Source: Lactobacillus gasseri ATCC 33323 = JCM 1131 (GTDB lineage: Bacteria > Bacillota > Bacilli > Lactobacillales > Lactobacillaceae). Taken from it: a stretch of DNA of 64,000 nucleotides. Under the pieces are notes generated by a model. That model saw only the letters and a list, made by a program, of their open reading frames with translations, was not told the DNA's origin and did not search any database. The position numbers and the translations under genes are program-made. Below, piece by piece: positions 1 through 64,000 of the stretch (the first letter of the stretch is position 1; each line of letters opens with the position of its first letter). The stretch spans positions 744,001-808,000 of the forward strand of contig NC_008530.1 of the NCBI RefSeq assembly GCF_000014425.1. The letters are read 5' to 3'.

Positions 1-678
1 GTTGCCAATGTATCAAAAGTATTATTAGTCATTTCAGCAGTCGAACCAGATTTTTCGCTTGAATTGCTAGATAGATATCTAACCTTTTTTGCTTGGAAAA
101 ATGTGGGAGTAGTCATTTATTTATCAAAAGCTGATATTACGCCTACTGAAAAATTAAAAGCAATCAAATGTAAGTTAGATTATTATCAAAAAATTGGCTA
201 TTCTGTTTTTGAAGATGCAGAAGAATTAGAACGTCAATTGCCTACTATGATTCAAAAAGATCAAATTTGGACTTTAGCAGGGCAATCTGGAGCAGGAAAG
301 TCAACTTTGCTGAATAAGCTGGAAAACGAGGCAAATCAAGAGACAGGTGCAATTTCAACAGCTTTAAACCGTGGTAAGCATACAACAAGACAAGTTAAAC
401 TTTTTAAATATTCATCTGGGTTTATTGCAGACACTCCTGGATTTTCAGCAATTGACTTATTCAAAATTAAAGTTGATGAACTAGAAAATTATTTTTATGA
501 TTTAAAAGATGCAAGCGTTAAGTGCAAGTTTAGACGATGCCAGCATATAAAAGAGCCTGGTTGTGAGGTTAAAAAATTGATTGAAGAAGGAAAAATAGCT
601 AAAAGTCGCTATGATTCCTATTTAAAGATTAGACAGGAAATTTCTGAAAACAGAATGCCTGAGTATTTAAAGAAATAG
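1..678 (+). CDS. rsgA: Ribosome small-subunit-dependent GTPase A (3' part)
   Basis: The reading frame is open from base 1, so the 5' end, including the OB-fold, lies outside the window. About 225 of the family's usual roughly 295 residues are visible. The circularly permuted GTPase signature is present: the G4-like SKAD, a P-loop GQSGAGKST at about 280-306, then DTPGFS at about 432-447. The C-terminal zinc-binding cluster (Cys, Cys, His, Cys in [15 protein letters not shown]) follows. RsgA is a late 30S maturation factor that hydrolyses GTP on the small subunit. It is followed by rpe after 8 bases, the usual Firmicutes order (rsgA-rpe-thiN). A TTG at 64 is internal and is not the true start. 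Confidence 0.95.
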
Positions 679-686
679 GTGAAAAA

Positions 687-1337
687 ATGATAGCACCATC
701 AATCTTAAATGCAGATAATATGCATTTAAGTCGTGATATTAAAGCAGCCATTGAGAGTGGCATTGAAAGGTTCCATATTGATATAATGGACGGCCATTTT
801 GTTCCTAATTTATCTTATGGTCCAGAATTAGTAAAAGATTTTAAGCGTTCATTTCCTTTTACTAAGGCGGAAATCCATCTAATGAGTAATAATTTAGATA
901 CTACATTGCCGCTTTTCGTTGAAGCTGGAGCTGATATTCTAGAGTTTCATTATGAAGCCACAAATAAGCCTGATTACTGGTTAGATTATCTAAAAGACCA
1001 TAATGTTCGTTGCGGAATGGCAATTAATCCTTCGACACCAGTTAATAAATTAAAGCCCTTTTTAAACAAATTAGACCAAGTTCTACTAATGACTGTGAAA
1101 CCAGGTTTTGGTGGTCAGAAGTTTGAAGAAGCAGCAGTTGAACGTTTGGCTGAACTTCAAGATATGATTAAAGATGAAAATCTGGATTTACCAATTGAGG
1201 TAGATGGCGGACTAGATCGTGAAACTTTAAAATTAACGCGCGATGCTGGGGCTAAAATTTTTGTCGCTGGATCTTATATTTTTAAAAATGGCAGTATTGA
1301 AGATCAAGTAATCAAGTTGAAAAAAGAAGATAAATGA
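687..1337 (+). CDS. rpe: Ribulose-phosphate 3-epimerase
   Basis: A 216-residue TIM-barrel protein of full family length. It interconverts ribulose-5-phosphate and xylulose-5-phosphate in the pentose phosphate pathway, in the cytosol. Visible motifs are HIDIMDGHFVPN (residues 30-41), with metal-binding His and Asp, then AEIHLM, the phosphate-loop region KPGFGGQKF, and EVDGG near residue 172. The ATG start follows GGTGAAAAA. The 3' end overlaps thiN by four bases (ATGA), indicating translational coupling within an rsgA-rpe-thiN operon. Confidence 0.96.
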   Translation: MIAPSILNADNMHLSRDIKAAIESGIERFHIDIMDGHFVPNLSYGPELVKDFKRSFPFTKAEIHLMSNNLDTTLPLFVEAGADILEFHYEATNKPDYWLDYLKDHNVRCGMAINPSTPVNKLKPFLNKLDQVLLMTVKPGFGGQKFEEAAVERLAELQDMIKDENLDLPIEVDGGLDRETLKLTRDAGAKIFVAGSYIFKNGSIEDQVIKLKKEDK

Positions 1338-2002
1338 AAGCAATTGCATTATTAGGTGGCCCAAAAGAAGAATGGCCGCAAAATTTAGCCAATAAAATAA
1401 AATTAGCACAAAAAAAAGGCGCCCTAATTATGGCTAGTGACCGGGGCAGCCTTTTTTTGTTAGAACTAGGGATAGTTCCTGATGTTGCATTAGGAGATTA
1501 TGATTCATTAACTAATCATGAAAGACAATTAGTGGAGAGTAAAGTAAAAGATATGCGCTACTCAAATCCTGTTAAGGATTTTACAGACTCAGAAATGCTG
1601 TATTATGCCGCATTTATTGATTATCGGGTCGATGATCTAATTGTATATGGTGCTACAGGTGGAAGATTAGATCATTTTTTAGTTAATATGTATGCTGTGT
1701 TAAAAGCTCCTTTTGACCAATTTAAGGAACAAATTAAGTTTGTTGATAAACAAAATATTGTGCGCTTTTTTGGTAAAGGAAGACATCTAATTTCTTATAA
1801 TTCTGACTACAAATATTTGGGAATCGGGACTTTAACAGAGGTAAAAGATTTTAGTATTAGAGATGCTAAGTATGATTTAGCTCCGGTTGATTTGAAGGTG
1901 CCAACTATGTATTCTTCAAATGAATATTTACGTCAGCAAGCAGTAACAGTTTCTTGTAAATTGGGTGTTTTAATTGTAATTAATAGCCGAGATAAAAAAT
2001 AA
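1334..2002 (+). CDS. thiN: Thiamine pyrophosphokinase
   Basis: A 222-residue cytosolic enzyme that transfers pyrophosphate from ATP to thiamine, giving the cofactor TPP. Visible features are ASDRGSLFLLELGIVPDVALGD near residues 34-55 and the substrate-site motif GATGGRLDH near residue 110. The start overlaps the rpe stop by four bases. A strong hairpin terminator follows immediately. No thiamine biosynthesis genes are visible nearby, so the substrate is probably imported thiamine (inference). Confidence 0.93.
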   Translation: MKAIALLGGPKEEWPQNLANKIKLAQKKGALIMASDRGSLFLLELGIVPDVALGDYDSLTNHERQLVESKVKDMRYSNPVKDFTDSEMLYYAAFIDYRVDDLIVYGATGGRLDHFLVNMYAVLKAPFDQFKEQIKFVDKQNIVRFFGKGRHLISYNSDYKYLGIGTLTEVKDFSIRDAKYDLAPVDLKVPTMYSSNEYLRQQAVTVSCKLGVLIVINSRDKK

Positions 2003-2040
2003 AAGGGATCAAGAATTAACTTGATCCCTTTTATTTTTTA
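2001..2040. terminator. Bidirectional intrinsic terminator between thiN and rpmB
   Basis: A perfect 13-bp stem (AAAAGGGATCAAG / CTTGATCCCTTTT) has a six-base loop. T-rich tracts flank it on both strands, so it can end thiN and the converging rpmB transcript. It overlaps the thiN stop codon. Confidence 0.9.
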
Positions 2041-2048
2041 CTTCTTAA

Positions 2049-2234
2049 TTAGGCACGTTTAACCTTACCGGATTTCAAAGCGCGAGCAGATACCCAAACA
2101 CGCTTTGGCTTACCGTCAACAAGGATGCGAACTTTTTGAAGGTTTGGCTTCCATGAACGCCGCACGGAGTTCAAAGCCTTTGAACGCTTGTTACCAAAGA
2201 CCGTCTTGCGGCCAGTAATAATGTCTTTTGCCAT
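2049..2234 (-). CDS. rpmB: Large ribosomal subunit protein bL28
   Basis: A 61-residue basic protein starting [20 protein letters not shown], the typical bL28 N-terminus, with [20 protein letters not shown] in the middle. No CxxC zinc pair is visible, so this is a zinc-free form. It is a lone minus-strand gene between thiN and asp23. A strong RBS (AAAGGAGGG on the minus strand) and its own promoter lie upstream. Confidence 0.97.
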
Positions 2235-2275
2235 TTGTGCTAAACCCTCCTTTATTTGTGTTGTAGTACTTATCT

Positions 2276-2304
2276 AATTTATCACAGCTTTCAAATTTGT
2301 GCAA
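2276..2304 (-). promoter_or_regulatory. rpmB promoter
   Basis: On the minus strand, TTGCAC and TAAATT are separated by 17 bases, and a TGA triplet before the -10 makes it an extended -10. It lies about 42 bases upstream of the bL28 start. Confidence 0.65.
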
Positions 2305-2337
2305 TATTGTCTTTTCATTTTCTTAAAACTAACATTG

Positions 2338-2365
2338 TTGATATAAAAGCTTGCTGTGTTAAAAT
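2338..2365 (+). promoter_or_regulatory. Promoter of the asp23-like/fakA operon
   Basis: TTGATA and TAAAAT are separated by 16 bases, with TGT before the -10 (extended -10). It lies 40 bases upstream of the ATG at 2406 and is divergent from the rpmB promoter. Confidence 0.6.
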
Positions 2366-2405
2366 AAATTGAGAAAAAATTGTTCTTCGTTAATGGAGGA
2401 ATACG

Positions 2406-2768
2406 ATGGCTGTTAAAATTAAAACAAAGTATGGCTTAATTGATATTTCAAATAGTGTGATCGCTACTGTCGTTGGTGGCGCAGCAACTTCTAACTATGG
2501 TGTAGTTGGAATGGCTTCAAAGAACGCTTTGCGAGATGGAGCTTACACTATTTTAAATCGCGAAAATTATCGGCGCGGTGTAGTAATTAAAACTAATGAT
2601 AATCAAATAGTCGTTGATGTATATATTATTGTGGGTTATGGTCTAAAAATTTCAGAAGTAAGTCACAATGTACAAGATAGTGTAAAATACAATCTTGAAA
2701 ATCTTTTAGGCATTAAAACAAAATCTGTTAACGTCATTGTTCAAGGCGTAAAGATTTTAGACGATTAA
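2406..2768 (+). CDS. Asp23/Gls24 family envelope stress response protein (YloU-like)
   Basis: A 120-residue protein of the Asp23/Gls24 family (DUF322), matching YloU length. The core is visible as GVVGMAS near residue 31, then VDVYIIVGYGLKISEVSHN and the amphipathic stretch VQDSVKYNLENLLGIKTKSVNVIVQGV. The family is associated with the cytoplasmic face of the envelope and alkaline or envelope stress. Its exact biochemical role is unsettled. It is followed after 21 bases by fakA, the normal yloU-yloV pairing. The RBS is TGGAGGA. Confidence 0.9.
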   Translation: MAVKIKTKYGLIDISNSVIATVVGGAATSNYGVVGMASKNALRDGAYTILNRENYRRGVVIKTNDNQIVVDVYIIVGYGLKISEVSHNVQDSVKYNLENLLGIKTKSVNVIVQGVKILDD

Positions 2769-2789
2769 TGCAATCTGGAGGAGCTAATT

Positions 2790-4454
2790 GTGGTTTTAAC
2801 TGAAATTAATAGTGATCAATTCAGAGATATGGTTCGTGCAGCAACTCATCGCATGGGCAAAAATGCTGAATTTGTGAATAAATTAAATGTTTTCCCAGTA
2901 CCTGATGGTGATACTGGAACTAATATGAACTTAACCATCGAAAGTGGAGCTAAGGCAGTTAATGAAAACCTTAGTGAATCTGTTGGCGACTTAACCGAAA
3001 GTCTCTCAAAAGGAATGTTAATGGGGGCTCGTGGTAACAGTGGTGTTATTACTTCCCAACTCTTTAGAGGCTTTTATAAAGCTACAGAAGGTAAAAAGAC
3101 CTTAACTGCACAAGATTTAGCTGATGCTTTTGCTAATGGTGTTTCAACTGCTTATAAGGCAGTTATGAAGCCTGTTGAAGGAACTATCTTAACTGTTGCT
3201 CGTGTTGCGGCTGAAGAAGGTAAAAACAAGGCAAATGAAACTGATGATGTCAGTGAAGTAATGAGAGCAGTAGTTGATGGTGCTAAAAAAGCTTTAAAGA
3301 CTACACCAGATTTATTGCCAGTTTTAAAGCAAGTTGGAGTAGTTGACTCAGGTGGTCAAGGACTCGTATTTATTTATCAGGGCTTTTTAGAAGGAGTACT
3401 TGGTGAAAAAGATAATGATGATTATCAACTTGATGAAGGTGAAATGGATGAGTTAATTAATGCAGCTCACCATCAAGCTGAATCTGCACAAGTTCAATTG
3501 TCAACGAGTGATATTAAGAACGGTTACTGTACTGAAATAATGGTCGACTTGACTGCGGACATTCCAAACAAAGAGAAGTTTGACCTTGATCAATTCAGAG
3601 AGCATCTTTCTAATTTAGGTGATTCATTATTAGCAGTTTCTGATGGCGAAGTTGCTAAAGTTCACGTTCATACTGAACACCCAGGAGATGTCTTTACTTA
3701 TGGCAAAAAATTTGGCCAATTAGGCAAAATTAAGATTGATAATATGCGAATTCAACACGAAACTATCTTAGAAAATAACGAAGAACAAGAAGAAAATGTT
3801 GATTTTGCAGTTATCGCAGTGGCTTCAGGTCACGGAATTCGTGAACTCTTTAAGAGTGAAGGCGTAAACAGAATCATTTCCGGTGGACAGACGATGAATC
3901 CATCCACTAAGGATATTATGGACGCAATCACTAAGTCAGGTGCTAAAAAAGCTATTATTTTACCAAATAACGGCAATATCATTATGGCAGCTAAGCAAGC
4001 TGCTGAGGTTAGCGATATTCCAGTTGGAATTGTGCCAACTAAGACAATTTCTCAAGGTTTAACTGCGATGCTTTCATTTGACCCTGACGCTTCAGTCGAA
4101 GAAAATGTTGAAGCAATGTCTGAAGACTTAGATACTGTTAAATCTGGTGAAGTTACGAAAGCAATTCGTGATACTAAGATCGATGATATCCAAGTTAAGA
4201 AAGATGATTATCTTGGAATTGTTGATGGTACAATTAAGGTTGATAATCCAGATCTAGTTGATACTACTGTATCGATGATTGAAAAGATGTTAGATGAAGA
4301 TAGTGAAATAATCACTATTATGTATGGTAGCGATGCTACTAGAGAAGAAGCTGATGCAGTAGTTAAAAAACTAGAAGCAAGCCACGACGATTTAGAATTT
4401 GAAATTCATGATGGTGGCCAGCCAGTTTACTACTTCTTGGTATCCGTGGAATAA
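2790..4454 (+). CDS. fakA: Fatty acid kinase catalytic subunit FakA (DAK2 domain, YloV)
   Basis: A 554-residue protein of normal FakA length. The N-terminal DhaL/DAK2 kinase domain has the nucleotide/Mg motif NVFPVPDGDTGTNM near residues 30-43 and GARGNSGVITSQ. A middle domain (CTEIMVDL near residue 249) and a C-terminal DegV-like part follow. FakA phosphorylates fatty acids bound to a FakB (DegV) partner, and the acyl-phosphate feeds PlsY/PlsX. plsX lies two genes downstream, so exogenous fatty acids can enter phospholipid synthesis here. The GTG start is chosen because GGAGGAG lies eight bases upstream. The older name was dihydroxyacetone-kinase-like protein. Confidence 0.93.
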   Translation: MVLTEINSDQFRDMVRAATHRMGKNAEFVNKLNVFPVPDGDTGTNMNLTIESGAKAVNENLSESVGDLTESLSKGMLMGARGNSGVITSQLFRGFYKATEGKKTLTAQDLADAFANGVSTAYKAVMKPVEGTILTVARVAAEEGKNKANETDDVSEVMRAVVDGAKKALKTTPDLLPVLKQVGVVDSGGQGLVFIYQGFLEGVLGEKDNDDYQLDEGEMDELINAAHHQAESAQVQLSTSDIKNGYCTEIMVDLTADIPNKEKFDLDQFREHLSNLGDSLLAVSDGEVAKVHVHTEHPGDVFTYGKKFGQLGKIKIDNMRIQHETILENNEEQEENVDFAVIAVASGHGIRELFKSEGVNRIISGGQTMNPSTKDIMDAITKSGAKKAIILPNNGNIIMAAKQAAEVSDIPVGIVPTKTISQGLTAMLSFDPDASVEENVEAMSEDLDTVKSGEVTKAIRDTKIDDIQVKKDDYLGIVDGTIKVDNPDLVDTTVSMIEKMLDEDSEIITIMYGSDATREEADAVVKKLEASHDDLEFEIHDGGQPVYYFLVSVE

Positions 4455-4457
4455 AAT

Positions 4458-6497
4458 ATGAATAATAAGCAGAGTAAGTTATTTGAACCAGTAACTGAGC
4501 TAAAGGGCGTAGGAGCTAAAACTGCTACGGCTTTAGCTGGTCTTGGCATCAATACAATTTATGATTTACTATTTTATTTTCCTTTTAGATATGATGACTT
4601 AGAGACTATCCCTCTTGATCAGATTGAAGATGGTCAAAAAGTCTTATTAAAGGGAATAGTGGTAACAGATCCGTTTGTTAGCCGATTTGGTTATCGAAAA
4701 ACAAGGCTCAGCTTTAAAATGAAAATTGATCATGACATAATCATGGTCAATTTTTTTAATCAGCCTTGGTTAAAAGATAAGGTTGAATCAGGCAAGGAAG
4801 TTGCCGTTTATGGTAAGTATCAGGTGGCTAGACAATCACTAAGTGGCTTTAAGTTAGTAGCAGAAAAGAAAGAATCAGGCTTTGCCCCAATTTATTCTGT
4901 TAATCGGCATTTGAAGCAAAATAAGTTGCAAAAATTAATTGATCTTGCCTTAGAGGAAGTTTTACCTGAAGTTGGAGAAACAATTCCAGCAGCCTTACGA
5001 GAAAAGTATCGTCTGCTTTCTGACCAAATTTTAGTAGAAAAAATGCATCATCCTAAAAATGGTAATGAAGCAAAATTAGCGCGTAGAAGTGCTATTTTTA
5101 GGGAATTTTTTCTCTTTCAAGTGCAGCTTGCACAGCTTCTTTCTCAAAGGGATGAAGATGTGCCTGGGGTAGAAAAAAGATATGATTTAGCTGCTGTAAA
5201 AGAATTGATTCAAGCTATTCCTTTTGAATTATCAGATGATCAAAAAAAGGTAGTTAATGAAATTTTTGCTGATCTTCATTCTCCAAGGCAAATGAAAAGA
5301 TTGCTTCAAGGAGATGTTGGTAGCGGTAAAACAGTTGTAGCAGTTTTTGCTATTTATGCCACAATTACTGCTGGCTTTCAAGCAGCTTTGATGGTTCCTA
5401 CAGAAATTTTGGCTCAGCAGCATTTCGCTAAAGTGGACGAATTATTAAGGCCTTTGGGAGTTAGAGTTGCCTTATTAACTGGTGATACTAAAGAATTAGA
5501 AAAGAAAGAAATTTATCGTGAATTAGCTGACGGAACAATCAATGTAGTAATTGGAACACATGCTTTAATTCAAAAGGATGTCCATTTTAAGAACCTGGGT
5601 CTTGTAATTATTGATGAACAACATCGTTTTGGTGTTAATCAAAGAAATACATTAATCAAAAAGGGAGTTGCGCCAGACGTCTTAGCAATGACGGCAACGC
5701 CGATTCCGCGTACTTTAGCCTTAACAGTATATGGTGATATGGCAGTTTCAGAGATTCGTCATTTACCTAAAGGACGTAAACCTGTGGTTTCTTCATGGGC
5801 AACGTCGAGTAAGCTAAAAGAAGTTCTTGAATTAATGCGCTCACAGCTTGAAAAAGGTTTTCAAATTTATGTTGTAACTCCTTTGATTAGTGAATCAGAA
5901 AAAAGCGATTTGAAAAACGCTGAAGATCTGCAAGCTAGACTTGCTCATTACTTTAAAGATGAAAATGTAGTTTTACTTCATGGTCAAATGAAGGGCGATC
6001 AAAAGAATGAAATCATGGATAGTTTTGCAGCTGGAAAGATTGATATTCTTGTTACGACTAGTGTAATTGAAGTTGGCGTCGATGTTCCGAATGCAAATAT
6101 GATGGTAATTTTTAACGCTGATCGCTTTGGTTTGAGTCAACTGCATCAGTTGCGTGGACGAATTGGGCGAGGCCAGACGCAAAGTTTCTGCGTTTTTGTG
6201 AGTGATCCTAAAACTGAAATTGGTAAAAAGCGGATGAATATAATTACATCTACCAGTAATGGTTTTAAACTAGCAGAAGAGGACTTGAAGCTACGAGGTG
6301 AAGGAGACGTTTTTGGTAAAGCGCAGTCTGGTTTACCTCAGTTTCAGGTTGGAGATGTGGTAAATGACTATAATACTTTGGTTACAGCTCAAAAAGAAGC
6401 TCGTGCATTAGTTAAAGCTGATCCTAATCTAGAAAGACCAGAAAATAAATTTTTACTAGAAGTGCTAAAATATAAGAAAGATTTGAATAATGATTGA
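4458..6497 (+). CDS. recG: ATP-dependent DNA helicase RecG
   Basis: A 679-residue protein of normal RecG length. An N-terminal wedge/OB domain (about 60-150) binds branched DNA. Helicase motifs follow: QGDVGSGKT (Walker A, about 283-291), DEQHRFG (motif II, about 385), MTATPIPRT (motif III), and a C-terminal helicase domain with QLRGRIGRG. RecG regresses stalled forks and branch-migrates recombination intermediates. It starts 3 bases after fakA and its final codons lie just before the plsX RBS, in the Firmicutes recG-plsX order. Confidence 0.97.
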   Translation: MNNKQSKLFEPVTELKGVGAKTATALAGLGINTIYDLLFYFPFRYDDLETIPLDQIEDGQKVLLKGIVVTDPFVSRFGYRKTRLSFKMKIDHDIIMVNFFNQPWLKDKVESGKEVAVYGKYQVARQSLSGFKLVAEKKESGFAPIYSVNRHLKQNKLQKLIDLALEEVLPEVGETIPAALREKYRLLSDQILVEKMHHPKNGNEAKLARRSAIFREFFLFQVQLAQLLSQRDEDVPGVEKRYDLAAVKELIQAIPFELSDDQKKVVNEIFADLHSPRQMKRLLQGDVGSGKTVVAVFAIYATITAGFQAALMVPTEILAQQHFAKVDELLRPLGVRVALLTGDTKELEKKEIYRELADGTINVVIGTHALIQKDVHFKNLGLVIIDEQHRFGVNQRNTLIKKGVAPDVLAMTATPIPRTLALTVYGDMAVSEIRHLPKGRKPVVSSWATSSKLKEVLELMRSQLEKGFQIYVVTPLISESEKSDLKNAEDLQARLAHYFKDENVVLLHGQMKGDQKNEIMDSFAAGKIDILVTTSVIEVGVDVPNANMMVIFNADRFGLSQLHQLRGRIGRGQTQSFCVFVSDPKTEIGKKRMNIITSTSNGFKLAEEDLKLRGEGDVFGKAQSGLPQFQVGDVVNDYNTLVTAQKEARALVKADPNLERPENKFLLEVLKYKKDLNND

Positions 6498-6514
6498 AAT
6501 TAAACGGAGTAAGT

Positions 6515-7516
6515 ATGAAAAAGATTGCAATTGATGCGATGGGCGGAGAAAATGCCCCTAAGGCCATTATTGATGCTGTTTTAAAGGCAAAACCTAAACT
6601 AAAAGATATAGAATTTATTTTATTTGGGGATGCAGAGAAAATTAATCAATTGATCCCTAATGAGCAAAAAGAACGGATCGAAGTTGTCGCTACGAGTGAA
6701 GTTATTGTCGACAGCGACGAGCCTGTAAGAGCTATTAGACGAAAAAAAGACTCCTCGATGGTAGTTGCAGCTAACTATGTTAAAGCAGGAAAAGCAGATG
6801 CATTATTTTCATTAGGAAATACTGGAGCACTGCTTGCTTGCGGAATTTTTATTATTGGCAGAATTAAGGGTGTTGAACGTCCAGCGCTAATGCCAACGCT
6901 ACCTAGTGCTAAGAGTGAACAAGGCTTTAATATTATTGACGTTGGTGCTAATGCGCAGAGCAAGCCTGAATATTTAGTCCAGTGGGCTCAAATGGCTAAC
7001 TTTTATGCTCAAAAAGTTAGAAATATTCAAAATCCTACTGTTGCTTTGCTAAATAATGGTGCAGAAGATGATAAAGGAGATCCGCTTCATCAAGAAGCCT
7101 ATAAGCTCTTAAAAGAGACTAAACTTAACTTTATTGGCAACGTTGAAGGAAATGACTTAATGGAAGGTAAGGCTGATGTAATTGTGACTGATGGCTTTAC
7201 TGGAAATGCTACTCTTAAAGCTATTGAAGGAACTGCTAGTGTGATTCTACGTTTACTCAAAGATTCACTCTTAAATAATGGCTTACGTCCAAAAGTTGGC
7301 GCCTTGCTTGCTAAGCCAGGATTAACTGCCTTAAAGAAAAGATTTGATACAGCGAGATACGGTGGTGCGGTTTTATTAGGCGTTAATGCGCCTGTTGTTA
7401 AAACACATGGAAGATCTAATATTCGGCCCATCTACTACACTTTGTTACAAATTGATAAAATGCTTAGTCAAGATTTAGTTGGTGAATATAAAAAATACTT
7501 TAGTGAATCTCGCTAG
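6515..7516 (+). CDS. plsX: Phosphate acyltransferase PlsX
   Basis: A 333-residue protein of normal family length. PlsX makes acyl-phosphate from acyl-ACP, the first step of the PlsX/PlsY/PlsC phospholipid route. Visible features are the N-terminal KKIAIDAMGGENAP, the SLGNTGALLACG segment near residue 97, and IVTDGFTGNATLKA. The ATG at 6515 is chosen over an upstream TTG at 6494 because ACGGAGT sits at the right distance. In many Firmicutes fabD and fabG separate plsX from acpP. Here acpP follows directly. Confidence 0.96.
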   Translation: MKKIAIDAMGGENAPKAIIDAVLKAKPKLKDIEFILFGDAEKINQLIPNEQKERIEVVATSEVIVDSDEPVRAIRRKKDSSMVVAANYVKAGKADALFSLGNTGALLACGIFIIGRIKGVERPALMPTLPSAKSEQGFNIIDVGANAQSKPEYLVQWAQMANFYAQKVRNIQNPTVALLNNGAEDDKGDPLHQEAYKLLKETKLNFIGNVEGNDLMEGKADVIVTDGFTGNATLKAIEGTASVILRLLKDSLLNNGLRPKVGALLAKPGLTALKKRFDTARYGGAVLLGVNAPVVKTHGRSNIRPIYYTLLQIDKMLSQDLVGEYKKYFSESR

Positions 7517-7571
7517 ACTTTAATAAAAAAATGCCTTAGAATTAAACTAAACTTTTTTGGAGGTTAAAGAA

Positions 7572-7814
7572 ATGACCGAAGAGGAAATTTTTAATAAAAT
7601 TGCTGATATGATTTCAGAACGTTTTAGCATTGATCGTGATAAGATCACTAAAGATTTGAATTTTCAGAATGATTTAGATGCAGATTCAATTGATTTCGTT
7701 GAGTTAGTAATGGATCTTGAAGATACATTTGGAGCAGAAATTCCAGATGATGACGCAGAAAAATTACAAACTGTTGGTGAAGCAGTAGAGTATATTAAGA
7801 ATCACCAAAATTAA
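7572..7814 (+). CDS. acpP: Acyl carrier protein
   Basis: An 80-residue acidic four-helix protein. Ser39 in the DADSIDFVELVM motif is the predicted 4'-phosphopantetheine attachment site. It carries acyl chains for fatty acid synthesis and for PlsX next door. Position 2 of the usual DSL motif is Ile, a common variation. The ATG at 7572 is preferred over a TTG at 7557 because TTTGGAGG precedes it. In related genomes acpP is usually next to rnc. Here the opp genes intervene. Confidence 0.96.
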   Translation: MTEEEIFNKIADMISERFSIDRDKITKDLNFQNDLDADSIDFVELVMDLEDTFGAEIPDDDAEKLQTVGEAVEYIKNHQN

Positions 7815-7837
7815 AATTTTAATCATTGAAATTTCAG

Positions 7838-7897
7838 AAGATACTGTCATTTTTCATTTACTTTTATAAAAGTTATTGAAATAGCAGTATCTTTTGT
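7838..7897 (+). terminator. Terminator of acpP (long hairpin)
   Basis: AAGATACTG pairs with CAGTATCTT across about 38 bases. An inner ACTTTTATAAAAGT palindrome extends the structure, and TTTTGTTT follows. The opp promoter is embedded in its distal half. Confidence 0.65.
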
Positions 7898-7904
7898 TTA
7901 TAAT
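7876..7904 (+). promoter_or_regulatory. Promoter of oppDFBC
   Basis: TTGAAA and TATAAT are separated by 17 bases, close to the sigma-A consensus. The predicted transcript starts near 7911, leaving a leader of about 60 bases before oppD. The -35 overlaps the terminator stem of acpP. Confidence 0.75.
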
Positions 7905-7971
7905 AATGACATTAAATTGAAAATCTAATTGACTTTTAATAATGTCGTAAGGCTTGAGAGGAGAATGGCCT

Positions 7972-8982
7972 TTGGAAAAGCAAAGTGATCTTTTATTAGA
8001 TATCGAACACTTGCATACCGCATATCGTTTGCACGGTAAGTTTTATGATGCCGCTGATGACATTAACTTAACCTTGAAACGAAATGAGATCTTGGCAGTT
8101 GTTGGTGAATCTGGTTGTGGTAAAAGTACAATTGCTTCAAGCATTATTGGTTTGTATGACCACAAAAATACGAGAGTAACCGGAGATATCTTGTACAATG
8201 AATTAAACTTAGTTAACTTAAATGAATCATTGTTTAACAAAATTCGTGGAAACAATATTGGAATGATTTTCCAGGATCCATTGGCATCTCTTAATCCTTT
8301 AATGAAGGTTGGAGATCAAGTTGCTGAGACACTTTACTACCATACTGATATGGACGAGAAAGCTCGTCATGCACGCGTAATTGAGCTCTTTAACCAAGTT
8401 GGTATGCCACGTCCTGAAGAAATGTATGAGATGTATCCACATGAATTATCTGGTGGATTGCGTCAACGTGTGGTAATTGCGATTGCAATTGCATGTAAAC
8501 CAGAAATCATCATTGCTGATGAGCCAACTACAGCTTTAGATGTTACTATTCAGGCACAGATTTTGGATTTACTTAAGGAAATTCAAAAAGAGTCGCGTTC
8601 AGGAATTATTTTGATTACTCACGACTTAGGTGTTGTTGCTGAAACCGCTGATCAAGTGGCAGTTATGTATGCTGGACAAATTGTTGAAAAAGCAGATGTT
8701 AAAACAATTTTTGAAAATCCACTTCATCCATATACACGTTCACTTCTTCATTCAATGCCACAGACAGATGATGAAAGCCAAGATCTTCACGTGATTCATG
8801 GAACAGTTCCTTCGCTAATCAATATGCCTAGAACTGGTGACAGATTTGCCGCAAGAATTCCTTGGATTCCAGCTAGTGCTCATGAAGAGAACCCTAAGAT
8901 TCATGAAGTTGAACCAGGACACTTTGTAAGATGTACTTGCTGGCAAAGCTTCCATTTCCAAGATGAAGAAAAGAAAGGATAG
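7972..8982 (+). CDS. oppD: Oligopeptide ABC transporter ATP-binding protein OppD
   Basis: A 336-residue ABC ATPase of the Opp/Dpp class. Walker A GESGCGKST is at residues 45-53, the signature SGGLRQR is near 160, and Walker B IIADEPTTALD is near 180. The C-terminal oligopeptide-transporter extension has VRCTCW. The first two cysteines of the usual GCRFxxRCP extension motif are replaced (GDRFAARIP). TTG at 7972 is the likely start because AGAGGAG lies just upstream. An in-frame TTG at 7954 overlaps that RBS. With OppF it energises peptide uptake through OppB/OppC. It is the first gene of oppDFBC. Confidence 0.93.
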   Translation: MEKQSDLLLDIEHLHTAYRLHGKFYDAADDINLTLKRNEILAVVGESGCGKSTIASSIIGLYDHKNTRVTGDILYNELNLVNLNESLFNKIRGNNIGMIFQDPLASLNPLMKVGDQVAETLYYHTDMDEKARHARVIELFNQVGMPRPEEMYEMYPHELSGGLRQRVVIAIAIACKPEIIIADEPTTALDVTIQAQILDLLKEIQKESRSGIILITHDLGVVAETADQVAVMYAGQIVEKADVKTIFENPLHPYTRSLLHSMPQTDDESQDLHVIHGTVPSLINMPRTGDRFAARIPWIPASAHEENPKIHEVEPGHFVRCTCWQSFHFQDEEKKG

Positions 8983-8988
8983 GAAATT

Positions 8989-9957
8989 ATGGCCGATGAA
9001 ATAATCGAAATAAAAAATTTAAAAGTTCACTATCCAATTCGTTCTGGCTTCTGGAATAGAGTTACTGGATATGTCAAAGCCGTAGATGGAATTAATCTTT
9101 CTATCAAAGAAGGAGAAACTTATGGCTTAATTGGTGAATCAGGTTCAGGTAAATCAACAACTGGTAAGGCAATTGTTGGGGTTGAAAAGGTAACCAGTGG
9201 ACAAATTTTATACAAGGGCGTTGATGTAACTAAAGCCTCAAACCGTAAGAGACTTAACTATAACAAAGATGTTCAAATGATTTTCCAGGATTCTATGTCT
9301 AGTTTGAACCCTAGAAAACGTATTGAAGATATTATTGCTGAGCCAATTAGAAACTTCGAAAATTTAACTACTGATGAAGAAAGAAAGAGAGTTCAGGAAC
9401 TCTTAGATATCGTTGGAATGCCTAGTGATGCAATTTATAAGTATCCACACGAATTCTCTGGTGGCCAACGTCAAAGAATTGGTGTAGCACGTGCTGTTGC
9501 TACTCATCCTAAGCTTATTGTGGCTGATGAACCAACCTCAGCCTTGGACTTATCAGTGCAAGCACAGGTTTTGAACTTTATGAAGCATATTCAACAAGAA
9601 TACAATATTGCTTACCTCTTCATTTCACACGATTTAGGTGTTGTAAAGCACATGTCAGAAGACATTGCGATTATGCACCGCGGACGCTTTGTCGAAATAG
9701 GTAAACGTGATCAAATTTACAAGAATCCAATGCATATTTATACTAAACGTTTACTTTCAGCAATTCCTGTTGTTGACGTTGAACATAGAGAACAACACAA
9801 GGAAGAGCGTCAACGTGTAGAAAAAGAATTCTTGCAAGATCAAGACAAATGGTACGAAAAAGATGGTCGTGTCTTACCACTTCAAAAAGTTGGCGATCGT
9901 CATTTCGTTGCATTGCCTAAAGAAATGATTAAGCAAGAATTGAAGGAGGGAGAATAG
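8989..9957 (+). CDS. oppF: Oligopeptide ABC transporter ATP-binding protein OppF
   Basis: A 322-residue ABC ATPase, the partner of OppD. Walker A GESGSGKST is near residues 52-60, the signature FSGGQRQR near 156, and Walker B LIVADEPTSALD near 178. The C-terminus lacks the cysteine motif and is charged (VEHREQHKEERQRVEKEF), as in Firmicutes OppF. The ATG start lies six bases after the oppD stop, with AAAGGATAGG upstream. It acts on the inner face of the membrane. Confidence 0.93.
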   Translation: MADEIIEIKNLKVHYPIRSGFWNRVTGYVKAVDGINLSIKEGETYGLIGESGSGKSTTGKAIVGVEKVTSGQILYKGVDVTKASNRKRLNYNKDVQMIFQDSMSSLNPRKRIEDIIAEPIRNFENLTTDEERKRVQELLDIVGMPSDAIYKYPHEFSGGQRQRIGVARAVATHPKLIVADEPTSALDLSVQAQVLNFMKHIQQEYNIAYLFISHDLGVVKHMSEDIAIMHRGRFVEIGKRDQIYKNPMHIYTKRLLSAIPVVDVEHREQHKEERQRVEKEFLQDQDKWYEKDGRVLPLQKVGDRHFVALPKEMIKQELKEGE

Positions 9958-9959
9958 GT

Positions 9960-10922
9960 ATGTGGAAAACGGTTTTACGTCGAATCCTGATTATGATCCC
10001 CCAGTTACTTATCTTGAGTTTACTAGTCTTTATTTTGGCTAAAATGATGCCTGGTGACCCATTTACTGGAATGATTAATCCGAATTCAGACCCTAAGGAA
10101 ATTGCAAGATTAAGACAAGAATATGGATTAAATGATCCAGTTTGGGTGCAATATACTCGCTGGCTAGGAAATATGTTCCATGGTGATTTAGGGCAATCAT
10201 ACATTCAGAAGGTTCCAGTTACTTCTTTAATTTGGGATCGTGCAGTTAATACCTTCTGGTTGTCTTTAATGACTGTTGTTTTAACTTACTTAATCGCAAT
10301 TCCATTAGGTGTTACAGCAGGTCGTCACCAAGATGAATGGCAAGATCACGGTGTACAAATATTTAACTACATTACTTACGCTGTGCCTCCGTTTGTTTTC
10401 TACATTTTAGGTATTTGGCTATTTGGATTTACATTAGGTTGGTTCCCAATTTCTGGTTCCGTTAGTGCTGATGTTAATCCAGGAACTTTGGCTTACTTCT
10501 GGAGTAGGTTCTATCACTTGATTTTACCTTCAATTCTTTGTGCTTTGATTTCTACTACAGCAATCGTTCAATACTTGAGAACTGGTATTGTTGACAACAA
10601 GGTTGAAGATTACGTAAGAACTGCTCGTAGTAAAGGTGTTCCAGAAAATGTTGTCTTTAATAAACATATTTTAAGAAACTCACTTTTACCAATCGCTGCT
10701 TTCTTTGGTAACACTATTACTGGTTTATTGTCAGGTTCAATGGTTATTGAATCAGTCTTTAGTTACCCTGGTATGGGTAAGTTGTTCCTAGACTCTATTG
10801 GACAACGTGACTATACTACTTTGACAGCCTTAATTTTATTATTTGGTGTGTTAACTTTAATTGGTAACTTATTATCTGATATTATCATGAGTATCATTGA
10901 CCCAAGAATTCGGATCAAGTAG
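9960..10922 (+). CDS. oppB: Oligopeptide ABC transporter permease OppB
   Basis: A 320-residue integral membrane protein with about six predicted hydrophobic segments. The first is near residues 9-29 (ILIMIPQLLILSLLVFILA). The cytoplasmic EAA loop that docks on the ATPases is YVRTARSKGVPENVVF, near residues 220-236. It forms the translocation pore with OppC. The start is two bases after the oppF stop, with GGAGGGAG as RBS. Confidence 0.94.
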   Translation: MWKTVLRRILIMIPQLLILSLLVFILAKMMPGDPFTGMINPNSDPKEIARLRQEYGLNDPVWVQYTRWLGNMFHGDLGQSYIQKVPVTSLIWDRAVNTFWLSLMTVVLTYLIAIPLGVTAGRHQDEWQDHGVQIFNYITYAVPPFVFYILGIWLFGFTLGWFPISGSVSADVNPGTLAYFWSRFYHLILPSILCALISTTAIVQYLRTGIVDNKVEDYVRTARSKGVPENVVFNKHILRNSLLPIAAFFGNTITGLLSGSMVIESVFSYPGMGKLFLDSIGQRDYTTLTALILLFGVLTLIGNLLSDIIMSIIDPRIRIK

Positions 10923-10938
10923 GGAGGAGTAGAAAATT

Positions 10939-11853
10939 ATGGCTAAAGATAAAAATACATCGAAAAAAGATCAAAATGCTAAAACCTCTCTACCACCATC
11001 TGGATTTAAGATTATCGTTCGCGAGGTTTGGCGTGATAAGGTAGCATTTGCTTCATTTTGTATTATCGTTGCTATCTTACTATTTACTTTTGTTGGCTCA
11101 TTGTTCCTAAACAAGAGCCAAGTAACAGAAATTAATATTGCTGAGGCATATTATGGATGGGGTGAATCAGGTCACATCTTTGGTACTGATGACGGTGGTC
11201 GTGACATCTTGAAGTTATTAATGATGGGTGGACGTAACTCTATTTTAATTGGTCTATCTGTTACTGTACTTTGTGAAGGTGTTGGACTTTTAGTTGGTTT
11301 ATTCTCTGGTTACTTTGGTGGAGTTACTGATGCAGTTATTATGCGTATTGTAGACTTTATCCAAATTTTGCCACAATTCCCAATTATCATTGTTTTGACT
11401 ACTGTTATTCCTAACTACAATGCCGGAACTTTAGTATTATTAATTTCTATGTTTGGATGGACATCGACTGCTAGATACTTCCGTGCCTTTGTTCTTTCAC
11501 AGAGAGAACGTGAGTATGTTTTAGCTTCAAAGACTTCTGGTTCGTCTAATTTAACAATTATTTTCCGAGAAGTTTTGCCAAACATTACTTCAGCGTTGGT
11601 TATCGATGTCGTATTGATGATCGCTGGTAACATTGGTATTGAAACTACCCTATCTTTCTTGGGATATGGACTACCAACTACTACGCCATCACTTGGTACT
11701 TTAATTGGATTTGCTAACGACCCAGTTAACGTTACTACTCGTCCATGGTTATGGATGCCAGCAACATTTTTATTGCTAATTATTTCATTGAGTATTAACT
11801 ACGTTGGTCGTGCTCTTCAAAGAGCTGGAGACGCTCGTCAACGTGAAAATTAA
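10939..11853 (+). CDS. oppC: Oligopeptide ABC transporter permease OppC
   Basis: A 304-residue membrane protein with a hydrophilic N-terminus (about 30 residues), a first membrane segment near 36-58, and further segments from about residue 90. GTDDGGRDIL near residue 80 is the typical OppC/DppC periplasmic-side motif. The EAA loop is YVLASKTSGSSNLTIIF. The RBS is GGGAGGAG. A hairpin terminator follows, so the substrate-binding genes downstream are transcribed separately. Confidence 0.94.
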   Translation: MAKDKNTSKKDQNAKTSLPPSGFKIIVREVWRDKVAFASFCIIVAILLFTFVGSLFLNKSQVTEINIAEAYYGWGESGHIFGTDDGGRDILKLLMMGGRNSILIGLSVTVLCEGVGLLVGLFSGYFGGVTDAVIMRIVDFIQILPQFPIIIVLTTVIPNYNAGTLVLLISMFGWTSTARYFRAFVLSQREREYVLASKTSGSSNLTIIFREVLPNITSALVIDVVLMIAGNIGIETTLSFLGYGLPTTTPSLGTLIGFANDPVNVTTRPWLWMPATFLLLIISLSINYVGRALQRAGDARQREN

Positions 11854-11873
11854 ATTTAATTGTATCAACATTA

Positions 11874-11904
11874 AAAAGCAACTCATAATTGAGTTGCTTT
11901 TTTT
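11874..11904 (+). terminator. Terminator of oppDFBC
   Basis: AAAAGCAACTCA pairs with TGAGTTGCTTTT around a four-base loop, followed by a T run. Confidence 0.9.
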
Positions 11905-12096
11905 GTATATATAGCTAAAAATGCAGCTAATATACTAATTTATTTATTTAAATAATGGGCATAAGCTTAATTTTTGACTTTGAAAATAAAATTTTTATGG
12001 AATTGATAACAATTGCTTAACGTTGATATATCAAGATGTGTGGCTGAAAAGAATAAATTAAAATGAAGAAATATTAAAATTAATTGAGCAAAAGCG
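11905..12096 (+). promoter_or_regulatory. Non-coding stretch upstream of oppA1 with two inverted repeats
   Basis: This is the largest gene-free stretch in the window (oppC stop to oppA1 start is 313 bases) and no ORF is supported in it. It contains AATTG-ATAA-CAATT (12001-12014) and the perfect 12-base palindrome TTGATATATCAA (12023-12034), about 65-95 bases upstream of the oppA1 -35. They could be operator sites, but no known consensus is recognised. Confidence 0.35.
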
Positions 12097-12143
12097 TTGT
12101 ATTATGAGTTTGATGATGATACTATTAAACCATCAACTTGTCC
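12097..12143 (+). promoter_or_regulatory. oppA1 promoter and shared leader motif
   Basis: TTGTAT and TACTAT are separated by 17 bases, with TGA before the -10 (extended). The sequence ATCAACTTGTCC at 12132-12143, at or just after the predicted transcript start, recurs in the same place before oppA2. Confidence 0.65.
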
Positions 12144-12166
12144 CAAATAGATGGAGGAATATAACT

Positions 12167-13921
12167 ATGAAGAAAGCCAAACTATTTGGAAGTTTAACTT
12201 TACTTTCTGGTGTTGCTTTAACATTAGCAGCATGTGGTAACAATTCAAATTCAAAAGTAGATAACCCAACTAAGAGTTTTAAAGAAGCTACTCCTAAGAA
12301 GGCCGTTAAGAAGGGCGGTACTGTAAGTGTAGCTCTTGAAACTGATACTCCAATTACCGGTATCTTTTTAAATGAACTTTCAGATACTCAAACTGACTCT
12401 GATGCAATGGCTCCTGGTAATGAAGCTTTATTTGATACAAATGATACTTATCAAATTAATGATAAGGGACCTGCTACCTTAAAATTAGATAATAAAAATA
12501 AAACTGCTACTATCACCGTTAAAAAAGGTGTAAAGTGGTCAGATGGCAAGCAAGTAACTGCTAAGGATATTGAATATTCTTATGAAATTATTGCAAATAA
12601 AGCAACAAAATCTTCTCGTTATACTGAATCACTTCAAAATATTGTTGGTTTAAGTGAATATCACGATGGAAAATCTAACACTATTTCGGGTATTGAAATG
12701 CCAGATGGTGAAAATGGTAGAACTGTAGTACTTCACTTTAAGGAAATGAAACCTGGTATGAAGTTTAGTGGTAATGGTTATTTCTGGGAAGCTGCAGCAC
12801 CATACCATTACTTAAAGGATGTTCCATTTAATAAGTTACAATCCTCTGATCAAGTAAGAAAGAACCCACTATTCTTTGGCCCATATAAGATGAGTAAGGT
12901 GGTTCGTGGTCAAGCCGTAACCTTTGTACCTAATAAGTATTACTGGAGAGGTACTCCAAAATTGGATAAGGTTACTATTCAAGTTTTGAACCCTAACTCT
13001 GCTTCTCAAGCTATTAAGAGTCACAAGTATGATATTGCGGGTGTTGTTAACTCGCAATGGAAGAATGTGGCTAATACCAATAACGTTAACTGGATTGCAA
13101 ATATTCCATTAGCTTACAGTTACTTAGGCTTTAAAGTAGGTAAGTGGGATGGAGCTAAAGGCGAAAACGTAATGAATAAGGATGCTAAGATGAACAATAA
13201 ATCATTACGTCAAGCTATTGCTTATGGTATGAATGTTTCTGCTGTAACGAAACGTTATACTAATGGCTTAACTTTCCATATTCCAACTTTAATTCCAAAA
13301 CAATTTGGTAAATATTACGATAAGAATGTTAAAGGTTACGACTACAATATCAAGAAAGGTAATGAAATTCTTGATAAAGCAGGCTACAAGAAGAAGGGTA
13401 AATATCGTGTACAACCAAATGGCAAACCTTTAACTATTCGTTTAGCCGCTATGACTGGTAACTCTACCCAAGAGCCAATCATTCAAAACTACATTCAACA
13501 ATGGAAGAAGTTAGGCTTGAATGTTAAGTTAACTGGTGGCCGTTTGATGGAAATGAACTCCTTCTATAACAAGGTTCAAAATGATTCTAAAGACGTTGAC
13601 ATGTTCATGGGTGCATGGTCATTATCTTCAGAACCATCACCAAATGACTTGTACAGTGTAAAGGCTCCTTACAACTTTACTCGTTTTGTAACTGCTAAGA
13701 ATACTAAGTTACTTCAGGAAATGGATTCTGAAAAGTCATTTAACACAAACTACCGTGTCAAGAAGTTCCATGAATGGCAAAAGTACATGAATGATGAAGC
13801 TTATGTTGTTCCAGTATCTAACAGTTACAATGTAAATGCTGTTAACAGCAAGATTACTGGTTACTCATTGAAACCTTCAGCTGCCAACAGTCTTTGGTAC
13901 AATGTTGGAATTGCAAAATAA
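12167..13921 (+). CDS. oppA: Peptide-binding lipoprotein OppA, copy 1
   Basis: A 584-residue family-5 solute-binding protein. A lipoprotein signal peptide has a basic KKAK start, a hydrophobic stretch, and lipobox LAAC with Cys23 as the predicted lipidation site. The family-5 signature region is around VKKGVKWSDGKQVTAKDIEYSYEI (about residues 120-143). It captures extracellular peptides for OppBCDF. The ATG at 12167 is chosen because GGAGGA precedes it and it begins the signal peptide. An in-frame upstream start at 12104 would spoil both. It is a close paralogue of the next gene, with long identical blocks such as GIEMP-GENGRTVVLHFKEM. Confidence 0.94.
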   Translation: MKKAKLFGSLTLLSGVALTLAACGNNSNSKVDNPTKSFKEATPKKAVKKGGTVSVALETDTPITGIFLNELSDTQTDSDAMAPGNEALFDTNDTYQINDKGPATLKLDNKNKTATITVKKGVKWSDGKQVTAKDIEYSYEIIANKATKSSRYTESLQNIVGLSEYHDGKSNTISGIEMPDGENGRTVVLHFKEMKPGMKFSGNGYFWEAAAPYHYLKDVPFNKLQSSDQVRKNPLFFGPYKMSKVVRGQAVTFVPNKYYWRGTPKLDKVTIQVLNPNSASQAIKSHKYDIAGVVNSQWKNVANTNNVNWIANIPLAYSYLGFKVGKWDGAKGENVMNKDAKMNNKSLRQAIAYGMNVSAVTKRYTNGLTFHIPTLIPKQFGKYYDKNVKGYDYNIKKGNEILDKAGYKKKGKYRVQPNGKPLTIRLAAMTGNSTQEPIIQNYIQQWKKLGLNVKLTGGRLMEMNSFYNKVQNDSKDVDMFMGAWSLSSEPSPNDLYSVKAPYNFTRFVTAKNTKLLQEMDSEKSFNTNYRVKKFHEWQKYMNDEAYVVPVSNSYNVNAVNSKITGYSLKPSAANSLWYNVGIAK

Positions 13922-13941
13922 CAATTTAAAAAAGATTTTCG

Positions 13942-13970
13942 AAAAGGTCGTCAAGTTGACGATCTTTTTT
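13942..13970 (+). terminator. Terminator of oppA1
   Basis: AAAGGTCGTCA pairs with TGACGATCTTT (one G-T wobble), followed by a T run. Confidence 0.85.
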
Positions 13971-13975
13971 GTGAT

Positions 13976-14022
13976 TTGTTAAAAATTTTTTCAGTGCTAA
14001 AATTAAATATATCAACTTGTCC
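13976..14022 (+). promoter_or_regulatory. oppA2 promoter and shared leader motif
   Basis: TTGTTA and TAAAAT are separated by 16 bases, with TGC before the -10 (extended). ATCAACTTGTCC at 14011-14022 repeats the oppA1 leader at the same distance from the -10, so the duplication included the promoter. Confidence 0.65.
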
Positions 14023-14044
14023 AATATTATTGGAGGAAAATTTA

Positions 14045-15802
14045 ATGAAGAAAGGCAAATTAATTAGCACATTAACTTTGCTTTCAGGTGTTGCCTTAAC
14101 TCTAGCAGCCTGTGGTAATAACAATCAAGATACGAGTCACCCTAATTTTAAGGAGTATACTCCTAAGAAAGCAATTAAGAATGGTGGTAGCGTTAGTGTT
14201 GCTGTAGTTACGGATACACCTTTTACAGGAATTTTTAACGATGAGTTATCGACTAACAATACCGACTCAGAAGTTATGCAATATGGTGATGAGTCATTGT
14301 TTGCAACTAACGACACCTATAAGTATATTAAAGGTGGAGCTGCTGATATTAAGATTAATAAAAACGCAAAAACTGCAACAATTACTATTAATCCAAAAGT
14401 TAAGTGGTCAGATGGCCAGCCATTAGTTGCTAAAGATTATGAATATGCCTATGAAATTATTGCTAACAAGGCAACTCATTCTCAACGTTATACGTCAAGT
14501 TTGGCTGAACTTGAAGGATTAGAAGAATATCATGAAGGAAAATCTGATACTATTTCTGGTATTGAAATGCCTGAGGGTGAAAATGGTCGTACAGTAGTAC
14601 TTCACTTTAAAGAAATGAAGCCTGGCATGAACCAAAGTGGTAATGGTTATATTTGGGAGGCAGCTGCTCCTTACCATTACTTAAAAGATGTTCCGTTTGA
14701 CAAGCTGATTTCAAGTAATAAGGTTCGTAAGAATCCATTGTTCTATGGCCCTTACAAGGTAAATAAGGTTGTTCGTGGACAATCAGTATCATGGGTTCCA
14801 AATGAACATTATTACAAGGGTAAGCCACACTTAAATAAGATTACAGCTTCGGTAATTACACCAGCTTCAGTTGCTCAATCAATTAAGAGTAATAAGTTTG
14901 ATGTAACTCAAGTAAGTAATTCGCAATGGCCAAATATTAAAGGAACTAAGGGAGTAAACTTCATTGCAAATATTCCACTTTCATATTCTTACTTAGGCTT
15001 CAAAGTAGGTAAGTGGGATTCGGCTAAGGGCGAAAATGTGATGAACAAGGATGCTAAGATGAATAACAAAGCATTGCGTCAAGCTATTGCCTACGGCATG
15101 AATGTTGATCAAGTTTACAAGAGATATTCATATGGTCTTTCATTTAGAATTCCTACTTTAATTCCAAAGCAATTCGGTGATTACTTCGATAAGGATGTTA
15201 AGGGTTATACTTATAACATTAAAAAGGGTAACGAATTACTTGATAAGGCAGGCTACAAGAAGAAGGGGACTTACCGTGTTCAACCAAATGGCAAGCCTTT
15301 GACTATTCGGTTAGCTGCGATGACTGGTAGTAAGGTTCAAGAACCAATTATTCAAAATTACATCCAGCAATGGAAGAAATTGGGCTTGAATGTTAAGTTA
15401 ACTAGTGGTCGTTTGATGGAAATGAACTCTTTCTATGATAAAGTTCAAAATGACTCTAAAGACGTTGATATGTTTATTGGTGCATGGTCACTTTCTTCAG
15501 AACCTTCACCTCAAGATTTGTATGGTACTAAGGCTCCATTTAACTACAGTAGATTTGTTACTAAAGAAAATACTGATTTATTAAACGATATTGATTCTCA
15601 AAAAGCCTTTAATAACAGCTACAGAGTTAAGAAGTTCCACCAATGGCAAGCATATATGGACAAGGAAGCTTACGTTGTTCCAGTTTCAAATAGTTACAGT
15701 ATTTATGCTGTTAACAACAAGTTAACTGGTTATTCATTAGCTCCATCTAAGAGTATGGGTGGCGGATTCCCTAACTGGTACTACGTTGGTTATGCTAAAT
15801 AA
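14045..15802 (+). CDS. oppA: Peptide-binding lipoprotein OppA, copy 2
   Basis: A 585-residue family-5 solute-binding lipoprotein, paralogous over its whole length to the upstream copy. Signal peptide MKKGKLISTLTLLSG is followed by lipobox LAAC (Cys23). The C-terminal half is nearly the same as copy 1, for example WKKLGLNVKLTSGRLMEMNS. The residues around the N-terminal lobe (about 45-100) differ more, so peptide preference may differ (inference). The ATG at 14045 follows TTGGAGG. It has its own promoter and terminator, so the two copies can be expressed independently. Confidence 0.94.
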   Translation: MKKGKLISTLTLLSGVALTLAACGNNNQDTSHPNFKEYTPKKAIKNGGSVSVAVVTDTPFTGIFNDELSTNNTDSEVMQYGDESLFATNDTYKYIKGGAADIKINKNAKTATITINPKVKWSDGQPLVAKDYEYAYEIIANKATHSQRYTSSLAELEGLEEYHEGKSDTISGIEMPEGENGRTVVLHFKEMKPGMNQSGNGYIWEAAAPYHYLKDVPFDKLISSNKVRKNPLFYGPYKVNKVVRGQSVSWVPNEHYYKGKPHLNKITASVITPASVAQSIKSNKFDVTQVSNSQWPNIKGTKGVNFIANIPLSYSYLGFKVGKWDSAKGENVMNKDAKMNNKALRQAIAYGMNVDQVYKRYSYGLSFRIPTLIPKQFGDYFDKDVKGYTYNIKKGNELLDKAGYKKKGTYRVQPNGKPLTIRLAAMTGSKVQEPIIQNYIQQWKKLGLNVKLTSGRLMEMNSFYDKVQNDSKDVDMFIGAWSLSSEPSPQDLYGTKAPFNYSRFVTKENTDLLNDIDSQKAFNNSYRVKKFHQWQAYMDKEAYVVPVSNSYSIYAVNNKLTGYSLAPSKSMGGGFPNWYYVGYAK

Positions 15803-15813
15803 ATCAAATAAAC

Positions 15814-15842
15814 AAAGGTGCGACTGATGATCGCGCCTTTTT
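15814..15842 (+). terminator. Terminator of oppA2
   Basis: AAAGGTGCGA pairs with TCGCGCCTTT (one wobble), loop CTGATGA, followed by TTCTTT. Confidence 0.85.
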
Positions 15843-15872
15843 CTTTAGCTTTTTTTAATAGCAGAAAATAGG

Positions 15873-15878
15873 TATAAT
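15873..15878 (+). promoter_or_regulatory. -10 element of the rnc-smc-ftsY operon
   Basis: A perfect TATAAT lies 27 bases before the rnc start. The matching -35 region is only a T-rich run, so this is a weak assignment. Confidence 0.45.
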
Positions 15879-15904
15879 TAAAGGGTTAAAGAAAGGAAGC
15901 AACT

Positions 15905-16585
15905 ATGGTTTCAGTAGCTTTTAAAAAAAACTTAAAAGAAAAATACGGAATAAAGTTTAATAACGAAAATTTACTTGAAGATGCATTTACTCATTCTTCT
16001 TATGCAAATGAACATCCTGGAAGAAAAGATTATGAAAAGCTAGAGTTCTTGGGGGATGCTGTTCTTGAATTAGCTGTATCTGATTATTTGTATCGGCATT
16101 TTCCCAGATTAAATGAAGGCGAATTAACGAGAATGCGTTCTAATATTGTTAGAACTGAGGGATTTTCTGAATTTGCGATTGAATGTGGTTTCCCTGCAGA
16201 AATTAATCTGGGTAAAGGAGAAGAGAAGGCTGGCGCTAGAAAACGTAAGACCTTACTTGAAGATGTCTTTGAGGCCTTTAATGGAGCCTTGTTCTTAGAT
16301 CAAGGAATGCCAGCTGTACAACATTTTTTGCATTTAACAGTTTATCCTTTGATTGCCGAAGGAGATTTTAATGCTTCACGTGATTATAAGACTGAGCTTC
16401 AAGAACGTCTGCAAGTAAATGGGCCAGTGAAGATTGAATATCAAGTAATTGCCGAAGATGAATCAAAGCCATCCTTTAAAGTACAATTACTTGTTAATGA
16501 TAAAAAGATTTCTGAAGGACAAGGCCGCAATAAAAAAGCTGCCGAGCAGCAAGCAGCACAAGCTGCATTAGATAAAAATAAATAA
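15905..16585 (+). CDS. rnc: Ribonuclease III
   Basis: A 226-residue double-strand-specific endoribonuclease that processes rRNA precursors and structured mRNAs. The signature LEFLGDAVLELAVSDYL is near residues 41-57, with the catalytic Asp in FLGDAV. The second acidic pair is in LLEDVFEAFNGALF (about 118-131). A C-terminal double-stranded-RNA-binding domain spans about 155-225 (YKTELQERLQ to KKAAEQQAAQAAL). The RBS is AAAGGAAG. smc follows after 14 bases. Confidence 0.97.
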   Translation: MVSVAFKKNLKEKYGIKFNNENLLEDAFTHSSYANEHPGRKDYEKLEFLGDAVLELAVSDYLYRHFPRLNEGELTRMRSNIVRTEGFSEFAIECGFPAEINLGKGEEKAGARKRKTLLEDVFEAFNGALFLDQGMPAVQHFLHLTVYPLIAEGDFNASRDYKTELQERLQVNGPVKIEYQVIAEDESKPSFKVQLLVNDKKISEGQGRNKKAAEQQAAQAALDKNK

Positions 16586-16599
16586 GAAAAGGTGAGTCT

Positions 16600-19500
16600 G
16601 TGCCACTACAACAATTAGTTTTAAATGGGTTTAAGTCTTTTGCTGATAAGACGACAATTAGATTTAATAATGGTATTACGGGAATCGTTGGTCCAAATGG
16701 TAGTGGAAAAAGTAACATTACTGAAGCAATTCGCTGGGTAATGGGTGAAGGTTCTGCCAAATCTTTACGTGGCGAAAATATGAAAGATGTTATTTTCGCT
16801 GGTAGTCAAATGCGTGCGCCGATGAATCATGCTGAAGTTGAGCTGGTTTTTGATAACCGTGACCATCAACTTGCTTCTGATGACGAAGAAGTTGTTGTAA
16901 CTAGAAAAATTTTGCGTAACGGCGAAAGTGATTATCTTTTGAATCATCATCCCGTAAGATTAAAAGATGTTAGGACCCTTTTTATTGAGTCGGGGATGTC
17001 CTCTGACAGTTTGGGTATTATTTCTCAAGGAAAAGTTGACGAGATTCTTAATTCTAAGCCGCAGCAGCGTCGCGGAATTTTTGAAGAAGCAGCTGGTGTG
17101 CTTCATTTTAAGCAACAAAAAGAAACTGCTTTAAAACAATTAGATAAGACCAATGCCAACTTGATTAGAATTAATGATTTAGTTAAGGAATTAGAAGGCA
17201 GAATTGAGCCACTTCATGAGCAAAGTTCTTTAGCCAAGGAATATAAGTTCCAAAAGGAACAATTAGATCATAAGTTGAAACAACTTTTAGGCTTAGAAAT
17301 TGAAAGTCTAAATGAAGAGAAAAAAGATGTTGCTAAAAAAGCAAAGGCTAATCAGGCAATACTTGATAAGTTAGACGATGAAGTTAAGCAGTCGCAGGCT
17401 GACTTAGAAGAAAAACGTAAACAATCAAATGAACGTCATGCTGAAAAAGATGAAAAGCAACAAGAATTATTGTCTTTAACGCAAAAACTTGCTGCCCTTA
17501 ATACTGATCTTCAGATGCATCAACAATCAAGAGAATATGATGTTGCTACCCAGAAAGAATATAATGCGCAGGCTGAAGAATTAAAAGAACGGCAAAAACA
17601 TTTATCTAAGCAACTTACAGCTAATGAAGAAGATCTAAAGAGTCAGAATCAAGTTCTTGCAGAGTTTTTAAAGAAACAAAAGGAATTAAAGCAGGAGCTT
17701 AAACAAGGACCAGAGCAATTAAATAATCAATTAGAGAAAGTTCGATCTGACTATATTCAAACTTTGCAAGATCAGACTAGCAATAATAATGAAATTGTTT
17801 ACCTAAAAAATGAATTGACGCGAAGCCAAAACTCAAGCAATAATCGTCAGCAAGAGGTTGAAGAGCAATTAGCAGCAACGCAAAAAGTTCTTGCAGAACT
17901 AAAGAAACAAGGACATGATCTTGTTTTAAAGCGTCAACAATTAAACGAAACTATTGCGTCCCTTGATCAAAAGATCGCTCAAGCAAGTAAGCTTAAAGAT
18001 CAAAATGAACAAACGTATTTGAGTGTTAGAAATAAGTTACAACAGATTTCTGCACAAGTAGAAGGGCTAAAACGAATTAGAGATCGCCATGAAGGTTATT
18101 ATTACGGAGTTAAATACGTTTTAAACCATCAAAGTGATTTTCATGGAATTGTTGGTGTTATTGGCGAGTTAATTTCTTTCCCAGCTGAATTAGAAGCAGC
18201 CTTATCAACTGCTTTAGGCGGTGGAGCCCAAGATTTAGTAACTATTGACCAGAATAGCGCAAGAGATGCAATTAATTTGCTGAAACAAACTCGAAGCGGG
18301 AGAGCTACCTTTTTACCTCTAGATGGCTTACGTCATAATGAAATTGCAACTTCTACATTAAATTCTCTTCAAAGCATCGAAGGATTTAAAGGCGTGGCAG
18401 CAGATTTAGTAACTGCTAAAACTAAAGTTAATATTTCAAATGCAATTTCCTATCTTTTAGGAAATGTTTTAGTAGTTGATACTATTGATACAGCATTACG
18501 TGTTCAACGCCGAATTGGTCGTTACTATCGGATCGTTACTTTAGACGGAGATATTATTAGTCCCGGTGGAAGTATGACGGGGGGAACGAGAAATACCAGA
18601 AATAATTCTCCACTTGCAACGAATGCAGAAATTGATAAATTAACCAAACAAGTTAAAGTTGGTAAAGAAAAATTTGCTGAATTAGAAGTGACTTTGAATG
18701 AGCTAAATCACAAATTATCTGATTTACAAACTGAATTAGCAGCCAAAAATACTGAATTGAGTTCTTTAAATCAAAAGATTAGTGAACAGACAATTAAGTA
18801 TGAGAATGAAGAAAAGGAAGTAAAGCGGTTAAAACAGTTAAACGATCTACAACAAAAAGCTGAGCTTGAGAAAAAGCAAGAAGAAGCTGAACTTACTGGT
18901 CGTCTTGAAAAGGAACAGACTAAAAAAGTTCAACTTGAAGAGCTAGCTCAAAAACAAAGATCAAAGATGGATCAGTTAAAGCATGATTTGCATGATTTTG
19001 ATGAAGCTTATCAAAAACTTCAGACTAAATTAAGTAACTTAAATTCTGACTTAGCTGTAGTCAAGAACAAGCTTGAAAATCTTAATGCTAAAAAAGCAGA
19101 ATTAGCTGAACAATTGGTAAACACTAATTCTAGACTTAAAGATATTGATGAAAAAATTAAGGCTCTTGCTTTATCTCAGAATGGTCAAAGTGAATCTGAG
19201 ATAGAAGAACAAGTCGCTAAATTAAGTAAAAAGAAAAAGCAGATGCAACAGGCTTTAGCTGAAATAAATCAGGATTTAGGTAAATTTGATGCCCAGATAA
19301 ATAATCTTGATCAAGTAGCAACTAGAAACTATAACTTACGTAAAAACACAGCTGCTGAGCAAGAAGAATATTCTGCAAAACTTGGAGAATTAAAATCTCA
19401 AATTAACCAAAAACTTGGTACGTTGAGTGAAGAGTATTCTTTGACATTTGAAGCAGCTTTGCAGTTGTCTAAGGGACAAAATACAACAGAATTGCGTAAA

Positions 19501-20160
19501 AAGTTAGAACGTGAAGTTCACTTACATAAGATGTCATTAGCAGATATCGGCGAAGTAAATCTGAATGCTATTGAAGAATATGAAGATGTTAAAACTCGGT
19601 ATGATTTCTTAAATGGGCAGCAAACTGACTTATTAAAGGCTAGAAAAGATATTGAGGAATCGATGTCTAAACTGGATGACGAAGTAAAGAATCGCTTTAG
19701 TACAACTTTCCATCAAATAGAAAAGAGCTTTTCAAAGATCTTTCCAATTATGTTTGACGGAGGACATGCAAGATTAGAACTAACTGATCCCAAGAACTTG
19801 CTTGAAACAGGAATTGAGATTATTGCCCAGCCGCCTGGCAAAAAGTCACAAAAATTAACTCTTTTGTCTGGTGGTGAAAGAGCCTTAACTGCTATTACCT
19901 TGCTATTTGCAATGTTACAAGTCAATCCGGTGCCATTCTGTATTTTAGATGAGGTAGAAGCAGCTTTAGATGAAACAAATGTTGATCGCTTTGCTCAATT
20001 CTTGAATCACTATGATATGAAGACTCAGTTTATTGTAATTACTCACCGTCGTGGGACAATGCAAAAGGCAGATAATTTATATGGAATTGTAATGCAGGAA
20101 TCTGGTATTTCAAAGGTTTTATCGGTATCATTAAACGAAATTAAGAAAGAAGTGAATTAG
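16600..20160 (+). CDS. smc: Chromosome segregation ATPase SMC
   Basis: A 1186-residue SMC protein of normal length. Walker A GPNGSGKSN is at residues 31-39. A long coiled coil follows (about 170-500), then the hinge (about 510-670, ending GSMTGGTRN), the return coiled coil (about 680-1010), the signature LSGGERAL near 1089, and Walker B FCILDEVEAALD near 1110. It dimerises and, with ScpAB encoded elsewhere, organises the chromosome. The GTG start follows AAAAGGTGAG. It is followed after two bases by ftsY. Confidence 0.98.
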   Translation: MPLQQLVLNGFKSFADKTTIRFNNGITGIVGPNGSGKSNITEAIRWVMGEGSAKSLRGENMKDVIFAGSQMRAPMNHAEVELVFDNRDHQLASDDEEVVVTRKILRNGESDYLLNHHPVRLKDVRTLFIESGMSSDSLGIISQGKVDEILNSKPQQRRGIFEEAAGVLHFKQQKETALKQLDKTNANLIRINDLVKELEGRIEPLHEQSSLAKEYKFQKEQLDHKLKQLLGLEIESLNEEKKDVAKKAKANQAILDKLDDEVKQSQADLEEKRKQSNERHAEKDEKQQELLSLTQKLAALNTDLQMHQQSREYDVATQKEYNAQAEELKERQKHLSKQLTANEEDLKSQNQVLAEFLKKQKELKQELKQGPEQLNNQLEKVRSDYIQTLQDQTSNNNEIVYLKNELTRSQNSSNNRQQEVEEQLAATQKVLAELKKQGHDLVLKRQQLNETIASLDQKIAQASKLKDQNEQTYLSVRNKLQQISAQVEGLKRIRDRHEGYYYGVKYVLNHQSDFHGIVGVIGELISFPAELEAALSTALGGGAQDLVTIDQNSARDAINLLKQTRSGRATFLPLDGLRHNEIATSTLNSLQSIEGFKGVAADLVTAKTKVNISNAISYLLGNVLVVDTIDTALRVQRRIGRYYRIVTLDGDIISPGGSMTGGTRNTRNNSPLATNAEIDKLTKQVKVGKEKFAELEVTLNELNHKLSDLQTELAAKNTELSSLNQKISEQTIKYENEEKEVKRLKQLNDLQQKAELEKKQEEAELTGRLEKEQTKKVQLEELAQKQRSKMDQLKHDLHDFDEAYQKLQTKLSNLNSDLAVVKNKLENLNAKKAELAEQLVNTNSRLKDIDEKIKALALSQNGQSESEIEEQVAKLSKKKKQMQQALAEINQDLGKFDAQINNLDQVATRNYNLRKNTAAEQEEYSAKLGELKSQINQKLGTLSEEYSLTFEAALQLSKGQNTTELRKKLEREVHLHKMSLADIGEVNLNAIEEYEDVKTRYDFLNGQQTDLLKARKDIEESMSKLDDEVKNRFSTTFHQIEKSFSKIFPIMFDGGHARLELTDPKNLLETGIEIIAQPPGKKSQKLTLLSGGERALTAITLLFAMLQVNPVPFCILDEVEAALDETNVDRFAQFLNHYDMKTQFIVITHRRGTMQKADNLYGIVMQESGISKVLSVSLNEIKKEVN

Positions 20161-20162
20161 CA

Positions 20163-21512
20163 GTGGGATTATTTGATAAGATTAAAAAATCTCTTTTTGG
20201 TCATAAGGATGAAGACCAAGAAGAGAAAGAAGAACATAAAGTAGATGAAGAAGCGACTAAGGAAACTCAAGATTCTGAAATAAATACTGAAACTGAAGTA
20301 TCTGAAAATGAGTCAGACCTGGCTTCAAAAGAAACTAATAAGACCGATAAAGAAGAAACTGAAAGCTCTGACGAAACTCCTGGCTGGAGTGATGCTGGTA
20401 GTGCTTTTGAAGAAAGTCAAAATGAAGTAGCAGAAAAAACAGCCGAAGCTGAAGATACTTCCTCAGAAGAAGAGCAAAAATCTGAAGAATATGAAGATAA
20501 GATTTCAGAGTCTGAGACAGGAACTGAATTAGCTGCGAATACTGAAGAAGAATCCGATGAAAAAGTAGCTGAAAAAGAAGATGAGCAAGAGCGATATGAT
20601 AAGGGTTTGGAAAAGACGAACCATTCTTTTGGAGCTCGTCTGAATGCATTTTTCGCTAAGTTTAGAACAGTTGATGAAGACTTCTTTGATGACCTTGAAG
20701 ACTTATTGATTGAATCAGATGTCGGTTTTGAAACTGCTGAAGAATTAACCGATTCTTTGAGGGATGAAGCAAAACTTCAAAATGCTAAAAGTCATGACGA
20801 TTTAAAACAAGTCATTGTTGAAAAATTAGTTGATATTTATGACAAGGGCGGCGAAGGCGAAGATTCAAAACTAGCTGATGATCCAGATGCAAAACCAAAT
20901 GTCTACTTGTTTGTAGGGGTTAATGGTGCTGGCAAAACAACGACAATTGGTAAATTGGCTAAGAGAATCAAAGATTCAGGTAAGTCTGTCATGATGGTAG
21001 CAGCCGATACTTTTAGAGCTGGTGCTGTAGAGCAATTAGTTGAATGGGGACGACGTGATGGCGTTGAGGTAGTCACTGGACCCGAAAAAGCTGATCCTGC
21101 TTCTGTAGTTTACGATGGTGTTAAAAAAGCTAAAGACAGAGGAATCGACTTTCTATTAGTTGATACAGCTGGTCGTCTTCAAAATAAAGTAAACTTAATG
21201 AGCGAACTTGATAAAATTAAGCGTACAATAAAGAAAATTTTGCCAGATCAACCTAATGAAGTTCTTTTGGTTCTTGACGGTTCAACTGGTCAAAACGCAT
21301 TGCTTCAAGCAAAAGATTTTGATAAAACTACAAAACTTACGGGTCTAGTTTTAACCAAGCTTGATGGTTCATCTAAAGGTGGAGTAGTTTTAGCGATTAG
21401 AAATGAAATGGATTTACCAGTTAAATTAGTTGGTTTAGGAGAAAAGGTTGATGATTTAGCAAACTTTGACGCAGAAAAATTTGCAATCGGTCTCTTCCAA
21501 GGATTAATCTAA
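20163..21512 (+). CDS. ftsY: Signal recognition particle receptor FtsY
   Basis: A 449-residue SRP receptor GTPase. Residues 15-145 are a highly acidic, repetitive, low-complexity segment rich in Glu, Ser and Thr, which probably makes the protein longer than average. The N domain follows (about 155-230). The G domain has GVNGAGKTT near 251-259, DTAGRLQNK, TKLDGSSKGG, and the closing GLGEKVDDLANFDAEKF. It docks SRP-bound ribosomes to the membrane and pairs with Ffh downstream. The GTG start is two bases after the smc stop, so it is probably translationally coupled. Confidence 0.97.
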   Translation: MGLFDKIKKSLFGHKDEDQEEKEEHKVDEEATKETQDSEINTETEVSENESDLASKETNKTDKEETESSDETPGWSDAGSAFEESQNEVAEKTAEAEDTSSEEEQKSEEYEDKISESETGTELAANTEEESDEKVAEKEDEQERYDKGLEKTNHSFGARLNAFFAKFRTVDEDFFDDLEDLLIESDVGFETAEELTDSLRDEAKLQNAKSHDDLKQVIVEKLVDIYDKGGEGEDSKLADDPDAKPNVYLFVGVNGAGKTTTIGKLAKRIKDSGKSVMMVAADTFRAGAVEQLVEWGRRDGVEVVTGPEKADPASVVYDGVKKAKDRGIDFLLVDTAGRLQNKVNLMSELDKIKRTIKKILPDQPNEVLLVLDGSTGQNALLQAKDFDKTTKLTGLVLTKLDGSSKGGVVLAIRNEMDLPVKLVGLGEKVDDLANFDAEKFAIGLFQGLI

Positions 21513-21551
21513 TCATAGGTGAAGCTATAAGTAATATAAAAGGAGTAAATA

Positions 21552-22976
21552 ATGAAGCATTTAAGTGCATGTACAACTATCTTAGTTGGTAAAAAAGCCT
21601 CAATTGATGGCTCAGTAATGATTTCACGTAATGATGATACAGCAGGTGCAATTACACCACAAAAATTTATTATTGAACCAGCTGCTCATGGTGAAAAAGG
21701 ACGTAAAATTAAGTCTTGGCTTAATAAATTTGAAATGGATCTTCCCGAAGATGCTCAACGAGTACCAGCTGTTCCAAACGTTGACTATAAAAAATTAGGT
21801 TACTATGACGAAAGCGGTATTAATCAAAAAAATGTCGCCATGTCATGTACTGAATCAACTTATGGTAATGAAAGAACTTTAGCCTTTGATCCATTAGTTA
21901 AAGATGGCTTAGATGAAGATTGTATGCAAACTGTAGTTTTACCATACATTGATTCTGCTAGAGACGGTGTTAAGCGTCTTGGTGTTTTAATTAAGAAATA
22001 TGGATCTCCTGCTGGGAACTCAGTTTTATTTGGTGATAAAGATGAAATCTGGTACATGGAAATTGTTACTGGTCACCACTGGGTTGCTCAACGTATTCCA
22101 GATGATTGTTATGCAGCAACAGGTAACCGTGTAGCTATCCAACAAGTTAATTTTGATGATCCTGATAACTTTATGTGGAGTGAAGGAATTCAAGAATTTG
22201 TTGAAAAGCACCACTTAAATCCTGACCACGAAGGTTGGAATTTCCGTCATATTTTTGGAACATATACTGAACAAGACCGTCACTACAACACTAGTCGTCA
22301 ATGGTATATTCAAAAACTTTTCAACCCAGAAATTGAACAAGATCCTGAAGATCCAGATATTCCTTTCATTAGAAAAGCTTCTAAGAAATTAGCTAAAGAA
22401 GATATTGAATTTGCACTAGGTTCTCATTATCAAGATACGCCATTTGATCCATTTGGTCATGGAACTGAAGAAGAAAAGCACCGTTACCGTCCAATTGGAT
22501 TAAACAGAACTCAAAACTCACATATCTTGCAAATTAGAAGTGATGTTCCTGAAGAAATGGCGGGTATTATGTGGTTATGTATTGGTGGACCAACATTTAC
22601 TCCATATATTCCATTCTTTGCTAATATGAATGAAACTGATCCATCATTTAACAATACTTCAATGACTTACAACAAAGAAGATGCTTGGTGGTATTACAAG
22701 TCTCTTGCTGCTTTGGTTGAAAGTCATTATCCACAATTTGTTCAACTTGACACTAAATACCTTGAAGAACTTAACCGTTATTACCGCGGTAGAGTTGAAG
22801 AGATTATTGAGAATGCCCAAGGTTTGAATGGTGAAAAATTAACTGACTACTTAACTCGTGAGAATCAAAAGACTGTTGCTCATACTAAGAAAGACAGTGA
22901 AGAATTGATGGGTCAAATGTTCACGGATGCTATTAAGATGTCTAAGTTAACATTTAAGATGGATCCAAATCTATAA
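21552..22976 (+). CDS. pepD: Dipeptidase of family C69 (PepD-like)
   Basis: A 474-residue N-terminal-nucleophile peptidase. MKHLSACTTILVGK places the predicted catalytic Cys at residue 7, followed by DGSVMISRNDD, the family C69 pattern. No signal peptide is seen, so it is cytosolic. It hydrolyses dipeptides, fitting the peptide import by the opp locus upstream (functional inference). The RBS AAAAGGAG lies eight bases before the ATG. A long hairpin terminator follows. Lactobacilli carry several PepD paralogues, so the letter suffix is not assigned. Confidence 0.9.
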   Translation: MKHLSACTTILVGKKASIDGSVMISRNDDTAGAITPQKFIIEPAAHGEKGRKIKSWLNKFEMDLPEDAQRVPAVPNVDYKKLGYYDESGINQKNVAMSCTESTYGNERTLAFDPLVKDGLDEDCMQTVVLPYIDSARDGVKRLGVLIKKYGSPAGNSVLFGDKDEIWYMEIVTGHHWVAQRIPDDCYAATGNRVAIQQVNFDDPDNFMWSEGIQEFVEKHHLNPDHEGWNFRHIFGTYTEQDRHYNTSRQWYIQKLFNPEIEQDPEDPDIPFIRKASKKLAKEDIEFALGSHYQDTPFDPFGHGTEEEKHRYRPIGLNRTQNSHILQIRSDVPEEMAGIMWLCIGGPTFTPYIPFFANMNETDPSFNNTSMTYNKEDAWWYYKSLAALVESHYPQFVQLDTKYLEELNRYYRGRVEEIIENAQGLNGEKLTDYLTRENQKTVAHTKKDSEELMGQMFTDAIKMSKLTFKMDPNL

Positions 22977-22993
22977 TTTTAGATCATTAGCTA

Positions 22994-23033
22994 AAGAAGG
23001 TTAGGCGATAATAGGTGCCTAACCTTCTTTTTT
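22994..23033 (+). terminator. Terminator of pepD
   Basis: AAGAAGGTTAGGC pairs with GCCTAACCTTCTT (13 bp), followed by six T residues. Confidence 0.92.
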
Positions 23034-23097
23034 GAAAGAAATAAGCTAAAAGTTGATTTAAAAGTACATTGCTTTTATTTTAGAAAAACATTTTTTT

Positions 23098-23106
23098 TGC
23101 TATACT
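23098..23106 (+). promoter_or_regulatory. Extended -10 of the ylxM-ffh operon
   Basis: TGC followed by TATACT lies 18 bases before ylxM. No good -35 is visible in the preceding A/T-rich run. Confidence 0.45.
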
Positions 23107-23124
23107 TGTTCAAGGTGAGGCAAA

Positions 23125-23466
23125 ATGGATGAACTTGAAAAAAATGAAAGATTAGGCGACTTATTTGCTTACTATGGTCCATTATTAACTAAGGGCCAGC
23201 AAGATTATTTTGAGGATTATTATTATAATGATCTATCTTTAGGTGAAATTGCTGATAATCACCATGTCTCTCGTCAAGCTGTTTATGATAATTTAAAACG
23301 AAGCAGTAAGGCTTTAGAAAAGTATGAAGATAAACTTCATATGAAACGTGATTATACCAGAATAGAAGAAAAAATTACTGAAGCAGTGTATGAACTTGAA
23401 CATGGCAAAATTAACCGAGCTCAGATTGAACTTTTAAAATTATTAAAACAAATGGGAGTAGAATAG
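23125..23466 (+). CDS. ylxM: Putative DNA-binding protein YlxM
   Basis: A 113-residue UPF0122 family protein. A sigma-70 region-4-like helix-turn-helix is visible in LSLGEIADNHHVSRQAVYDNLKRS (about residues 35-58). It is encoded directly upstream of ffh in most Firmicutes. In streptococci the homologue has been linked to SRP function, so a role in SRP assembly or regulation is likely. The stop is two bases before the ffh start. Confidence 0.93.
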   Translation: MDELEKNERLGDLFAYYGPLLTKGQQDYFEDYYYNDLSLGEIADNHHVSRQAVYDNLKRSSKALEKYEDKLHMKRDYTRIEEKITEAVYELEHGKINRAQIELLKLLKQMGVE

Positions 23467-23467
23467 T

Positions 23468-24898
23468 ATGGCTTTTGAAAATTTAAGTGAAAGACTTCAA
23501 AAAGCATTAAAAAATTTAACAGGTAAAGGGAAAATTTCTGAAGCTGATATTAACGATGCAAGTCGTGAAATTCGATTGGCTTTACTAGAAGCAGATGTTA
23601 ACTTCAAAGTTGTAAAAGACTTTATTAAAAAGATTAAGAAAGAAGCTTTAGGTAAAGAAGTTCAAGAAAGCTTAAACCCGGGACAACAAATTATCAAGAT
23701 TGTTGATGACGAGTTAACTAAGATGATGGGAGAAGAGGCTGTTTCTCTTAATAAGTCTCAACATATTCCTACCATTATTATGATGGTTGGTTTGCAAGGT
23801 ACTGGTAAAACTACTACCGTTGGTAAACTTGCAAATTATCTAATGAAAAACGAAAAAGCTCGGCCTTTGTTAATTGCAGGCGACATTTATCGTCCAGCTG
23901 CGATCGATCAGTTAAAGCAAATTGGTCAGCAGTTAAATGTACCAGTTTATAGTGAAGACAATCAAGATGTAGCAGAGATTGTCAAGCATGGTCTTGAAGA
24001 AGCAGATAAGAATAAAAATGATTATGTCTTAATTGATACGGCTGGTCGTCTTGAAATTGATGAACAGTTAATGGATGAATTAAAACGTGTAACAGCTGTT
24101 GCTCATCCAGATAATACTTTACTTGTTGTTGATGCAATGACCGGTCAAGCAGCTACTCAAGTTGCTGAAGGATTTAATAATGATTTAGATTTAACTGGTA
24201 TTATCTTAACTAAACTTGATGGTGATACTCGTGGTGGTGCAGCTCTTTCAATTCGTGCTGTTACTGGGCTACCGATTATCTTTACTGGACAAGGTGAAAA
24301 ATTAACTGATCTTTCAACTTTCCACCCTGATCGAATGGCGTCACGTATCTTAGGTATGGGGGATATGCTGACCTTAATTGAAAAGGCCCAACAAGACTAT
24401 GACGCTAAAGAAGCCGAAAAAATGGCTGAGAAGATGCGTGAAAATACCTTTGATTTCAATGACTTCATTGATCAAATGGATCAAGTGCAGAAGATGGGCC
24501 CATTAGATCAAATTATTAAAATGATTCCCGGCTTAGGAAATAACCCTGCTTTAAAGAATATCCAAATTCCAGAAAAACAAATTTCTCATATTAAAGCTAT
24601 TGTTTACTCAATGACTCCTGAAGAGCGTGAAAATCCTGATATTCTTAATCCATCAAGAAGACGCAGAATTGCTGCTGGTTCTGGTAGATCAATTGCCGAA
24701 GTTAACCGCATGATTAAACAATTTAAGCAATCAAAAGAAATGATGCAAAAGATGACTAAGGGAGATATGGGCGAATTTGCTAATTTGCCAGGCATGAATT
24801 CACCAATGGGTAAGATGGCAATGAGATCAATGAATAAACGTTTTAAGAAAAATAAAAAGAAGCGCATGAAGAAGATTAAACGCTATCGCTCAAAATAA
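23468..24898 (+). CDS. ffh: Signal recognition particle protein Ffh
   Basis: A 476-residue SRP54-type GTPase. The N domain (about 1-90) precedes the G domain with GLQGTGKTTT (near 108-117), GDIYRPAAIDQL, DTAGRLEID and TKLDGDTRGGAA. The methionine-rich M domain (about 300-445) binds SRP RNA and signal sequences, and a very basic tail ends the protein. It partners with FtsY encoded just upstream. The SRP RNA gene itself is not in this window. Confidence 0.98.
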   Translation: MAFENLSERLQKALKNLTGKGKISEADINDASREIRLALLEADVNFKVVKDFIKKIKKEALGKEVQESLNPGQQIIKIVDDELTKMMGEEAVSLNKSQHIPTIIMMVGLQGTGKTTTVGKLANYLMKNEKARPLLIAGDIYRPAAIDQLKQIGQQLNVPVYSEDNQDVAEIVKHGLEEADKNKNDYVLIDTAGRLEIDEQLMDELKRVTAVAHPDNTLLVVDAMTGQAATQVAEGFNNDLDLTGIILTKLDGDTRGGAALSIRAVTGLPIIFTGQGEKLTDLSTFHPDRMASRILGMGDMLTLIEKAQQDYDAKEAEKMAEKMRENTFDFNDFIDQMDQVQKMGPLDQIIKMIPGLGNNPALKNIQIPEKQISHIKAIVYSMTPEERENPDILNPSRRRRIAAGSGRSIAEVNRMIKQFKQSKEMMQKMTKGDMGEFANLPGMNSPMGKMAMRSMNKRFKKNKKKRMKKIKRYRSK

Positions 24899-24922
24899 TT
24901 TTTAACTGTTAAGGAAAAACAC

Positions 24923-24951
24923 TTTACACTTATTTGGCTTTATGCTATATT
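24923..24951 (+). promoter_or_regulatory. rpsP promoter
   Basis: TTTACA and TATATT are separated by 17 bases, with TGC before the -10 (extended). It lies 34 bases before the rpsP start, so rpsP can be transcribed independently of ffh. Confidence 0.75.
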
Positions 24952-24984
24952 ATTTAAGTCAAGAAATTTAGGAGGAATTAATTA

Positions 24985-25257
24985 ATGTCTGTTAAGATTC
25001 GTATGCGCCGTATGGGCTCAAAGAGAAAACCTTTTTATCGTATCGTAGTTGCTGATTCACGTATGCCACGTGATGGTCGTTTCATCGAAGAAGTTGGTTA
25101 CTACAACCCACTTACTAATCCTGATGAAGTTAAGCTTGAAGAAGACAAGATTTTTGAATGGCTTGAAAAAGGTGCTCAACCATCAGATACTGTAAGAAGC
25201 TTACTTTCAAAAGCTGGTTTGATGACTAGATACCACGACGCAAAGTACGGTAAGTAA
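24985..25257 (+). CDS. rpsP: Small ribosomal subunit protein bS16
   Basis: A 90-residue basic protein starting with the bS16 pattern [20 protein letters not shown], then [19 protein letters not shown]. The RBS is AGGAGGAA. It is the first gene of the rpsP-rimM-trmD-rplS cluster, with its own promoter upstream and a hairpin downstream that likely reduces read-through into rimM. Confidence 0.98.
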
Positions 25258-25275
25258 TTTACTATTGCAACTTAG

Positions 25276-25307
25276 AAGTTTGGGAAAGCTTTTCCCAAAC
25301 TTTTTTT
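25276..25307 (+). terminator. Terminator or attenuator between rpsP and rimM
   Basis: AAGTTTGGGAAA pairs with TTTCCCAAACTT, followed by a T run. The hairpin lies inside the conserved rpsP-rimM-trmD-rplS cluster. No promoter is obvious between it and rimM, so partial read-through is expected. Confidence 0.88.
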
Positions 25308-25326
25308 ATTAGAAAGAACAAGTACA

Positions 25327-25848
25327 ATGACTGAGTATTTTGAAGTTGGAAAGATATTATCTCCTCATGGCTTAAAGGGAGAAGTTAAGGTAAATGCGAC
25401 AACTGATTTTCCTGAGGAAAGATTAGCTAATGGGAGCAGATTATTTATTAAGAATAGTGATCAGTACCAAGAATTAATTGTAGATGGTGCGCGTCGTCAT
25501 AAACAGTTTTACTTAGTTAAATTTGAAGAAATTGATGGTATAGATCAAGCTGAAAAAGTTTGTGGTAAAGAATTATATGTAGCAGAAACAGATCAACAAG
25601 AATTACCCGAGGGTAGCTACTATTTCAAAGATATTTTGAATTGCCCAGTCTATGATGCTGAAACTGGTGAAAAGCTTGGAGTTTTAGCAAACATTGAAAC
25701 CCCTGGTGCTAACGATATTTGGGAGATAAAACCAGAACATGGCAAAAGTTTCTGGATTCCAAATATTGAATCAGTCGTTAATAAGGTTGATCTAGCTAAT
25801 AAGAGAATAGAAGTAACTTTACTTGAGGGATTACGAGATGAAAATTAA
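25327..25848 (+). CDS. rimM: Ribosome maturation factor RimM
   Basis: A 173-residue 16S rRNA processing protein. The N-terminal RimM barrel begins EYFEVGKILSPHGLKGEVKV. The C-terminal PRC barrel includes GSYYFKDILNCPVYDAETG and ends IEVTLLEGL. It assists 30S head assembly. The ATG has only a modest RBS (AGAAAGAAC). Its last ten bases overlap trmD. Confidence 0.96.
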   Translation: MTEYFEVGKILSPHGLKGEVKVNATTDFPEERLANGSRLFIKNSDQYQELIVDGARRHKQFYLVKFEEIDGIDQAEKVCGKELYVAETDQQELPEGSYYFKDILNCPVYDAETGEKLGVLANIETPGANDIWEIKPEHGKSFWIPNIESVVNKVDLANKRIEVTLLEGLRDEN

Positions 25849-26560
25849 TGTTTTAACCCTATTCCCAGATATGTTTACGCCTTTGCAAGTATCAATGTTA
25901 GGAAGAGGATTAGAAGATAAAAAATGGGAGTTAAATTTAGTTAATTTCCGCAATTTTACTACAGATGTCCACCATCATGTTGATGACACTCCATATGGAG
26001 GAGGGGCTGGCATGGTGTTACAAATTATGCCGATAAAAAAAGCATTGGATTCTTTAACTAATAAAGGAAAAGTAATTATTACAGCTCCTCAAGGAAAGAC
26101 TTTTAATGAAAAGATGGCGCAAGATTGGTCTAAAGAAGAAAATCTAACATTTATTTGTGGCCACTATGAGGGATTTGATCAAAGAGTATATGACTTAGCT
26201 GATGAAACAGTTTCGATTGGTGATTATGTCCTTACTGGAGGCGAGTTACCAACGATGAGTATGATTGATGCAACTGTACGTTTATTGCCTGGGATTTTAG
26301 GAAATGCTGCTTCCCCAGTTGAAGAAAGTTTTTCTCATGGACTTTTAGAATATCCTCAATATACTCGTCCGGCTGATTTTGAAGGGCAAAAGGTGCCTGA
26401 AGTGTTAACATCTGGAAATCATCAAAAAATTGCTGAATGGCGCCATAAAGAAGCATTACGTGCAACCTATCTTCATCGTCCAGATATGTTAGCTGAACGA
26501 ATACTAACAGATGAAGAAAAGAAGATGCTTGAAGAAATTAAACTTGAAAAAGAGAATTAG
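25838..26560 (+). CDS. trmD: tRNA (guanine-N1-)-methyltransferase TrmD
   Basis: A 240-residue SPOUT methyltransferase that makes m1G37 in tRNAs and so protects the reading frame. Visible motifs are KINVLTLFPDMF at the start, DDTPYGGGAGMV near residue 48, and the knotted SAM site with GHYEGFDQRV, SIGDYVLTGGE and LLPGILGN. The ATG at 25838 overlaps the rimM stop. An in-frame TTG at 25823 is less likely because the RBS (GGGATTACGAG) favours the ATG. Confidence 0.97.
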   Translation: MKINVLTLFPDMFTPLQVSMLGRGLEDKKWELNLVNFRNFTTDVHHHVDDTPYGGGAGMVLQIMPIKKALDSLTNKGKVIITAPQGKTFNEKMAQDWSKEENLTFICGHYEGFDQRVYDLADETVSIGDYVLTGGELPTMSMIDATVRLLPGILGNAASPVEESFSHGLLEYPQYTRPADFEGQKVPEVLTSGNHQKIAEWRHKEALRATYLHRPDMLAERILTDEEKKMLEEIKLEKEN

Positions 26561-26562
26561 TA

Positions 26563-26591
26563 TTTACAAGTTTTTTTCTATTTGGTAAACT
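26563..26591 (+). promoter_or_regulatory. rplS promoter
   Basis: TTTACA and TAAACT are separated by 17 bases. The element lies just after the trmD stop and predicts a transcript start near 26598, at the foot of the leader hairpin. Confidence 0.7.
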
Positions 26592-26597
26592 AGTCGT

Positions 26598-26673
26598 TGT
26601 GGCATAAGCCACTTATTTATGGGTATTCCGCTGGCACTGAGTGTTGATGAATGCCGTAGAAGGAGAGAAAATA
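26598..26673 (+). promoter_or_regulatory. Structured 5' leader of rplS (probable L19 leader)
   Basis: The leader has a hairpin GTGGC-ATAA-GCCAC (26599-26612). A second stem, GGTATTC (26622-26628) with GAATGCC (26649-26655), encloses a small GCAC/GTGT hairpin. An L19 autoregulatory leader family is known upstream of rplS in Firmicutes. This fits in position and compactness, but no covariance search was run. Confidence 0.55.
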
Positions 26674-27024
26674 ATGGATCCATTAATTCAAGAATTAACT
26701 AAAGAACAATTACGTGATGACATGCCTGATTTCCGTGCAGGTGATACTGTTCGTGTTCACGTACGTGTTGTTGAAGGTACTCACGAACGTATCCAGATGT
26801 TCGAAGGTGTCGTAATCAAGCGTAAGGGTGCTGGTATTAGCGCAACTTACACTGTACGTAAGATGTCATCTGGTATTGGGGTTGAACGTACTTTCCCAGT
26901 AAATGACCCACGTGTTGCTAAAGTTGAAGTTCTTCGTCACGGTCGTGTACGTCGTGCTAAGCTTTACTACTTACGTGAACGTCATGGTAAAGCAGCTAGA
27001 ATTGCTGAAAAGCGTCGCGGTTAA
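26674..27024 (+). CDS. rplS: Large ribosomal subunit protein bL19
   Basis: A 116-residue protein with typical bL19 blocks: [48 protein letters not shown], and the C-terminal [18 protein letters not shown] block. It sits at the subunit interface. The ATG at 26674 follows AGAAGGAGAG. Upstream in-frame starts from 26641 lie inside the leader structure and are rejected. Confidence 0.98.
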
Positions 27025-27049
27025 TTCGATTAATCAAAACAATATTAAG

Positions 27050-27077
27050 AGCTATCTCGAAAGAGATAGCTTTTTTT
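27050..27077 (+). terminator. Terminator of rplS
   Basis: AGCTATCTC-GAAA-GAGATAGCT is a perfect hairpin with a tetraloop, followed by a T run. Confidence 0.93.
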
Positions 27078-27081
27078 GTAT

Positions 27082-27115
27082 AAAAAATAAGAGTTTCAAA
27101 AATGAAACTCTTAAT
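27082..27115 (-). terminator. Terminator of lepB (minus strand)
   Basis: AAGAGTTTC and GAAACTCTT form a 9-bp stem. Read on the minus strand it is followed by ATTTTTTA, so it serves the converging lepB. Confidence 0.8.
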
Positions 27116-27117
27116 TA

Positions 27118-27768
27118 TTAATAAAATGTAATATGATTTAATGGCCAGTACCGCATTTTTACTACGCCAACAATTTTGCTTCTCGGAATTGTTCCGATGT
27201 AACGACTATCTTTTGAAACGCTTCTATGATCTCCCATTACAAAATAAGTATTAGCAGGAACTTTGTTAGTTTTCTGCATCTCTTTTAGCTGCTTAGAGGT
27301 ATAGAATTGGCGGTAATCTTGTGTTTTAGCTAAAGAACTGAGGGTAAAGTTTTGGGTATTGGTATATTTAGTACCAGAAATGCCATCTTCACCATTGTCA
27401 ATTAGTTTTTGACCAGCCTTCAACCAAGGTTGGTTAATTTTTTTACCATTGATATAGATTTGATTATTTTTACTTACAACGGTATCTCCTGGTAGTCCAA
27501 TAACTCTTTTAATATAAAGAGCTCCAGGCTCATCAGGAGCATCAACAATTACAATATCGCCTTGTTTAATCTTAGCATGCCGAAGTGCAATAACACGGTC
27601 ATTATTTTCAAAAGTTGGCTGCATTGAAATTCCAGATACTGTTAAATTAGCAAAAACAAATTTATTTAGTACAAAGAATATACCAAAAAATATCGCTACT
27701 AAAATTAGTACTTGGAGAATCCACTGCCCCCAACTTTCAGTTTGTTCTTGTTTTTTCAATTTTTTCAC
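27118..27768 (-). CDS. lepB: Signal peptidase I
   Basis: A 216-residue type I signal peptidase. A cytoplasmic basic start is followed by one membrane segment (about residues 15-38). The catalytic domain faces outward, with nucleophile Ser48 in SGISMQPTF and general base Lys87 in YIKRVIGLPGD. MGDHRSVSKDSR near the C-terminus is box E. It cleaves Sec-type signal peptides and fits the SRP genes upstream. It is a single gene with its own terminator. Confidence 0.95.
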   Translation of the reverse strand: MKKLKKQEQTESWGQWILQVLILVAIFFGIFFVLNKFVFANLTVSGISMQPTFENNDRVIALRHAKIKQGDIVIVDAPDEPGALYIKRVIGLPGDTVVSKNNQIYINGKKINQPWLKAGQKLIDNGEDGISGTKYTNTQNFTLSSLAKTQDYRQFYTSKQLKEMQKTNKVPANTYFVMGDHRSVSKDSRYIGTIPRSKIVGVVKMRYWPLNHITFY

Positions 27769-27893
27769 CTTATTTAATCTATTTCATCATAAAGTGTAAC
27801 CTTAAATTTGCATTTTGTCGATTAAACTAAAAATAAGAGAGAAAAAATAGAAAAGTAATAAATCTCCAAAAGGTTTGAAATGATAATTTAGCT

Positions 27894-27899
27894 TATAAT
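27894..27899 (+). promoter_or_regulatory. -10 element of the Nudix/UDG-like gene pair
   Basis: A perfect TATAAT lies 33 bases before the Nudix gene start. No good -35 is seen at the right distance. Confidence 0.45.
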
Positions 27900-27932
27900 A
27901 AAGTAAACTGCAAATTAAAAGGAGGGCACATA

Positions 27933-28361
27933 ATGAAGACAGTGCATGAGTACTCAGCAGGCAGCATTATCTATAGAATTAATAAGAATGAAATAGAGTT
28001 TTTACTAGTTCAAAGCATGCTAAATCGTACATGGGGCTTTCCTAAAGGACATCTTGAAGCTGGAGAAAATAATGTACAAGCGGCAAAAAGAGAAGTTTAT
28101 GAAGAAGTTGGATTAAGGCCAAACTATGATTTTAGTTTTGAAGAAAGTCTTACTTATAAAATAGCTCGTGATCGTTTAAAGACAGTAACTTTGTTCTTAA
28201 GTGAATTTATTCCGAGTCAGAAAATTAAATTACAAAAAAGTGAAATAGGTGCTTTTAAATGGGTAAATTTAGAAGCGGCTAGTAGTTGTTTGCATTATGA
28301 AGAATTGAATGAGCTTTTAAGAAAAGCGCAGGACTATATTAAAAATGAAATATCCAGATAA
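27933..28361 (+). CDS. Nudix hydrolase
   Basis: A 142-residue protein with a complete Nudix box at residues 39-61: G-x5-E-x7-REVYEEVGL, preceded by WGFPKGH. The overall pattern (AGSIIYRINKNEIEFLLVQ near the N-terminus) resembles bis(5'-nucleosyl)-tetraphosphatase-type Nudix enzymes, but the substrate cannot be fixed from sequence. The RBS is AAAGGAGGG. It overlaps the following UDG-like gene by 17 bases, so the two are co-translated. Confidence 0.88.
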   Translation: MKTVHEYSAGSIIYRINKNEIEFLLVQSMLNRTWGFPKGHLEAGENNVQAAKREVYEEVGLRPNYDFSFEESLTYKIARDRLKTVTLFLSEFIPSQKIKLQKSEIGAFKWVNLEAASSCLHYEELNELLRKAQDYIKNEISR

Positions 28362-28980
28362 GTTATTAGCTGAAGTCAAGGAAAGATCAAAAGGGATGAG
28401 ATTAGAAGGAATCAATTTTGGAGCTGGTCCAGCTCATCCTAAATTAATGATTATTGGTGAAGCGCCAGGAAGAGAAGAAATAGAGTCACTGATTCCTTTT
28501 CATGGTGCTTCCGGAAAAGAATTAATGAAGTCGTTAGCTTCAATTGGCTTAAAACGAGAAGATGTCTATATTACTAGCGCAGTAAGAAGTCGACCTTATA
28601 GCGTGAAGAAGGTATTTAGTAAGAAAGAAAATAAAGAAGTCACAAAATACCCTAATCGAAAACCAACTAAAAAAGAAATTTTAGCGCATGCTCCTTTATT
28701 AGATTTCGAGTTGCGATATGCTCAACCTAAAGTTATTGTAACCGTGGGTACGACTGCTTTGAGCCGATTACTTGACCATAAATATGAAATTAGTAAAGTA
28801 CATGGTAAAATTATTAAAAATACCTCGATTTTAGAATTAAACGATAAAAAGGATGGCTATGTTTGGTCTAAAGAAAAGTATACGGTAGTACCGCAGTATC
28901 ACCCGGCAGCAGTTTTTTATAATCGAAAACTTACCGATATAATTGCTCAAGATTGGTTAAATGTAAAACCTTTAATTTAA
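28345..28980 (+). CDS. Uracil-DNA glycosylase superfamily protein, cysteine-free family-4-like
   Basis: A 211-residue protein with two UDG superfamily motifs: GEAPGREE near residues 38-45, followed by PFHGASGKEL, and HPAA at about 186-189. These resemble family 4/5 glycosylases, which normally carry four cysteines holding an iron-sulfur cluster. No cysteine occurs anywhere in this protein. It may remove uracil from DNA or have another role. A specific symbol is not assigned because the canonical family-1 ung is a different protein. It overlaps the Nudix gene, which could point to a shared nucleotide-damage role (inference). Confidence 0.8.
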   Translation: MKYPDKLLAEVKERSKGMRLEGINFGAGPAHPKLMIIGEAPGREEIESLIPFHGASGKELMKSLASIGLKREDVYITSAVRSRPYSVKKVFSKKENKEVTKYPNRKPTKKEILAHAPLLDFELRYAQPKVIVTVGTTALSRLLDHKYEISKVHGKIIKNTSILELNDKKDGYVWSKEKYTVVPQYHPAAVFYNRKLTDIIAQDWLNVKPLI

Positions 28981-28992
28981 GTTAGAAAAAAT

Positions 28993-29030
28993 AAAAACTG
29001 GTAGGAATTAATTTCCTGACCAGTTTTTTT
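28993..29030. terminator. Bidirectional terminator between the UDG-like gene and lexA
   Basis: AAAAACTGGT/AGGAA pairs with TTCCT/ACCAGTTTTT (one bulge). A-rich flank on the left and T-run on the right allow use by both converging genes. It touches the lexA stop. Confidence 0.88.
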
Positions 29031-29652
29031 AATCAATATTGTTACGATATAGACCGACAACTTTACCTAAAATTTGAACCACAGGTAAAATAATTGGATC
29101 CATAGTGTCATTCTCAGGTTGTAAACGGTAATATCCATCCTCTTTAAAGAACCTCTTAACTGTTGCTTCGTTATCTTCAGTCATAGCAACCACTATTTCG
29201 CCATTATTTGCACTAGATTGCTTGCGCACAATTACATGATCACCGTTTAGGATCCCAGCATTAATCATTGATTCACCATGAACGCGTAACATGAAAAGTT
29301 CGCCAGCATCATTTTCAAGATCGGGTGGAAGAGGAAAATATTCATCGATATCCTGAACCGCTAAAATTGGCTGACCAGCAGTCACTACGCCAACAATTGG
29401 AATATCTTTAGGTTTAATTCCTAAAGCTTCTCGTCCTTTTTCAGTTACTTCAATTGCTCTTGGTTTAGTGGCGTCTTTTAAAATATATCCTTTCTTTTCA
29501 AGGCGAGCTAAATGACCATGAACAGTTGAAGTTGATGAAAGATCAACTGCACTACAGATTTCTCTAACTGTAGGTGGAAAAGCTCGTTCTTCAACAGTAT
29601 CGTAAATAAAACGTAAAATTTCTAATTGTTTATTTGCATGTGGTTCAGTCAT
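29029..29652 (-). CDS. lexA: SOS transcriptional repressor LexA
   Basis: A 207-residue repressor/autoprotease. The N-terminal winged helix has [20 protein letters not shown] (about residues 26-45). The self-cleavage bond is Ala92-Gly93 in VTAGQP. Nucleophile Ser128 is in HGESM and base Lys166 in ATVKRFF. RecA-stimulated cleavage opens the SOS regulon. Its promoter and a LexA box lie in the divergent intergenic region, indicating autoregulation. Minus strand, with AATTATG preceded by GGAGAAAAA as RBS. Confidence 0.97.
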
Positions 29653-29682
29653 AATTTTTTCTCCATATAGTTACTTACTAGT

Positions 29683-29711
29683 ATTCTAACAAAAAAACTT
29701 TATCTCAGCAA
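29683..29711 (-). promoter_or_regulatory. lexA promoter
   Basis: On the minus strand, TTGCTG and TAGAAT are separated by 17 bases, with TGT before the -10 (extended). Confidence 0.7.
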
Positions 29712-29722
29712 ACAGGCGTTCT
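29709..29722 (-). promoter_or_regulatory. LexA box (SOS operator)
   Basis: On the minus strand AGAACGCCTGTTTG matches the Bacillus-type SOS consensus CGAACRNRYGTTYG except at two positions. It overlaps the -35 of lexA by three bases (29709-29711), the expected place for autorepression, and lies upstream of the divergent promoter. Confidence 0.7.
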
Positions 29723-29745
29723 TGGTAGTTGAGTCTTTTTTTATT

Positions 29746-29753
29746 GCTATAAT
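29746..29753 (+). promoter_or_regulatory. Extended -10 of the DUF896 gene
   Basis: TG-C followed by perfect TATAAT lies 37 bases upstream of the start at 29791. The -35 is weak. The LexA box ends 23 bases upstream of it. Confidence 0.55.
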
Positions 29754-29790
29754 TAAGGTAAACTAACATTGTTTAGTGAGGTGTTTATTT

Positions 29791-30039
29791 ATGGATAAAA
29801 AAGAAGAGGAAAAGCTGATTAAAAGAATTAATGAGCTAACTAAAATTAGTAGAGAACGTGAATTAACTCCTGGTGAAGTGGAAGAACGAAAGAAATTAAG
29901 ATCCGCTTTTCTAGAAAACTTCCGTGCAGGCTTTAGACAGCAATTAGAAGACACGGTAGTTATTGATGAAAATGGTAAAGAAGTAACCTCAGAAAAAGCA
30001 AAAGAGGCACAACGTCGTAAAGGATTAAGAAAAGATTAA
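29791..30039 (+). CDS. DUF896/UPF0291 family protein (YnzC-like)
   Basis: An 82-residue, highly charged, helical protein with the DUF896 pattern LIKRINELTKISRERELTPGEVEER, then RKKLRSAFLENFRAGFRQQLE. Its biochemical role is unknown. In Bacillus subtilis the homologue ynzC is in the yneA-yneB-ynzC operon facing lexA, which is SOS-induced. Here it faces lexA directly, with no yneA or yneB between. The ATG at 29791 is preferred over a GTG at 29776 that overlaps the GTGAGGTG RBS. Confidence 0.88.
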   Translation: MDKKEEEKLIKRINELTKISRERELTPGEVEERKKLRSAFLENFRAGFRQQLEDTVVIDENGKEVTSEKAKEAQRRKGLRKD

Positions 30040-30047
30040 TCTTCTAC

Positions 30048-30076
30048 TTTAAAAATAGCTGTTTTTTTGGTATGCT
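30048..30076 (+). promoter_or_regulatory. Promoter of the UPF0154 gene
   Basis: TTTAAA and TATGCT are separated by 17 bases, with TGG before the -10 (extended). Confidence 0.45.
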
Positions 30077-30111
30077 GAAAAAGTACATTAATTTTCGGAG
30101 GTTTTTGGGAA

Positions 30112-30333
30112 ATGAATTTAGGTTTAGCAATTTTTCTTATTATTATCGCATTATTAATCGGTCTTGTCGGCGGATTTTACGGTGCTCGTGCATACATGAA
30201 GAAGTATTTCCAAGACAATCCTCCTATTAGTGAAGATATGATTGCAGCTATGATGGCGCAAATGGGACAAAAACCATCCACTAAGAAGCTTAATCAAGTT
30301 ATGAATATGATGAAGCATCAACAACAAAAGTAG
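30112..30333 (+). CDS. UPF0154 family membrane protein (YneF-like)
   Basis: A 73-residue protein with one N-terminal membrane segment (about residues 3-25, GLAIFLIIIALLIGLVGGF), then a short conserved cytoplasmic tail: GARAYMKKYFQDNPPISEDMIAAMMAQMGQKPS. The function is unknown. The pattern is typical of Firmicutes YneF. The RBS is CGGAGG. It is flanked by its own promoter and terminator. Confidence 0.9.
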   Translation: MNLGLAIFLIIIALLIGLVGGFYGARAYMKKYFQDNPPISEDMIAAMMAQMGQKPSTKKLNQVMNMMKHQQQK

Positions 30334-30362
30334 TAGCTTACTTTACTAATATTTGGTAATAG

Positions 30363-30390
30363 ACAGAGGACCGGTTTCCTCTGTTTTTTT
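30363..30390 (+). terminator. Terminator of the UPF0154 gene
   Basis: ACAGAGGA pairs with TCCTCTGT around a six-base loop, followed by T residues. Confidence 0.88.
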
Positions 30391-30410
30391 GTATATTGTG
30401 AGGTGAAAAG

Positions 30411-32177
30411 ATGAATATTTTCAGCAAATTGGGCTGGTTTTTTAAGCAAGAAAAAAAGAGATATATTATTGGAATTAGTTTTTTGGCTTTAACTTCGATC
30501 GCAAATTTAGTACCTCCGAGAATTTTAGGATTGATGGCGGATCAACTAGATAAGGGATCAATTAGTTGGGGCGAATACGGCGCTCTAATTTTAGCGGTTG
30601 TTGCAGCTGCAATTGTTTTGTATTTATTACGTTACTTTTGGCGTAAGCAGATTTGGGGTGGTGCTGCTGAATTAGAAAGGCAAATGCGGTCACGTTTATT
30701 TAAACATTTTATGGTAATGGATCGAACTTTTTATCAAAGACACCGGACTGGTGACTTGATGGCGCATGCAACAAATGATATTAATTCTATTCAAAATGTT
30801 GCGGGAGACGGTATTTTAACTTTAGTCGACTCATTAGTCACTGGTGGAACAACGATGATTGCAATGATTATCTTTACAGACTTTCGCTTAACAATTATTG
30901 CACTTTTGCCGCTTCCTTTTCTTGCTTTAGGTGCTTGGAAATTAGGAGATAAACTTCATTATAGTTTTGATAAGTCACAGGCGGCATTTTCTCGTTTAAA
31001 TAATAAAACTCAAGAATCTGTTTCTGGAATTAAAGTATTGAAAGCATTTGGCGAAAGTAAGCAGGATTCTGCCGCCTTTAACAAAATGGTAGATGAAACT
31101 ATTCAGATCAATAAGAAAGTTTTTAAATGGGATTCAATGTTTGATCCACTAGGAACCTTAATTATTGGGGCCACTTATGTAATTACAATTATTTATGGTG
31201 GTTTATTAGTAACAAATCATACTTTATCGGTCGGACAGTTAGTCTCATTTATTGCTTATATTTCCAATATGGTTTGGCCAATGTTTGCGATTGGTTATTT
31301 ATTTAATATTTTAGAAAGAGGATCAGCTTCTTATGATCGTGTTGAACGTCTCTTATATGAAAGACCGCAAATTACAGATGAAAACGCTGATCAAAGTTTA
31401 ACGGCTAAAGATATTCAAGGTGATCTGAAATATGATATTCAATCTTTTTCTTATCCTGATGAAAAGGAAATACCCGTCTTACAAAATATTGATTTCACCT
31501 TAAAACCAGGACAAACATTAGGATTAGTTGGTAAGGTTGGAGCTGGTAAAACTACAATTATTGAGCTTTTACTTAGAGAATTCGATCGCTATCAGGGCAA
31601 AATAACTTTAGGCGGACATGACATTCGAAATATTCCGCTAAAATTATTGTTAAATGAAATTTCTTATGTACCGCAGAATAACTTTTTATTTTCTACTTCA
31701 ATTGAAAAGAATATTGCATTTTCAGATCAAGACGCAGCTAAAAGTAAAATAGAATCTGCAGCTCAAAAGAGTGATTTACATGATGATATTATGCAGATGC
31801 CAGCGGGTTATCAAACTTTAGTTGGAGAAAACGGTGTTTCCTTGTCTGGTGGACAAAAGCAACGGTTATCAATTGCTAGAGCATTATTAAAAGAAAGTCC
31901 GATTTTGATTTTGGACGATGCTCTTTCAGCAGTTGATGCGAAAACAGAAACTGCTATTTTGGATTCACTTAGATCTGAGAGAAAAGGAAAAAAGACATTG
32001 ATTGCGGCACACCGTTTAACTTCAGTAATGGATGCTGATTTAATTCTAGTTCTAAAGAATGGAAAAATTGTTGAAAGAGGAAAGCATGATGAGCTACTGG
32101 CCCAAGATGGTTGGTATGCTGAAATGTGGCGTAAACAAGAATTACAAGCAAAGGTGGGTGAAGTAGATGGGCAATAA
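30411..32177 (+). CDS. ABC multidrug exporter subunit 1 (degenerate-site half-transporter)
   Basis: A 588-residue half-transporter. The membrane domain (about 1-310) has six segments. The ATPase domain has Walker A GKVGAGKTT near 378, the canonical signature LSGGQKQR near 480, and Walker B LILDDALSAVD near 500. An Asp replaces the catalytic Glu after Walker B. This matches the degenerate partner in heterodimeric exporters such as LmrCD, BmrCD and TM287/288. The partner is the next gene, which overlaps by 11 bases. It probably exports drugs or lipids, but the substrate is unknown. Confidence 0.88.
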   Translation: MNIFSKLGWFFKQEKKRYIIGISFLALTSIANLVPPRILGLMADQLDKGSISWGEYGALILAVVAAAIVLYLLRYFWRKQIWGGAAELERQMRSRLFKHFMVMDRTFYQRHRTGDLMAHATNDINSIQNVAGDGILTLVDSLVTGGTTMIAMIIFTDFRLTIIALLPLPFLALGAWKLGDKLHYSFDKSQAAFSRLNNKTQESVSGIKVLKAFGESKQDSAAFNKMVDETIQINKKVFKWDSMFDPLGTLIIGATYVITIIYGGLLVTNHTLSVGQLVSFIAYISNMVWPMFAIGYLFNILERGSASYDRVERLLYERPQITDENADQSLTAKDIQGDLKYDIQSFSYPDEKEIPVLQNIDFTLKPGQTLGLVGKVGAGKTTIIELLLREFDRYQGKITLGGHDIRNIPLKLLLNEISYVPQNNFLFSTSIEKNIAFSDQDAAKSKIESAAQKSDLHDDIMQMPAGYQTLVGENGVSLSGGQKQRLSIARALLKESPILILDDALSAVDAKTETAILDSLRSERKGKKTLIAAHRLTSVMDADLILVLKNGKIVERGKHDELLAQDGWYAEMWRKQELQAKVGEVDGQ

Positions 32178-33960
32178 TGAAGAAACTAAATCAGTTTGGT
32201 CAAAGGCAATACCGTTTAAAGAACAAGTTCAGATTTTTAAACGTGTTTTAAAATATGTTAAACCTTTTAAAGTTGAGATGGGGATCGCCGTTTTTGGGGC
32301 TTTCTTAGTAAGTGTAATTAATATGCTTTTGCCGAGAGGGCTGCAATTTTTCTTAGATAATTATTTGATTAAACAAAAAGCAACAGTTCAAATTATTATT
32401 TGGGCTGGCTTGTTGTATGGGCTAGGAACAATTATTAAGGCGCTTCTTCAATTCGTGTACCAGTATTTGTATGCCCTTGGTGCTGAAAAGACGCTTGAGA
32501 GTGTCAGAAAAGATTTGTATCATAAGCTTCACAGCCTAGGGATGCGATATTTTGATCAGACTCCAGCTGGTTCAATTGTTTCAAGAGTTACTAATGATAC
32601 GATGACTTTGAGCGATTTCTTGGGAGTACTTTGTCAGGTAGTTATTGGGGTCTTCTCATTAGTAACTGCTTTTGTAGCAATGTATGTGACCAATAAAGTT
32701 GCCGCTTTGATCGTGCTATTATTTTTGCCAATTTTAGGTTTTGTTTTTTGGATTTATACGCAGAAAAGCTCAAAATTATATCGTGGTTTTCGTGAACGCT
32801 TAAGCCGGATTAATACGAATTTAAATGAGTCGATAGAAGGTGTATCCTTAATTCAGCAATTTAAGCAAGAAAAAAGAATGACTAATCATTTTGAAAATGA
32901 AAATGGCACATTGATGAAAACTCGCTTTAACATGATTAGGGTCAACTCACTATTGTTGTCTCCAATGACTAGTTTGCTTTATTCTTTAGCATTAGCACTA
33001 GTCTTAATGTACTTTGGCTTTCCACTTCAAAAGACCTTTGTTCCAGCTGGAATTGTTTATGCATTTTCTCAATATGTACAGCAGTTCTTTAATCCAATTT
33101 CTACTATGATGGATCGAATGACTTTCTTTCAAGATGGAATTGTGGCCGGAAAACGTATTTTTCGAATTATGGATGAAACAGAATATGAGCCTAAGCAAGA
33201 AGATGATAAAAATGCAGTAATCTCTAAAGGCAAGATTGAATTTAAAAATGTTAGTTTTTCTTATGATGGCAAGCATGAGATTTTGCATAATGTATCTTTT
33301 GTAGTTAATCCTGGTGAGACTCTAGGAATTGTTGGTCATACTGGATCAGGAAAAAGTTCGATCATCAACGTGATGATGAGATTTTATGAATTTGGTAGTG
33401 GACAAGTCTTAATTGATGATATTGATATTAGAAAGTTTTCGAAAAAAGAATTACGCAAAAAATTAGGGTTGGTTTTACAGGAACCGTTCATGTTTTATGG
33501 CGATATTTCTTCAAATATTCGTTTATATAATGATCAAATTACTGATCAACAAATTAAAAAAGCAGCTAAAGCAGTTCAAGCTGATTCTTTTATCGAAAAG
33601 ATGCCTGGTAGGTATCATGCTAAAGTGATTGAAGGCGGATCAGAGCTTAGCCAAGGCCAAAGGCAGTTAATTTCTTTTGCTAGAACTTTAGTAACGGATC
33701 CTAAAATTTTGGTTTTAGATGAGGCAACAGCGAATGTTGATACTGAAACAGAAAATTTGATTCAAGAAGGGTTGAAGAAACTTCGTCAAGGAAGGACAAC
33801 ATTAGCAATTGCTCACCGACTCTCTACAATTGCAGATGCTGATCAAATTATTGTTTTAGATAAAGGAAGAATTGTAGAACGAGGAACACATACAGAGTTA
33901 CTAGAAAAGAAAGGTTACTACTACAATCTTTATAAGCTACAACAAAATAGTAATAAATAA
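32167..33960 (+). CDS. ABC multidrug exporter subunit 2 (catalytic half-transporter)
   Basis: A 597-residue half-transporter. Six membrane segments lie within about residues 30-330. Walker A GHTGSGKSS is near 389, the non-canonical signature LSQGQRQ near 493, and Walker B LVLDEATANVD near 515 keeps the catalytic Glu. The changed signature here and the changed Walker B in subunit 1 meet at one nucleotide site in a heterodimer, leaving one competent site. The RBS GGTGGGTGAAG lies inside subunit 1, so the pair is coupled. Confidence 0.88.
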   Translation: MGNNEETKSVWSKAIPFKEQVQIFKRVLKYVKPFKVEMGIAVFGAFLVSVINMLLPRGLQFFLDNYLIKQKATVQIIIWAGLLYGLGTIIKALLQFVYQYLYALGAEKTLESVRKDLYHKLHSLGMRYFDQTPAGSIVSRVTNDTMTLSDFLGVLCQVVIGVFSLVTAFVAMYVTNKVAALIVLLFLPILGFVFWIYTQKSSKLYRGFRERLSRINTNLNESIEGVSLIQQFKQEKRMTNHFENENGTLMKTRFNMIRVNSLLLSPMTSLLYSLALALVLMYFGFPLQKTFVPAGIVYAFSQYVQQFFNPISTMMDRMTFFQDGIVAGKRIFRIMDETEYEPKQEDDKNAVISKGKIEFKNVSFSYDGKHEILHNVSFVVNPGETLGIVGHTGSGKSSIINVMMRFYEFGSGQVLIDDIDIRKFSKKELRKKLGLVLQEPFMFYGDISSNIRLYNDQITDQQIKKAAKAVQADSFIEKMPGRYHAKVIEGGSELSQGQRQLISFARTLVTDPKILVLDEATANVDTETENLIQEGLKKLRQGRTTLAIAHRLSTIADADQIIVLDKGRIVERGTHTELLEKKGYYYNLYKLQQNSNK

Positions 33961-33989
33961 AATGCTCGGTCAACTGACCGAGCATTTTT
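33959..33989 (+). terminator. Terminator of the ABC exporter operon
   Basis: AAAATGCTCGGTC pairs with GACCGAGCATTTT around a four-base loop. It overlaps the stop codon of subunit 2. T-rich on the plus-strand side. Confidence 0.9.
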
Positions 33990-34009
33990 ACTGTATATTT
34001 TTTAAGTTA

Positions 34010-34067
34010 TTATTTATCGTTTAACATGTATTGACGAGTCATTGGTAAGCTTTTACCTGATGGGCCT
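34010..34067 (-). pseudogene. Out-of-frame C-terminal remnant of cfa
   Basis: Directly past the cfa stop, the minus strand in a shifted frame reads [21 protein letters not shown] and then stops at 34010-34012. The TKGP...LPMTR...Y pattern is the normal C-terminus of Firmicutes cyclopropane synthases. It is reached from the cfa frame by removing one base from the TTT at 34074-34076 (minus strand). It is therefore a detached part of cfa and not a separate gene. Confidence 0.8.
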
Positions 34068-35192
34068 TTAGTTAAATAGATATTGAATAACATCAATGTT
34101 TCCTGATTCAAAAGATGCTGCACAAGCTTGAAGGTACATGTCCCACATTCTTGCAAAACGTTCACCCATCATTCCTTCAACTTCAGAACGGTGGTCATTA
34201 AAGTTCTTATCCCAGATTTCAAGAGTTCTTTGATAGTGACGACGAAGCATTTCCATATCAGCAATTTGCAAGTTAGCTTCTTCAATTCTTGAAACAATTT
34301 CTACTAAACCAGGAATGTAGCCACCTGGGAAGATATATTTATTAATCCAAGCATTAGTAGCACCGCCTTGTTGACGAGTAATACCGTGGATCAAAGCAAC
34401 ACCATGTGGTTTTAAATACTTAGCAACATCTTTGAAATATTCGCCTAAATTTTCTGAGCCAACGTGTTCAAACATTCCTACAGAAGTTACATAGTCAAAG
34501 TTACGATTACCTAATTCGCGATAATCTTCAAGTAAAACTTCTGCTTGGTCTTCGAGCCCCATATCTTTGATTTTTTTGTTAACTAGATCAAATTGTTCTT
34601 GACTCAAGGTAACACCAGTAACTTTTAATCCGTATTCTTTAGCTGCAGTTAACATTAGAGTGCCCCAACCACAGCCGATATCTAACAAGGTCTTACCTGG
34701 CTTGGGATCTAGCTTTTGAAGAATATGATGAACTTTTGCAATTTGAGCAGCTTCAAGGTCATCTGTATTTCCGTTAGTGAAGTAAGCGCATGAGTAGGTC
34801 ATAGTTGGGTCAAGCCATAATTTGTAGAAGTTATTTCCAATATCGTAGTGGCTTTGAATATCTTCTTGACTTTGTTTTTCAGTATGCTTTTGCTTAGGTA
34901 AAAATTTTCTGAACTTTGAAGCACGCATGAAGGATTCGCTACTTTCATAAGCAGCTTCAATTAACTGTTGAATACTTCCCTTGATTTCAAGGTCCTTATT
35001 CATATAAGCTTCACCTAAAGCTAAAGATGCATTACTTGTAATATCTTTAAAAGGAATCTTTTTGTTAAAAATAACCTCCACTTCCGGTGTGCCATTTCCA
35101 TAAACTTCTGATTTTCCATCCCAGTAAGTAACTTTTACTGGAATATTGAATGAATGACTAAGCATCATTTTATATAAAGGTTTTTCTAACAT
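34068..35192 (-). CDS. cfa: Cyclopropane-fatty-acyl-phospholipid synthase, C-terminally truncated by frameshift
   Basis: A 374-residue SAM-dependent enzyme that adds a methylene to unsaturated acyl chains in membrane phospholipids. An N-terminal lipid-binding domain is at about 1-100. The SAM site [13 protein letters not shown] is near residues 169-181, preceded by [16 protein letters not shown] (about 113-128). The frame ends at QYLFN, while about 20 family-conserved C-terminal residues continue in another frame. One base removed near 34074 would restore about 393 residues. The change may be a true mutation or a base-calling error. The core catalytic residues remain. A minus-strand extended -10 (TGT, TAGAAT) lies at 35226-35234. 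Confidence 0.9.
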
Positions 35193-35225
35193 TACTGATT
35201 CTCCTTTTCTACATTAGACTATGTT

Positions 35226-35234
35226 ATTCTAACA
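35226..35234 (-). promoter_or_regulatory. Extended -10 of cfa
   Basis: On the minus strand, TGT precedes TAGAAT, 33 bases before the cfa ATG. The -35 is weak. Confidence 0.4.
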
Positions 35235-35258
35235 CTAAAAATCTTAAATAATAAAAAA

Positions 35259-35873
35259 TTATTTTGCAATATAATGAAAACTAGGGTTTTGTTCCTTATC
35301 TAGTTTATCCCATGCATCTTCTAATTGCTGATACAAGGCTGGCGTAGTTTCTTTGTTGACTTTCTCTTTACGCGGAATATAAATGGGATCGCCAAAACAA
35401 ACCTCTAATGGTTGTCTTTTAAGTAATCCTTTAAAAGTGAGAGGCCCTTGATAGACAACAGGAACTAAGGGCTTATTGGCCATTTTAGCAATCACGAAGG
35501 CGCCACTTTTAAGTTCCTCAGAATGACGAGTTCCAGACGGAAAGATAATTAAAGAGAGGTCACTTTTTCGTAGTCCTTTAACTGGAATTTTAATTGCAGA
35601 AGGTCCGGGATTATCTCTATCTACTGAAAAAGCATGTGCATGAACTAAAATAAAGCGCAATACAGGGTTTTTAAAAAGTTCTTTTTTTGCCATAAACATA
35701 AATTCCATTGGGCTAGCAGCTAGAGCAAAAAGAATTGGCTCCCACCAAGTTCTATGCGGTGCAACTAAAATATAATTTCCTTTTGGAATCCGATCTTTGT
35801 GATGGACATGCAGATGTCCATTAAGTACCCATACAATAAAACGTGCAATTGGGCGAATAATTTTATAAAACAT
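35259..35873 (-). CDS. 1-acyl-glycerol-3-phosphate acyltransferase family protein (PlsC-like)
   Basis: A 204-residue acyltransferase-fold membrane protein, beginning with a hydrophobic segment (IIRPIARFIVWVLNG). Motif 1 reads PHRTWWEP, where the usual HX4D has Glu in place of Asp. Motif 2, near KKELFKNPVLRFI..FSVDR, is good. Motif 3 reads FPSGTRHS in place of FPEGTRS. It probably acylates lysophosphatidate, supplying substrate for CdsA and ultimately Cfa, but the motif changes leave activity or substrate uncertain. The start at 35873 follows TTGGAGGAAA. An upstream in-frame ATG at 35909 has no RBS. Confidence 0.82.
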   Translation of the reverse strand: MFYKIIRPIARFIVWVLNGHLHVHHKDRIPKGNYILVAPHRTWWEPILFALAASPMEFMFMAKKELFKNPVLRFILVHAHAFSVDRDNPGPSAIKIPVKGLRKSDLSLIIFPSGTRHSEELKSGAFVIAKMANKPLVPVVYQGPLTFKGLLKRQPLEVCFGDPIYIPRKEKVNKETTPALYQQLEDAWDKLDKEQNPSFHYIAK

Positions 35874-35900
35874 ATTGTTTCCTCCAATTTTATGTATAGT

Positions 35901-35910
35901 ATTATACAAT
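35901..35910. promoter_or_regulatory. Overlapping divergent -10 elements of the plsC-like gene and the methyltransferase fusion gene
   Basis: On the minus strand, TATAAT (35901-35906) faces the plsC-like gene. On the plus strand, TACAAT (35905-35910) faces the gene at 35942. Neither has a strong -35, so the assignment is tentative. Confidence 0.35.
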
Positions 35911-35941
35911 ACAGCAAAGAATTTTTAGAAGGGTATAGAAA

Positions 35942-36958
35942 ATGGATCTATTAAAACCTAATGAACGAATTGACTATATGTATAATGATGATTTACGCAT
36001 TATTCAAGAAAAAGATGCTTTTTCTTTTTCTTTAGATACACTTCTTCTTGGCTACTTTGCACAGATAAAAATACATGATAACTATAAAGTTGTTGATTTA
36101 TGTAGTGGAAACGCCGCAGCCAGTATTTATATGTCTTATTTTAATCGAGCTCATTATGATGCTGTAGAAATACAAGCAGATATGGCTGATCAAGCAAGCC
36201 GTAGTATTAAGTTGAATAAGTTGGAAAATCGGATCGAAGTGCACTGCTTAAATGCTTTAGAGGCGCCTAAGAAGTTAGGCAAAGACAAATATGATATGGT
36301 GGTTGTTAATCCACCTTATTTTAAAGTTCCTAAGGGACATGTTATTAATCCAGATGAAAAGAAGGCTTTAGCAAGACATGAACTAGCAATTAATCTTGAA
36401 CAAATAATAAAAGTTTCAAGCGATATGTTAAAGATGAAAGGAAAAATGTTTATGGTTCATCGCCCAGAACGTTTGGGTGAAATCATGCATTATTGCTTAG
36501 AAAACCATTTAAGTGTGAAATGGGTACAGCCATTTGTTTCAAAGAGAAATGCAGATGCAAATTTAGTGGTAGTTGAGGCAATTAGAAATACAGCTAGCGA
36601 TGGTTTAACTTTAAGGGATGCAATTGTTGTTCACAATCCGGATGGATCATTTACACCTGAGATAGAGCAAATTATTTCTGAAAATAAAAAACAAAAGAAA
36701 GAAAGATACTATTTTTATTGCTTATTATGTAATGATGGCAGTTTCTACGGCGGTTTTACAAACGATTTAAAGCACCGATTAAAGATGCACAATGAGGGAA
36801 GGGGTGCTAAGTATACAAAAGCACGCCGACCGGTAAAGATGATTTACCATGAAGAGTTTGCTGATAAAAGGCTGGCTTTAAAAAGAGAATATTGGTTTAA
36901 GCATCATTCAAGAAAGTGGAAAGAAGAATTTTTAAAAGAACATAATGTAAAATTTTAA
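35942..36958 (+). CDS. TrmN6/YabB-type methyltransferase fused to GIY-YIG (YazA-like) domain
   Basis: A 338-residue two-domain protein. Residues 1-245 are a class I methyltransferase: SAM-site VDLCSGNAAA (51-60) and the adenine-N6 motif NPPY (123-126), resembling tRNA1(Val) m6A37 methyltransferase/YabB. Residues 256-336 are a GIY-YIG domain: RYYFYCLLCNDGSFYGGFTNDLKHRL, then KYTKARRPVKMIYHEEF. It ends KREYWFKHHSRKWKEEF. In Bacillus these are separate neighbouring genes (yabB, yazA). The linker (about 232-255) is charged. No internal start with RBS or frameshift is seen, so the fusion appears real. YazA's function is unknown. Confidence 0.88.
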   Translation: MDLLKPNERIDYMYNDDLRIIQEKDAFSFSLDTLLLGYFAQIKIHDNYKVVDLCSGNAAASIYMSYFNRAHYDAVEIQADMADQASRSIKLNKLENRIEVHCLNALEAPKKLGKDKYDMVVVNPPYFKVPKGHVINPDEKKALARHELAINLEQIIKVSSDMLKMKGKMFMVHRPERLGEIMHYCLENHLSVKWVQPFVSKRNADANLVVVEAIRNTASDGLTLRDAIVVHNPDGSFTPEIEQIISENKKQKKERYYFYCLLCNDGSFYGGFTNDLKHRLKMHNEGRGAKYTKARRPVKMIYHEEFADKRLALKREYWFKHHSRKWKEEFLKEHNVKF

Positions 36959-36987
36959 TTGCATTTAAGAACTTTATTCGTTACAAT
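36959..36987 (+). promoter_or_regulatory. rpsB-tsf promoter
   Basis: TTGCAT and TACAAT are separated by 17 bases. The transcript would start near 36994, giving a leader of about 120 bases. Confidence 0.75.
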
Positions 36988-37026
36988 ATTCGAGTATGCA
37001 TTTTGCATATTTAAATTTATATCACA

Positions 37027-37086
37027 TCAAGAGCGATTAAATTCCTAGGTGCCAATTTTTGGTCAGAATTTAATACGACCTCTTGA
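37027..37086 (+). promoter_or_regulatory. Structured 5' leader of rpsB
   Basis: Nested stems: TCAAGAG (37027-37033) with CTCTTGA (37080-37086), and inside it ATTAAATTC (37036-37044) with GAATTTAAT (37066-37074). A CCAA/TTGG apical hairpin lies within. The structure ends about 25 bases before the start and just before GGAGGA. Ribosomal-protein leaders often bind the encoded protein. Autoregulation by S2 is inferred. Confidence 0.6.
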
Positions 37087-37112
37087 GAGGAATTAACCAG
37101 GAGGAATTTTTT

Positions 37113-37898
37113 ATGACAGTTGTTACTATGAAGCAATTGCTTGAAGCAGGTGTCCACTTTGGTCACCAAACTAGAAGATGGGATCCAAAGATGGCTCCTT
37201 ACATTTTCACTCAAAGAAACGGAATCTACATCATTGACTTGCAAAAGACTATCAGGATGTTAGATGACGCTTACAACTACGTTAAGGCAGTTGCTCAAGA
37301 CGGCGGTGTATTCTTATTCGTTGGTACTAAGAAGCAAGCACAGGACGCTGTTAAAGAAGAAGCTACACGTGCAGGTCAATACTATGTTAACCAACGTTGG
37401 TTAGGTGGTACTTTGACTAACTGGACTACTATCCAAAGCCGTGTTAAGAGATTAAAGCAATTAAAAGAAATGTCAGAAGACGGCACTTTCGATGTATTAC
37501 CAAAGAAGGAAGTTGCTCTTTTGACTAAGGAAATGGAAAAACTTGAAAGATTCTTAGGTGGTATCGAAGATATGCCTAGAATTCCAGATGTTATGTTTGT
37601 TGTTGATCCTAAGAAAGAAAAGATCGCTGTTCACGAAGCAAACATTTTAGGTATCCCTGTAGTAGCTATGGTTGATACTAACACTGATCCAGATCCAATC
37701 GACGTTGTTATTCCTGCAAACGACGATGCAATTCGTGCAATTCGTTTAATTTCAGGTGCTATGGCTGACGCAATTATCGAAGGTAAGCAAGGTCAAGATG
37801 ACAGCGAAGACGTTGAAAAAGAAATGGCTGACAAAGCTGCAGCTGAAAACGATGACGAAGAATCTATCGAAGAAGTTGTAGAAAAATCAGAAGACTAA
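37113..37898 (+). CDS. rpsB: Small ribosomal subunit protein uS2
   Basis: A 261-residue protein with the uS2 pattern [22 protein letters not shown], then [26 protein letters not shown], and [21 protein letters not shown]. An acidic tail ends the protein. The ATG at 37113 follows CAGGAGGAA. An in-frame TTG at 37083 overlaps the leader stem and is rejected. It is followed by tsf in the standard order. Confidence 0.98.
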
Positions 37899-37935
37899 TT
37901 TGTTTTTACTGTTAGTTCTGTAGGAGGACATATTA

Positions 37936-38961
37936 ATGGCAAAAATTACTGCTCAATTAGTTAAGGAATTACGTGAACGTACTGGTGCTGGTGTTATGGA
38001 CGCTAAGAAAGCATTAGTAGAAGTTGACGGTGACATGGATAAAGCAGTTCAATATCTTCGTGATAAAGGCATGGCTAAAGCTGCTAAGAAGGCTGACCGT
38101 GTTGCAGCTGAAGGTTTAACTGGTGTTTACGTTGATGGTAATGTTGCAGCTATCACTGAGGTTAACTCAGAAACTGACTTTGTTTCTTCAAACGATAAGT
38201 TCGTTAACTTGGTAAATGCAGCTACTAAGACTATTGCTGAAGGTAAACCTGCCAACATGGAAGCAGCTGAAGAATTAAAGATGGCTGATGGTACTACTTT
38301 AGCTCAATCTTTTGTAGATGCAACTGCTACAATTGGTGAAAAGATTGTTTTGCGTCGTTTCGCTTTAGAAGAAAAGACTGATGATCAAGAATTTGGTGCT
38401 TACCAACATAATGGTGGCCAAATTGGTGTTATCACTGTTTTAGAAGGTGCTGATGCTGCTACTGCTAAACACTTAGCAATGCACATTGCTGCTATGAGTC
38501 CTAAGGTTATTTCACCTGAAGAATTAGATGATGATTTCATTACTGATCAATTGGCTGTGATGAACCACAAGATTGATCAAGATAATGAAAGTCGTGCTTT
38601 GGTAAACAAGAAACCATTGCCATACCTTGTTTATGGTTCAGAAAAGCAATTAAGTGATGAGATTTTAGCTAAGGCTAAGGAAGACATCAAGGCTGAACTT
38701 AAAGAAGAAGGTAAGCCTGAAAAGATTTGGGATAAGATTATTCCTGGTAAGATGCAACGCTTTATTGACGATAATACTCAAGTTGATAAGCAATTCGCAG
38801 TTTTATCACAAAACTACATTATGGACGACAGCAAGACTGTTGGTGAATTCTTGAAGGAAAAGGGAGCTAAGTTAGTTGCTTTCCAACGTTATGAAGTTGG
38901 CGAAGGTATTGAAAAGAAGCAAGAAGACTTTGCTGCTGAAGTACGTGAACAAATGAAGTAA
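37936..38961 (+). CDS. tsf: Elongation factor Ts
   Basis: A 341-residue nucleotide exchange factor for EF-Tu. The N-terminal signature is [18 protein letters not shown], followed by the core [15 protein letters not shown] (about residues 75-90) that contacts EF-Tu. C-terminal coiled-coil and end features are present. It is longer than the roughly 290-residue Bacillus protein, as in other lactobacilli. The RBS is TAGGAGG. Confidence 0.97.
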
Positions 38962-38971
38962 TTATTTACTT

Positions 38972-39008
38972 AAAAGGGAGTAACGCTAAAGCGCTGCTCC
39001 CTTTTTTT
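38972..39008 (+). terminator. Terminator of rpsB-tsf
   Basis: AAAAGGGAG pairs with CTCCCTTTT. The loop contains a small AGCGCT/GCG helix. A T run follows. Confidence 0.9.
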
Positions 39009-39034
39009 CTGTATAATATATTACAGTGATTTTA

Positions 39035-39043
39035 TGGTAAAAT
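39035..39043 (+). promoter_or_regulatory. Extended -10 of pyrH-frr
   Basis: TGG precedes TAAAAT, 27 bases upstream of the pyrH start. No good -35 is seen. Confidence 0.45.
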
Positions 39044-39070
39044 GATAAAAGCATATGAGGAGGTAAATTT

Positions 39071-39796
39071 ATGAGTCAAATTAAGTACAAGCGTATCATT
39101 TTAAAAGTTTCAGGTGAAGCTCTTGCTGGCGAAAAAGGTACTGGCATTAATCCAGAAGTTATTAAGCACTTAGCTGAGGAAATAAAGTCTGTACATGATA
39201 TGGGCGTTGAAATCGGTATTGTTTGTGGCGGTGGAAACATGTGGCGTGGTGAAACTGGTGCAAACTTAGGTATGGAAAGAGCTCAAGCTGACTACATGGG
39301 TATGTTGGCTACAATTATGAACGGCTTAGCTTTGCAAGATGGCTTAGAAAATTTAGGTGTTCCAACTCGTGTTCAAACATCAATTGAAATGCGTCAAATT
39401 GCGGAGCCTTATATTCGTCGTAAAGCTATGCGTCACTTAGAAAAAGGTCGTGTAGTTATTTTCGGTGGTGGTACTGGTAATCCTTACTTCTCAACTGATA
39501 CTACTGCTGCCTTGAGAGCAGCTGAAATTGATGCTGATGTCATTTTAATGGCTAAAAATGGGGTTGACGGAGTTTACTCAGCTGATCCAAAGGTTGATCC
39601 AAATGCCAAGAAGTATTCTGAATTAACCCAACTTGATTTGATTTCAAAGAACTTAAAGGTAATGGATAGTACAGCTAGTTCACTATCTATGGATAATAAT
39701 ATTCCTTTAGTTGTCTTTAATGTTAATAAGCCTGGTAACATTAAGAAAGTTGTTATGGGCGAAAATATTGGTACTGTAATTAAGGGTGATAAATAA
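39071..39796 (+). CDS. pyrH: UMP kinase
   Basis: A 241-residue amino-acid-kinase-fold enzyme that phosphorylates UMP to UDP. Visible motifs are [23 protein letters not shown] near residue 56, [18 protein letters not shown] near 132-149, and [13 protein letters not shown]. The RBS is GAGGAGG. The TAA stop overlaps the frr ATG by one base (TAATG), the normal pyrH-frr coupling. Confidence 0.97.
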
Positions 39797-40353
39797 TGGC
39801 TAATGAAGTAATTGAAAAAGCAAAAGATAATATGAAAAAGTCTATCGCTGTCTTTCAAAAAGAATTAGGCGGTATTCGTGCTGGTGTTGCAAACGCAAGC
39901 TTACTAGAAGGAATTAAGGTTGATTATTATGGTGTTCCAACCCCTCTTACACAAATGTCTAGTGTAAGTATTCCGGAAGCACGTGTATTAATGGTGACTC
40001 CTTATGACAAGTCAAGTTTAGATGATATTGAACATGCTATTTTAGCTTCTGATCTTGGTATTACACCAGCCAACGATGGAACTGTAATTAGAATTGTTAT
40101 TCCACAATTGACTGGTGAACGTCGTCAAGAAATTGCTAAGCAAGTAGGTAAGCTTGCTGAAAAAGGAAAGATTGCAGTTCGTAATGTTCGTCGTGACGCA
40201 ATGGATACTTTAAAGCGTCAAGAAAAAAATGGCGATATTACTGAAGATGAACAACGTAGTTTAGAAAAACAAGTTCAAAAGGTAACTGATGATGCTACTA
40301 AAGAAATTGATAAATTAGCAGATCAAAAGAGTCAAGAAATTACTCAAGGTTAA
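39796..40353 (+). CDS. frr: Ribosome recycling factor
   Basis: A 185-residue two-domain protein that, with EF-G, splits ribosomes after termination. Typical segments are [50 protein letters not shown], and AVRNVRRDA. The C-terminal helix has [18 protein letters not shown]. The start overlaps the pyrH stop. Confidence 0.98.
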
Positions 40354-40371
40354 TCTAGGGCTTGATAAACT

Positions 40372-41091
40372 ATGTCAGAATCAAAAAAATCACTTAATCA
40401 TTTAGCCATAATTATGGACGGTAATGGCAGATGGGCAAAAAAAAGAAATTTACTTCGGTTTGTTGGTCATCGTCATGGAATGGATAATATTCGAAATATT
40501 GCTCTAGCAGCAAATGAGATGGGAATCAAAGTCTTAACTCTCTATGCCTTTTCAACTGAGAATTGGGCAAGACCCACGGATGAAGTAAATTATTTGATGC
40601 GTTTGCCAATTGACTTTTTTGATAAGTTTATGCCTGAATTAATGGAAAATAATGTTCGGGTAAATATCATGGGCTTTTTAGATGAATTACCTGAGAAGAC
40701 TTATCTAGTAACACAAAAGGCAATGGCAGAAACGGCTAATAATACCGGTATGGTCTTAAATTTTGCCTTTAATTATGGATCTCGACGTGAGATAACTGCT
40801 GGTGTCCAAGAAATTGCTCGTCAAGTAAAAGCAGGAAAAATAAATCCTAGTGATATTGATGAAAAGATGGTTTCTGATCATTTATTAACTCATTCCTTAA
40901 CTCCATATGACGATCCTGATTTATTGATTAGAACCTCAGGAGAGGAACGTTTATCAAATTTCTTGTTATGGCAGATGGCCTATACTGAATTTAGTTTTTC
41001 AAATAAATTATGGCCAGATTTTGATAAAAATGATTTGGAAAACTTAGTTAAAGATTACTACGGACGTAATCGTCGATTTGGAAAATTGTAA
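40372..41091 (+). CDS. uppS: Undecaprenyl diphosphate synthase (isoprenyl transferase)
   Basis: A 239-residue cis-prenyltransferase that makes the C55 lipid carrier for peptidoglycan. The signature [11 protein letters not shown] has catalytic Asp16. [13 protein letters not shown] (about 62-74) and the C-terminal [28 protein letters not shown] region are standard. It sits in the frr-uppS-cdsA-rseP order. Confidence 0.97.
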
Positions 41092-41116
41092 AATTATTAG
41101 AACTGTAGATTTTTAA

Positions 41117-41908
41117 ATGAAACAACGTGTAATAACAGCTATTGTAGCTTTAATTTTATTTATTCCGATTGTTTTAATGGGAGGCATCTGGATTGATGTC
41201 CTTGCCTGTGCCTTTGCAGCAGTTGGAATTAGCGAAATTTTTATCATGAAGAAACAGATTATTGTTTCTTGGGATTTTATCTTGGCATTATTGGCCACTT
41301 TGACTATGGCAGTGCCTGACTCATTCTTTAAGTTTTTACCAGCTTTTTTGAATAAGTATAATGTTTTTTATATTTTTGTAATGCTAATGCTGGTAAGAAC
41401 AGTTTTATCTAAGAATAGAGTAACTTTTGATGACGCTGGTGTTTATACTATTGCAGCGTTATATATTGGTACTGGTTTCCACTTTATGGCAGCTATTAGA
41501 AATGCTCATCTTGGATTAGCAATCTTAGGTTATGTATTTGCTGTAGTTTGGTCAACAGATATTGCGGCTTATATGGTCGGTCGTAAGATTGGAAAGCATA
41601 AGTTATGGCCAGTAATTAGCCCAAATAAAACTTGGGAAGGTTCCATTGGCGCAGTTATCTGTGCAGTAATTGTTGCAGCAGTTTATGTCGCTTTAGTTCC
41701 TACCGGTAGAAATAATGTTTTAATGATTATCTTGGCCTTTTTCTTGTCAATTATTGGACAAATGGGAGATTTAGTTGAGTCTGCCTACAAGCGCTTTTAT
41801 GGTGTAAAAGATTCAGGAAAAATCTTGCCCGGTCATGGCGGAATCTTAGATCGTTTTGATAGCATGCTTTTCGTTTTACCTGTTGTTGCATTTATGGGTA
41901 TTTTATAG
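41117..41908 (+). CDS. cdsA: Phosphatidate cytidylyltransferase
   Basis: A 263-residue membrane protein with about seven or eight hydrophobic segments. It makes CDP-diacylglycerol from phosphatidate and CTP. The family signature is at the C-terminus: SPNKTWEGSIGA near residue 172, then KDSGKILPGHGGILDRFDS. The start codon ATG at 41117 has a poor RBS (AACTGTAGA), which suggests coupling to uppS. Confidence 0.95.
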   Translation: MKQRVITAIVALILFIPIVLMGGIWIDVLACAFAAVGISEIFIMKKQIIVSWDFILALLATLTMAVPDSFFKFLPAFLNKYNVFYIFVMLMLVRTVLSKNRVTFDDAGVYTIAALYIGTGFHFMAAIRNAHLGLAILGYVFAVVWSTDIAAYMVGRKIGKHKLWPVISPNKTWEGSIGAVICAVIVAAVYVALVPTGRNNVLMIILAFFLSIIGQMGDLVESAYKRFYGVKDSGKILPGHGGILDRFDSMLFVLPVVAFMGIL

Positions 41909-41920
41909 GAGAACTGCTAA

Positions 41921-43177
41921 ATGAAAGGTATTTTAATCTTTCTAGTTGTTTTTGGGATACTTGTTTTTGTTCATGAATTTGGACATTTTATTGTTGCAAA
42001 GAAATGCGGTATTCTAGTTCGTGAATTTTCAATTGGTATGGGGCCAAAACTATTCCAAAAAATGCGTGCTAAGACCACTTATACGATAAGATGGCTTCCA
42101 TTAGGGGGATATGTTCGCTTAGCTGGCCCTGATGATGCTGCTAAGATTGATCCCGGTACTACCGTAGTTTTGCAGTTAGATAAGCAAAATAAGGTAAAGC
42201 GAATCGATGCTTCCGGATCTCAAATGCCTATTGAAGGTATTCCTGTGCAGGTTAATTCAGCGGATTTGGTAGATGATCTAACTATTCAAGGTTATGAAAA
42301 TGGAAATGAAGATCAACTTAAAACATATGCTGTTGATCATGATGCAACGATTATCGAACAAAATGGTACTGAATTATTAATTGCGCCACGTGATACGCAA
42401 TTTCAAGAAGCAAGTGTTGGAAAAAAACTAGCTACTAATTTCGCTGATCCCTTTATGAATATTATTTTGGGCTTTATTGTATTTATTATTTGGTCTTTAG
42501 CAGCTCCTGGTGCTCCGACTACAACAGTAGGAAACACAATTGCTAATCAACCAGCTCAGATTGCTGGTATTAAAGCTAATGATCAAATTATTGCAATTAA
42601 TGACAAGAAAATTAGTAATTTCAATCAAATTGCTTCTGAACTTGCAAAAAGCAAGGGAAAGACTGTTGAAGTGACGGTAAAGAGAGAAAACAAAGTTAAA
42701 GATTTCTCAGTAAAACCCAAAGCTAGAAAAATAAATGGTCAAAGAATTTATCAATTAGGATTTTATGGCAAACCCGATAATAGTCTTGGAGCTAAGCTAA
42801 AGCGGGGCTGGGATACAAGTATTAGTACTACTGGTTTAATATTTAATGCAGTTGGAAATTTGTTTAGACATTTTAGTTTAAATAAGCTTTCTGGTCCAGT
42901 TGGAATTTACTCACAAACAGTTCAAGTTTCAAATATGGGTTTTACTTATTTGCTAGCATTTTTAGCAATGATTTCTATCAACTTAGGAATTGTAAACTTA
43001 ATTCCAATTCCAGGACTAGATGGTGGTAAGTTGTTACTTAACCTAATTCAGCTAATTATTGGAAAACCAATTCCTGAAGATAAAGAAGCTATTGTAGATG
43101 TAATTGGTTTTGTCATTCTATTACTATTAATCGTTGCTGTAACTGGAAACGATATTTATCGATATTTTATTAAGTAA
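41921..43177 (+). CDS. rseP: RIP metalloprotease RseP (site-2 protease, Eep-like)
   Basis: A 418-residue intramembrane protease. Zinc motif HEFGH is at His18-Glu19-His22 in the first membrane segment. A PDZ domain lies near 200-270 (IAGIKANDQIIAINDKK). The second active motif NLIPIPGLDGG is near residue 365. It carries an insertion of roughly 90 residues (about 65-160) before the second membrane segment. It cleaves signal peptides, pheromone precursors or anti-sigma factors. The RBS is TAGGAGA. Confidence 0.95.
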   Translation: MKGILIFLVVFGILVFVHEFGHFIVAKKCGILVREFSIGMGPKLFQKMRAKTTYTIRWLPLGGYVRLAGPDDAAKIDPGTTVVLQLDKQNKVKRIDASGSQMPIEGIPVQVNSADLVDDLTIQGYENGNEDQLKTYAVDHDATIIEQNGTELLIAPRDTQFQEASVGKKLATNFADPFMNIILGFIVFIIWSLAAPGAPTTTVGNTIANQPAQIAGIKANDQIIAINDKKISNFNQIASELAKSKGKTVEVTVKRENKVKDFSVKPKARKINGQRIYQLGFYGKPDNSLGAKLKRGWDTSISTTGLIFNAVGNLFRHFSLNKLSGPVGIYSQTVQVSNMGFTYLLAFLAMISINLGIVNLIPIPGLDGGKLLLNLIQLIIGKPIPEDKEAIVDVIGFVILLLLIVAVTGNDIYRYFIK

Positions 43178-43193
43178 ATTTTTGGAGGAATAA

Positions 43194-44891
43194 ATGCGTC
43201 AATCAAAATTTTTTATGCCAACATTAAAAGAGGCACCTTCTGATGCTGTAGCAAAAAGTCACCAATTAATGCTTAGAGGTGGTTATATTCGTCAGGTAAC
43301 TGCTGGAGTATATGCATACTTACCATTAGGTTATCGTGTATTACGTAAGGCAGAAAATATTATTGAAGAGGAAATGAACAATATTAATGTGCCTGAAATG
43401 ATTATGCCTCATTTATTGCCTGCTACTTTATGGCAAGAATCTGGTCGTTATAAAAAATATGGCGCAGAAATGTTTAAACTTCAAGATCGTCATGGTCGTG
43501 AAAGTTTGCTTGGACCGACACATGAAGAAACTTTTACTGAAATTGTTGCCAAGAATTTGAAGAGTTACAAGCAAATGCCACTTGCTTTGTATCAAATTCA
43601 AACAAAATTCCGTGATGAAAATCGTCCTCGTTTCGGCCTTCTTCGTGGTAGAGAATTTGTGATGCTTGACGGATACAGCTTTGCTGCAACTCGTGAACAA
43701 TTAGATGAACAATTTGATGATCAAAAGAGTGCATATTTAAAGATCTTTAATCGTGCTGGTGTGACTGTTCACCCAGTTATTGCTGACTCCGGTACAATGG
43801 GTGGAAAGAATTCAACTGAATTTCAAGCTCCTGCTGCAATTGGTGAAGATACAATTGCTACAAATGAAAAAGGAACATATGCCGCAAACCTTGAAATGGC
43901 TAAAAGTATTGATACCTTTAAGCAAGATCCAGAAGACGCAAAGGAATTAACTAAAGTCGCTACTCCGGGTATGGATACAATTGATAAATTGGCTGAATTT
44001 CTTAAAGTACCTGCTACCAGAATTGTTAAGAGTATTTTATATATTGCCGATGATCAAAAAGTCTTAGTTTTGATTCGTGGTGATAAAGAAATTAATGAAG
44101 TTAAATTGGGACACGTTTTAGATGCTGATGAAGTGAGAACTGCAAATGCAGATGAACTAGTAGAAATTACTGGTTCTGAAAAAGGTGGTGTAGGACCAAT
44201 TGGTGCTGACTGGGCCGATAAGATTGTTGCAGACGAAACAGTTAAGGGCTTATACAATGTAGTTGTTGGTGCCAATGAAACTGATTATCAATATCAAAAC
44301 GCTAATTTAGATCGTGACTTCAAGGTTGATGAATTTGCTGATATTCGTACAGCAAATGAAGGTGAACTAGATCCAGTTGATCATTTACCATTGAAATTTA
44401 CTACAAGTATCGAAGTTGGTCACATTTTCAAGTTAGGTACTTACTACACGAAGACTATGGGCGCTGATTTCTTAGACAACAATGGTAAGGCAAAACCCGT
44501 AATTATGGGTTCTTACGGAATTGGTGTTACAAGAATGCTTTCCGCAGCGGTTGAACAACATTTAACTGAAAACGGAATTGCTTGGCCAAAAGAAATTGCT
44601 CCGTTTGATGTTCATTTAATTCAAATGAAGATGAAAGATGAAGCTCAAACAGAATTGGCTGAAAAACTTGAAAAAGAACTTTCAACTAAGTATGATGTTT
44701 TATACGATGATAGAAATGAACGTCCAGGTGTTAAGTTTAATGATGCAGATTTAGTCGGTGCGCCATTAAGAATTACAATTGGGCGTAAGGCAAAAGATGG
44801 AATCGTAGAAGTTAAGCGTCCAACTGATGAAAAGGCTATGGAAGTTAATATTTCTGATTTGGATGCGATGATTACAAAAGAGTTAGGATAA
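43194..44891 (+). CDS. proS: Prolyl-tRNA synthetase
   Basis: A 565-residue bacterial-type class II enzyme. Motif 1 region GVYAYLPLGYRVLRK, motif 2 TKFRDENRPRFGLLRGREF (about 140-158), and motif 3 SYGIGVTRMLSA are visible. The YbaK-like editing insertion spans about 235-395 (ILYIADDQKVLVLIRGDKEINEVKL), so mischarged Ala-tRNA(Pro) can be hydrolysed. An anticodon-binding domain ends the protein. The RBS is TTGGAGGAA. It leads directly into polC. Confidence 0.97.
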   Translation: MRQSKFFMPTLKEAPSDAVAKSHQLMLRGGYIRQVTAGVYAYLPLGYRVLRKAENIIEEEMNNINVPEMIMPHLLPATLWQESGRYKKYGAEMFKLQDRHGRESLLGPTHEETFTEIVAKNLKSYKQMPLALYQIQTKFRDENRPRFGLLRGREFVMLDGYSFAATREQLDEQFDDQKSAYLKIFNRAGVTVHPVIADSGTMGGKNSTEFQAPAAIGEDTIATNEKGTYAANLEMAKSIDTFKQDPEDAKELTKVATPGMDTIDKLAEFLKVPATRIVKSILYIADDQKVLVLIRGDKEINEVKLGHVLDADEVRTANADELVEITGSEKGGVGPIGADWADKIVADETVKGLYNVVVGANETDYQYQNANLDRDFKVDEFADIRTANEGELDPVDHLPLKFTTSIEVGHIFKLGTYYTKTMGADFLDNNGKAKPVIMGSYGIGVTRMLSAAVEQHLTENGIAWPKEIAPFDVHLIQMKMKDEAQTELAEKLEKELSTKYDVLYDDRNERPGVKFNDADLVGAPLRITIGRKAKDGIVEVKRPTDEKAMEVNISDLDAMITKELG

Positions 44892-44896
44892 TTTTT

Positions 44897-47800
44897 GTGG
44901 CAAATAAAAACGAACTTTTCAAAAAACTATTAGATCAAATCAAGTTTCCTGATAAGTTTGAAGATAACGATATTGTCCAAAATGGTGAAATTGAAAACGT
45001 GGATGTATACGCTAATGAAAGAAAGTGGAAAATCCACGTTTTTTTTGATACACCACTAGATTTTGAAACTTATCGTTCTCTTAATGAACTTATTCATCAG
45101 ACATTTGAACCTTTTGTGAATGTTGAATTAATAGTCCGGACCAAGGATGGAAGTAGTAAGAATTTACCAGAATATTGGACATATGCAATTCAAAATTCGA
45201 CTAATTTGAAACCTGCAGTTCGGGAATTTTTACAAGGACAAGCCCCATATTTAGAAAAAGAAAAATGGTTGATTCCAACTCAAAACAATGTTGTGAATGG
45301 GCTTCTTTCCGAGCAAGTTTTAGCAGAACTTAATAGTGAATTTAGAAGATATGGCTTTTTTAATATCAAGTTTACTACCAAGGTCGATGAAACAAATATT
45401 GATGAAAATCTAAAAAGCTTAGAACAAGTGCAGGCTCAACATGAATCAGCAATGCAAGAATTCTATGAAAAACAACCTGCTGAACCTAAGAAAAAGATGC
45501 CTGTTAAAAGTACAAGAATGGGTAGTAATAAAGTTGATAAAAAGGCTAAGTTTATTCAGATTAAAGATTTGGAAGATGGAAGCGGCAATGTAGCTATCGA
45601 AGGTCACATCTTTAATACCGATATTCATGAATTAAAATCCGGAAGCGTAATTTTTACAGGTGAAATAACTGACTATACTGATTCAATCAGCTTTAAAAAA
45701 TTTGTTTCTGATAAGGAGCAGATTGATTATCTAAAAGAAATCAAGCCTGGCGTTTGGGCTCGTATGCAAGGTTATGCAGCTGACGACCAATATCAGCACG
45801 ATGTTGTTTTTAATATTCGTAACCTAGAATTAATTGAACATAAGGGTCGAGAAGAAAAGTATGAGGGAGAAGAAAAACGAGTTGAACTGCACCTTCATAC
45901 AAATATGAGTCAATTAGACGCAACTAGTACTGCTAGTGATTTTATTAAAACCGCTAAAAAATTTGGTCAAAAAGCAATTGCAATAACTGATCATGCTGAT
46001 GTTCAAGCATTCCCAGAAGCATATCATACCGGTGCAAGTGAGAAGATGAAGATTCTGTATGGATATGAAGCTAATATGATTGATGATCATGCTTTGCTCG
46101 TGCTTAATCCTACTGAAATGGATTATCGTGATCGTGAATATGTGATTTTTGATGTTGAAACGACAGGTCTTTCATCTGTCTATGACACTATTATCGAAAT
46201 TGGTGCTGTTAAGATGAAAAATGGTGAGGTGCTTGAAAGATTTGATGAGTTTATTAATCCTCATCATCCTTTAAGTGATACTACTATTAATTTGACATCA
46301 ATTACCGATGAAATGGTTGGAGCAGCTGACGATGAAAAGGATGTAATCAAGAAATTCAAAGATTTCTATGGAGACCGTCCTTTATGTGGTCACAATGTTC
46401 AGTTTGACGTAGGTTTTGTAAACGCTGCTTTACGTCGTGCAGGCTTAGATGAAATTTCTCAACCTGTTGTTGATACCCTTGAAGTTTCAAGACTGTTGCA
46501 TCCTGAGCAGACTCGACATACTCTTGATTCGCTAGCCAAAAAGTATAATGTTGTTTTGGAACATCACCACCGAGCTAATCAAGATGCCGAAGCTACAGGA
46601 TATTTGATGTTTAAGTTACTTGATGCTTTTAATGCTCGCTTCCATGAAGCAGATTTAGGTAAAATGAATGACTATGCGAAGTATGGTCAAGTATACAAGA
46701 GAGCTAAGCCTAGCCATATGAGTGTTCTTGCTTTGAATCAAGAAGGCTTAAAGAATATGTATAAGCTTGTTTCACTAGCAAGTACGAAATACTTTTATCG
46801 TATACCTAGAACGCCTAAATCCGAATTAAGAAAATATCATAAAGGACTATTGTTTGGCAGTGGCTGCTGGCAGGGCGATGTGTTCATCTCAATGATGCAA
46901 AAAGGATATGATGAGGCGCGTGAGAAAGCCCGCTTTTATGATTATCTTGAAGTGCAGCCACCTGCAGCTTATCAAACGCTAATCGACGATGATTTGATTA
47001 AAGATGAAGATGAATTGCATGAGATTATTCAAAATATTTATAAATTAGGTAAAGAATTGAATAAGCCAGTTGTTGCAACTGGTGACTCGCATTATGTTGA
47101 ACCCCATGAGGCCATCTATCGTAAAATTTTATTAGCTGCGCAAAAGTCAAATCCTAATCGTAATAAGAAATTACCTGATTTGCATTTTTATTCTACGCAG
47201 GAAATGTTGGATGCTTTCAGCTTTTTAGGAGAAGATGTTGCTAAAGAGATTGTAATTGAGAATACAAATAAATTAGCAGATCAAATTGAAGAAATTGCTC
47301 CTATTAAGAGTGGTTTATATCCGCCACATATTGAGAATGCAGATCAAGAAATGAAAGACCTGACTTACAACAAGGCTTATGAATTATATGGAAAACCACT
47401 ACCTAAGATTGTAGAAGATAGAATTGAACTCGAATTAAATTCGATTATTTCTAATGGATATGCTGTTATTTATCTTATTTCTCAGCGTCTTGTTGCCAAA
47501 TCAAATAAAGATGGTTATTTGGTAGGTTCTCGTGGATCAGTTGGTTCTAGTTTGGTAGCAACAATGTCTGGAATTACCGAAGTAAATCCTTTGGCTCCAC
47601 ACTATCGTTGTCCTAAATGTAAATATTCTAAATTTTTTGAAAATGGGGAATATGGTTCTGGCTACGACTTACCTGATAAAAATTGTCCGAAGTGTGGAAC
47701 TCCTTTAGTAAAAGATGGGCAGGACATCCCCTTTGCCACTTTCTTAGGCTTCCACGGAGATAAGGTTCCGGATATCGATTTGAACTTCTCTGGAGACTAT

Positions 47801-49195
47801 CAGCCAGTAGCTCATAACTATATTCGTGTGATGTTTGGTCCAGATAATTCATTTAGGGCTGGTACAATTGCGACTGTTGCTGATAAGACAGCTTATGGAT
47901 ATGTAAAGCATTATGAAGATGAAAATGAATTGCATTTAAGAAATGCTGAGCTTGATCGTTTAGCTGCCGGTGCTTCCGGGGTGAAGAGAACAACTGGTCA
48001 GCACCCAGCTGGAATTGTTGTTGTTCCCGATGATATGGATATTTATGACTTTACTCCTGTGCAGTATCCTGCTGATGATTTAAGTGCAGCTTGGCTTACA
48101 ACGCACTTTGATTTCCACTCTATTCACGATAATATTTTGAAATTTGATATTCTAGGGCATGATGACCCAACTATGATCAGAATGCTGCAAGATTTATCAG
48201 GAATTGACCCATTAACTATTCCGCCTGATGATCCAGGAGTAATGTCCTTATTTTCAAGTCCCAAAATTTTAGGTGTTACTCCTGAGCAAATTCAGTCAAA
48301 GACTGGTACTTTGGGTGTTCCAGAATTTGGTACAAAATTTGTTCGAGGAATGCTTGAAGAAACAAAGCCAACCACTTTTTCAGAATTGTTGCAGATTTCA
48401 GGTTTGTCTCACGGGACTGATGTATGGTTAGGAAATGCAGAAGATTTAATTAATAACGGAACTTGCAAGTTAAAGAACGTAATTGGTTGTCGTGATAACA
48501 TCATGATGGACTTAATTCACTGGGGAGTAAAACCAGAAGTTGCTTTCTTTACAATGGAATCTGTACGTCATGGTAAGGGAATTAGTGATGAAAACATGGA
48601 AATTCTGAAGAAAAATGATAAGATTCCTGACTGGTACATTCCTTCTTGTTTGAAGATTAAGTATATGTTCCCTAAGGCCCATGCTACAGCCTATATCTTA
48701 ATGGCACTTAGAATTGCTTGGTTTAAGGTATATTATCCAGTAATTTATTATGCTTCTTATTTCTCAGTTCGGGCTGATTTGTTTGATTTAGTTGCAATGA
48801 GTCATGGAAAGAACACAGTAAAGGCTGCAATGAAGGAAATCCAAGATAAAGGAATGGACGTTTCTGCTAAGGATAAGTCGTTACTTACTGTTCTTGAAAT
48901 TGCAAATGAATGTTTAGAACGTGGTATAAAGATTAAGATGGTCGATGTGAATGAATCTGAAGCAATGGACTTTAAGATTATTGATGATCATACTATTCTA
49001 GCTCCATTTAATGCAGTTCCAGGTTTAGGTGATAATGCTGCTAAGCAAATTGTTGCTGCGCGCGCAGAGCAGAAGTTTCTTTCAAAGGAAGATCTTGCAA
49101 CACGAGGGAAAGTATCACAAACAATAATGGAATACTTTGAGAACAATGGAGTTCTTGAAGGGATGCCAGATCAAAATCAATTATCACTATTTTAG
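44897..49195 (+). CDS. polC: DNA polymerase III PolC (alpha subunit with 3'-5' exonuclease)
   Basis: A 1432-residue Gram-positive replicative polymerase of normal length. The N-terminal OB region leads to a PHP domain (VELHLHTNMSQ near 330) interrupted by the proofreading exonuclease (YVIFDVETTGL near 414 to HRANQDAEATGYL). Four cysteines near 905-935 (CPKC twice) form the zinc module. The catalytic palm has PDIDLNFSGDY near 957, and helix-hairpin-helix elements follow. GTG is the start. The AGGATAA RBS lies in the end of proS, so translation is coupled. Confidence 0.98.
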   Translation: MANKNELFKKLLDQIKFPDKFEDNDIVQNGEIENVDVYANERKWKIHVFFDTPLDFETYRSLNELIHQTFEPFVNVELIVRTKDGSSKNLPEYWTYAIQNSTNLKPAVREFLQGQAPYLEKEKWLIPTQNNVVNGLLSEQVLAELNSEFRRYGFFNIKFTTKVDETNIDENLKSLEQVQAQHESAMQEFYEKQPAEPKKKMPVKSTRMGSNKVDKKAKFIQIKDLEDGSGNVAIEGHIFNTDIHELKSGSVIFTGEITDYTDSISFKKFVSDKEQIDYLKEIKPGVWARMQGYAADDQYQHDVVFNIRNLELIEHKGREEKYEGEEKRVELHLHTNMSQLDATSTASDFIKTAKKFGQKAIAITDHADVQAFPEAYHTGASEKMKILYGYEANMIDDHALLVLNPTEMDYRDREYVIFDVETTGLSSVYDTIIEIGAVKMKNGEVLERFDEFINPHHPLSDTTINLTSITDEMVGAADDEKDVIKKFKDFYGDRPLCGHNVQFDVGFVNAALRRAGLDEISQPVVDTLEVSRLLHPEQTRHTLDSLAKKYNVVLEHHHRANQDAEATGYLMFKLLDAFNARFHEADLGKMNDYAKYGQVYKRAKPSHMSVLALNQEGLKNMYKLVSLASTKYFYRIPRTPKSELRKYHKGLLFGSGCWQGDVFISMMQKGYDEAREKARFYDYLEVQPPAAYQTLIDDDLIKDEDELHEIIQNIYKLGKELNKPVVATGDSHYVEPHEAIYRKILLAAQKSNPNRNKKLPDLHFYSTQEMLDAFSFLGEDVAKEIVIENTNKLADQIEEIAPIKSGLYPPHIENADQEMKDLTYNKAYELYGKPLPKIVEDRIELELNSIISNGYAVIYLISQRLVAKSNKDGYLVGSRGSVGSSLVATMSGITEVNPLAPHYRCPKCKYSKFFENGEYGSGYDLPDKNCPKCGTPLVKDGQDIPFATFLGFHGDKVPDIDLNFSGDYQPVAHNYIRVMFGPDNSFRAGTIATVADKTAYGYVKHYEDENELHLRNAELDRLAAGASGVKRTTGQHPAGIVVVPDDMDIYDFTPVQYPADDLSAAWLTTHFDFHSIHDNILKFDILGHDDPTMIRMLQDLSGIDPLTIPPDDPGVMSLFSSPKILGVTPEQIQSKTGTLGVPEFGTKFVRGMLEETKPTTFSELLQISGLSHGTDVWLGNAEDLINNGTCKLKNVIGCRDNIMMDLIHWGVKPEVAFFTMESVRHGKGISDENMEILKKNDKIPDWYIPSCLKIKYMFPKAHATAYILMALRIAWFKVYYPVIYYASYFSVRADLFDLVAMSHGKNTVKAAMKEIQDKGMDVSAKDKSLLTVLEIANECLERGIKIKMVDVNESEAMDFKIIDDHTILAPFNAVPGLGDNAAKQIVAARAEQKFLSKEDLATRGKVSQTIMEYFENNGVLEGMPDQNQLSLF

Positions 49196-49203
49196 TGTGT
49201 TAA

Positions 49204-49232
49204 TTTACAAATATTAGTAAATATGCTATTCT
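49204..49232 (+). promoter_or_regulatory. Promoter of the rimP-nusA-infB operon
   Basis: TTTACA and TATTCT are separated by 17 bases, with TGC before the -10 (extended). It starts 9 bases after the polC stop, with transcript start near 49239. Confidence 0.75.
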
Positions 49233-49257
49233 AAGAACGAAGTTCGAATAGCAAATT

Positions 49258-49286
49258 CGAGTGAGCAGTAATGCTCACTCTTTTTA
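49258..49286 (+). terminator. Terminator/attenuator in the rimP leader
   Basis: GAGTGAGCA pairs with TGCTCACTC around GTAA, followed by five T residues. It lies between the operon promoter and the rimP RBS (GGAGG), so it can control the whole operon. Competing CGAA/TTCG elements at 49239-49259 could form alternative hairpins. It could also serve polC read-through. Confidence 0.8.
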
Positions 49287-49302
49287 TTACGGAGGAAGAG
49301 AT

Positions 49303-49779
49303 TTGACAAAGGTTACCGAATTGGTGGCAGACGTAGTTACGCCTTTAGCTGAAGCAAGAGGTGATGAACTGGTCGATGTTGAATATGTAAAGGAAAAGAA
49401 GCAATATTATCTTCGCATTTATGTTGATCGTCGCCCAGGCGGAATCGATATTGAAGAGATCGCAAATTTGAGTGAATTGGTATCAGAAAAGCTAGATGAA
49501 TTAGATCCTGATCCTTTTCCTGAGCCGTATATTTTAGAGCTTTCATCTCCTGGTTTAGAGCGTCCAATTAAAAATGAAAAAGATTGGGAGCGCGCCAAAG
49601 GATCATACATTCATGTTAGTCTTTATCAAAAAATTGATGGAGAAAAGACTTATGAAGGTACTTTAAAAGATCTCAATCAAAATCAGATCGTCTTAGAAGT
49701 AAAGATCAAAACACGACGCAAAGAAATAACAATTCCTCGAAAGGTAATTGCTTCTAGTCGCTTTGCAGTTGAATTTTAG
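49303..49779 (+). CDS. rimP: Ribosome maturation factor RimP
   Basis: A 158-residue 30S assembly factor. The N-terminal domain includes [20 protein letters not shown] and [21 protein letters not shown], followed by [13 protein letters not shown], then the C-terminal SH3-like barrel. TTG at 49303 is chosen because ACGGAGGAAG lies at the right distance. An in-frame GTG at 49261 lies inside the terminator hairpin and is rejected. First gene of rimP-nusA-ylxR-ylxQ-infB-rbfA. Confidence 0.95.
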
Positions 49780-49798
49780 AAAGGATGATCAAAAACTT

Positions 49799-51019
49799 AT
49801 GTCTAAAGAAATGGTGGAAGCTTTTGCAACCTTAGAAAAAGAAAAAGGCATCAAGCAAGAAATTATTGTTGATGCAATTAAGGCTGCCTTAGTAGCTGCA
49901 TATAAGAAAAATTATAATCAAGCTCAAAATGTTGAAGTTGTTTTTGATGAAAAGAAGGGTAACTTCAAGGTTAATGCAATTAAGACAGTTGTTGATGAAG
50001 TTCAAGATAGTCGTCTTGAAGTAAGTCTTAAAGATGCACTTGAAATTAATCGTGCGTATGAAGTTGGCGATGAAATTCGCTTTGAAGTAACTCCTAAAGA
50101 TTTCGGTCGTTTAGCTGCACAAACTGCTAAGCAAGTTATTATGCAACGTTTGCGTGAAGCTGAAAGAGAACATATTATTAGTGAATATTCTCAATATAAG
50201 GATGAAATCGTTACTGGTACGGTTGAAAGACGTGACAATCGCTTTGTTTACGTAAAGATCGGTAATGTTGAAGCCGTAATGACACATAATGATCAATTAC
50301 CAGGTGAAAATTACAACCCTCAAGATAAAGTTCGTGTTTTAGTAACTAGAGTAGGGTCAGATTCAAAAGGAGCTCAAATTACAGTTTCTAGAACTGCACC
50401 TGATTTAGTAAAACGTCTCTTTGAACAAGAAGTTCCAGAAGTTTATGATGGAACCGTTGAGATTGTATCAATTGCTCGTGAAGCTGGAGACAGAACTAAG
50501 ATTGCAGTTAAGAGTAATGATCCTGATATTGATCCAGTTGGGACCTTAGTAGGACCAAAGGGTACTCGTGTTCAAAATATTGTTAATGAATTAGGCGGAG
50601 AAAATATCGACGTTGTAAAATACGAAGAGAATCCATCTGATTTTATTGCCAACGCTTTGAATCCTGCAGAAGTAATTGCAGTTCAATTTAGTGGTGATGA
50701 TGATGACAAGAATGCCCTAGTAATTGTTCCTGATTACCAATTGTCTTTAGCTATCGGAAAACGTGGACAGAATGTTCGCCTTGCTGCTCGTTTGACAGGT
50801 TATAAGATTGACATTAAGCCAGAATCTCAAGTTGAGTTTGTCGATTCTGAAGGCGATGACGTTGAAACAGATCAAGATATCGATGATAGTAATGTATCAA
50901 ATGAAGAAGCAACAGAATCTACTGCTGAACAACTAGAAGAAGATTCAAGCGAAGATTTTCCAAATGGGGAAGATGTTGATTCAGCATTAGATGATGATGC
51001 AGATAAAGATGAGGAATAG
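49799..51019 (+). CDS. nusA: Transcription termination/antitermination factor NusA
   Basis: A 406-residue RNA-polymerase-binding factor that affects pausing, termination and antitermination. The N-terminal domain (about 1-125) is followed by an S1 domain (GTVERRDNRFVYVKIG, near 140) and two KH domains (VGPKGTRVQNIV near 255; IGKRGQNVRLAARLTGYKI near 320-338). A C-terminal acidic tail of roughly 55 residues (rich in Asp and Glu) ends the protein. The ATG at 49799 is used. An in-frame upstream TTG at 49748 overlaps rimP. Confidence 0.96.
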   Translation: MSKEMVEAFATLEKEKGIKQEIIVDAIKAALVAAYKKNYNQAQNVEVVFDEKKGNFKVNAIKTVVDEVQDSRLEVSLKDALEINRAYEVGDEIRFEVTPKDFGRLAAQTAKQVIMQRLREAEREHIISEYSQYKDEIVTGTVERRDNRFVYVKIGNVEAVMTHNDQLPGENYNPQDKVRVLVTRVGSDSKGAQITVSRTAPDLVKRLFEQEVPEVYDGTVEIVSIAREAGDRTKIAVKSNDPDIDPVGTLVGPKGTRVQNIVNELGGENIDVVKYEENPSDFIANALNPAEVIAVQFSGDDDDKNALVIVPDYQLSLAIGKRGQNVRLAARLTGYKIDIKPESQVEFVDSEGDDVETDQDIDDSNVSNEEATESTAEQLEEDSSEDFPNGEDVDSALDDDADKDEE

Positions 51020-51029
51020 GTGACTTTCT

Positions 51030-51326
51030 TTGAAAAAAAGAAAAATTCCAATGCGTAAGGATCTATTGACTAATACTATGCAACCTAAAAAAGAATTAGT
51101 CCGCGTAGTTGTTGACAAGGATAAAAATATTTCAGTGGATCCAACTGGAAAGAAGTCAGGTCGAGGAGCCTATGTATCTTTAGAGCCCGATAAGATCGCA
51201 GAAGCGAAAAAAAATCAGGTTTTAGAAAAGAGCCTAGGTGTTAAAGTTTCAGCTGACTTTTATGATGATCTTTATGCATATGTTGATCATCAAAAAGCAA
51301 GAAAAGAATTGTTTGGTGATAAATAA
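51030..51326 (+). CDS. ylxR: YlxR family RNA-binding protein (RnpM-like)
   Basis: A 98-residue basic protein with the family patterns KIPMRKDLLTNTMQPKKELVRVV and GRGAYVSL. Family members bind RNA, and a Bacillus homologue has been reported to affect RNase P. The TTG start at 51030 follows TAGGTGA. A later in-frame ATG at 51051 would remove the conserved basic start. It is always found between nusA and infB in Firmicutes. Confidence 0.9.
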   Translation: MKKRKIPMRKDLLTNTMQPKKELVRVVVDKDKNISVDPTGKKSGRGAYVSLEPDKIAEAKKNQVLEKSLGVKVSADFYDDLYAYVDHQKARKELFGDK

Positions 51327-51328
51327 TT

Positions 51329-51640
51329 TTGCACAACAAACAAAAAACTTTGAATTTACTTGGATTAGCGCAAAAAGCTGGAAAGCTAGCAACAGGATTT
51401 GATGCAGTAAAAATATCTTTAAGCAAAAATCAAGCAAAGTTAATTTTTGTTGGTAGTGATGTGAGTCAGAATACTAAAGATAAGCTTGCTTTTTTGATGC
51501 GTAAAAAAGATGTTAAATTAGTTGATGTATTTTCTAGCGCTGAAATAACACAGGCACTTGGAAAAGAAAGAAAATTAGTTTCTGTTACAGATGCAGGCTT
51601 CAGCAAAGCAATGATAAAGAATTTAAACGAAGGAGTGTGA
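51329..51640 (+). CDS. ylxQ: YlxQ-like L7Ae family ribosomal protein
   Basis: A 103-residue L7Ae/L30e/Gadd45-fold protein. [19 protein letters not shown] and [17 protein letters not shown] are typical. Homologues bind kink-turn RNA. The TTG start is two bases after the ylxR stop. Its stop is four bases before the infB ATG. Confidence 0.9.
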
Positions 51641-51644
51641 TTTG

Positions 51645-54290
51645 ATGGCTAAAAAGCGTATTTATGAAGTAGCGAAAGAATTAGGCATTGAAAACAAAAT
51701 TGTTGTAAAAAAGGCACAAGATTTGGGTTTTGATGTAAAGAGCCACATGTCCTCCCTAGATGATAAGCAAGTCTCTAAGTTAGTAGATAGTTTTAAGTCT
51801 GCTAATACTACTAAGCCATCTACTGAAAAGGATTCGAAAAATTCAAGTCGTAAAGAAAAAACAAAAATAAAGGTTTCTGTAGGTGCAATTCGTCGTCGTG
51901 ATAATAAAAATGATCACGATAATCGCCATGGTAATAATAAACGCAGAAACAATAAATTTAAAAAACAACAAAATGATCGTCGTGCTGAACGAAATAAACC
52001 GCAAACAGAAGCTAAATCTGCAGCACGTGATTTATTGAATAAATTTAAGAAAAAGCAACGAGCTGAAGCTAGTGAATTAAACGCTCAGACTGAAGCTTCC
52101 CGCCGTAAATGGCATCAAGAACAAAATCCTCAAAGATCAAAGGTTAAAAAAGTGGAAAATACTCGTAAGCCAAAAGAAGAAAAACTTGAAGGAGCTGCAG
52201 CTGTTAAAGCTCGTGTACAAGCTTCACAAAAACCAGTTGGTCCAAAGATTATTAAACCATCGCCGGCAAGAAATAAGGCAAAGAGACCTACTGTGAAGAA
52301 GGTAGAACCAATTGCTCCAGTTGTACCTGCTCCTCAAAAAGAAGAAACAAAACCAACTCGCAAAAAAGACTTTACTCGTAAGAAACGTGAAGTGCCAGAT
52401 TATGAACGCGAAAGAAGCGAACATTCTGATAAGGCACGTCGCCGTAGAAATAAGAAAAATAAGCGTATTAATCAAAGTAAAGAAATTAAAAAGCAACCAA
52501 CGCAAAGAAAGGAACGTCCATTGCCAGAAACATTGGTTTATGAAGAAGGCATGAATGCTCAAGATTTAGGAAAACTTCTTCATAGGGAGCCTGCTGAAAT
52601 TGTTAAGAAGCTCTTTATGCTTGGTGTCATGACTAACCAAAATCAGTCTTTGGACAAAGATACTATTGAACTCCTAGCAGCTGAATATGGTATTGAAGCA
52701 CAAGAAAAAGTGCATGAAGATATTTCAGATATTGATACTTTGTACACTAAAGAAATGGAAGAATCAAAAGCTTCTAAGCATCAAGAAAAGCGTCCTCCAG
52801 TTGTTACAATCATGGGTCACGTTGACCATGGGAAGACCACTTTACTTGATAGATTACGTCATACTAATGTTTCTGAACATGAAGCAGGTGGTATTACTCA
52901 AAAGATTGGTGCTTACCAAGTACGAATCGATGATCGTTTGATTACTTTCTTAGATACTCCAGGACACGCAGCCTTTTCTAACATGCGTGCTCGCGGTGCT
53001 GAAATTACTGACATTGTTGTTTTAGTAGTTGCAGCAGATGATGGTGTAATGCCACAAACAATTGAAGCTATTGACCATGCTAAGAGTGCTGGTGTGCCAA
53101 TTATCGTTGCTGTTAACAAGATTGATAAGCCAGGTGCAAATCCAGATCATGTAATGGAACAACTTATGAAATATGGCTTAGTTCCTGAAGACTGGGGCGG
53201 CGATACAATCTTTGTTAAGATTTCTGCTAAGACAGGTAAAAATGTTGAAGAACTCTTGCAAATGATCTTGCTTCAAGCCGATGTTATGGAACTTAAAGCT
53301 GATCCTGATCAAAAGGCGATTGGTACTGTAATTGAAGCTCGTCTTGATAAAGGACGCGGTTCAGTTGCCGATGTTTTGGTTCAACAAGGTACTTTGAAGG
53401 TTGGAGATCCAATTGTTGTTGGCGATACGTTTGGTCGTGTTCGTGTTATGACTAACGATAAGGGACGTAGAGTCAAAAAGGCAACTCCATCTGCTCCTGT
53501 TGAAATTACTGGATTGAATGATGTTCCAGAAGCAGCTGATAAGTTAGTAGTCTTTGAAGATGAAAAGACAGCTAGAAGTGTTGGTGAGCAACGCGCTAAG
53601 AATGCTTTAGAGAAACAACGTGAGAATGTCCAACATGTTACTTTGGATAATTTGTTTGACACAATGAAGAAAGAAAACATGAAGGAAGTTGACATCGTTC
53701 TTAAGGCCGATGTTCAAGGTTCAGCTGAAGCATTGCAACAATCTCTTGAAAAGATTGAAGTTGAAGGCGTAAGAGTTAACATTATTCACTCTGGTGTTGG
53801 TGCAATCAATGAATCTGATGTTACCTTAGCTGGTGCTTCAAATGCATTTATTGTTGGATTTAATGTTAGACCAACTAATACTGCTAAGAGTCAAGCAGAT
53901 GCTGAAGGTGTAGATATTCGTCTTTATAACATTATTTACAAGGTTATGGACGATGTTGAAGCTGCTATGAAGGGTATGCTTGAACCTACATACGAAGAAA
54001 AGGTTACTGGAAACTTAACTGTACGTGAAACTTGGAAGGTATCTAAGATCGGAACAATTGCTGGTGCTTTTGTTGATAATGGATATGTTACTAGAGATTC
54101 CGGTATCCGTGTAATTCGTGACGGTATTGTTAAATATGATGGAAAAGTTGCATCTCTTAAGCGTTTCAAGGATGACGTTAAGGAAGTTAAGCAAGGATTC
54201 GATTGTGGTATCACCATTGAAAACTTCAATGATATCAAGGTTGACGATCAACTTGAAGCCTACGAAATGCAAGAGGTACCTGTTAAATAG
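51645..54290 (+). CDS. infB: Translation initiation factor IF-2
   Basis: An 881-residue GTPase that delivers initiator tRNA to the 30S subunit. An N-terminal IF2N domain is followed by a very basic, low-complexity linker (about 50-290, rich in Lys, Arg and Gln). A second IF2N region lies near 300-355. The G domain has [14 protein letters not shown] near 390, DTPGHAAF and NKIDKPGAN. Two beta-barrels and the C-terminal fMet-tRNA domain (ending QEVPVK) follow. The ATG at 51645 is preferred over TTG at 51642, given GAAGGAGTG spacing. Confidence 0.98.
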
Positions 54291-54320
54291 GCATCTTTTT
54301 TCACAAAAAGGAGCTTAATT

Positions 54321-54692
54321 ATGAAACATAGAATTGGTCGTGTAGAAGGCGAGATCTTACGTGAACTAACTAAAATTTTACGTAAAGATATTCGTGATCC
54401 ACGTTTAAGTGATATTACTATTACAGCTGTAGAATGTACAAATGATTTGTCATATGCAACTATTTATTACAGCTTGTTGACCGAAGATCCAGCAAAGGAA
54501 AAGGAAGTAGCTGAAGGACTTGATAAGGCAAAAGGAATGATGCGTCACTTGCTTGGTCAAACTTTGACTGTTTATAAAGTTCCTGAGTTGATTTTTAAAC
54601 GTGATACTTCTGTTGCTTATGGTTCAAAGATTGATAATTTAATCAACCAAGTAAAGAAGCAAGATCAAGAACGTGAAAATAAGAATAAGTAA
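54321..54692 (+). CDS. rbfA: Ribosome-binding factor A
   Basis: A 123-residue KH-fold 16S maturation factor. KHRIGRVEGEILRELTKIL and DPRLSDITITAVECTNDLSYATIYYS are typical, and FKRDTSVAYGSKIDNLI ends the core. The RBS AAAAGGAG lies seven bases before the ATG. A hairpin that overlaps the gap to truB follows. Confidence 0.97.
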   Translation: MKHRIGRVEGEILRELTKILRKDIRDPRLSDITITAVECTNDLSYATIYYSLLTEDPAKEKEVAEGLDKAKGMMRHLLGQTLTVYKVPELIFKRDTSVAYGSKIDNLINQVKKQDQERENKNK

Positions 54693-54720
54693 AAAGGCGC
54701 CGAAAGGCGTCTTTTATTTT
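54693..54720 (+). terminator. Hairpin between rbfA and truB
   Basis: AAAGGCGCC-GAAA-GGCGTCTTT forms a tetraloop hairpin (one G-T wobble), followed by TATTTT. It may partly terminate before truB-ribF. No clear promoter lies between, so read-through is expected. Confidence 0.7.
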
Positions 54721-54732
54721 GGAGATTAAGAT

Positions 54733-55626
54733 ATGCTAAATGGAATTGTAGTAGTAAATAAGCCACGTGGAGTAACAAGCAGTGATTGTGTTTATAAATT
54801 AAGAAAGATACTTCAAATTAGAAAAATCGGACATGCTGGGACGCTTGATCCTGAAGTTAATGGCGTATTACCAATTGCTATTGGTCAAGCGACGAAATTG
54901 ATTGAATTAATGCATGAAAAACCTAAATCCTATATTGGAAGCGGAATGTTTGGGCGAGCTACTGATAGTTATGATTTAGATGGTAAAACTATTGCTGAAG
55001 AAAAAATAAATACTCCGTTTACAAGTAATGAAATTATTGCTGGCATGGAAAAGTTGACAGGAAAGCTTGAGCAAGTACCGCCAATTTATTCAGCTGTAAG
55101 AGTAAATGGTAAAAGGCTTTATGAATATGCTCGGGAAAATATTCCAGTTGAACGTCCCAAGCGAAAAGTCAATGTTTATAGCTATGAATTAACACAAGAT
55201 CCAGAATATGATCCATTGGAAAAAACAGAAAGCTTTAATTTTGCAATTCGCTGTTCTAAAGGAACCTATGTCAGGTCATTAGTAAATGATTTAGGTGAAG
55301 AATTAGGTGTACCTGCTGTAATGACTAGTCTTACGCGAACTAGTAGTTCAGGCTATGACTTAAATCAAGCTGTAGATTTAGAAACAATTGAAGCAGAAAT
55401 AGATACTCCAGGAAAATGGCTTCAGCCAATTGATAGCTTTTTTGCTGAATTACCTCAACTTCAACTTTCGCCAGATCAATTTAAACGGGTTTCAAACGGT
55501 GCAAGCATTAGTTTAAATACCAGTTATGCTAAGGTCGCTTTGGTTTATAATGGTCATATAAAAGCTATTTATCGGCGACAAGGAAAAATCTATCGCCCTG
55601 AGATGATGCTTTTAAAAAATGAATAG
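54733..55626 (+). CDS. truB: tRNA pseudouridine(55) synthase
   Basis: A 297-residue enzyme making the T-loop pseudouridine 55. The N-terminus [16 protein letters not shown] and the catalytic motif [15 protein letters not shown] (Asp39) are intact. [20 protein letters not shown] and [16 protein letters not shown] follow. RBS TGGAG. Followed by ribF after 12 bases, the typical pairing. Confidence 0.97.
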
Positions 55627-55638
55627 CGAGAGTAAAAA

Positions 55639-56577
55639 ATGAAAGTAATAACATTAGATTATCCGATCTCTGCACCTATCACAAAGCAAAAGGTAATCTT
55701 AACGTTAGGTTTTTTTGATGGGGTGCATATTGGACATCAGAAACTTATTAAGGATGCAAAATTAATAGCCAAGGAGAAGAAGTTGCCGTTAATGGTAATG
55801 ACTTTTGATAAGCATCCTAAAGAGATATACAAAAATGATCATAAATTTGTCTATTTAGAAACAGCCCGCGAAAAAGAACAAAAGATGGAAAAGCTGGGGG
55901 TAGATTATTTAGTAATTATTAAATTTACTAAAAAATTTAGTCAGCTTAAACCGCAAGATTTTGTTGATCAAGTAATTATGAAACTCAAAGCAGATACAGT
56001 TGTTGTAGGTTTTGATTATACATATGGTCCAAAAGATATTGCTAATGTAGAAAATCTACCTAAGTTTGCACAAGGCAGGTTTCAAATTATGGTGGAGCCT
56101 AAGCAATCAATTGATAAGATTAAAGTTGGTTCCACCTATATTAGAAAGGCCATCCAACATGGAAATGTTGAATTAGCTGCAGCTTTACTTGGCCAGCCAT
56201 ATGAAACCTCAGGTATCATTGTTCATGGTTTTAGAAGAGGACATAAAATTGGATTTCCAACGGCCAATCTCGAAATTTCTGGTGCTAAAGTTTTACCTGC
56301 TGAAGGGGTTTATGCCACTAGAGCTAAAATAAATGGAAAATGGCATGATGCAATGACTAGTGTTGGCTATAATGAAACTTTTAAAACAAATCACGGCTTA
56401 ACAATTGAAACCAATATTTTCAATTTTGATGAAGAAGCCTATGGTAAGCCATTGACTTTATCTTGGTACAAGTTTATTCGTTCAAATAAAAAATTTTCTG
56501 GAATAGAAGAATTATCACGTCAACTGGATCAAGATAAGCGAAATATTAAGCAGTATTTTTATGATTTAGAAAAATAA
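55639..56577 (+). CDS. ribF: Bifunctional riboflavin kinase/FAD synthetase
   Basis: A 312-residue bifunctional enzyme making FMN and then FAD from riboflavin. The N-terminal FAD synthetase half has LGFFDGVHIGHQKLI near residues 23-37 and VVGFDYTYGP. The C-terminal riboflavin kinase half begins around HGFRRGHKIGFPTANLEI (about 195-212). RBS AGCGAGAG. It ends the nusA-to-ribF gene run. The ABC-F leader begins right after it. Confidence 0.96.
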   Translation: MKVITLDYPISAPITKQKVILTLGFFDGVHIGHQKLIKDAKLIAKEKKLPLMVMTFDKHPKEIYKNDHKFVYLETAREKEQKMEKLGVDYLVIIKFTKKFSQLKPQDFVDQVIMKLKADTVVVGFDYTYGPKDIANVENLPKFAQGRFQIMVEPKQSIDKIKVGSTYIRKAIQHGNVELAAALLGQPYETSGIIVHGFRRGHKIGFPTANLEISGAKVLPAEGVYATRAKINGKWHDAMTSVGYNETFKTNHGLTIETNIFNFDEEAYGKPLTLSWYKFIRSNKKFSGIEELSRQLDQDKRNIKQYFYDLEK

Positions 56578-56598
56578 TTATTTAAATTATAATTGATG

Positions 56599-56607
56599 TG
56601 ATATAAT
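56599..56607 (+). promoter_or_regulatory. Promoter of the ABC-F leader transcript (extended -10)
   Basis: TG-A precedes a perfect TATAAT (56602-56607). The -35 is A/T-rich and weak. The transcript would begin near 56614. Confidence 0.65.
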
Positions 56608-56650
56608 ATCTTTATCAATTGAAATCTAATATTGAAAGAAGGTTACGCCA

Positions 56651-56662
56651 TTGCGTTTTTAA
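56651..56662 (+). CDS. Putative three-codon leader ORF (M-R-F)
   Basis: TTG-CGT-TTT-TAA follows AAAGAAGG at eight bases. It overlaps segment 1 of the attenuator, so a ribosome stalled here would mask it. An overlapping frame from ATT at 56650 gives 13 codons, but ATT is a rare start. A very short leader ORF is known for at least one Listeria ABC-F gene. This one is inferred. Confidence 0.45.
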   Translation: MRF

Positions 56663-56780
56663 TCTTGCAAAATAGCATAGTTGAATTTTAATAAATATTT
56701 TCTCTTTTATAAGGGACGACTGTGCGCTTTTGACAAGATTAAACGTAGATGGGATATCTTCTTTTTTGCTTAATGAGGAG

Positions 56781-56814
56781 AAAGTCTACACTTGTCAAGA
56801 GTGTAGGCTTTTTT
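56781..56814 (+). terminator. Leader terminator before the ABC-F gene
   Basis: AAAGTCTACACT pairs with AGTGTAGGCTTT (12 bp, one wobble), followed by TTT. It ends only 14 bases before the ABC-F start. Confidence 0.85.
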
Positions 56815-56828
56815 CGTGAGGTGATTAT

Positions 56829-58334
56829 ATGAGCAATATTAAGATTTCAAACCTTTCTTTTAAGTATTCAGATAGTATTGAAAATATTTTTAATAATCTA
56901 AACTTAGATTTGGATAGTAGTTGGAAATTAGGGCTTGTCGGCAGAAATGGTAGAGGAAAAACAACTTTTTTGAATCTGTTACAAGGAAAACTGCAAGGAA
57001 CAGGAGCAATTCAATCTAAACTTGAATTTAATTACTTTCCTCTTAATGTGAAAAATAAAGAACAATTGACTCTCTATGCTTTAGAAGAACACGTTCAATT
57101 TGACCAATGGGAACTTGAACGTGAATTGAATTTAATGCAAGTAGACACTAATCTTATTTGGCAACCTTTTAATACTCTAAGTGGAGGAGAACAGACCAAG
57201 GTGTTGTTAGCTCTATCTTTTATTAATAAGGATGCTTTTCCTCTTATTGATGAGCCAACTAATCATTTAGACGAAAAGTCGCGAATACAAGTGGTTAGAT
57301 ATTTGCAAAAGCATTCACAAGGCTATATTGTTGTAAGTCATGATCGAGATTTTCTAAATCAGATAACTAATCATATTCTTGCAATTGAACATACAGAGAT
57401 TCATTTATATCAGGGAAATTATGCTAGTTATGAAGATACTAAAGAAAAGCGTGATAAATTTAATCAGGAGAAAAATGAAAAACTTCGTGGTCAAATCAAA
57501 GCTTTAAATGAAAGTAGACAGCGCATTAAAGGATATTCACTTCAATCAGAGAATAATAAAAAAGCTAGTGCCCATAAAAATGAGATTCATGCAGATATTA
57601 ATAAAGGTTTTTTTGGTCATAAAGCGGCTAAAATAATGAAAAGATCTAAGAACATTGAAAGAAGAATGGATAAAGATATTCAGGATAGAAAGGGCTTAAT
57701 GACAAATGTTGAATCTGTACCAGAATTAGAGATGAATTTTCAACCAAATTATCATTCGACTTTATTAGAGACTCGACATTTAGATCTAAAAGTTAAAGAT
57801 AAAAAGTTATTTAAAGACTTAAATTTAATCATTAGAAATCGAGGGATTGTTTCCCTTGAAGGTAAAAATGGAGCCGGAAAGTCTACTTTTTTGAAAAGCA
57901 TTTTAAATAAGAGTACAGATGTAACTTATCAAGGAATTTTAAATTTAACTAATGGCTTAAGGGTTTCCTATTTACCACAAGACTTCGTAGAGTATTCAGG
58001 TACTTTGGCAGAATTTTCTCAAAAGGAACATTTGTCTTATGAGAAAATACTTAATGTACTTAGGAAAATGGGCTTTCCTAGATCAAGTTTTGAGACGAGA
58101 ATTGAAGAAATGAGCATTGGTCAGCAAAAAAGAGTATCCATTGCTAAGTCATTAGTTGAAGAGGCAGACTTTTATCTATGGGATGAACCAGCAAATTACC
58201 TGGATGTGTTTAACCAAGATCAATTAATTGATGTTTTAAGAAAGACAAAGCCAGCAATGTTGTTAGTTGAACATGATGAGTATTTTATTAGTCAAGTAGC
58301 AAGTAAACGGATAGAATTAAAGATAGTTGATTAG
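56829..58334 (+). CDS. ABC-F family ribosomal protection/translation protein
   Basis: A 501-residue cytosolic protein with two ABC domains and no membrane segments. Domain 1 has Walker A GRNGRGKTT (38-46), signature LSGGEQTK near 118, and Walker B LIDEPTNHLD near 139. A charged linker (about 190-290) would carry the tip that enters the ribosome. Domain 2 has GKNGAGKST near 345, a modified signature MSIGQQKR, and WDEPANYLD. Length and the leader attenuator fit antibiotic-resistance ABC-F proteins (Lsa/Vga/Msr type) protecting the ribosome from lincosamides, streptogramins, pleuromutilins or macrolides. The exact drug is not predictable. RBS GTGAGGTGA. Confidence 0.85.
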   Translation: MSNIKISNLSFKYSDSIENIFNNLNLDLDSSWKLGLVGRNGRGKTTFLNLLQGKLQGTGAIQSKLEFNYFPLNVKNKEQLTLYALEEHVQFDQWELERELNLMQVDTNLIWQPFNTLSGGEQTKVLLALSFINKDAFPLIDEPTNHLDEKSRIQVVRYLQKHSQGYIVVSHDRDFLNQITNHILAIEHTEIHLYQGNYASYEDTKEKRDKFNQEKNEKLRGQIKALNESRQRIKGYSLQSENNKKASAHKNEIHADINKGFFGHKAAKIMKRSKNIERRMDKDIQDRKGLMTNVESVPELEMNFQPNYHSTLLETRHLDLKVKDKKLFKDLNLIIRNRGIVSLEGKNGAGKSTFLKSILNKSTDVTYQGILNLTNGLRVSYLPQDFVEYSGTLAEFSQKEHLSYEKILNVLRKMGFPRSSFETRIEEMSIGQQKRVSIAKSLVEEADFYLWDEPANYLDVFNQDQLIDVLRKTKPAMLLVEHDEYFISQVASKRIELKIVD

Positions 58335-58357
58335 TAAACGATATAGAGAGAATAAAA

Positions 58358-58984
58358 ATGGCATTTGATTATAAAAAAGAATATAAAAATTTGTATCATC
58401 CTAAAAAGCAGCCTGAAATTATTAGGGTCCCTAAAATGAATTATATTGCAGTTTCAGGAAGTGGAGACCCTAATCAGGAAGATGGGACTTATCAAAAGGC
58501 TTTAGGATTACTTTATGGACTTGCTTATACTATCAAGATGAGTAAAAAAGGTGAGCATAAAATTCCAGGATACTTCGATTATGTAGTGCCACCACTTGAA
58601 GGATTATGGTGGTCAAAAGATCAGCAGAAGATTGATTATGCTCATAAAGAAAATTTTGCCTGGATATCAATGATTCGATTGCCGGATTTTGTTACAAAGA
58701 AAGAATTTGATTGGGCAATTAAGACAGCTACTGAGAAGAAAAAACAAGATTTCTCTCAAGCCAAATTTTTTACTTATGATGAGGGACTTTGTGTTCAGAT
58801 AATGCACACCGGTAGTTATGATAATGAGCCTGCCACAATTGAAGAGATGCATCAATTTGTAAAAAAAGAAAATTATCAGATAGATATTCAAAATCCACGT
58901 TATCATCATGAAATATATTTAAGCGATCCAAGAAGAACTAAGACTGAAAGGCTTAAAACTGTAATTAGATTACCAATTAAATAA
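58358..58984 (+). CDS. GyrI-like domain protein
   Basis: A 208-residue protein with a GyrI-like small-molecule-binding fold. Visible are KMNYIAVSGSGDPNQEDGTYQ near residues 26-46, YVVPPLEGLWW, and VQIMHTGSYDNEPATIEEMHQF near 149-170, ending NPRYHHEIYLSDPRRT. The pattern fits the stand-alone GyrI-like group, some members of which bind or hydrolyse toxic small molecules. It starts 23 bases after the ABC-F stop with no promoter between. It therefore probably shares the antibiotic-type attenuator, and a role against the same kind of compound is an inference. Confidence 0.8.
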   Translation: MAFDYKKEYKNLYHPKKQPEIIRVPKMNYIAVSGSGDPNQEDGTYQKALGLLYGLAYTIKMSKKGEHKIPGYFDYVVPPLEGLWWSKDQQKIDYAHKENFAWISMIRLPDFVTKKEFDWAIKTATEKKKQDFSQAKFFTYDEGLCVQIMHTGSYDNEPATIEEMHQFVKKENYQIDIQNPRYHHEIYLSDPRRTKTERLKTVIRLPIK

Positions 58985-58986
58985 TT

Positions 58987-59015
58987 AAGGCAAGCACTTG
59001 TTGCTTGCTTTTTTT
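58987..59015 (+). terminator. Terminator of the ABC-F/GyrI-like operon
   Basis: GCAAGCA pairs with TGCTTGC around CTTGT, followed by a T run. Confidence 0.9.
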
Positions 59016-59032
59016 ATAAAAAATAAATTTAA

Positions 59033-59059
59033 TTAGCACTCTACTTGAACAATTGCTAA
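59033..59059 (+). promoter_or_regulatory. CIRCE operator 1 (HrcA site)
   Basis: TTAGCACTC, nine bases, AATTGCTAA. The left half matches the CIRCE consensus TTAGCACTC-N9-GAGTGCTAA perfectly and the right half at seven of nine. The -35 of the hrcA promoter lies in its spacer. Confidence 0.8.
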
Positions 59060-59072
59060 GTTATGGTATCAT
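59045..59072 (+). promoter_or_regulatory. Promoter of hrcA-grpE-dnaK
   Basis: TTGAAC and TATCAT are separated by 16 bases, with TGG before the -10 (extended). It is bracketed by two CIRCE elements. Confidence 0.7.
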
Positions 59073-59080
59073 ATTAATTG

Positions 59081-59107
59081 TTAGCACAAGAGAAAGAAGA
59101 GTGCTAA
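59081..59107 (+). promoter_or_regulatory. CIRCE operator 2 (HrcA site)
   Basis: TTAGCACAA, nine bases, GAGTGCTAA. The right half is perfect and the left half matches seven of nine. It sits just downstream of the predicted transcript start and 48 bases from operator 1, and ends 16 bases before hrcA. Confidence 0.85.
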
Positions 59108-59123
59108 TGATGGGGGCGAGAAA

Positions 59124-60182
59124 ATGTTGACTGAACGGCAAGAACTTATTTTAAAGACTATTATCATGGACTTTACTCAGTCTCATGAGCCGGTAGGTTC
59201 TAAGACCGTGATGAATCAACTGCCTGTCAAGGTCTCAAGTGCTACAGTTCGAAATGAAATGGCGGCACTAGAAGAAAAGGGACTGCTTGAAAAGACTCAC
59301 TCTTCAAGTGGGAGAATTCCTTCGACTGCTGGTTATCGATATTACTTAGATCATTTGATTAATCCAGTAAAGATACCAGCATCCGTCTATAACCGAATTA
59401 TTTATCAATTAGACCAACCCTTTCAACAAGTTAATGAAATCGTACAAGAAGCTGCAAAAATTCTGTCTGATTTAACTAATTACACTGCTTTTGCCGCAGG
59501 TCCCGAAACTCGTTCGGTTAAAGTAACTGGTTTTAGGATCGTTCCTCTTTCAAGCCATCAAGTGATGGCAATATTAGTTACGGATGACGGTAATGTAAAG
59601 AATCAAATCTATACTTTACCGCATCATACAAATGGGGAAGAGATTGAAAAAGCAGTTCGACTAATTAATGATCAATTAGTTGGAAAGCCACTTAGTTCAG
59701 TTAATGAAGTGTTACTTAAGAGAATTGCAGATCATCTGGTTGCTGGAGGCTCAGCACCTGAAATTTTGGATTTGCTTCAAGATGTTATTAAGGATGCTGC
59801 TAGTGAGCAAATGTATGTAGATGGTCAGATTAATCTTTTGAGTAATTATGAGAGCGATGATTTAGCTAAAGTTAAATCTCTCTACAAATTAATTGATCAA
59901 AATGATGCTATTTCAAGCTTGATTGGTTTTAATCCTAAAGATGAAATTAAAAATGATTCAAAGTCGAAAGTTCAAGTTAAGTTAGGCTCTGAATTGCAAT
60001 CAGATTTACTTGAAGATTATAGTTTGTTGACTGCACAATATAGCGTTGGTAAGTACGGTAAAGGAACAATAGCACTACTTGGACCAACTAACATGCCATA
60101 CTCGCAGATGATCGGATTACTCGAGTATTTTAGGAACGAACTAGCAAAGAAATTGTTAGATTATTATGGTAGATTTAAGTAA
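59124..60182 (+). CDS. hrcA: Heat-inducible transcription repressor HrcA
   Basis: A 352-residue repressor of class I heat-shock genes that binds CIRCE. The winged-helix N-terminus includes [33 protein letters not shown] (about residues 22-54), then [19 protein letters not shown]. The GAF-like core and C-terminal [18 protein letters not shown] are normal. The two CIRCE sites upstream show autoregulation. The RBS is weak and G-rich (GGGGGCGAG), which may keep HrcA levels low. First gene of hrcA-grpE-dnaK(-dnaJ). Confidence 0.97.
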
Positions 60183-60193
60183 GGAGGTTAGCT

Positions 60194-60772
60194 GTGAGTA
60201 AAGAAGAGTTTCCGCATGAAAAAGATTTAAAAGACGAGGTGACCCCGGATAAGGCACCAAAGAAAGATCCCAAAGCAGCTTCGAAAGAGGAAGTTAAGGA
60301 AGATCCAGCAAAAGATTATGAAAAAGAAATCGCTGAATTAAGTGCTAAGAACAAGGATCTTGAAGATAAATACCTACGTAGTGAGGCTGAGATCCAGAAT
60401 ATGCAGGCACGTTATGCAAAAGAGCGTGCACAATTGATTAAATATGAATCTCAAAGCCTTGCTAAAGAAGTTTTGCCAGCAATGGATAACTTAGAACGCG
60501 CGTTAGCTGTTAAGGCAGATGATGAGGCAGCTAAGCAACTCCAAAAAGGTGTTCAGATGACGCTCGATTCATTAGTTAAATCAATGAAAGATCAGGGAAT
60601 CACTGAAATTAAAGCCGAGGGTGAAACTTTTGATCCTGCACTCCATCAAGCTGTTCAAACTGTTGCAGCAGAAAACGATGATCAGAAGGATCACGTAGTT
60701 AAAGTTTTACAAAAAGGATATCAATATAAAGATAGAACATTAAGACCAGCAATGGTTGTAGTGGCTCAATAA
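60194..60772 (+). CDS. grpE: Nucleotide exchange factor GrpE
   Basis: A 192-residue DnaK exchange factor. A charged, disordered N-terminus (about 1-40) and a coiled coil (about 40-85) are followed by the head domain: [17 protein letters not shown] near residue 94, then [15 protein letters not shown] and [22 protein letters not shown] at the end. GTG start behind a perfect AAGGAGG. Followed by dnaK after 17 bases. Confidence 0.97.
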
Positions 60773-60789
60773 GAAAGGAAGTTACATAT

Positions 60790-62661
60790 ATGTCAAAAGT
60801 TATTGGTATTGACTTAGGTACGACTAACTCAGCTGTTGCCGTACTTGAGGGTAAAGAACCTAAGATTATTACTAACCCAGAAGGTAATCGTACAACTCCT
60901 TCTGTAGTTGCCTTTAAGAACGGTGAAATTCAAGTTGGTGAAGTTGCTAAACGTCAAGCTATCACTAACCCTAACACCATTGTTTCAATTAAGAGTCATA
61001 TGGGTGAAGAAGGTTACAAAGTTAAGGTTGGCGACAAGGAGTATACTCCACAAGAAATTTCAGCCTTTATTTTGCAATACATTAAAAAGTTTTCTGAAGA
61101 TTACTTAGGCGAAAAGGTAACTGATGCAGTTATTACAGTTCCCGCTTATTTCAATGACGCACAACGTCAAGCTACTAAAGATGCCGGTAAGATTGCTGGT
61201 TTAAATGTTCAAAGAATTATCAACGAACCAACTGCTTCAGCTTTAGCATATGGTCTTGATAAGGATGAAAATGATGAAAAAGTTTTAGTATACGACCTTG
61301 GTGGTGGTACTTTTGATGTTTCCATCTTGCAATTAGGCGATGGTGTCTTCCAAGTATTATCAACTAATGGTGATACTCACCTTGGTGGTGATGACTTTGA
61401 TAAGAGAATTATGGATTGGTTAATCCAAAACTTTAAGGAAGAAAATGGCGTTGACTTATCTAATGATAAGATGGCATTACAACGTTTAAAGGATGCCGCT
61501 GAAAAGGCTAAGAAAGACTTATCTGGCGTTTCATCAACTAACATTTCACTTCCATTCATTTCTGCTGGAGAAGCTGGCCCTCTTCACCTTGAAGCTGATT
61601 TAACTCGTGCTAAATTTGATGAGTTAACTGATGACTTAGTTCAAAAGACTAAGATTGCTTTTGACAATGCATTGAGTGATGCTGGATTAAGCGTAAGTGA
61701 CATCGACAAAGTTATTTTGAATGGTGGTTCAACTCGTATTCCTGCAGTTCAAAAAGCTGTTAAGGAATGGGCTGGAAAAGAACCTGACCACTCAATTAAC
61801 CCTGATGAAGCTGTTGCTTTAGGTGCAGCCATTCAAGGTGGTGTTATTTCTGGTGATGTTAAGGATATCGTTTTACTTGATGTTACTCCATTATCACTTG
61901 GTATTGAAACTATGGGTGGAGTCTTCACTAAGTTAATTGATAGAAATACTACTATCCCAACTTCAAAGAGCCAAATCTTCTCAACTGCAGCAGATAACCA
62001 ACCAGCTGTTGATGTTCACGTTCTTCAAGGTGAACGTCCAATGGCAGCAGATGATAAGACTTTAGGACGTTTTGAATTAACTGATATTCCACCAGCACCA
62101 CGTGGTGTTCCACAAATTCAAGTTACTTTTGATATCGACAAGAACGGTATTGTAAATGTATCTGCTAAGGATATGGGTACTGGTAAGGAACAAAAGATTA
62201 CCATTAAGAGTTCTTCTGGTTTATCAGATGAAGAAATCAAGAAGATGCAAAAGGATGCTGAAGAGCATGCCGAAGAAGACAAGAAGCGTAAGGAAGAAGT
62301 TGATTTACGTAATGAAGTAGATCAATTAATCTTCACCACTGAGAAGACTTTGAAGGAAACTAAGGGTAAAGTTCCTGAAACTGAAACCAAGAATGTTCAA
62401 GATGCTTTGGATGCTTTAAAGAAAGCTCAAAAAGATAATAACTTGGATGAAATGAAGGAAAAGAAAGAAGCTTTATCAAAGGCTGCCCAAGATTTAGCTG
62501 TTAAACTTTACCAACAAAATGGTGGTGCTCAAGGTGCTGCTGGTCAAGCAGGTCCTCAAGGAGCACAAGGTGGTCAACCAAACAATGATAACGGCTCAAG
62601 CAACGGTCAAGGTGGTTCAACTGTTGATGGAGATTTTCACAAGGTAGACCCTGATAAGTAA
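60790..62661 (+). CDS. dnaK: Chaperone protein DnaK (Hsp70)
   Basis: A 623-residue Hsp70. The ATPase domain has [49 protein letters not shown] and [14 protein letters not shown]. The linker [22 protein letters not shown] segment (here [13 protein letters not shown], near 357-369) leads to the substrate-binding domain and the lid. A Gly/Gln/Asn-rich tail (about 575-610) ends FHKVDPDK. Like Gram-positive Hsp70s it lacks an insertion near residue 80. The RBS is GAAAGGAAG. It folds nascent and stressed proteins with DnaJ and GrpE. Confidence 0.99.
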
Positions 62662-62684
62662 AAAGATTTATAATTGAATCAAAC

Positions 62685-62720
62685 AAGAAAAGAACTGCGT
62701 GATTGTAGTTCTTTTCTTTT
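62685..62720 (+). terminator. Hairpin between dnaK and dnaJ
   Basis: AAGAAAAGAACT pairs with AGTTCTTTTCTT (12 bp), followed by TT. It lies 20 bases before the dnaJ start and would reduce dnaJ transcription relative to dnaK. Confidence 0.8.
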
Positions 62721-62740
62721 ATGAATGAAGGAGTTTTCAG

Positions 62741-63907
62741 ATGGCACAACGTGATTATTATGATGTGCTGGGTGTTGATAAGAATGCTAGTGAAAGCGAC
62801 ATTAATAAGGCCTACCGCAAACTGGCAAAAAAGTATCACCCGGACTTAAACCATGAACCTGGCGCTGAAGAAAAATACAAAGAAGTAAATGAAGCATACG
62901 AGGTTCTACATGATAAGCAAAAAAAGGCTCAATATGATCAATTTGGTCAAGCCGGCGTAAACGGTCAAGCTGGTTTTGGCGGTCAAGGTTATGGTGGCTT
63001 TGGTGGCCAAGGTGGCTATTCATCGCAAGGATTTGGTGATTTTGGTGATATCTTTGGTGATATCTTTGGCTCAGCCTTTGGTGGTGGACGAAGTCGAGTA
63101 GATCCAACTGCTCCTCAAAAAGGTCAGGACCTAGATTATACAATGACAATTGACTTCATGGATGCAATCAAAGGTAAGAAAACAGATATTACTTATACAA
63201 GAAGTGAAGTTTGCCCAACTTGTGATGGTTCAGGTGCTGAGAAAGGTACTCATCCAATTACCTGTGATAAGTGTCACGGAACTGGTGTCATGACTGTAAC
63301 TCGTCAAACGCCACTTGGTGTCATTCAGCAGCAAACCACCTGTGATAAATGTGGTGGACGTGGCACGATCATTAAACATCCATGTCAGACTTGTCATGGC
63401 AAAGGAACCATTGATAAAAAGCAAACCCTCGAAGTTAAGGTCCCAGCTGGTATTGATAATGGGCAGCAAATTCGCTTAAGTGGCCAGGGTGAAGCAGGTA
63501 AAAATGGTGGTCCTTACGGTGATTTGTATATTGTCTTTAGAGTTAAACCAAGCAAGGAATTTAGAAGAAATGGTACTACTATTTATAGTGAAGCACCAAT
63601 TTCTTTCGCTCAAGCAGCTTTAGGTGATAAAATCCGCGTAAATACCGTTCATGGACCGGTTGATTTAACCATTCCAGCTGGTACCCAACCTAATACTAAC
63701 TTTAAGTTACGTGGTCAAGGTGTGCCTAAGATTAATGGTACTGGAAATGGAGATCAAGAAGTAACGGTTAAGGTTGTTATTCCAAAGAAGATTAATGATA
63801 AGCAAAAAGAAGCTTTAGTTGATTATGTTAAAGCCGGTGGAGGAAACATTTCACCTCAAGAAAAGAACTTTTTTGAACGTTTAAAAGATAAATTAAACGG
63901 AGAATAA
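62741..63907 (+). CDS. dnaJ: Chaperone protein DnaJ (Hsp40)
   Basis: A 388-residue type I J-protein. The J domain (about 1-70) has HPD at residues 33-35. A Gly/Phe-rich region (about 75-115) follows, then four CxxCxGxG-type zinc repeats (about 160-235), beginning [12 protein letters not shown], and the C-terminal substrate-binding domains. It stimulates DnaK ATPase and delivers clients. RBS GAAGGAG. No promoter is obvious in the gap, so expression is presumably by read-through past the dnaK hairpin. Confidence 0.98.
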
Positions 63908-63912
63908 AAGTT

Positions 63913-63957
63913 AAAAGCGTATATCTCTATGAAGGATGAGATATGCGTTTTATTTTT
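63913..63957 (+). terminator. Terminator of dnaJ
   Basis: AAAAGCGTATATCTC pairs with GAGATATGCGTTTT (wobbles at two positions), followed by ATTTTTA. The remaining 43 bases to the window end hold nothing recognisable. Confidence 0.8.
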
Positions 63958-64000
63958 AGTAAAAATTATCTTCAAAAATATTACATTAAGAATTTTATCT

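Follow-up and report, generated by a model that had tools for sequence, protein, structure and literature searches.

A predicted ribosome-mediated transcription attenuator ahead of a chromosomal Lsa-type ABC-F gene in Lactobacillus gasseri

Transcription attenuation sensed by a ribosome on a short upstream open reading frame (uORF) has been shown by experiment ahead of the ABC-F genes vmlR in Bacillus subtilis (PMC9226507) and cplR in Clostridioides difficile (PMC10201436); statements on these and the other published systems follow the portions of the cited papers that were available. The cplR uORF encodes Met-Arg-Ile within a clostridial consensus of MR[I/M], and the legend of Figure 3B in the same paper aligns the uORF elements of clostridial CplR and Lmo0919/VgaL (PMC10201436). 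Toeprints in Streptomyces place drug stalling at the start codon of ABC-F uORFs (PMC12421871). In Listeria monocytogenes, the resistance genes lmo0919 and hflXr are induced by lincomycin, and hflXr is preceded by a terminator/antiterminator switch with a small ORF that encodes a 14-aa RLR leader (PMC6310831). A literature search, within the portions of the papers that it returned, found no work on such ABC-F regulation in Lactobacillus. The leader described below is most likely a new Lactobacillus example of a principle known from Bacillus and Clostridioides, and would extend ribosome-sensing control of ABC-F genes to this genus.

The window, that is, the whole 64,000-nt stretch of L. gasseri DNA that was analysed, comes from a genome of 1,894,360 bases in a single contig. 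Within it, 251 bases separate ribF (55639-56577) from an ABC-F gene on the + strand (56829-58334) that encodes a protein of 501 aa. The protein scores 437 bits against the NCBIfam model of ribosomal protection ABC-F proteins (NF000355), above the cutoff of 380, and 603.1 bits over the full length of the Lsa model (NF000167), below the curated cutoff of 750; it is therefore named Lsa-type rather than Lsa. The top PDB match is LsaA (7nhk, E 1.3e-141), with an alignment that spans residues 1-498 and includes the linker joining both ATPase domains. By these family scores, the gene is of the antibiotic-resistance (ARE-ABC-F) type. The Shine-Dalgarno sequence of the gene, GAGGTG, occupies 56818-56823 on the + strand. 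In the genus, 42 of 75 genomes have a match to the protein at E <= 1e-100; among 397 genomes sampled across the family, 195 have a match. The same genome also holds the remains of a second Lsa-type gene, a fragment of about 66 residues with 76% identity (924793-924990 of the contig), which the nearest relatives, G030 and G015, keep as a full copy behind a similar leader.

A possible second gene of the transcript (58358-58984, + strand), perhaps under the same attenuator, starts 23 bases past the ABC-F gene. It encodes a GyrI-like protein (PF06445; structural match Lin2189, 3b49, E 5e-64), and one subfamily of GyrI-like proteins hydrolyses cyclopropanoid DNA alkylators according to the available text of PMC5684135. 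The gene is linked at seven of the collected loci, with remnants at two more, and was not seen at the remaining loci, several of which have little downstream DNA. The partner is confined to the nearest relatives and was rejected as a general component.

The 215-base leader ahead of the ABC-F gene (56614-56828) is read here, with a probability of roughly 0.88, as a ribosome-mediated transcription attenuator of this chromosomal Lsa-type gene. Transcription would start near 56613 from an extended -10 promoter of its own. When no drug is present, a ribosome would complete a three-codon uORF at once, and a large uORF hairpin (56634-56765) would then form, hold a stretch of RNA termed segment 2 and bury the Shine-Dalgarno sequence of the uORF, so that the polymerase would halt at an intrinsic terminator whose U tract runs to 56814. 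A drug of the peptidyl-transferase centre, with a lincosamide, pleuromutilin or streptogramin A as the likeliest candidates, would freeze the ribosome at the uORF start and cover segment 1, the 5' strand of the inner uORF hairpin. Segment 2, once freed, would capture the emerging bases 56791-56805, which belong to the loop of the terminator and to the inner part of its arms, and the resulting antiterminator would let transcription continue into the ABC-F gene. Such a switch would keep a gene silent without the drug, and the presence of that gene in a genome would therefore say little about its use.

The leader as a whole folds at -72.7 kcal/mol, compared with -42.1 +/- 4.0 kcal/mol in 200 shuffles (z -7.66). 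The same switch had been proposed from the letters of this stretch alone, in what is called here the sequence-only reading, and a check of the sequence recovers each of its elements in place in a fold far above chance. Segment 1, CGTTTTTAATCTTG at 56654-56667, pairs with CAAGATTAAACG at 56734-56745; the pairing is present as proposed, but the hairpin to which it belongs is larger, extends over 56634-56765 and includes the Shine-Dalgarno sequence of the uORF. The overlapping CTTTTGACAAG at 56727-56737 pairs with CTTGTCAAGAG at 56791-56801 through 10 Watson-Crick pairs and one G-U pair. The antiterminator reaches beyond these 11 bp and comprises 15 bp between 56723-56737 and 56791-56805. The two pairings exclude each other, as had been claimed, through the bases 56734-56737 that they have in common. 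The terminator likewise ends 14 bases before the ABC-F ATG at 56829, with a stem of 16 bp rather than the 12 that were first counted.

The uORF, TTG CGT TTT TAA, encodes Met-Arg-Phe and lies at 56651-56662 on the + strand behind the Shine-Dalgarno sequence AAAGAAGG at 56635-56642 (+ strand), exactly as the sequence-only reading had placed it, and this Shine-Dalgarno sequence is conserved in an alignment of 34 leaders. That reading had also cited a three-residue leader ORF of Listeria lmo0919 as a parallel, and no statement of such a length turned up in the text consulted. The frame M-[R/K]-x-stop with a Shine-Dalgarno sequence is likewise conserved in relatives. Leaders were scored for three codons, a Shine-Dalgarno sequence, Arg or Lys as the second residue and a position 140-260 bases ahead of the gene, with 200 rounds of dinucleotide shuffling as the control. 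The genus set comprises 55 leaders, or 52 distinct ones once three that are identical over 220 bases are dropped, and 42 of the 52 contain such a uORF (shuffled mean 0.39, max 2). So do 30 of 58 leaders from other genera of the family (shuffled mean 0.36, max 3), a set drawn from the higher-ranking matches among 195 genomes and not a random sample. Three of seven leaders from other families of the order have an M-K-N uORF (shuffled mean 0.06, max 1). The start codon within the genus is TTG in 37 cases, ATG in three and GTG in two; it is TTG in all 30 uORFs of other genera and in all three of other families. The third position is taken by Phe, Leu, Asn or Ile, apart from a single Lys.

Ten of the 52 distinct genus leaders fail this strict test. 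Three (L012, L032 and L046) have no leader of this kind, one fails by a Leu in place of Arg (L048) and one by an altered Shine-Dalgarno sequence (L049). The other five (L016, L018, L020, L028 and L067) have a longer or a two-codon ORF that still starts with Met-Arg or Met-Lys. The tripeptide uORF is absent from 28 of the 58 leaders of other genera. Longer Met-Lys uORFs, such as MKIANR, MKIAG and MKNANR, occur in seven leaders (L028, L097, L106, L108, L113, L117 and L118). That the frame varies in length beyond the second codon is compatible with drugs that halt ribosomes at the start codon. In two further leaders (L037 and L074) the gene is divergent, with 49-50% protein identity, and the leader has no blastn match to that of L. 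gasseri, yet it encodes Met-Arg-Phe, here with an ATG start.

Arg or Lys is the second residue in 75 of the 86 hits to a tripeptide uORF across the three groups, whereas the shuffles yield about five leaders with any tripeptide uORF. The 40 Arg hits of the genus use CGT or CGC, and 14 of the 15 from other genera use AGA; Lys (AAA or AAG) occupies the position in 20 hits. None of the 58 other-genus leaders and none of the seven other-family leaders matches the L. gasseri leader by blastn. The persistence of a basic residue, through differing codons and in unrelated surroundings, suggests that the amino acid is under selection and hence that drug stalling depends on context. Whether conserved uORF residues reflect sequence-specific drug stalling is left unsettled in the available part of PMC10201436, and the natural series of 75 Arg/Lys uORFs makes the question testable. 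A tentative reading, which on balance we consider unlikely, is that the second residue is selected as an amino acid and not through the RNA alone, which would make the uORF a context-specific sensor; Met-Arg or Met-Lys on a weak UUG start would set which peptidyl-transferase drugs, or what dose of them, trip the switch, and the hairpin that buries the Shine-Dalgarno sequence would render it single-use for each transcript.

Conservation of the helices was assessed in 34 non-redundant leaders of the genus, the remainder of 46 core leaders after removal of 12 that are more than 95% alike. Four differing leaders (L037, L074, L075 and L076), one at a contig end (L010) and the three leaderless loci (L012, L032 and L046) were excluded, and L027 and L028 likewise stand outside the alignment. 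Covariation across relatives, which had been named as a check on the proposal, is found in all three mutually exclusive helices, and each helix outscores its own versions slid by 1 to 3 columns.

The uORF hairpin, the putative anti-antiterminator (56634-56765, + strand), folds well beyond chance when its region is taken alone (z -5.66). In the 34 leaders, 75.8% of its cells are paired, 24 of 48 pairs are changed on both sides and the covariation score is 0.172, compared with 0.147 in shuffled alignments (reached in 0 of 500) and at most 0.109 in slid versions; the count of further pair types is matched by 64 of 500 shuffles. The helix formed by segment 1 (56654-56667, + strand) has 89.7% of cells paired and seven of 10 pairs changed on both sides. 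The weaker parts are the outer helices, paired in 70% and 67% of cells, and the apical hairpin, paired in 60%. Tested without the alignment, the arm that holds the uORF Shine-Dalgarno sequence is among the top 5% relative to shuffles for 27 of the 34 leaders. RNAalifold returns both inner stems when no structure is given. For 26 of the 30 leaders from other genera, pairing of the uORF stretch with downstream sequence is stronger than in 95% of shuffles. The comparative data thus support a conserved uORF hairpin, with weaker support for its ends.

The 3' arm of this hairpin contains TTCTTT (56759-56764, + strand), a match to TTNTTT, which is the motif of NusG-dependent pausing and matters in vmlR according to the available text of PMC9226507. 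Of the 34 leaders, 22 have a TTNTTT where the uORF hairpin ends; mononucleotide shuffling predicts 6.1. The same bases also pair with the Shine-Dalgarno arm, and the pause motif is therefore a lead only.

The antiterminator joins segment 2 (56723-56737, + strand) to segment 3 (56791-56805, + strand) and is prolonged by an imperfect helix that takes in much of the terminator. In the 34 leaders, 91.3% of cells are paired and six of 15 pairs are changed on both sides, a count that 45 of 500 shuffles reach; the covariation score is 0.282, compared with 0.208 in shuffled alignments (0 of 500) and at most 0.131 in slid versions. At least 12 of the 15 pairs can form in 28 leaders and fewer in the other six. 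Without the alignment, the duplex between segment 2 and the terminator outranks 99% of shuffled sequences for 30 of the 34 leaders. In L018, L020 and L070 the score comes from other pairings, which leaves 27 leaders for the antiterminator itself. The pairs 56732-56796 and 56733-56795 are changed on both sides in six sequences each, with the latter broken in eight. Both 56795 and 56796 lie within the terminator loop, and their changes therefore support the antiterminator and not the terminator.

The terminator hairpin pairs 56778-56793 with 56799-56814 on the + strand and runs into a U tract. Its 16 bp, which include G-U and A-U pairs, amount to -19.5 kcal/mol (z -5.84). It is strongly conserved, with 94.4% of cells paired in the 34 leaders, changes on both sides of 10 of its 16 pairs and a covariation score of 0.401 as against 0.283 in shuffled alignments (0 of 500) and at most 0.216 in slid versions. 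Some terminator is present in 32 of 34 leaders, and it is weak or misplaced in L018, L019 and L020. A strict definition recovers the terminator in 11 of 58 leaders of other genera (shuffled mean 0.2) and in six of the 30 that bear a uORF, and this test is perhaps too strict. A simple pattern scan lists the hairpin on the - strand only; the + strand hairpin was probably missed because its stem reads into the U tract.

The sequence-only reading had suggested folding the leader with the uORF masked as a display of the switch. Such static folding does not display it: with the RNA ending at 56814, the terminator retains a probability of 0.94 and the antiterminator 0.02. Since the terminator prevails at full length even when the uORF is masked, the switch must be kinetic, and static folding was rejected in favour of partition functions computed at successive RNA ends, with the ribosome mimicked by removal of the RNA before 56669. 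A ribosome with the start codon at 56651 in its P site would have its edge at about 56666 and cover segment 1. RNA polymerase shields about a dozen bases, which places the decision at the U tract within RNA ends 56800-56808. Over these ends, with the RNA before 56669 removed, the antiterminator forms with a mean pair probability of 0.62-0.80 and the terminator with at most 0.01. In the whole leader, the core of the uORF hairpin stands at 0.97 and the antiterminator at 0.00 throughout the RNA ends, while the terminator climbs from 0.31 at end 56804 to 0.96 at end 56814. The modelling supports a switch that is thermodynamically feasible as a co-transcriptional event only.

The 75 genus genomes were searched with a covariance model built on the uORF hairpin (R1), under Infernal's stricter filters, which lose weak matches. 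There are 48 sense matches in 38 genomes; nine other rows are antisense readings of the same places. A full-length ABC-F match lies directly downstream in 43 cases, three of which have an in-frame stop (G005, G024 and G096). Three further matches precede damaged genes, one in two pieces (G070), one broken over three frames (G062) and one truncated (G008), and another is separated from the ABC-F gene by a contig end (G020). In these 75 genomes, under those filters, no other kind of gene turned up behind an R1 match. A strict pattern search matches 14 genomes, with no match for the reversed control, and an ABC-F match is present at all 14 loci. A scan of genome contigs gives nine loci, five of them in Lactobacillus (including L. 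kefiranofaciens, L. colini and L. xujianguonis), at which the uORF and its distance are the same as in the collected leaders. The Lsa-type genes at L012, L032 and L046, which lack such a leader and have no R1 match, are natural controls for studies of expression. The conserved uORF, the helix covariation and the linkage to Lsa-type ABC-F genes only all fit the attenuation that the sequence-only reading had proposed.

The orphan match in G009 (contig C7, 70512-70645) bears on a different explanation, in which the hairpin is a mere terminator of the upstream genes that end in ribF, the ABC-F gene is constitutive and the other pairings are by-products. In that genome the ABC-F gene is gone, and the leader and terminator persist after ribF, between it and an ORF that resembles 59124-60182 of the window, which we take to be hrcA. 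In L. gasseri, too, the leader directly follows ribF, with its stop at 56577, and the terminator would also block read-through from that gene. What a ribF terminator leaves unexplained is the conserved uORF, the covariation of the antiterminator within the terminator loop and a conserved extended -10 element between ribF and the leader. This element, TGATATAAT at 56599-56607 on the + strand, would place the transcription start near 56613-56614; its pattern, TGnTAnnnT, is found in 44 of the 48 genus leaders (redundancy not removed), no further than 75 nt ahead of the uORF and mostly at 43-55 nt, which argues for a promoter of the leader's own. A general promoter scan gives two promoter-like hits in the region, compared with 3.2 in shuffles. 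Similar leaders also stand ahead of paralogues elsewhere in the chromosome, as at G030:1091875 and G015:810972. A role as a terminator of the ribF transcript alone is accordingly considered very unlikely.

Very improbable as well is control that is mainly translational, with frequent read-through of the terminator and the ABC-F Shine-Dalgarno sequence hidden, by pairing of 56766-56771 with 56819-56824, until the antiterminator crosses this pairing. The pairing is part of the leader fold and lies within the best 5% of shuffles for L. gasseri (9 of 200) and for L003, L014 and L016 (10, 1 and 4 of 200), and both vmlR and cplR are described as having a second layer that sequesters the Shine-Dalgarno sequence (PMC9226507, PMC10201436, as available). 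Against it stand the strong and strongly conserved terminator and the rarity of the pairing, which reaches the best 5% in only those four of the 19 leaders, out of 34, in which it can be placed, with a mean of -7.2 compared with -5.5 kcal/mol in mononucleotide shuffles. As a general second layer, sequestration of the main-gene Shine-Dalgarno sequence is weak, with no placeable spacer in 15 of 34 leaders, although some species may use it in addition; it is not taken here as a requirement of the vmlR/cplR class.

A block at the presumed 5' end of the transcript is the main point in favour of a third explanation, in which a ligand or protein that binds the leader, and not a ribosome on the uORF, is the sensor. 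This block, ATCAATTGAAAT at 56614-56625 on the + strand, is conserved as TCAnnTGAnnT in 33 of 48 genus leaders. An Rfam 15 scan of the 64,000-nt window has no match at gathering score, and a permissive scan gives seven matches, all well under their gathering scores, which speaks against this explanation. What is conserved, moreover, is a Shine-Dalgarno sequence followed by a start codon, a basic codon and, in most cases, a stop, with exchange among TTG, ATG and GTG starts, and a ligand or protein sensor is regarded as extremely unlikely. The block itself contains the palindrome TCAATTGA at the presumed first transcribed bases, and its pattern recurs in the paralogue leaders. Six exact copies are present in the genome, compared with one of the reversed pattern. 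Only the leader copy has promoter-like sequence in the preceding 60 bases; the other five have none there, and the block was rejected as a genome-wide operator.

Scarcely credible, finally, is the suggestion that the sensor is a second mini-ORF on segment 2 (GTG CGC TTT TGA here, often ATG CAC TTT TGA in relatives). Many leaders of the genus do have this mini-ORF behind a Shine-Dalgarno-like sequence, but a ribosome stalled on it would occupy the antiterminator strand and so promote termination, several relatives have lost its start or its stop, and it was rejected on the ground that its Shine-Dalgarno-like bases belong to the extended antiterminator, where pairing with the 3' arm of the terminator would explain their conservation.

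The preferred reading, a ribosome-mediated attenuator, can be set beside the described systems as far as the available parts of the respective papers allow. With vmlR of B. subtilis, the L. gasseri leader shares a three-codon uORF within an anti-antiterminator, an antiterminator, an intrinsic terminator, a TTNTTT motif and a downstream ABC-F gene, and the lengths are similar, at 219 nt for vmlR and about 215 nt here (PMC9226507). The two differ in the peptide, which is Met-Ile-Asn from an AUG start in vmlR and Met-Arg-Phe from a UUG start in L. gasseri, and in the position of the uORF Shine-Dalgarno sequence, which is single-stranded ahead of the hairpin in vmlR and inside the hairpin here (PMC9226507). 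A fourth hairpin that sequesters a Shine-Dalgarno sequence in vmlR is not clearly present in L. gasseri, and the drug response of vmlR is experimental, whereas the L. gasseri switch is predicted from sequence (PMC9226507).

The cplR leader of C. difficile shares an M-R-x uORF hidden in a 5' hairpin, followed by an antiterminator and a terminator (PMC10201436). Its terminator hairpin hides the Shine-Dalgarno sequence of the main gene, whereas that of L. gasseri lies 3' of the U tract, and CplR belongs to another ABC-F subfamily than the L. gasseri protein (PMC10201436). The closest subfamily is that of LsaA from Enterococcus faecalis, with a uORF consensus given as MAGN (PMC10201436); in contrast, M-[R/K]-[F/L/N/I] is found in Lactobacillaceae and M-K-N in three of seven leaders from other families. 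Tripeptide uORFs with a TTG start are also known from are5sc of Streptomyces coelicolor, which encodes MLV, belongs to another subfamily and has a second, overlapping uORF described as not translated (PMC12421871). By its sequence, the L. gasseri leader has the defining features of the vmlR/cplR class that can be tested at this level, and its predicted Met-Arg-x peptide resembles that of clostridial CplR, not that of enterococcal LsaA.
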